A stretch of DNA of 16,366 nucleotides, from positions 449 through 16,814 of the forward strand of contig DBBN01000088.1 in the NCBI GenBank assembly GCA_002292215.1, written 5' to 3'. The DNA comes from Glaciecola sp. UBA983 (GTDB lineage Bacteria > Pseudomonadota > Gammaproteobacteria > Enterobacterales > Alteromonadaceae). Shown here one piece after another: positions 1-16,366 of the stretch. Under the pieces are notes generated by a model. It made no database searches. It saw only the letters and a list, made by a program, of their open reading frames with translations, and was not told the origin of the DNA. A program made the position numbers and the translations under genes. Numbering within the stretch: position 1 is the stretch's first letter; every line of letters begins with the position of its first letter.

Positions 1-260
1 CGCAGCTAGCTCAACGTCAGATCAGTAGTGTTTGGGTGGAAGCGGGGGCTGGCTTAGTTGGGGCACTCTTAACTGCACAATTAGTTGATGAATTGATTAT
101 TTATCAAGCACCCATGCTATTAGGTGATGCGGCAAAAGATGCGATACACTTACCAACATTAACCGCAATGACACAACGAATTGAACTAGATATCACGGAC
201 ACGCGTATGATAGGCCGTGATATAAAACACACGTGTAACGTGATCTACCCTAAAGGATAA
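1..260 (+). CDS. ribD: RibD, 3' end: diaminohydroxyphosphoribosylaminopyrimidine deaminase / uracil reductase (partial)
   Basis: This is the C-terminal 85 residues of the bifunctional RibD; the rest lies outside the window and the first whole codon is at base 3. RibD carries out the deaminase and reductase steps of riboflavin synthesis. Only the end of the reductase (RibD_C, dihydrofolate-reductase-like) domain is visible. It has the family pattern VWVEAGAGLVGALL, then LVDELIIYQAPMLLG, and near the end DTRMIGRDIKHT. The gene stops only two bases before the ribE ATG, so the two are in one transcript. The fragment shows no frameshift or stop. Identification rests on these motifs and on the following ribE, ribBA and ribH genes. 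Confidence 0.9.
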   Translation, partial: QLAQRQISSVWVEAGAGLVGALLTAQLVDELIIYQAPMLLGDAAKDAIHLPTLTAMTQRIELDITDTRMIGRDIKHTCNVIYPKG

Positions 261-262
261 CA

Positions 263-934
263 ATGTTTACAGGTATTATTGAAGCGGTAGGCGAGATTTC
301 GCAACTGCATAACAACGGCTCCGATATTCGCTTAACGGTACAATGTCCGCATTTGGATATGTCTGATGTCGCATTAGGCGATAGTATTGCGACTAATGGC
401 GTGTGTCTTACGGTTGTCGAATTCGGCGATAATTACTATAGCGCCGATGTCTCGCAAGAGACCATCAAATACACCGGTTTTAGTGATTATACGACGGGCG
501 CAAAAGTAAATTTAGAAAAAGCCATGTTACCGACTAGTCGTTTTGGTGGTCACATAGTGTCAGGACATGTCGATGGCGTTGGTCATATTACGCGGATCAT
601 CGATCAGCAAAAATACATTGAAGTCTGGGTGCATATGCCTGAAGAAATTCGTCATTATATTGCGCACAAAGGTTCAATCACGGTTGATGGGGTGAGTTTA
701 ACGGTTAATGATGTGACTGAAGATGAGTTTATGCTGTGGTTAATTCCACATACATTAGAACAAACCATTATTAACACATATAAAGTTGGTACACGCGTCA
801 ATTTAGAAGTAGACGTTATCGCACGCTACTTAGAGCGTTTAATGCAAGGCGGGAATAGCGCTAACAATGACAAACACAAACCCGATATTAGCATGGCGTT
901 TTTAGCAGAAAACGGCTATTTAAATAGGAAATAA
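263..934 (+). CDS. ribE: Riboflavin synthase, alpha chain
   Basis: Cytoplasmic enzyme that dismutates two 6,7-dimethyl-8-ribityllumazine molecules into riboflavin and a pyrimidinedione, the last step of riboflavin synthesis. At 223 aa it has the usual two tandem lumazine-binding domains, roughly residues 1-97 and 98-195. Each carries the repeated signature: GVCLTV at 46-51 in the first and GVSLTV at 143-148 in the second. The family N terminus MFTGIIEAVG and the domain-2 GGHIVSGHVDG motif at 95-105 are intact. The ATG follows an AAGGA ribosome binding site that overlaps the end of ribD, so translation is probably coupled. The ribBA gene starts three bases after the stop. E. coli calls this gene ribC (ribE in the Bacillus scheme). 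The call is firm. Confidence 0.95.
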   Translation: MFTGIIEAVGEISQLHNNGSDIRLTVQCPHLDMSDVALGDSIATNGVCLTVVEFGDNYYSADVSQETIKYTGFSDYTTGAKVNLEKAMLPTSRFGGHIVSGHVDGVGHITRIIDQQKYIEVWVHMPEEIRHYIAHKGSITVDGVSLTVNDVTEDEFMLWLIPHTLEQTIINTYKVGTRVNLEVDVIARYLERLMQGGNSANNDKHKPDISMAFLAENGYLNRK

Positions 935-937
935 TTT

Positions 938-2035
938 ATGACTTTTCATTCCCCTGCAGAGATCATCGAAGACATTCGCCAAGGTAAAATGGTAGTGTTG
1001 ATGGATGATGAAGATCGCGAAAATGAAGGCGATTTAATCATGGCTGCAGAGCACGTCACACCAGAAGCAATTAATTTCATGGTTACTCATGCCCGTGGTT
1101 TGGTATGTTTACCGATGACGGCTGAACGTTGTCGCCTTTTAAAACTCCCATTAATGGTAGATAAAAACTCAGCACAGTTTTCTACTAATTTTACCGTGTC
1201 GATTGAAGCGGCAGAAGGGGTTACAACGGGGATTTCAGCAGCAGATCGTGCTGTGACTATTTTAGCGGCAGTCAAACCTAATGCTGTAGCGACTGATATT
1301 GTACAGCCTGGGCATATTTTTCCACTCATAGCTAAAGATGGTGGTGTACTTAACCGTGCTGGACATACTGAAGCCGGTGTCGATTTAGCGCGATTAGCAG
1401 GGTGTGAACCCGCTGCTGTGATTGTCGAAATATTGAATGCTGATGGGACAATGGCACGTCGCCCTGAACTGGAAGTCTTCGCTCAAGAGCATGATTTAAA
1501 AATCGGTACCATCGCAGATTTGATTGAATACCGTAACCTCAATGAAACGACGATTGAGAAGGTAGCAGAATGTGATTTACCGACTGAATTTGGTGATTTT
1601 CGTTTGCATACTTTCAAAGATGTGATTGACGAACAACTACATTATGCGTTGGTCAAAGGGGATGTTGCTGTGAGTGAACCAGCGTTAGTTCGTGTACATT
1701 TACACAACACATTCTCGGATTTATTGGGTTCAACGCGAGGCGTGAATCGTTCAATGAACTTGCCTAAAGCAATGGCGCGTATCGGCGCTGAAGGTGGTGT
1801 GTTGGTCTTATTGGGAGCAAAAGAAAACATCGAACAACAAGTGCAACAATTTGCTGCTGAAGATCGTGGTGAAGCTGCCGCAGGTAAGGGATGGGAGGGT
1901 TCATCTCGTACTGTCGGTGTTGGTAGTCAGATTTTAGTTTCGTTAGGCGTGAAACAAATGAAGTTATTATCCAAACCAGTTAAATACTCAGGTTTATCAG
2001 GGTATGGTTTAGAAGTCGTTGAGTACATTAGCTAA
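938..2035 (+). CDS. ribBA: 3,4-dihydroxy-2-butanone 4-phosphate synthase with degenerate GTP cyclohydrolase II-like domain (RibBX type)
   Basis: The N-terminal half (about 1-205) is a complete RibB domain that makes 3,4-dihydroxy-2-butanone 4-phosphate from ribulose 5-phosphate. It has the acidic [10 protein letters not shown] motif at 23-32, [12 protein letters not shown] near 93-104 and RAGHTEAG at 140-147. The C-terminal half (about 214-365) has the fold position of RibA but not its active site: where RibA has three zinc cysteines after an RVH motif, this protein reads [17 protein letters not shown] (252-268) with no cysteine. Such RibBX hybrids are known from Shewanella and other Proteobacteria, where the second domain has no GTP cyclohydrolase II activity. 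A separate ribA is therefore expected elsewhere in the genome. The gene lies three bases after ribE; a short gap with a probable promoter separates it from ribH. Confidence 0.93.
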
Positions 2036-2059
2036 ATTTAATGTGGCAGCATCGCGCAG

Positions 2060-2081
2060 TTTTTGTGATATACTGTGCTCC
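2060..2081 (+). promoter_or_regulatory. Probable extended -10 promoter for ribH-nusB-thiL-pgpA
   Basis: In the 87-base gap between ribBA and ribH, TGATATACT (2066-2074) matches an extended -10 element (TG, one base, TATACT). There is no good -35 at 17 bases, which extended -10 promoters can tolerate. Transcription would start near 2081, giving a leader of about 40 bases before the ribH ATG at 2123, which is preceded by AAGGAAA. This would let ribH and nusB be made independently of upstream riboflavin genes. Motif reading only. Confidence 0.45.
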
Positions 2082-2122
2082 GAAAAAATTGACTCTTTAT
2101 ACAGTATTTAAGGAAACCTGAT

Positions 2123-2602
2123 ATGCATATCATCGAAGGTAACATCCGCGCAACGGGCAAAAAATTTGCCATTGTCGTTTCTCGATTTAATAGTTTTGTA
2201 GTAGAAAGTCTACTTGAAGGTGCGGTAGATACATTAGACCGTTTTGGTGAAGTAGGTAGTGACGACATCACAGTTATCCGCGTACCAGGTGCCTATGAGT
2301 TGCCTATGGCGGCACAACGCATCGCCCAGTCCAAAAAATTTGACGCAATCATCGCATTAGGTGCGGTTATTCGTGGTGGCACGCCGCATTTTGATTTTGT
2401 GGCGGGTGAGTGTAATAAAGGTCTCGCACAAGTTTCGTTAGAATATAGCATTCCAGTTTCTTTTGGTGTTATCACCACGGATTCAATAGAACAAGCGATT
2501 GAGCGTTCTGGAACTAAAGCTGGAAATAAAGGCGCTGAAGCTGCAATGGGTGCACTTGAGATGGTTAACGTCATGGACGCCATTGACGAGGCTATTGCGT
2601 GA
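2123..2602 (+). CDS. ribH: 6,7-dimethyl-8-ribityllumazine synthase
   Basis: Condenses the RibB product 3,4-dihydroxy-2-butanone 4-phosphate with the ribitylamino-pyrimidine made after RibD, giving lumazine for RibE. Normally it forms pentamers or icosahedral shells in the cytoplasm. At 159 aa it has the usual length. Visible signatures are SRFNSFV (20-26), RVPGAYELP (53-61), [14 protein letters not shown] (80-93) with the catalytic His89, and AGNKGAEAA (133-141), the phosphate-binding helix region. The ATG has a good AAGGAAA Shine-Dalgarno seven to ten bases upstream. Its TGA overlaps an in-frame GTG of the next gene, and nusB is certainly co-transcribed. Firm call. Confidence 0.96.
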
Positions 2603-2613
2603 GTGGAGCAAAA

Positions 2614-3036
2614 ATGAAACCTGCCGCGCGCCGCAAAGCGCGTGAGTTAGCCCTACAAGGGATTTACTCATGGCAGATGAGTGGTAACACAATCCAAAGC
2701 GTCGAATTAAATTTGGCAACCACTAACGATATGTCAAAAGTTGACGTAACGTTTTTTCAAGAGCTACTTCGTGATACAGCAAGCAAAGTAGCAGACTTAG
2801 ATGTGTCGATTAAACCTTACCTAGGCCGCTTGCCTGAAGAGCTTGATCCTATCGAAAAAGCCATCTTACGTTTAGCGACGTTAGAGTTAACCCAACGTAT
2901 TGATGTCCCCTACAAAGTGGTCATTAACGAAGCGATTGAGTTAGCCAAATCCTTCGGTGCTGAAGAAAGTCATAAATTTGTGAATGGCGTGTTAGATAAA
3001 GCTGTAAAGACACTTCGTCGTCACGAATTACCATAA
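2614..3036 (+). CDS. nusB: Transcription antitermination factor NusB
   Basis: Small all-helical RNA-binding protein that joins NusE (S10) on boxA RNA and supports antitermination of rRNA operons. The ATG at 2614 is preferred over the in-frame GTG at 2599, which overlaps the ribH stop. The ATG has a GGAG ribosome binding site five bases upstream, and the protein then begins [15 protein letters not shown], the usual N terminus, giving 140 aa. The conserved C-terminal part is present: [33 protein letters not shown] and the final [10 protein letters not shown]. The neighbours ribH and thiL are its standard partners in gammaproteobacteria. Using the GTG would add only five residues. Confidence 0.95.
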
Positions 3037-3065
3037 TCACTGCATGATATTTCGTTGTTAATCGA

Positions 3066-4061
3066 ATGAAAGAATTTTCAATCATTGAAAAATACTTTAC
3101 TTCTCAGTCACAACCACGCCAAGATGTTATTATTGGTGTCGGTGATGATTGTGCCATTACTAAAGTACCGGCCAATCAAGCATTAGCAACGACGACTGAT
3201 ACCTTAGTCAGTGGGGTGCATTTCTTGCCTGACACTGCACCTAGTGATATTGCCCACAAAGCGTTAGCGGTCAATTTAAGTGATTTAGCTGCCGTGGGCG
3301 CTGTCCCTGCATGGATCAGTTTAGCCATCTCATTGGAGCGCACGGATGAAGATTGGCTTGATGAGTTTTCTGATACCTTGGCACGTTTATGTGAATACTA
3401 CTCTATCAATCTTATTGGTGGCGATACGACACGCGGTCCGTTAAGTATTACGATTACGGCGCAAGGCTTCGTCCCGCCTGAAAGTATTGCTACGCGCAGT
3501 GGGGCAAAACCGGGTGATTTATTGTATGTTACTGGCACATTAGGTGATGCAGGTGCTGGGCTAGATATCTTGTTAGGTAAGCTCGATTGTTCGACATTAA
3601 CAACTCTCAATTCGCAACAGCAAGACACCATTGCAAGTTACTTGACAGAGCGCCATTATAAACCGACTCCTCGGGTGTTAGCGGGGACGGCGTTACGTCG
3701 TATGATTTCAAGTTGTATTGATTTATCAGACGGCTTGCTTGGCGATATTCAACATATTATGCGGGCATCAAAGTGTGGCGCACACATCAACGTCGAAAGT
3801 TTACCTATTTCTCCAGCATTAGCGGCATTAGTCCCTGCCGAACAAGCATTTGACTATGCCTTATCTGCTGGTGATGATTACGAGTTATGTTTTTCTTTAC
3901 CCCAAAAAAATACGTCTGAATTAGAATTGGCGCTCAATGCTGCTAATGTTAATTTTACCTGTATAGGGCAAATCGTCGGTGGTAACATGCTCATTTTAAC
4001 GCATAACGGTCATCCCTATCAGCCTGCTGGGCATTCATTTGAACATCAGTTTGATAGTTAA
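3066..4061 (+). CDS. thiL: Thiamine-monophosphate kinase
   Basis: ATP-dependent kinase that converts thiamine monophosphate to the cofactor thiamine diphosphate. It is a member of the PurM/AIR-synthase superfamily. The 331 aa protein has all the family blocks: GVGDDCA (24-30), TTDTLVSGVHF (43-53), NLSDLAAVGAVPAW (70-83), IGGDTTRG (117-124), DLSDGLLGD (219-227) and SAGDDYELCF (267-276). The acidic residues that hold magnesium and both phosphates sit in these motifs. It begins 29 bases after nusB. I see no clear Shine-Dalgarno before its ATG, which suggests coupling to nusB translation or modest expression. The product supplies the cofactor used by Dxs, encoded nearby on the other strand. Confidence 0.95.
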   Translation: MKEFSIIEKYFTSQSQPRQDVIIGVGDDCAITKVPANQALATTTDTLVSGVHFLPDTAPSDIAHKALAVNLSDLAAVGAVPAWISLAISLERTDEDWLDEFSDTLARLCEYYSINLIGGDTTRGPLSITITAQGFVPPESIATRSGAKPGDLLYVTGTLGDAGAGLDILLGKLDCSTLTTLNSQQQDTIASYLTERHYKPTPRVLAGTALRRMISSCIDLSDGLLGDIQHIMRASKCGAHINVESLPISPALAALVPAEQAFDYALSAGDDYELCFSLPQKNTSELELALNAANVNFTCIGQIVGGNMLILTHNGHPYQPAGHSFEHQFDS

Positions 4062-4079
4062 CTTACAGGTCACGCCAGT

Positions 4080-4568
4080 ATGACACCGGATATTCGCCAA
4101 CGTCTCAATTTACTCAATCCCATTCATTTTTTAGCGTTAGGCTTTGGCTCAGGTCTCGCGCCTAAAGCTCCAGGCACATTTGGCTCTCTAGCAGCCATTC
4201 CACTGGTATGGTGGTGTGCAACCTCGCTCAGCTTACCGGTATATATTTGCGTCGCTCTTATTGCTTGTTTGGCAGGTATTTACATCTGTGGAAAAACAGC
4301 TCAGGACATGCAAGTACACGACCATGGCGCAATTGTCTGGGATGAGGTGGCAGGTATGCTGTGTGTGTTTATTGCGCTGCCCATCACTTGGGAAACACTA
4401 CTGTTGGGGTTTGTGTTATTTCGTTGGTTGGATATTCAAAAGCCATTATTTATTGGCTGGATTGACCGTAACTTTACCGATGGATTAGGGATCATGCTTG
4501 ATGATATAGTCGCAGGTCTGGTGGCATGCGGGATATTGCATGCCATTAATACTGCTAGCACGTTCTAA
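4080..4568 (+). CDS. pgpA: Phosphatidylglycerophosphatase A
   Basis: Inner-membrane phosphatase that removes phosphate from phosphatidylglycerol phosphate to give phosphatidylglycerol. The 162 aa length fits the family. Motifs are GFGSGLAPKAPGTFGS (21-36), IVWDEVAGM (85-93), FRWLDIQKP (114-122) and GLGIMLDDIVAG (135-146). Hydrophobic segments near 37-49, 53-70, 91-112 and 142-156 fit a multi-pass membrane protein. The third motif has WLDIQKP where many homologues have FFDIWKP, a mild variation. It is the last gene of the plus-strand operon, 18 bases after thiL, and converges on dxs with a 31-base gap in which I see no convincing hairpin terminator. Confidence 0.94.
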   Translation: MTPDIRQRLNLLNPIHFLALGFGSGLAPKAPGTFGSLAAIPLVWWCATSLSLPVYICVALIACLAGIYICGKTAQDMQVHDHGAIVWDEVAGMLCVFIALPITWETLLLGFVLFRWLDIQKPLFIGWIDRNFTDGLGIMLDDIVAGLVACGILHAINTASTF

Positions 4569-4599
4569 TTCAACGCTGAGACTGAAGCTAAAATTAGGG

Positions 4600-6492
4600 T
4601 TAAGCTCTATTCAAACGTTGTTGCACTTGTTCGACAATCCCTGCAGCATCAATCTTTAACAGCGTATACATTTGAGATTGGGTAGCCTGCATGATAAATT
4701 CATCAGGCAAACCGCACTGTAGCAATTGAGTTAACAACCCTTCAGCTAAAATGAATTCGCCCACTTCGCTTCCTGCACCGCCTTTAATTGCGCCATCTTC
4801 TAAGGTCACTAATAAGTCATGTTCTTGTGCAGCAGCTATGATGGCTTGGGTATCAAGAGGTTTTACAAAGCGCATATCAATTAATGTTGCATTTAACGTT
4901 TGTGCTGCTTTTCTTGCTTCTGGTAGCAATGTGCCAAAGTTTAAAATCGCAACCCGTTGTCCACAAATATCAGGGGTAGGTTGGATCTCACGCAAAGTAC
5001 GTGATTTACCTATTTCAAGTGCAGTCATGTTTTCATCAATCGGCGCATCTTCACCACCACCACGCGGATAACGTACCGCAGCGGGTTGTTGTAATTGATG
5101 TCCAGTGTAGAGCATTTGGCGACATTCATTTTCATCGCCTGGGGTCATGATCACTAAATTAGGAATACAGCGTAAAAAACTGATATCAAATGCACCTTGA
5201 TGGGTTGGCCCATCTGCACCGACAATACCAGCGCGATCGATAGCAAATAACACCGGTAAATTTTGAATAGCAACATCATGAATCAATTGATCGTAAGCAC
5301 GTTGCAAAAACGTAGAGTAAATAGCAACTACTGGATGCAACCCGCGGATCGCCATACCAGCAGCTAATGTCACCGCATGCTGTTCGGCAATAGCAACATC
5401 AAAATATTGTTCTGGGTATTGTTTAGAAAACGCCACCATACCAGAACCTTCGCGCATCGCTGGCGTAACAGCCATAAGCTTAGGATCAACCGCCGCCATA
5501 TCACACAACCACTGACCAAAAATAGCAGAGTAAGTAGGTGAGGTAGGCACAGATTTAGGTAAGCGTTCATCTTCCGGGTTAAACTTAGGTACAGCATGAA
5601 ATTTAATCGGATCTTTTTCGGCTACATCATATCCTTTGCCTTTTTTGGTCACGACATGCAGTATTTGAGGACCGGAGATATTACGCATGTTTTTGAGTGT
5701 ATCGACCATGCCACTTACATCGTGTCCATCAATGGGACCGATATAATTAAATCCCAATTCTTCAAATATCGTACCCGGGACCACCATCCCTTTGATATGT
5801 TCTTCGGCTTTTGAAGCAAATTCTTTTAAAGGTGGGACGTTAGAGAGGACTTTTTTGCTCCCGTCACGAATAGTGTTGAAAAAGCTACCTGTTAATAAGC
5901 GGGCTAAATGTGAATTTAATGCACCCACATTTTCAGAAATTGACATTTCATTGTCATTTAATATAACCAACATATCTTTGGCAATATCGCCGCCATGATT
6001 GAGCGCTTCAAAGGCTAAACCTGCGGTTAAAGCACCATCACCAATGACGGCAACGGTTTTTCGGTTCTGACCCTCTTTATCAGCTGCAATAGCCATACCG
6101 ACAGCTGCACTGATTGAAGTAGATGAGTGACCGACTGCAAAGGTGTCATACTGGCTTTCTGGAGGCCACGGAAAAGGATGTAACCCGCCTTGTTGACGAA
6201 TAGTCGTCATACGCTCACGGCGACCTGTTAAAATTTTATGAGGATAAGCTTGATGACCTACATCCCAAATCAACTGGTCAAACGGGGTGTTATATACATA
6301 GTGTAATGCGACCGTCAGCTCGACAGTTCCTAACCCAGATGCAAAATGCCCACTAGATTTGCTCACACTTGACAACAAAAACTGTCTCAGTTCAGTGGCG
6401 ACTTGCGCCAATTTATCTTTAGGAAGCGTCCGTAATTCCTCAGGTGTGTTGGCCAAAGCCAGAGTAGGGTAATGTGCAAGATCCAATGACAT
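4600..6492 (-). CDS. dxs: 1-deoxy-D-xylulose-5-phosphate synthase
   Basis: Thiamine-diphosphate enzyme that condenses pyruvate and glyceraldehyde 3-phosphate, the entry step of the MEP isoprenoid pathway; its product also feeds thiamine and pyridoxal synthesis. At 630 aa it is close to the usual length. Order along the chain: [17 protein letters not shown] (48-64), [11 protein letters not shown] (76-86), GHSSTS (121-126), thiamine/magnesium motif GDGALTAG (151-158) with NDN (179-181), catalytic Glu370 in AEQHAV (369-374), [12 protein letters not shown] (425-436) containing His431, and the transketolase C-terminal domain (about 495-625). Numbering matches E. coli Dxs at Glu370 and His431. It starts 22 bases after ispA in the same operon, with only a weak Shine-Dalgarno. 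Firm call. Confidence 0.97.
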
Positions 6493-6514
6493 ATATAGAA
6501 AAGTACTCTGTGGG

Positions 6515-7399
6515 TTAGTAGCTACGCTGAACTAAAAATTCAGCAAACTCGTTTAGTAGAGTGGTATTGTAAGGTAATTGGTCCGATGATTGAAGTGATT
6601 CTGCGTATAACTGGGCTAAATAATCTTGTGATGCTTGTAAACCTAATAAAGCTGGAAAGGTAGACTTATTGAGCTCTTGGTCTGAACCACTCGGTTTACC
6701 AAGGGTTAGGCTATCACTGGTCACATCCAAAATATCATCGAGTACTTGAAACGCCAAGCCTAAATTACGACTAAAAGTTTGTAAGTGCGCAATGTCTGCC
6801 AGATCTAAATCTGACGTTAATGCAATCACCATACCCACACATGCACTGAGTAATGCACCCGTTTTGAGTGCATGTAATTGCGTTAAGGTATTAATATCAA
6901 TCGCGGTGTCAGTGAAATGCAAATCAATAGCTTGGCCACCGCACATGCCATCATAGCCTGCAGCTTTAGCTAACACAGAAATCACTGCTACTTTTTCACG
7001 ATCAGTCAGTGTAGGCGAGTTGGCAATATGTTCAAATGCTAATGATTGCAGTGCATCACCCACTAAAATTGCTGTGCCAGGGCTAAACTGAATATGGCAA
7101 GTTGGCTGACCACGACGTAAATCATCATTATCCATATCGGGCAGGTCATCATGAACAAGCGAATACGCGTGAATACATTCAATGGCGACCATCAACGGCG
7201 CCAGCTTGTTAGCATCTATCGCAAGCGTTTCGCCAAGGATAGCAATAAATAATGGTCTCACTCGTTTACCTTGACCGAGCAAGGCATATCCCATTGCTGG
7301 TAATAGATCACAAGGTAGCGACGGATAATGGGCTAATGCTTGAGTTAACAGCTGATTAGTGTGCTCAATGGTTTGAGTATGGCGGTGTTTAAAACTCAT
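6515..7399 (-). CDS. ispA: Farnesyl diphosphate synthase (geranyltranstransferase)
   Basis: Trans-prenyltransferase that joins isopentenyl diphosphate to dimethylallyl and geranyl diphosphate, yielding farnesyl diphosphate for quinones and undecaprenyl carriers. From the ATG at 7399 it is 294 aa. An upstream in-frame ATG at 7417 would give 300 aa and a longer overlap with xseB; the shorter form puts the GKRVRP substrate motif at the same distance from Met (Lys45) as in E. coli IspA. The first aspartate-rich motif [14 protein letters not shown] starts at about residue 84, the second, [13 protein letters not shown], has its DDILD at about 221-225, and [10 protein letters not shown] follows. The gene start overlaps the end of xseB, and dxs follows 22 bases later: the classic xseB-ispA-dxs operon. 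Confidence 0.95.
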
Positions 7400-7652
7400 A
7401 ATCCGAATCAGACTCATCCGTTGTTAACACTTCTAATGTTGCATTATCTTTGGCTAAGACGCTAACCTGTTGCTCTGCGTCTTTTAAATAACGCTGACAT
7501 GAACGGGCTAATGTAATGCCTTCTTGAAATTTACCTAAAGCCACATCTAGCGGTAATTCACCACGTTCCATTTCTTGAACGACAAGTTCAAGTTGTTGCA
7601 TCGCTTGTTCAAAATTCGGTTGTTGTTTTTCAGTCGCGCTATCGTGTGCCAT
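7389..7652 (-). CDS. xseB: Exodeoxyribonuclease VII small subunit
   Basis: Small helical subunit that binds XseA to form exonuclease VII, a metal-independent single-strand DNA exonuclease. The 87 aa chain has the family core FEQAMQQLELVVQEMERG (about 14-31), ELPLDVALGKFQEGITLARSC as the second helix, and a final helical stretch ending in acidic residues. A polar N-terminal tail rich in Ser, Thr, Glu and Gln precedes the core. It is the first gene of the xseB-ispA-dxs operon and overlaps the ispA start. The large subunit gene xseA is not in the window, as is usual. Confidence 0.92.
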   Translation of the reverse strand: MAHDSATEKQQPNFEQAMQQLELVVQEMERGELPLDVALGKFQEGITLARSCQRYLKDAEQQVSVLAKDNATLEVLTTDESDSDYEF

Positions 7653-7765
7653 GTCTCATCCACTTTTTGTAAGATTCATAGGATATTAACTATAGATAAT
7701 ATCGTAAATGTCGATAAAAAGCATAGTAATCTTATTCTGCTATTCACACCATAAGAGGGTTTTCA
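7653..7765. promoter_or_regulatory. Divergent control region between xseB and pomA
   Basis: This 113-base AT-rich gap must hold the promoters of the xseB operon (leftward) and pomAB (rightward). On the plus strand TTGTAA followed 18 bases later by TATAGA is a weak sigma-70-like candidate for pomA. No FliA (sigma-28) consensus is visible. On the minus strand AT-rich hexamers such as TATTAT are present but no clear -35. The pomA start has a good AGAGGG Shine-Dalgarno at 7754-7759, six bases before the ATG. Confidence 0.35.
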
Positions 7766-8458
7766 ATGGATTTAGCTACGATAGTCGGCATGATTGGCGC
7801 GATTGGCTTTAATGTCATGGCGATGGTCCAAGGCGGCGACATTGGTATGTTTATCAACGTACCATCTATCTTAATTGTATTTTGTGGTTCATTGTTTGTG
7901 GTGTTGTCGCAGTTTTCATTGGGGCAGTTTTTGGGTGCAGGCAAAATTGCAGCTAAGGCGTTCATGTTTAAAATTGAAGCACCTGAAGCACTGATCCATA
8001 AAGTCGTTGAAATGGCTGATGCTGCTCGAAAAGGAGGTTTTTTGGCATTGGAAGAAGCGCAAATTGATAACCCTTTCATGCAAAAAGGGGTAGATATGCT
8101 GGTTGATGGGCATGATGTTGAAGTGGTACGAGAAACTTTATCCAAAGATATTTCGATGACGACCCAGCGCCATGAATTCGGTGCGTCGATTTTTAAATCA
8201 CTGGGCGATATTGCACCAGCAATGGCGGTTGCATTATTAACTACCTTATATGGCGCATTTTTAGCGAATATCATCTGTTTGCCCATTTCGGCTAAATTAA
8301 ATGTGCGCTCACAAGAAGAAAAAGTCAATCAGTCACTTGTGCTCGATGGGATTTTAGGGATTGCCGATGGACAAAATCCGCGGGTCATCGACGGGATATT
8401 AAAATCCTATTTAGCAGAATCTAAACGCGCCAATGAAGCAAAAGAAGCAGAAGAATAA
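7766..8458 (+). CDS. pomA: Flagellar motor stator PomA (MotA family) with an internal in-frame deletion
   Basis: PomA forms, with PomB, the sodium-driven stator of the polar flagellum in the inner membrane. At 230 aa this protein is short (Vibrio PomA is 253). Residues 1-153 align without gaps to the recalled Vibrio sequence: two N-terminal membrane helices (about 5-23 and 29-50), the cytoplasmic loop with VEMADAARKGGFLALEE, and GDIAPAM with Asp148 in place. Then AVALLTTLYGAFLANI follows at once. In Vibrio the segment 154-179, between two PAM tripeptides, lies here: third membrane helix with Thr158, periplasmic loop and the second PAM. It is absent, yet the frame continues through the family C-terminal part NPRVIDGILKSYL. 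The reading frame is open, but a working stator is doubtful. The stop overlaps the pomB start (TAATG). Family certain; function uncertain. Confidence 0.92.
   Translation: MDLATIVGMIGAIGFNVMAMVQGGDIGMFINVPSILIVFCGSLFVVLSQFSLGQFLGAGKIAAKAFMFKIEAPEALIHKVVEMADAARKGGFLALEEAQIDNPFMQKGVDMLVDGHDVEVVRETLSKDISMTTQRHEFGASIFKSLGDIAPAMAVALLTTLYGAFLANIICLPISAKLNVRSQEEKVNQSLVLDGILGIADGQNPRVIDGILKSYLAESKRANEAKEAEE
8213..8227 (+). other. Inferred deletion junction inside pomA
   Basis: The sequence GCACCAGCAATGGCG encodes APAMA (codons 150-154). In intact PomA a PAM tripeptide occurs twice, at 151-153 and 177-179 in Vibrio numbering, so the parent gene probably had two near-identical copies of CCAGCAATGG about 78 bases apart. 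Only one copy remains. This is what slippage or recombination between short direct repeats would leave. The lost copy cannot be seen, so this is an inference from protein comparison. Confidence 0.7.
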
Positions 8459-9384
8459 TGGCTGACGAATGCCCTAAATGCCCACCAGAAGGACTGCCCC
8501 CGTGGATGGGGACATTTGCTGATTTAATGTCTTTGTTAATGTGCTTTTTTGTTCTGTTATTGTCATTTTCTGAAATGGATGTACTGAAATTTAAGCAAAT
8601 TGCAGGCTCAATGAAGTTTGCGTTTGGGGTACAAAGCAAGCTTGAAGTTAAAGATATTCCCAAAGGGACAAGTGTCATTGCTATGGAGTTCTCTCCGGGT
8701 AAGCCACAACCGACGCCAATAGAAACCATTCAACAAGTCACGACTGAAGTGACTCGCCAAGAACTTGAGTTTCAAGATGGTGAAAGTGCGCATGCTGGCG
8801 GTAAACAACGCCAGCAAGGTGAACAAAGTGGCGGGCAGGCAACGTCTACTTCAGTCAATATGGCATCAGCGTCGGATGCCTCTGATTCGGCAAATAAAGA
8901 CAATATTGCTGAGCAGTTGAAGAAAATAGCTGAAAAAATGGAACAAGAGATCCGAGATGGCGCGATAGAACTAGAATCATTGGGACAACAGATTACTATC
9001 CGGATCCGTGAAAATGGGTCATTTGCTGCGGGTTCGGCATTTTTACAGCCACAATTTGTACCTGTCGTGATCAAAATCGGCACAGCGCTATCGGATATCC
9101 CAGGTGAGATTGAAGTCTCTGGTCACAGTGATATTTCTAATATCGCAAATAAGTTGTATCGGTCTAACTGGGATTTATCTTCTCAACGTGCGGTGGCGGT
9201 CGGTGAACAACTGGTGCAAGCTCCTAATTTTGATGCTAGTCGCATGATTGTGGTGGGGATGTCGAATAATCGGTTGTTAACTGAAGAGCTCACAGCGCAA
9301 GCGCAAGCTCGTAATCGCCGAGTTGAGATCATGATTAATCAGGGCAGACCTAAATACAGTGATCCCATCTCGGTGACGCAGTAG
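8458..9384 (+). CDS. pomB: Flagellar motor stator PomB (MotB family)
   Basis: Ion-channel and peptidoglycan-anchoring subunit of the sodium stator. The 308 aa protein has a short cytoplasmic N terminus, one membrane helix (about 19-38) with the ion-binding Asp22 in TFADLMSLL (Asp24 in Vibrio), then the plug region starting EMDVLKFKQIAG, a low-complexity Gln/Ser-rich linker (about 110-150), and a C-terminal OmpA-like domain (about 176-296). The helix and plug are nearly identical to Vibrio PomB as recalled. The OmpA domain keeps LYRSNWDLSSQRAV and RNRRVEI, but the peptidoglycan motif reads GHSDI where Vibrio has GHTDN. The ATG overlaps the pomA stop, so translation is coupled. It converges on cfa with ten bases between. 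Confidence 0.94.
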   Translation: MADECPKCPPEGLPPWMGTFADLMSLLMCFFVLLLSFSEMDVLKFKQIAGSMKFAFGVQSKLEVKDIPKGTSVIAMEFSPGKPQPTPIETIQQVTTEVTRQELEFQDGESAHAGGKQRQQGEQSGGQATSTSVNMASASDASDSANKDNIAEQLKKIAEKMEQEIRDGAIELESLGQQITIRIRENGSFAAGSAFLQPQFVPVVIKIGTALSDIPGEIEVSGHSDISNIANKLYRSNWDLSSQRAVAVGEQLVQAPNFDASRMIVVGMSNNRLLTEELTAQAQARNRRVEIMINQGRPKYSDPISVTQ

Positions 9385-9394
9385 CGAGTAGCTG

Positions 9395-10651
9395 TTAGCG
9401 GAACGTCAACGCATCAGTATGCGCAGTTTTACCTAACACGAGCTGCACGGTAGAGATAGAGCGTTCTCTAAATCCGCCCTCACAATAGTTGAGGTAATAT
9501 TGCCACATTCTAGAAAAACGTTCATCGTAGCCTTTTTCGCGCAGTGATTCGATGTTCTCAAAGAAACGGTCATGCCAATGCGAAAGTGTTTGTGCGTAAT
9601 CTAAACCGATATCATGTAGGTCGCGAATACTTAAATCGGTGTATTCTTTAATACAACGGTTAATCATATACTGTGACGGTAAAAACCCACCAGGGAAGAT
9701 GTATTTTTGGATAAAATCCACGCCACTGCTGTAACTTTCATAACGACGGTCATCAATGGTGATAGCTTGTAATACCATGATGCCTTCCGGTTTCAATAAT
9801 GAAGTACACTTTTCAAAAAAGTTACGTAAATAGGATTTACCTACCGCTTCAATCATTTCGATGGAAACCAGTTTGTCGTATTCGCCTTCAAGCGTACGAT
9901 AATCTTGCTTGAGAAGAGTGATTTTGTCAGTCAAGCCTTCACGGGAAACCCAGTCTTCAGCCCATGCATATTGCTCATCAGAAATAGTCGTTGTGGTAAC
10001 ACGACAGCCGTAATGTTTAGCTGCATAAACCGCTAATCCACCCCAGCCGGTACCAATTTCCATTAAATGATCTGTGGGCTTGAGTTGCAACTTGTCACAA
10101 ATCGCTTTGAGTTTGTGTTGTTGCGCCTCGGCTAAATTTGCTTCTGGATGCGGGTAAACAGCAGATGAGTACATCATGCTTTCATCTAAAAACTGCGTGT
10201 ATAGTTGATTGCCTAAGTCATAATGCGCTTGGATGTTTTTGCGCGCTTGCTCAACCGAGTTACGATTTAAGAAATGTTGGATCTTGTTAAATGGATAAGT
10301 TAACCAACCAAAGCGTTTTTCCCATTTATCAAGTACAGGTAAGTTGCGAGCAAAAATACGGATCACGTTGGTTAGATTCGGTGATGTCCACAAACCATCC
10401 ATAAAAGTTTCACCGCTGGCAACACTGCCACCAAATAGCAAATGGCGATAGGCTTTAGGATCAAGGATATTGACCTCTGCTTGAAGTTCACTATTAAGAT
10501 CACCCATTTGTGCCACCATCACGCCGTGTTCTTTTAGAGTCATACAGCCTTGTGGTAAATGGTTTAGAACACTTATAAAGGCGCGTTTACACCATTTATC
10601 CATGAGCGAAGCGTTTTCTGTTTTTATTATAGTTTGTTGTGCTTGAGACAT
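9395..10651 (-). CDS. cfa: Cyclopropane-fatty-acyl-phospholipid synthase family SAM methyltransferase
   Basis: SAM-dependent enzyme that adds a one-carbon unit across the double bond of unsaturated acyl chains in membrane phospholipids. At 418 aa it has an N-terminal lipid-binding part, AHYDLGNQLY (142-151), DESMMYSSAVY (156-166), the SAM site LMEIGTGWGG (196-205), VSIEMIEAVG (262-271), QKYIFPGG, and YYLNYCEGGFRER near the C terminus with the conserved cysteine. Members of this family make either a cyclopropane or a methyl-branched alkene (UfaM in Rhodobacter furan-fatty-acid synthesis); the sequence alone does not settle which. It is the last gene of the operon, three bases after the DUF1365 gene. 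The operon promoter has a TGATCC element of the ECF sigma type. Confidence 0.93.
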   Translation of the reverse strand: MSQAQQTIIKTENASLMDKWCKRAFISVLNHLPQGCMTLKEHGVMVAQMGDLNSELQAEVNILDPKAYRHLLFGGSVASGETFMDGLWTSPNLTNVIRIFARNLPVLDKWEKRFGWLTYPFNKIQHFLNRNSVEQARKNIQAHYDLGNQLYTQFLDESMMYSSAVYPHPEANLAEAQQHKLKAICDKLQLKPTDHLMEIGTGWGGLAVYAAKHYGCRVTTTTISDEQYAWAEDWVSREGLTDKITLLKQDYRTLEGEYDKLVSIEMIEAVGKSYLRNFFEKCTSLLKPEGIMVLQAITIDDRRYESYSSGVDFIQKYIFPGGFLPSQYMINRCIKEYTDLSIRDLHDIGLDYAQTLSHWHDRFFENIESLREKGYDERFSRMWQYYLNYCEGGFRERSISTVQLVLGKTAHTDALTFR

Positions 10652-10654
10652 TGC

Positions 10655-11422
10655 TCATTCCTCAGGTTTTTTAGTGGCGGGTTTTGCATAGCCATAAAAT
10701 GGTGTGCGTTTGATAAATAACTTCAACGCTTGCCAATAAATCCCGCCGACAGTTTTTAACGTCATACTAGGTATACGCTTTTTCGCTGTAGAAAGATTAG
10801 TTGTAGTGAGTTCTTGGCGGTGTAAATCAATACTCGCCACCATGTGTTTGATTTGTTTGTAGCACGAGAGTGTCAGCGTCAGGTGTTCACTCGGTTGTGA
10901 AATGCGCCATTTGTATTGCATATCCATTGGATTAAACGGACTGACATGAAATGCTTTTGGGGTATCATCTTGTTCGCTTAAATCCACTAAATAATAATGG
11001 CGTTCATGCCACGGCGTATTACTGACTTCAGCGAGCATAAAGGTGAACTGCTTAGAAAGGGGATCTTGGACATAATAAAAATTCACAGGGCTAAAGTATA
11101 AATTGAGCATCCGTGTTTGCCCTAGAAAATACACATCCCCAATAATTGGGGTCGTAACCGATTTTAGTAATGTATCGCGTAGGGCATTCATTTTTGCTAA
11201 GATTTCTTGCTCCAAGGGCAAACCTTGTTGATTAAGATAATCACTACGACGAAACTCTAAAAAGCCTTTTTGATCAACATTAAATCCGTCAAGTTGAGCT
11301 AACTCTGGCAGTTCTTTTAGTTTGATCCAAAACAAATAAATATCATATCGAAATTCATGGACCGTGGGTGTAAAACGTTTGTGGTAGACATTTCCTTGAT
11401 AGATTGCACTGCTTAAACTCAC
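10655..11422 (-). CDS. DUF1365 family protein
   Basis: Protein of unknown biochemical function that almost always sits between an FAD amine-oxidase-like gene and a cfa gene. Family features are the N terminus IYQGNVYHKRFTPTVHEFRY, FLEFRRSDYL, the central LGQTRMLNLYFSPVNFYYV, LAEVSNTPWHERHYYLV and FHVSPFNPMDMQYKW. I take the GTG at 11422 as start (about 255 aa). It overlaps the previous stop as GTGA and has GGAG seven bases upstream. An ATG at 11446 in the same frame would add eight residues inside the previous gene. No signal peptide or membrane helix is evident. The context suggests a role in modifying phospholipid acyl chains; a reaction cannot be assigned. Confidence 0.9.
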   Translation of the reverse strand: MSLSSAIYQGNVYHKRFTPTVHEFRYDIYLFWIKLKELPELAQLDGFNVDQKGFLEFRRSDYLNQQGLPLEQEILAKMNALRDTLLKSVTTPIIGDVYFLGQTRMLNLYFSPVNFYYVQDPLSKQFTFMLAEVSNTPWHERHYYLVDLSEQDDTPKAFHVSPFNPMDMQYKWRISQPSEHLTLTLSCYKQIKHMVASIDLHRQELTTTNLSTAKKRIPSMTLKTVGGIYWQALKLFIKRTPFYGYAKPATKKPEE

Positions 11423-12714
11423 AAAGTGGCTCCAAAACGTGCGCACACATCCAAGGCACTGCGCACACCATCTTCATGGAAGCCGTTATACCAATAGGCA
11501 CCACAAAAATGCAGATTGTTAATGCCGCACATAGTAGAGCGCTGACCCTGAGCATTAACCATTGAGGGGCTAAATTGTGGATGGGCGTATTGATAACGAC
11601 CTAATATTTTCTCTGGATCGATTTCCGCGGTGTTATTTAAGGTGACACAGAAGGTGTGTTCGGTTTGCAGACTTTGCAATATGTTCATGTTGTACGTGAC
11701 AGTGGCAGGTTGCAGGGTTTCATTTTCATCCCCTTTTATCAGATAGTTCCAGCTCGCCCAAGCGAGTTCGCGTTGTGGTAAAATGTTCGTGTCAGTGTGC
11801 AATACCACGTCATTCATGGCGTATTTAATATTGCTCAGTACCGCTTGCTGCTGGGATGTAGGTGTCGCTAGCATGGCTAAAGCTTGGTCAGAATGACACG
11901 CAAAAATAACCTCATCAAACTCTTCAGTTAAGACTGTGGTTTCACTGACTTGCTCATCACGGTAATGCACAGTGTGACCCGTGGCGCTGGTTACTGATGA
12001 CGTGACTTTAACGACTGGAGAGTTAAGCTTAATGCTGTCAGCAAATTCACGTGTTAACGGTGCGATGTATTCTCTCGAACCACCCATAATGGTATACCAC
12101 TGCGGTCTATCAGTGATATTAAGTAAACCGTGATTATTAAAAAACTGTAAGAAAAACGTCAACGGAAAGGCTTTTGAGTCTTCAATCGACATCGACCAAA
12201 TTGCGGCGCACATAGGCAAAATGTAGTTTTGGCTAAAGTCATCACTGAGGTTGTGGTGGTGAATATAATCAAATAACGTGATCCCTGTTGCTGCATGTTG
12301 CTGGGCATCATCGGATTTACATAATTTATTAAACTTCAATATGTCTCGCACGATGCGCCAAAAACGCGGGCGGAAGAAATTTCGACGCTGAGCAAATAAT
12401 GAATTCAGCGTATTGCCATTATATTCTAAATTAGCTTGTCGGTTTTTGACACTAAAGCTCATTTCTGAGGGCTGGGCATTCACCCCAATCTGGCTCATTA
12501 ATTTATTAAAATTGGGATACGTCCAATCGTTAAACACGATAAAGCCTGTATCAATGGCATAATGTACATCATTGACGACCACATCTTTAGTTGCGGTGTG
12601 ACCACCGATATAATCGTTAGCTTCAAATACGGTAATGTCATGCTCTTTATTCAGCATATAGCCACAGGTTAGTCCGGAAATACCTGTACCAATAATTGCT
12701 ATTTTCTTTTTCAT
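11419..12714 (-). CDS. FAD-dependent amine-oxidase-like oxidoreductase (COG2907 type)
   Basis: Flavoprotein with the Rossmann FAD site at the N terminus: IAIIGTGISGL (5-15, GxGxxG at 9-14), Glu31 for the ribose and YIGGHTAT (35-42). A second family signature is DTGFIVFNDWTYPNF, and the end has HFCGAYWYNGFHEDGVRSAL, where the flavin is closed in. The 431 aa length fits the group. True amine substrates are not known for it. Relatives lie beside cfa and DUF1365 genes, and proteins of the amine oxidase/phytoene desaturase fold can desaturate lipids, so an acyl-chain desaturase or oxidase is a fair guess. The ATG overlaps the SDR stop (ATGA), and the end overlaps the next gene's GTG. Confidence 0.9.
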   Translation of the reverse strand: MKKKIAIIGTGISGLTCGYMLNKEHDITVFEANDYIGGHTATKDVVVNDVHYAIDTGFIVFNDWTYPNFNKLMSQIGVNAQPSEMSFSVKNRQANLEYNGNTLNSLFAQRRNFFRPRFWRIVRDILKFNKLCKSDDAQQHAATGITLFDYIHHHNLSDDFSQNYILPMCAAIWSMSIEDSKAFPLTFFLQFFNNHGLLNITDRPQWYTIMGGSREYIAPLTREFADSIKLNSPVVKVTSSVTSATGHTVHYRDEQVSETTVLTEEFDEVIFACHSDQALAMLATPTSQQQAVLSNIKYAMNDVVLHTDTNILPQRELAWASWNYLIKGDENETLQPATVTYNMNILQSLQTEHTFCVTLNNTAEIDPEKILGRYQYAHPQFSPSMVNAQGQRSTMCGINNLHFCGAYWYNGFHEDGVRSALDVCARFGATL

Positions 12715-13475
12715 TTCACACTCTTATTATTATTGTTACGCTGATTCGTGTCACTTCGCTTTGGCTGGCGCATACGCAAACTTAAGCGATGTTGGATAAA
12801 TTCGGGTAGGGCATGTAAACCGCGTAAGATCATACTAAATCGCGTCGGAAAGTAAATACTCGCTTTATTAGTTTTAATCCCCGCCACAATATCTCGGGCA
12901 GCTTCTTCCACTGAAATACTCATCGGCATAGGGAAATCATTTTTATCGGTTAATGGGGTGATGACAAATCCAGGTGAAATAGTCTGCACGCGCACGCCTT
13001 TCTCTGCATAGTCAACGGCGCAGCTTTTAGCTATATAATGTAATGCGGCTTTACTCGCACCGTAGGCTTGGCTGCGGGGAAATGGTAACAAGCGCGCTAA
13101 ACTATCAACAAACACCAGTTTGTTACCGGATTGCAAGTTAGGCGACAAGGCTTTGATTACATTGATCACACCAAATACATTAGCCGCAAAGACACGTTCA
13201 AACATAGCCGGTTCAATGTCATCAATATCGACATATTCACACGTGCCTGCGTTGAGTAGGGCAATGTCACATTGAACGTTAGCTAATGCTGCTTGGGTTT
13301 GCGCTAAGTCGGTGACATCAAACTGACAGGTTGATATGTTGGGCTGCTGGGCTAAGACTGCGAGCTTGTCTGCATTTCTGCCACAAGCAATAACACTGTA
13401 GCCGAGTTGAGCGGCGAGTAACGCGACTGCTTCACCAATACCGGAGGTCGCGCCTGTGATGAGTAGACGTTTCAT
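12711..13475 (-). CDS. Short-chain dehydrogenase/reductase
   Basis: NAD(P)-dependent oxidoreductase of the classical SDR type, 254 aa. It has the cofactor motif TGATSGIG (7-14), NAG (75-77), and the catalytic Ser125, Tyr138 and Lys142 with the usual spacing (YGASK at 138-142), then SPGFVITPLTD (167-177). The tail is rich in Asn, Arg and Lys (about 235-254) and is probably disordered. The substrate is unknown; the operon points to a lipid or lipid-derived carbonyl or alcohol. Its ATG overlaps the stop of the NTF2-like gene (ATGA), and its stop overlaps the next start (ATGA), so the genes are translationally coupled. Confidence 0.92.
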   Translation of the reverse strand: MKRLLITGATSGIGEAVALLAAQLGYSVIACGRNADKLAVLAQQPNISTCQFDVTDLAQTQAALANVQCDIALLNAGTCEYVDIDDIEPAMFERVFAANVFGVINVIKALSPNLQSGNKLVFVDSLARLLPFPRSQAYGASKAALHYIAKSCAVDYAEKGVRVQTISPGFVITPLTDKNDFPMPMSISVEEAARDIVAGIKTNKASIYFPTRFSMILRGLHALPEFIQHRLSLRMRQPKRSDTNQRNNNNKSVK

Positions 13476-13915
13476 GCGCGCATGCCTGCTTTAATTTTAT
13501 TAATGATAAATTTTAGAATGGGAACTTGCTCGTATACCATTTGCCCAAGATCATAATAATCTTGATGGAAAAATATGGCGTCGTCACGGACTTTCAATAA
13601 GGTAATGCCATCAACATGGATGGTTTCTCCGCCATTCAAGCGCGGGGTTGCAAAGGACATGGTCCATGTGACGGTATAGGATTGATGCTGTACAAGCGGT
13701 TGCAATTCATGTGCTGCGATATGATGAATGGCAAACTCACAGTGTTTGGCGTTAACGAGTAAATTTTTAAAATAAGCGGTGAGTTGTCCAAGGCCGTGAT
13801 GGGTACCTACCGGGTCAATCAAGGTAATATCGTCAGCGTAGATCTTAGTAAGTTGCGCAATATCGGCGACAGCTAGCGTTTGATAAAATGAGGCAAAACG
13901 GTCTATTACAGTCAT
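13472..13915 (-). CDS. NTF2-like (SnoaL-type) small protein
   Basis: A 147 aa protein with the cone-shaped NTF2/SnoaL pattern: FASFYQTLAVADIAQLTKIYADDITLIDPVG (two helices then the first strand; residues 7-37), HHGLGQLTAYFKNLL, then alternating strands with YTVTWTMSF, GETIHVDGITLLKVRDDAIFFHQDYYDLG, and a final helix. Such folds act as small-molecule binding proteins or simple isomerases and cyclases. No catalytic residue can be assigned with confidence. It is the first gene of the operon and starts about 50 bases after a TGATCC promoter element on the minus strand. Homologues head the same SDR-FAD-DUF1365-cfa operon in related marine bacteria, to my recollection. Confidence 0.85.
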   Translation of the reverse strand: MTVIDRFASFYQTLAVADIAQLTKIYADDITLIDPVGTHHGLGQLTAYFKNLLVNAKHCEFAIHHIAAHELQPLVQHQSYTVTWTMSFATPRLNGGETIHVDGITLLKVRDDAIFFHQDYYDLGQMVYEQVPILKFIINKIKAGMRA

Positions 13916-13934
13916 AAATGCTTATTTAATTAAA

Positions 13935-13970
13935 TCATGTATATGGTTACACATTCGTATAATAGATGGA
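13935..13970 (+). promoter_or_regulatory. Candidate sigma-70 promoter for the LON-domain gene
   Basis: TATAAT (13958-13963) on the plus strand is a perfect -10 hexamer. The -35 position 17 bases upstream (TCATGT, 13935-13940) matches poorly. Transcription would begin near 13970, about 100 bases before the GTG at 14069. The element overlaps the opposing TGATCC promoter, so the two promoters could compete for RNA polymerase. Confidence 0.4.
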
Positions 13971-13973
13971 TCA
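13945..13973 (-). promoter_or_regulatory. Probable ECF sigma (RpoE/ChrR type) promoter of the NTF2-SDR-FAD-DUF1365-cfa operon
   Basis: Reading the minus strand, TGATCC (13973-13968) is followed after 16-17 bases by a GTAAC-type element (around 13951-13946). TGATCC is the -35 hexamer of RpoE/ChrR-type sigma factors and also occurs twice before the sigma gene in this window. The start of transcription would fall near 13940, leaving a leader of about 25 bases. Within it lies a 12-base AT palindrome (13924-13935), possibly incidental. Confidence 0.55.
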
Positions 13974-14068
13974 CCGTGTAATTACTCGCCTTTTATTTAA
14001 ATATTTTTTAATCCTTTGTCATACATTGTGCGTAAAGAAGAGTGTGTAATATTAATAAGGCATTAATT

Positions 14069-14638
14069 GTGGTTACGTTACCTTTATTCCCATTATCAGC
14101 GCATGTTCTTCCAGGTGGTAGAATGTCGTTACGTATTTTTGAACCTCGTTATACTAGAATGGTAAAAGAAGCCTGCGCTTCGGATTCTGGTTTTGTTATT
14201 TGTATGCTTAATGCGAAAGGTGACAAAACAACCAATGAGGATATTCATCCAATTGGAACTTATGTCAATGTTGTCGATTTCAATTTGCTAGAGGACGGAT
14301 TGTTAGGGATTACCGTTGAAGGTATAAAATGTGTATCGATTGCTAACATTCGTAGTGAAAAAGATAATCTGCGCATTGCTGATTGTGAGGTGATTACTCC
14401 GTGGGAGTTTAACTTACAAAAAGATGCGCTACATCCTATGGATATAAAGCTTAAAGAGATTTTTGATAAGTATCCAGAGGTCAATTCGTTATACCAAGAA
14501 ACCAAGTTTGATGATCCAATTTGGGTGATCAATCGCTGGCTCGAATTGCTACCGGTAGACGCTGCGCAAAAGCAACAATTTTTAGCCGATAATGACTGCT
14601 CAGAGGTTGTACAATACTTAACAAAACTGGTAGAGTAA
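14069..14638 (+). CDS. LON substrate-binding domain protein (no protease domain)
   Basis: A stand-alone LON N-terminal (PUA-like) domain protein of 189 aa. From the GTG at 14069 it begins VTLPLFPLSAHVLPGG and continues with RMSLRIFEPRYTRMVKEA, the signature of this group. A beta-rich part follows to about residue 110, then helices with WVINRWLELLPV. There is no ATPase or serine protease domain. The start is chosen because an AAGG sequence lies eight bases upstream and the family N terminus begins here; an in-frame GTG at 14042 has a poorly spaced ribosome site. The cellular role of such proteins is unclear. It lies between the lipid operon and the sigma gene, 59 bases before the latter. Confidence 0.88.
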   Translation: MVTLPLFPLSAHVLPGGRMSLRIFEPRYTRMVKEACASDSGFVICMLNAKGDKTTNEDIHPIGTYVNVVDFNLLEDGLLGITVEGIKCVSIANIRSEKDNLRIADCEVITPWEFNLQKDALHPMDIKLKEIFDKYPEVNSLYQETKFDDPIWVINRWLELLPVDAAQKQQFLADNDCSEVVQYLTKLVE

Positions 14639-14642
14639 TTTA

Positions 14643-14671
14643 TGATCCTTAATTGATCCACCGCGTATAAA
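14643..14671 (+). promoter_or_regulatory. Probable autoregulated ECF sigma promoter of rpoE-chrR
   Basis: TGATCC (14643-14648) is followed by 17 bases and TATAAA (14666-14671); a GTATAA reading at 16 bases is also possible. A second TGATCC (14654-14659) lies 11 bases downstream with a weaker -10 candidate. The TGATCC hexamer is the known -35 of RpoE in Rhodobacter, where rpoE-chrR transcribes itself. Transcription would begin near 14678, leaving a leader of about 20 bases. Confidence 0.6.
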
Positions 14672-14695
14672 TATAAAATATGTAGAAAGGTGGAT
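14656..14695 (+). repeat. Inverted repeat pairing a promoter element with the rpoE ribosome binding site
   Basis: ATCCACC (14656-14662) is the exact reverse complement of GGTGGAT (14689-14695), with 26 bases between. The right arm contains part of the Shine-Dalgarno region (AAAGGTGG) of the sigma gene; the left arm contains most of the second TGATCC. A transcript starting upstream of 14656 could fold and hide the ribosome site, while a transcript from the sigma promoter would lack the left arm. Seven pairs only, so chance is possible. Confidence 0.4.
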
Positions 14696-14697
14696 GT

Positions 14698-15312
14698 ATG
14701 CTCGTTGGAATTTCCTTGGAAAATAAATTACAAAATACCGGCAAGCCTAAGGACTGTGCAGATGAAATGTCACAGGCCTTACTTGAAGTTGCATCACAAC
14801 GGTGCCAACGTTCTTACTCTAAAATATTCGGTTATTTTGCACCACGCTTACGTTCTTACGCATTAAAACAAATGGGAAATGAAGCGTTGGCAATGGAAAT
14901 GGTCCAAGATACCATGACCAACGTGTGGCAAAAAGCGCATCTCTTTAATGCCGAAAAAGGCTCCCCATCAACGTGGATATTTACGATTGCTCGTAACATT
15001 CGCTTTGATATGCTCCGCAAATTAAAAAATCGTAAAGAAGATATTTGTTCTGATGATCTATGGCCCGTTTTGTGTGAACAAACGCCGGATCAGAATGAAG
15101 TATCGCTTGAAGAACAAGTCACCTTAGAACAAGTTAACCAGTTGTTTAATAATCTTCCAGAAAAACAACGCGCCGTGATTGAAGCCATTTATGTTGATGG
15201 TAAGTCGCAGCAAGAAGTCGCTGATGAATTAGCCATTCCCTTAGGAACCGTCAAAAGCAGAACTCGATTAGCATTGCAGCGTTTAAAGGACATGTTAGAA
15301 GATCATGATTAA
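14698..15312 (+). CDS. rpoE: ECF sigma factor, RpoE/ChrR group (ECF11-like)
   Basis: RNA polymerase sigma factor of the extracytoplasmic-function type, 204 aa. Region 2 is SYSKIFGYFAPRLRSYAL to WIFTIARNIRFDMLRK (about 39-110); region 4 is LPEKQRAVIEAIYVDG then QQEVADELAIPLGTVKSRTRLALQRL (about 157-200), the -35-binding helix-turn-helix. The sequence WIFTIARN and the spacing resemble Rhodobacter RpoE, and chrR follows. The start at 14698 has a good AAGG site, but residues 1-22 are not conserved in the family as I recall it; an ATG at 14767 would also fit. The stop overlaps the chrR start by eight bases, so sigma and anti-sigma are made in step. In Rhodobacter this sigma responds to singlet oxygen. 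It is not the RseA-type rpoE of E. coli. Confidence 0.93.
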   Translation: MLVGISLENKLQNTGKPKDCADEMSQALLEVASQRCQRSYSKIFGYFAPRLRSYALKQMGNEALAMEMVQDTMTNVWQKAHLFNAEKGSPSTWIFTIARNIRFDMLRKLKNRKEDICSDDLWPVLCEQTPDQNEVSLEEQVTLEQVNQLFNNLPEKQRAVIEAIYVDGKSQQEVADELAIPLGTVKSRTRLALQRLKDMLEDHD

Positions 15313-15967
15313 TTATCACCCTACCGATAAACAATTGCAGCAATTTGCAGAAGGTAATATTTCTCCTGCGTTAGCATTAGTTGTTTCAGCTCATTGCGAT
15401 GTATGCAGCCAATGCCAAGAAAAAGTAGACGATATTAATATCGAGTTATCTTCTGTGATTGAAAATGTACGCGCTCATGACTACGTAGATCCTGCATTTG
15501 AAAAAATGCTTGCTTCTATAATGCACCTGCCTATTGTTGACACGAAACCTGTGGTTGCTCCTAGAATCGAACTTGATGGTCGGTTTTTTGATGTCCCACG
15601 TCCGTTACAACGGTTTGTGAAAAACACAGGAAATTGGTCACATTTATTGGGCAAAGTATGGCAAGCACCAGTAGATTTAGGCGATGCCGGCATGGCGAAC
15701 TTTATCTATATGGAAAAAGGTGGTCGTGTACCAGAACATACGCACAAAGGAACGGAGTTAACACTGGTTGTCGATGGTGAGTTTTCGGATGGCTTAGCTG
15801 ATTATGATTCGGGAGACTTTATCATCATGGATAATGAGCACATTCATTCGCCTCATTCAAATGCCGTAGAAGGATGTTTAGTCTTTTCGATTGTAGATAA
15901 GCCATTGCATTTTACGTCGGGTATCGCTCGATTACTGAATCCATTTAGCCATTTGTTCTTTAAATAA
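15305..15967 (+). CDS. chrR: ChrR zinc anti-sigma factor
   Basis: Cytoplasmic anti-sigma factor that holds the ECF sigma until the signal arrives. The N-terminal anti-sigma domain (about 1-75) has the zinc site His5 and His30-x3-Cys34-x2-Cys37. The C-terminal cupin domain (about 105-205) binds a second zinc through HxHxxxE, here His145, His147 and Glu151, plus His181. Cys191 matches the region of the conserved cysteines of Rhodobacter ChrR. All ligands of both sites are present, so it should be functional. The 220 aa length is normal. The gene overlaps the sigma gene by eight bases and is followed by a strong terminator. Confidence 0.95.
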   Translation: MINYHPTDKQLQQFAEGNISPALALVVSAHCDVCSQCQEKVDDINIELSSVIENVRAHDYVDPAFEKMLASIMHLPIVDTKPVVAPRIELDGRFFDVPRPLQRFVKNTGNWSHLLGKVWQAPVDLGDAGMANFIYMEKGGRVPEHTHKGTELTLVVDGEFSDGLADYDSGDFIIMDNEHIHSPHSNAVEGCLVFSIVDKPLHFTSGIARLLNPFSHLFFK

Positions 15968-15980
15968 ACGTTAAATACAG

Positions 15981-16007
15981 AAAAGCGCTAATAAAAGCGC
16001 TTTTTTT
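15981..16007 (+). terminator. Rho-independent terminator after chrR
   Basis: AAAAGCGCT (15981-15989) and AGCGCTTTT (15996-16004) form a nine-pair stem with a six-base loop, followed by a run of T to 16007. It lies 13 bases after the chrR stop. Because the stem is flanked by A on the left, the minus-strand reading also ends in T, so it may serve bamD as well. Confidence 0.85.
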
Positions 16008-16039
16008 ATGTCTGAATATTATGTAAAACGCAATATGAC

Positions 16040-16366
16040 CTACAAAATAAACTCACTCTCAGGATAGTTTAATTTCAAAATCTTGATGGCGTTTTGTTTA
16101 AGTTGCTCCAAACCTAACTGCTCATAACATGACACCATGATTTCTAATGCTTCTTGTACCATGACTGTGTCAGGATAATATTCTAATACATACTGTCCGC
16201 GGTTTGCTGCAGCAACATACGCTTCACGGCGCATATAAAAACGCGCAATGGCAATTTCATATTTGGCTAGGCGTGTTTTAATAAACACCATGCGTTTTTG
16301 GGCATCGGTCGCATACTTGCTTTCTGGGTATTTGTTCAGTAATTGACTAAAATCATTAAAGGCTTC
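16040..16366 (-). CDS. bamD: BamD (ComL) outer membrane assembly lipoprotein, C-terminal part (5' end outside window)
   Basis: BamD is the essential lipoprotein partner of BamA in outer membrane protein insertion. The window holds the last 108 residues; the start and the lipobox lie beyond the right edge. The visible part has the TPR-like pattern EAFNDFSQLLNKYPESKYA, then TDAQKRMVFIKTRLAKYE, which closely matches E. coli BamD (TDATKRLVFLKDRLAKYE). Two further helical repeats follow: YMRREAYVAAANRGQYVLEYYPDT and EALEIMVSCYEQLGLEQLKQNA. The frame is open to the edge with no break. The gene ends in TAG and converges on chrR. Confidence 0.87.
   Translation of the reverse strand, partial: EAFNDFSQLLNKYPESKYATDAQKRMVFIKTRLAKYEIAIARFYMRREAYVAAANRGQYVLEYYPDTVMVQEALEIMVSCYEQLGLEQLKQNAIKILKLNYPESEFIL

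Follow-up and report, generated by a model that had tools for sequence, protein, structure and literature searches.

The pomA gene in the analysed window (a stretch of 16,366 nucleotides from Glaciecola sp. UBA983, G000:C95:449-16814, where G000 is the host assembly) has lost 26 codons in frame. We regard it as very probably a recently damaged remnant, representing early decay of a Na+ stator orphaned by flagellum loss. The evidence consists of the deletion itself, its recurrence in public contigs, the absence of three flagellar core families, a scar at the site of the flagellar cluster, and graded decay of the stator genes across the genus. The features of the site are:

7389-7652, minus strand: left neighbour, anchoring the syntenic site; presumably xseB
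7710-7717, plus strand: GTCGATAA, a putative sigma-28 -10-like motif upstream of pomA, located by alignment
7766-8458, plus strand: pomA, an open ORF of 230 aa without 26 residues across most of TM3, and with I16N
8216-8225, plus strand: deletion joint, with one CCAGCAATGG copy left, encoding PAM
8458-9384, plus strand: pomB, an intact ORF of 308 aa with PRK08944 and MotB_plug matches
9395-10651, minus strand: cyclopropane-fatty-acid synthase-like gene (cfa-like, PF02353), right neighbour, anchoring the syntenic site

The presumed xseB gene had no NCBIfam match at E 1e-20. PomB matches the MotB family PRK08944 with 443 bits, so an adjacent B subunit is present. The motif GTCGATAA, a putative sigma-28-like -10 element, also precedes pomA in G001, G002, G003 and G005, and thus in all five genomes of the genus with any pomA, the host assembly included.

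A search of the host assembly with the 256-aa PomA P0004 matched residues 1-153 and 175-256 of that protein at 99% each. Aligned with P0004, the window PomA differs by 26 missing residues and I16N, and by nothing else. The lost block can be written as 151-176 or as 154-179, because Pro-Ala-Met is repeated. P0004 aligns with PDB 8bri without a gap over residues 1-251, so the numbering is that of Vibrio PomA. The first-pass annotation had claimed a precise in-frame loss of the third membrane helix with Thr158; the 26 residues are exact against P0004, although most of helix 3 is gone rather than all of it, and full-length relatives, to which it had proposed an alignment, match except for these residues and I16N. 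It had also placed the join at a single PAM and described frame, stop and pomB overlap as preserved, in agreement with the one CCAGCAATGG at the joint and with an open frame sharing a single base (8458) with pomB.

According to the alignment, most of TM3 is missing, and with it Thr158, Gly154 and the glycine zipper G154-G161. In Vibrio PomA these residues lie at the path taken by Na+, and a Gly-to-Leu change in the zipper abolishes motility (PMC10374538). The PF01618 match of the window PomA is broken, covering positions 3-59 and 85-122 of the 127-position profile and leaving out 60-84, and hydropathy gives distinct helix 3 and helix 4 peaks for P0004 vs one merged region after helix 2 for the window protein. 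From these profiles the protein appears to depart from the four transmembrane helices of PomA/MotA, the start of TM3 being fused to TM4, and it would offer neither the Na+ ligand T158 nor the TM3 glycine zipper expected of such a subunit. No other copy of the lost segment was found in the host assembly when it was searched with P0004. The short PomA is not expected to serve as a functional stator subunit with four helices, and we infer a loss of function.

The family model NF006527 (PRK08990, PomA) gives the window protein 358.2 bits in two stretches, above its cut-off of 341, and P0004 447.5 bits in a single stretch. AlphaFold reached a mean pLDDT of 70.1 for the short form (five models, 70.1 to 41.1), with values below 50 at residues 26-29 and 153-160, and of 76.6 for P0004 (five models, 76.6 to 60.3). 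In a PDB structure search both forms match PomA first, the top match of the short form having a TM of 0.81 and an rmsd of 8.7, the top three of P0004 0.85-0.88 and 4.8-5.9. The model of the short PomA is too unsure to name a fold from it. The passing of the NCBI cut-off by the short protein and the first rank of PomA among the PDB matches of its best model speak against decay, as do the open frame and the intact pomB.

Ten genomes of the genus were compared, from the host (G000) to G009. An HMM search of these draft assemblies found no match for FlhA, flagellin or FliG_C in eight of the ten, G000 among them, and all three in G002 and G005. With these families unmatched, G000 is without the rotor and flagellum that belong to a working stator; the absence is one in draft assemblies, that of G000 being 96.7% complete and in 129 contigs. 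Among the explanations put forward earlier, a naturally non-swimming lineage is thereby supported. The deletion most likely follows flagellum loss rather than reflecting motor paralysis, because the flagellar core genes, whose absence the first-pass annotation had missed, are gone from the genome.

A second motA/pomA set, which had been named as something to look for, was not found in G000 by the MotA_ExbB profile or by P0004. The four other MotA_ExbB places of this assembly, considered as a second stator set and rejected, are TolQ and TonB-system-like proteins. One is TolQ (TIGR02796, 300.1 bits, cut-off 221), and three score below the cut-offs of the TolQ/ExbB models and have exbB-exbD-tonB-like surroundings; the latter are presumably of the TtpC type. 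They share the MotA_ExbB family with the window gene, which differs from them in being a PomA of the four-helix type that has been damaged. In viral contigs two stretches fit a pattern, and neither encoded a relative.

The former place of the cluster can be recognised between metA and purL. In G005 these genes are separated by about 58 kb holding FlhA, FliG and flagellins (by HMM; other gene names were read from the proteins). In G000 they lie 4.5 kb apart on the same contig, purL itself being split over two contigs, and enclose a Smr-domain gene, flgM (PF04316), a flrA/flhG remnant, fliA (PRK06986, 313.6 bits) and cheW (PF01584). The remnant starts like FlrA (PF06490, 25.9 bits) and ends like the ParA-type FlhG of G005. 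G001 and G003 have a similar scar on two contigs each, the flgM side of G003 falling inside the gap, and G006 and G008 retain the Smr-domain gene, fliA and cheW. The two flanking genes are far apart in G004 (one contig of 2,533,120 bases) and on different contigs in G007 and G009. Both flgM (3329-3646) and fliA (5017-5742) of G000 (G000:C70, L179) are still open, though no flagellum was detected in this genome.

The pomAB site shows the same loss in stages. Between xseB and cfa, full pomAB is found in the flagellated G002 and G005 and in the non-flagellated G001. Among the eight flagellum-less genomes the site is intact in one, has lost helix 3 in one (the window), carries a stop and large deletions in one, and holds no pomAB in five. 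The heavily damaged copy is that of G003, where pomA is marked by a duplication of 9 bases, a stop codon and a deletion across TM3-TM4, the pomA-pomB junction is lost, and only residues 87-247 of pomB are left. In G004, G006, G007, G008 and G009 both genes are gone and xseB adjoins cfa. Close relatives carry independent lesions at the same locus, which is the pattern of a pseudogene series. Lineage-specific amino-acid changes are few (G000: 3 in pomA, 4 in pomB; G001: 0 and 4). MotY is complete in G000, G001, G002 and G005 and interrupted in G003 by the end of a contig, and a search of the genus genomes did not find it in G004, G006, G007, G008 or G009. Chemoreceptor matches (PF00015) number 4 in G000 (one weak), 8 in G001, 12 in G002, 2 in G003, 6 in G005, 1 weak in G007, and 0 in the others; one match of G001 and one of G003 contain a stop.

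Considering this series, a reversed order of events, in which the PomA deletion came first and paralysed the motor of a flagellated strain that lost its cluster later, is unlikely. Flagellum loss itself appears recent, and the deletion is known with both Ile16 and Asn16 (see below), so that it may not be very recent (or may have recurred), both of which would suit that order. However, the flagellum-less sister G001 has a full-length pomA and G003 has different lesions, from which it follows that cluster loss did not need the deletion of the window.

Selection was assessed as dN/dS with a simple Nei-Gojobori script, which is unreliable with dS near or above 1. Between G000 and G001, at a dS of about 1, omega is 0.013 for pomA and 0.019 for pomB, the lowest of 13 window genes; taken alone, this would suggest selection without a flagellum and counts against decay. 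The same comparison gives 0.036 for motY and 0.030 and 0.023 for two chemoreceptors, and relaxed values of 0.38 for flgM and 0.31 for fliA. For fliA, omega is 0.28-0.31 among G000, G001 and G003 vs 0.017-0.045 against the flagellated G005 and G002, and the gene seems to be under relaxed selection in the former three.

Between G000 and G001, dS is 0.09 for fliA and 0.21 for cheW, vs 0.73-1.03 for the adjoining purL, metA and metH; between G001 and G003, cheW has a dS of 0.018. The values for fliA and cheW are far below those of the flanks, which points to a recent exchange of scar DNA between lineages; homologous recombination seems to have carried the scar of flagellum-less genomes from one species to another. 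Positions 4905-6577 of C70 (L179), comprising the flrA/flhG end, fliA and cheW, are 92-95% identical between G000 and G001, and their flanks 84-88%. The flgM and flrA remnants of these two genomes are 75-76% identical (BLAST), which is more than neutral decay since their split would leave and points to a young loss, although the argument is rough and covers alignable parts only. Taken together, flagellum loss looks young relative to the split of G000 and G001. A single ancestral deletion was considered, but one simple scar is not supported, as the flrA/flhG joints differ among G000, G001 and G003, and only G001 and G003 have a deletion inside flrA in common. If the loss is young, the low omega of pomAB, motY and the two chemoreceptors would mostly record flagellated ancestry. 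Selection on an orphan PomAB, as read from the shared scar and low omega, was dropped as the main reading, since the dS of fliA and cheW, low beside that of the flanking genes, points to a recent exchange of the scar block and a recent loss.

A role of PomAB independent of the flagellum (e.g. in Na+ flux or envelope sensing), with a three-helix PomA that is modified and still useful, would agree with the intact pomAB and motY of flagellum-less G001, with the very low omega of both genes, and with an open-frame deletion allele on many contigs. It is nevertheless quite improbable, because the low omega covers a divergence seemingly mostly older than flagellum loss, pomAB is absent from five other genomes without a flagellum, and the deletion removes Na+ ligands. 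That three-helix PomA and PomB persist as a retained complex without a flagellum (for instance as an envelope protein or a Na+ channel that does not rotate), the deletion allele being favoured, is highly improbable.

The deletion is not limited to one assembly. A protein search with the window PomA gave 7,499 matches, of which the best 120 were considered. Among these 120, P0001, identical to the window PomA, is found on 41 contigs (the longest of 2,899,380 bases; sources may overlap), P0002, with the identical joint but Ile16, on 5, and P0003, with Asn16 and a different 26-residue loss of equal length, on 1; these three are the only 230-aa proteins among them. The full-length form of 256 aa is represented by nine proteins (P0004-P0012) with 99.2% identity or more to P0004; they occur on 115 contigs, so that within the best 120 matches deletion alleles on 47 contigs stand beside near-identical full-length alleles on 115. 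The P0003 joint may be a real allele or a chimera of alleles; if it is not an assembly chimera, losses at TM3 of PomA recur. That out-of-frame forms are missing among the listed matches has little meaning, because the length limits of the search would exclude copies that are frame-shifted or much shorter. For FliG, P0128 (assigned to Glaciecola sp. in one source) and proteins with 98.8% identity or more to it are on 122 contigs among the best 120 proteins, close to the 115 of full-length PomA. Judged by these contig counts, the group probably includes flagellated members as well.

Assembly error and laboratory passage, both raised by the first-pass annotation, are extremely unlikely sources of the deletion: the host assembly is a draft in 129 contigs and the P0003 joint, on one contig only, could be a chimera of alleles, but a joint that recurs at the protein level on 41 + 5 contigs, the longest of 2.9 Mb, is not a private assembly error (though the sources of these contigs may overlap), and ordinary assemblies are not collapsed by a repeat as short as 10 bases.

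A separate in-frame loss of 5 residues (49-53) is present in P0015, an otherwise full-length PomA of the group found on one contig; at that site (about 7913-7935) the window DNA has CAGTTTT repeated 15 bases apart.

As to the origin of the deletion, recombination between two PAM-coding repeats about 78 bases apart had been proposed. The spacing holds, two PAM motifs lying 78 bases apart in all 80 full-length relatives examined, which makes the proposal plausible. However, exact repeats at this distance are mostly short: the maximum is 4 bases in 37 of them, 5 in 15, 6 in 4, 7 in 16, 10 in 5 and 11 in 3. Of the 80 relatives, 52 thus have no more than 4-5 bases and 28 have 6-11, and this shortness in most relatives also counts against decay by slippage. 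The nearest relative G001 (L037) has an exact repeat of 7 bases. Slippage or recombination between PAM-coding repeats would be the simplest route, given a presumed parental repeat.

The closest known system is the polar Na+ stator PomA5PomB2 (PDB 8brd, 8bri, 8zyv). The order pomA-pomB is the same, P0004 matches 8bri with E 2.4e-108, and residues 1-153 and TM4 to the C-terminus of the window PomA align without further gaps. The window PomA differs by the absence of most of TM3, Thr158 and the glycine zipper, and FliG was not found in G000. Opacimonas immobilis LMIT016, of the same group, is described as non-flagellated, with a streamlined genome of 2.53 Mb and most flagellar and chemotaxis genes missing (PMC12844025); a term search of that paper gave no occurrence of "stator". 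In a genome survey, FliA, MotA and MotB were matched together in 20% of non-motile genomes, remnants were discussed, and stator matches in such genomes were expected to include non-flagellar homologues; single decay steps, as in the window, are not followed in the available portions of that text (PMC12199754). Judged by titles and abstract openings, no report of the pomA deletion allele was found in the literature. The literature already describes flagellum loss in this group, and the window is an instructive intermediate stage, not a new system.

Based on this dataset, we favour decay of an orphaned stator, with the flagellum lost first and helix 3 second. A lineage of Alteromonadaceae (Glaciecola/Opacimonas group) would first have lost its flagellar cluster, leaving the polar Na+-stator genes pomAB, located elsewhere between xseB and the cfa-like gene, with no rotor to act on. 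Once swimming had ceased to be selected, and under presumably relaxed selection, an in-frame deletion of 78 bases between two short Pro-Ala-Met direct repeats, most likely by replication slippage, could then have removed most of helix 3, including Thr158 and the glycine zipper, and become common. The pomAB pair would be heading to complete loss, as in sister species.

This suggests that dN/dS can stay low after a function has been lost, and automated annotation would still name the broken protein PomA. In this genus the successive steps by which a flagellum is discarded would be preserved in nature: the big cluster goes first, followed by scattered pomAB, motY and chemoreceptor genes, partly through small deletions.
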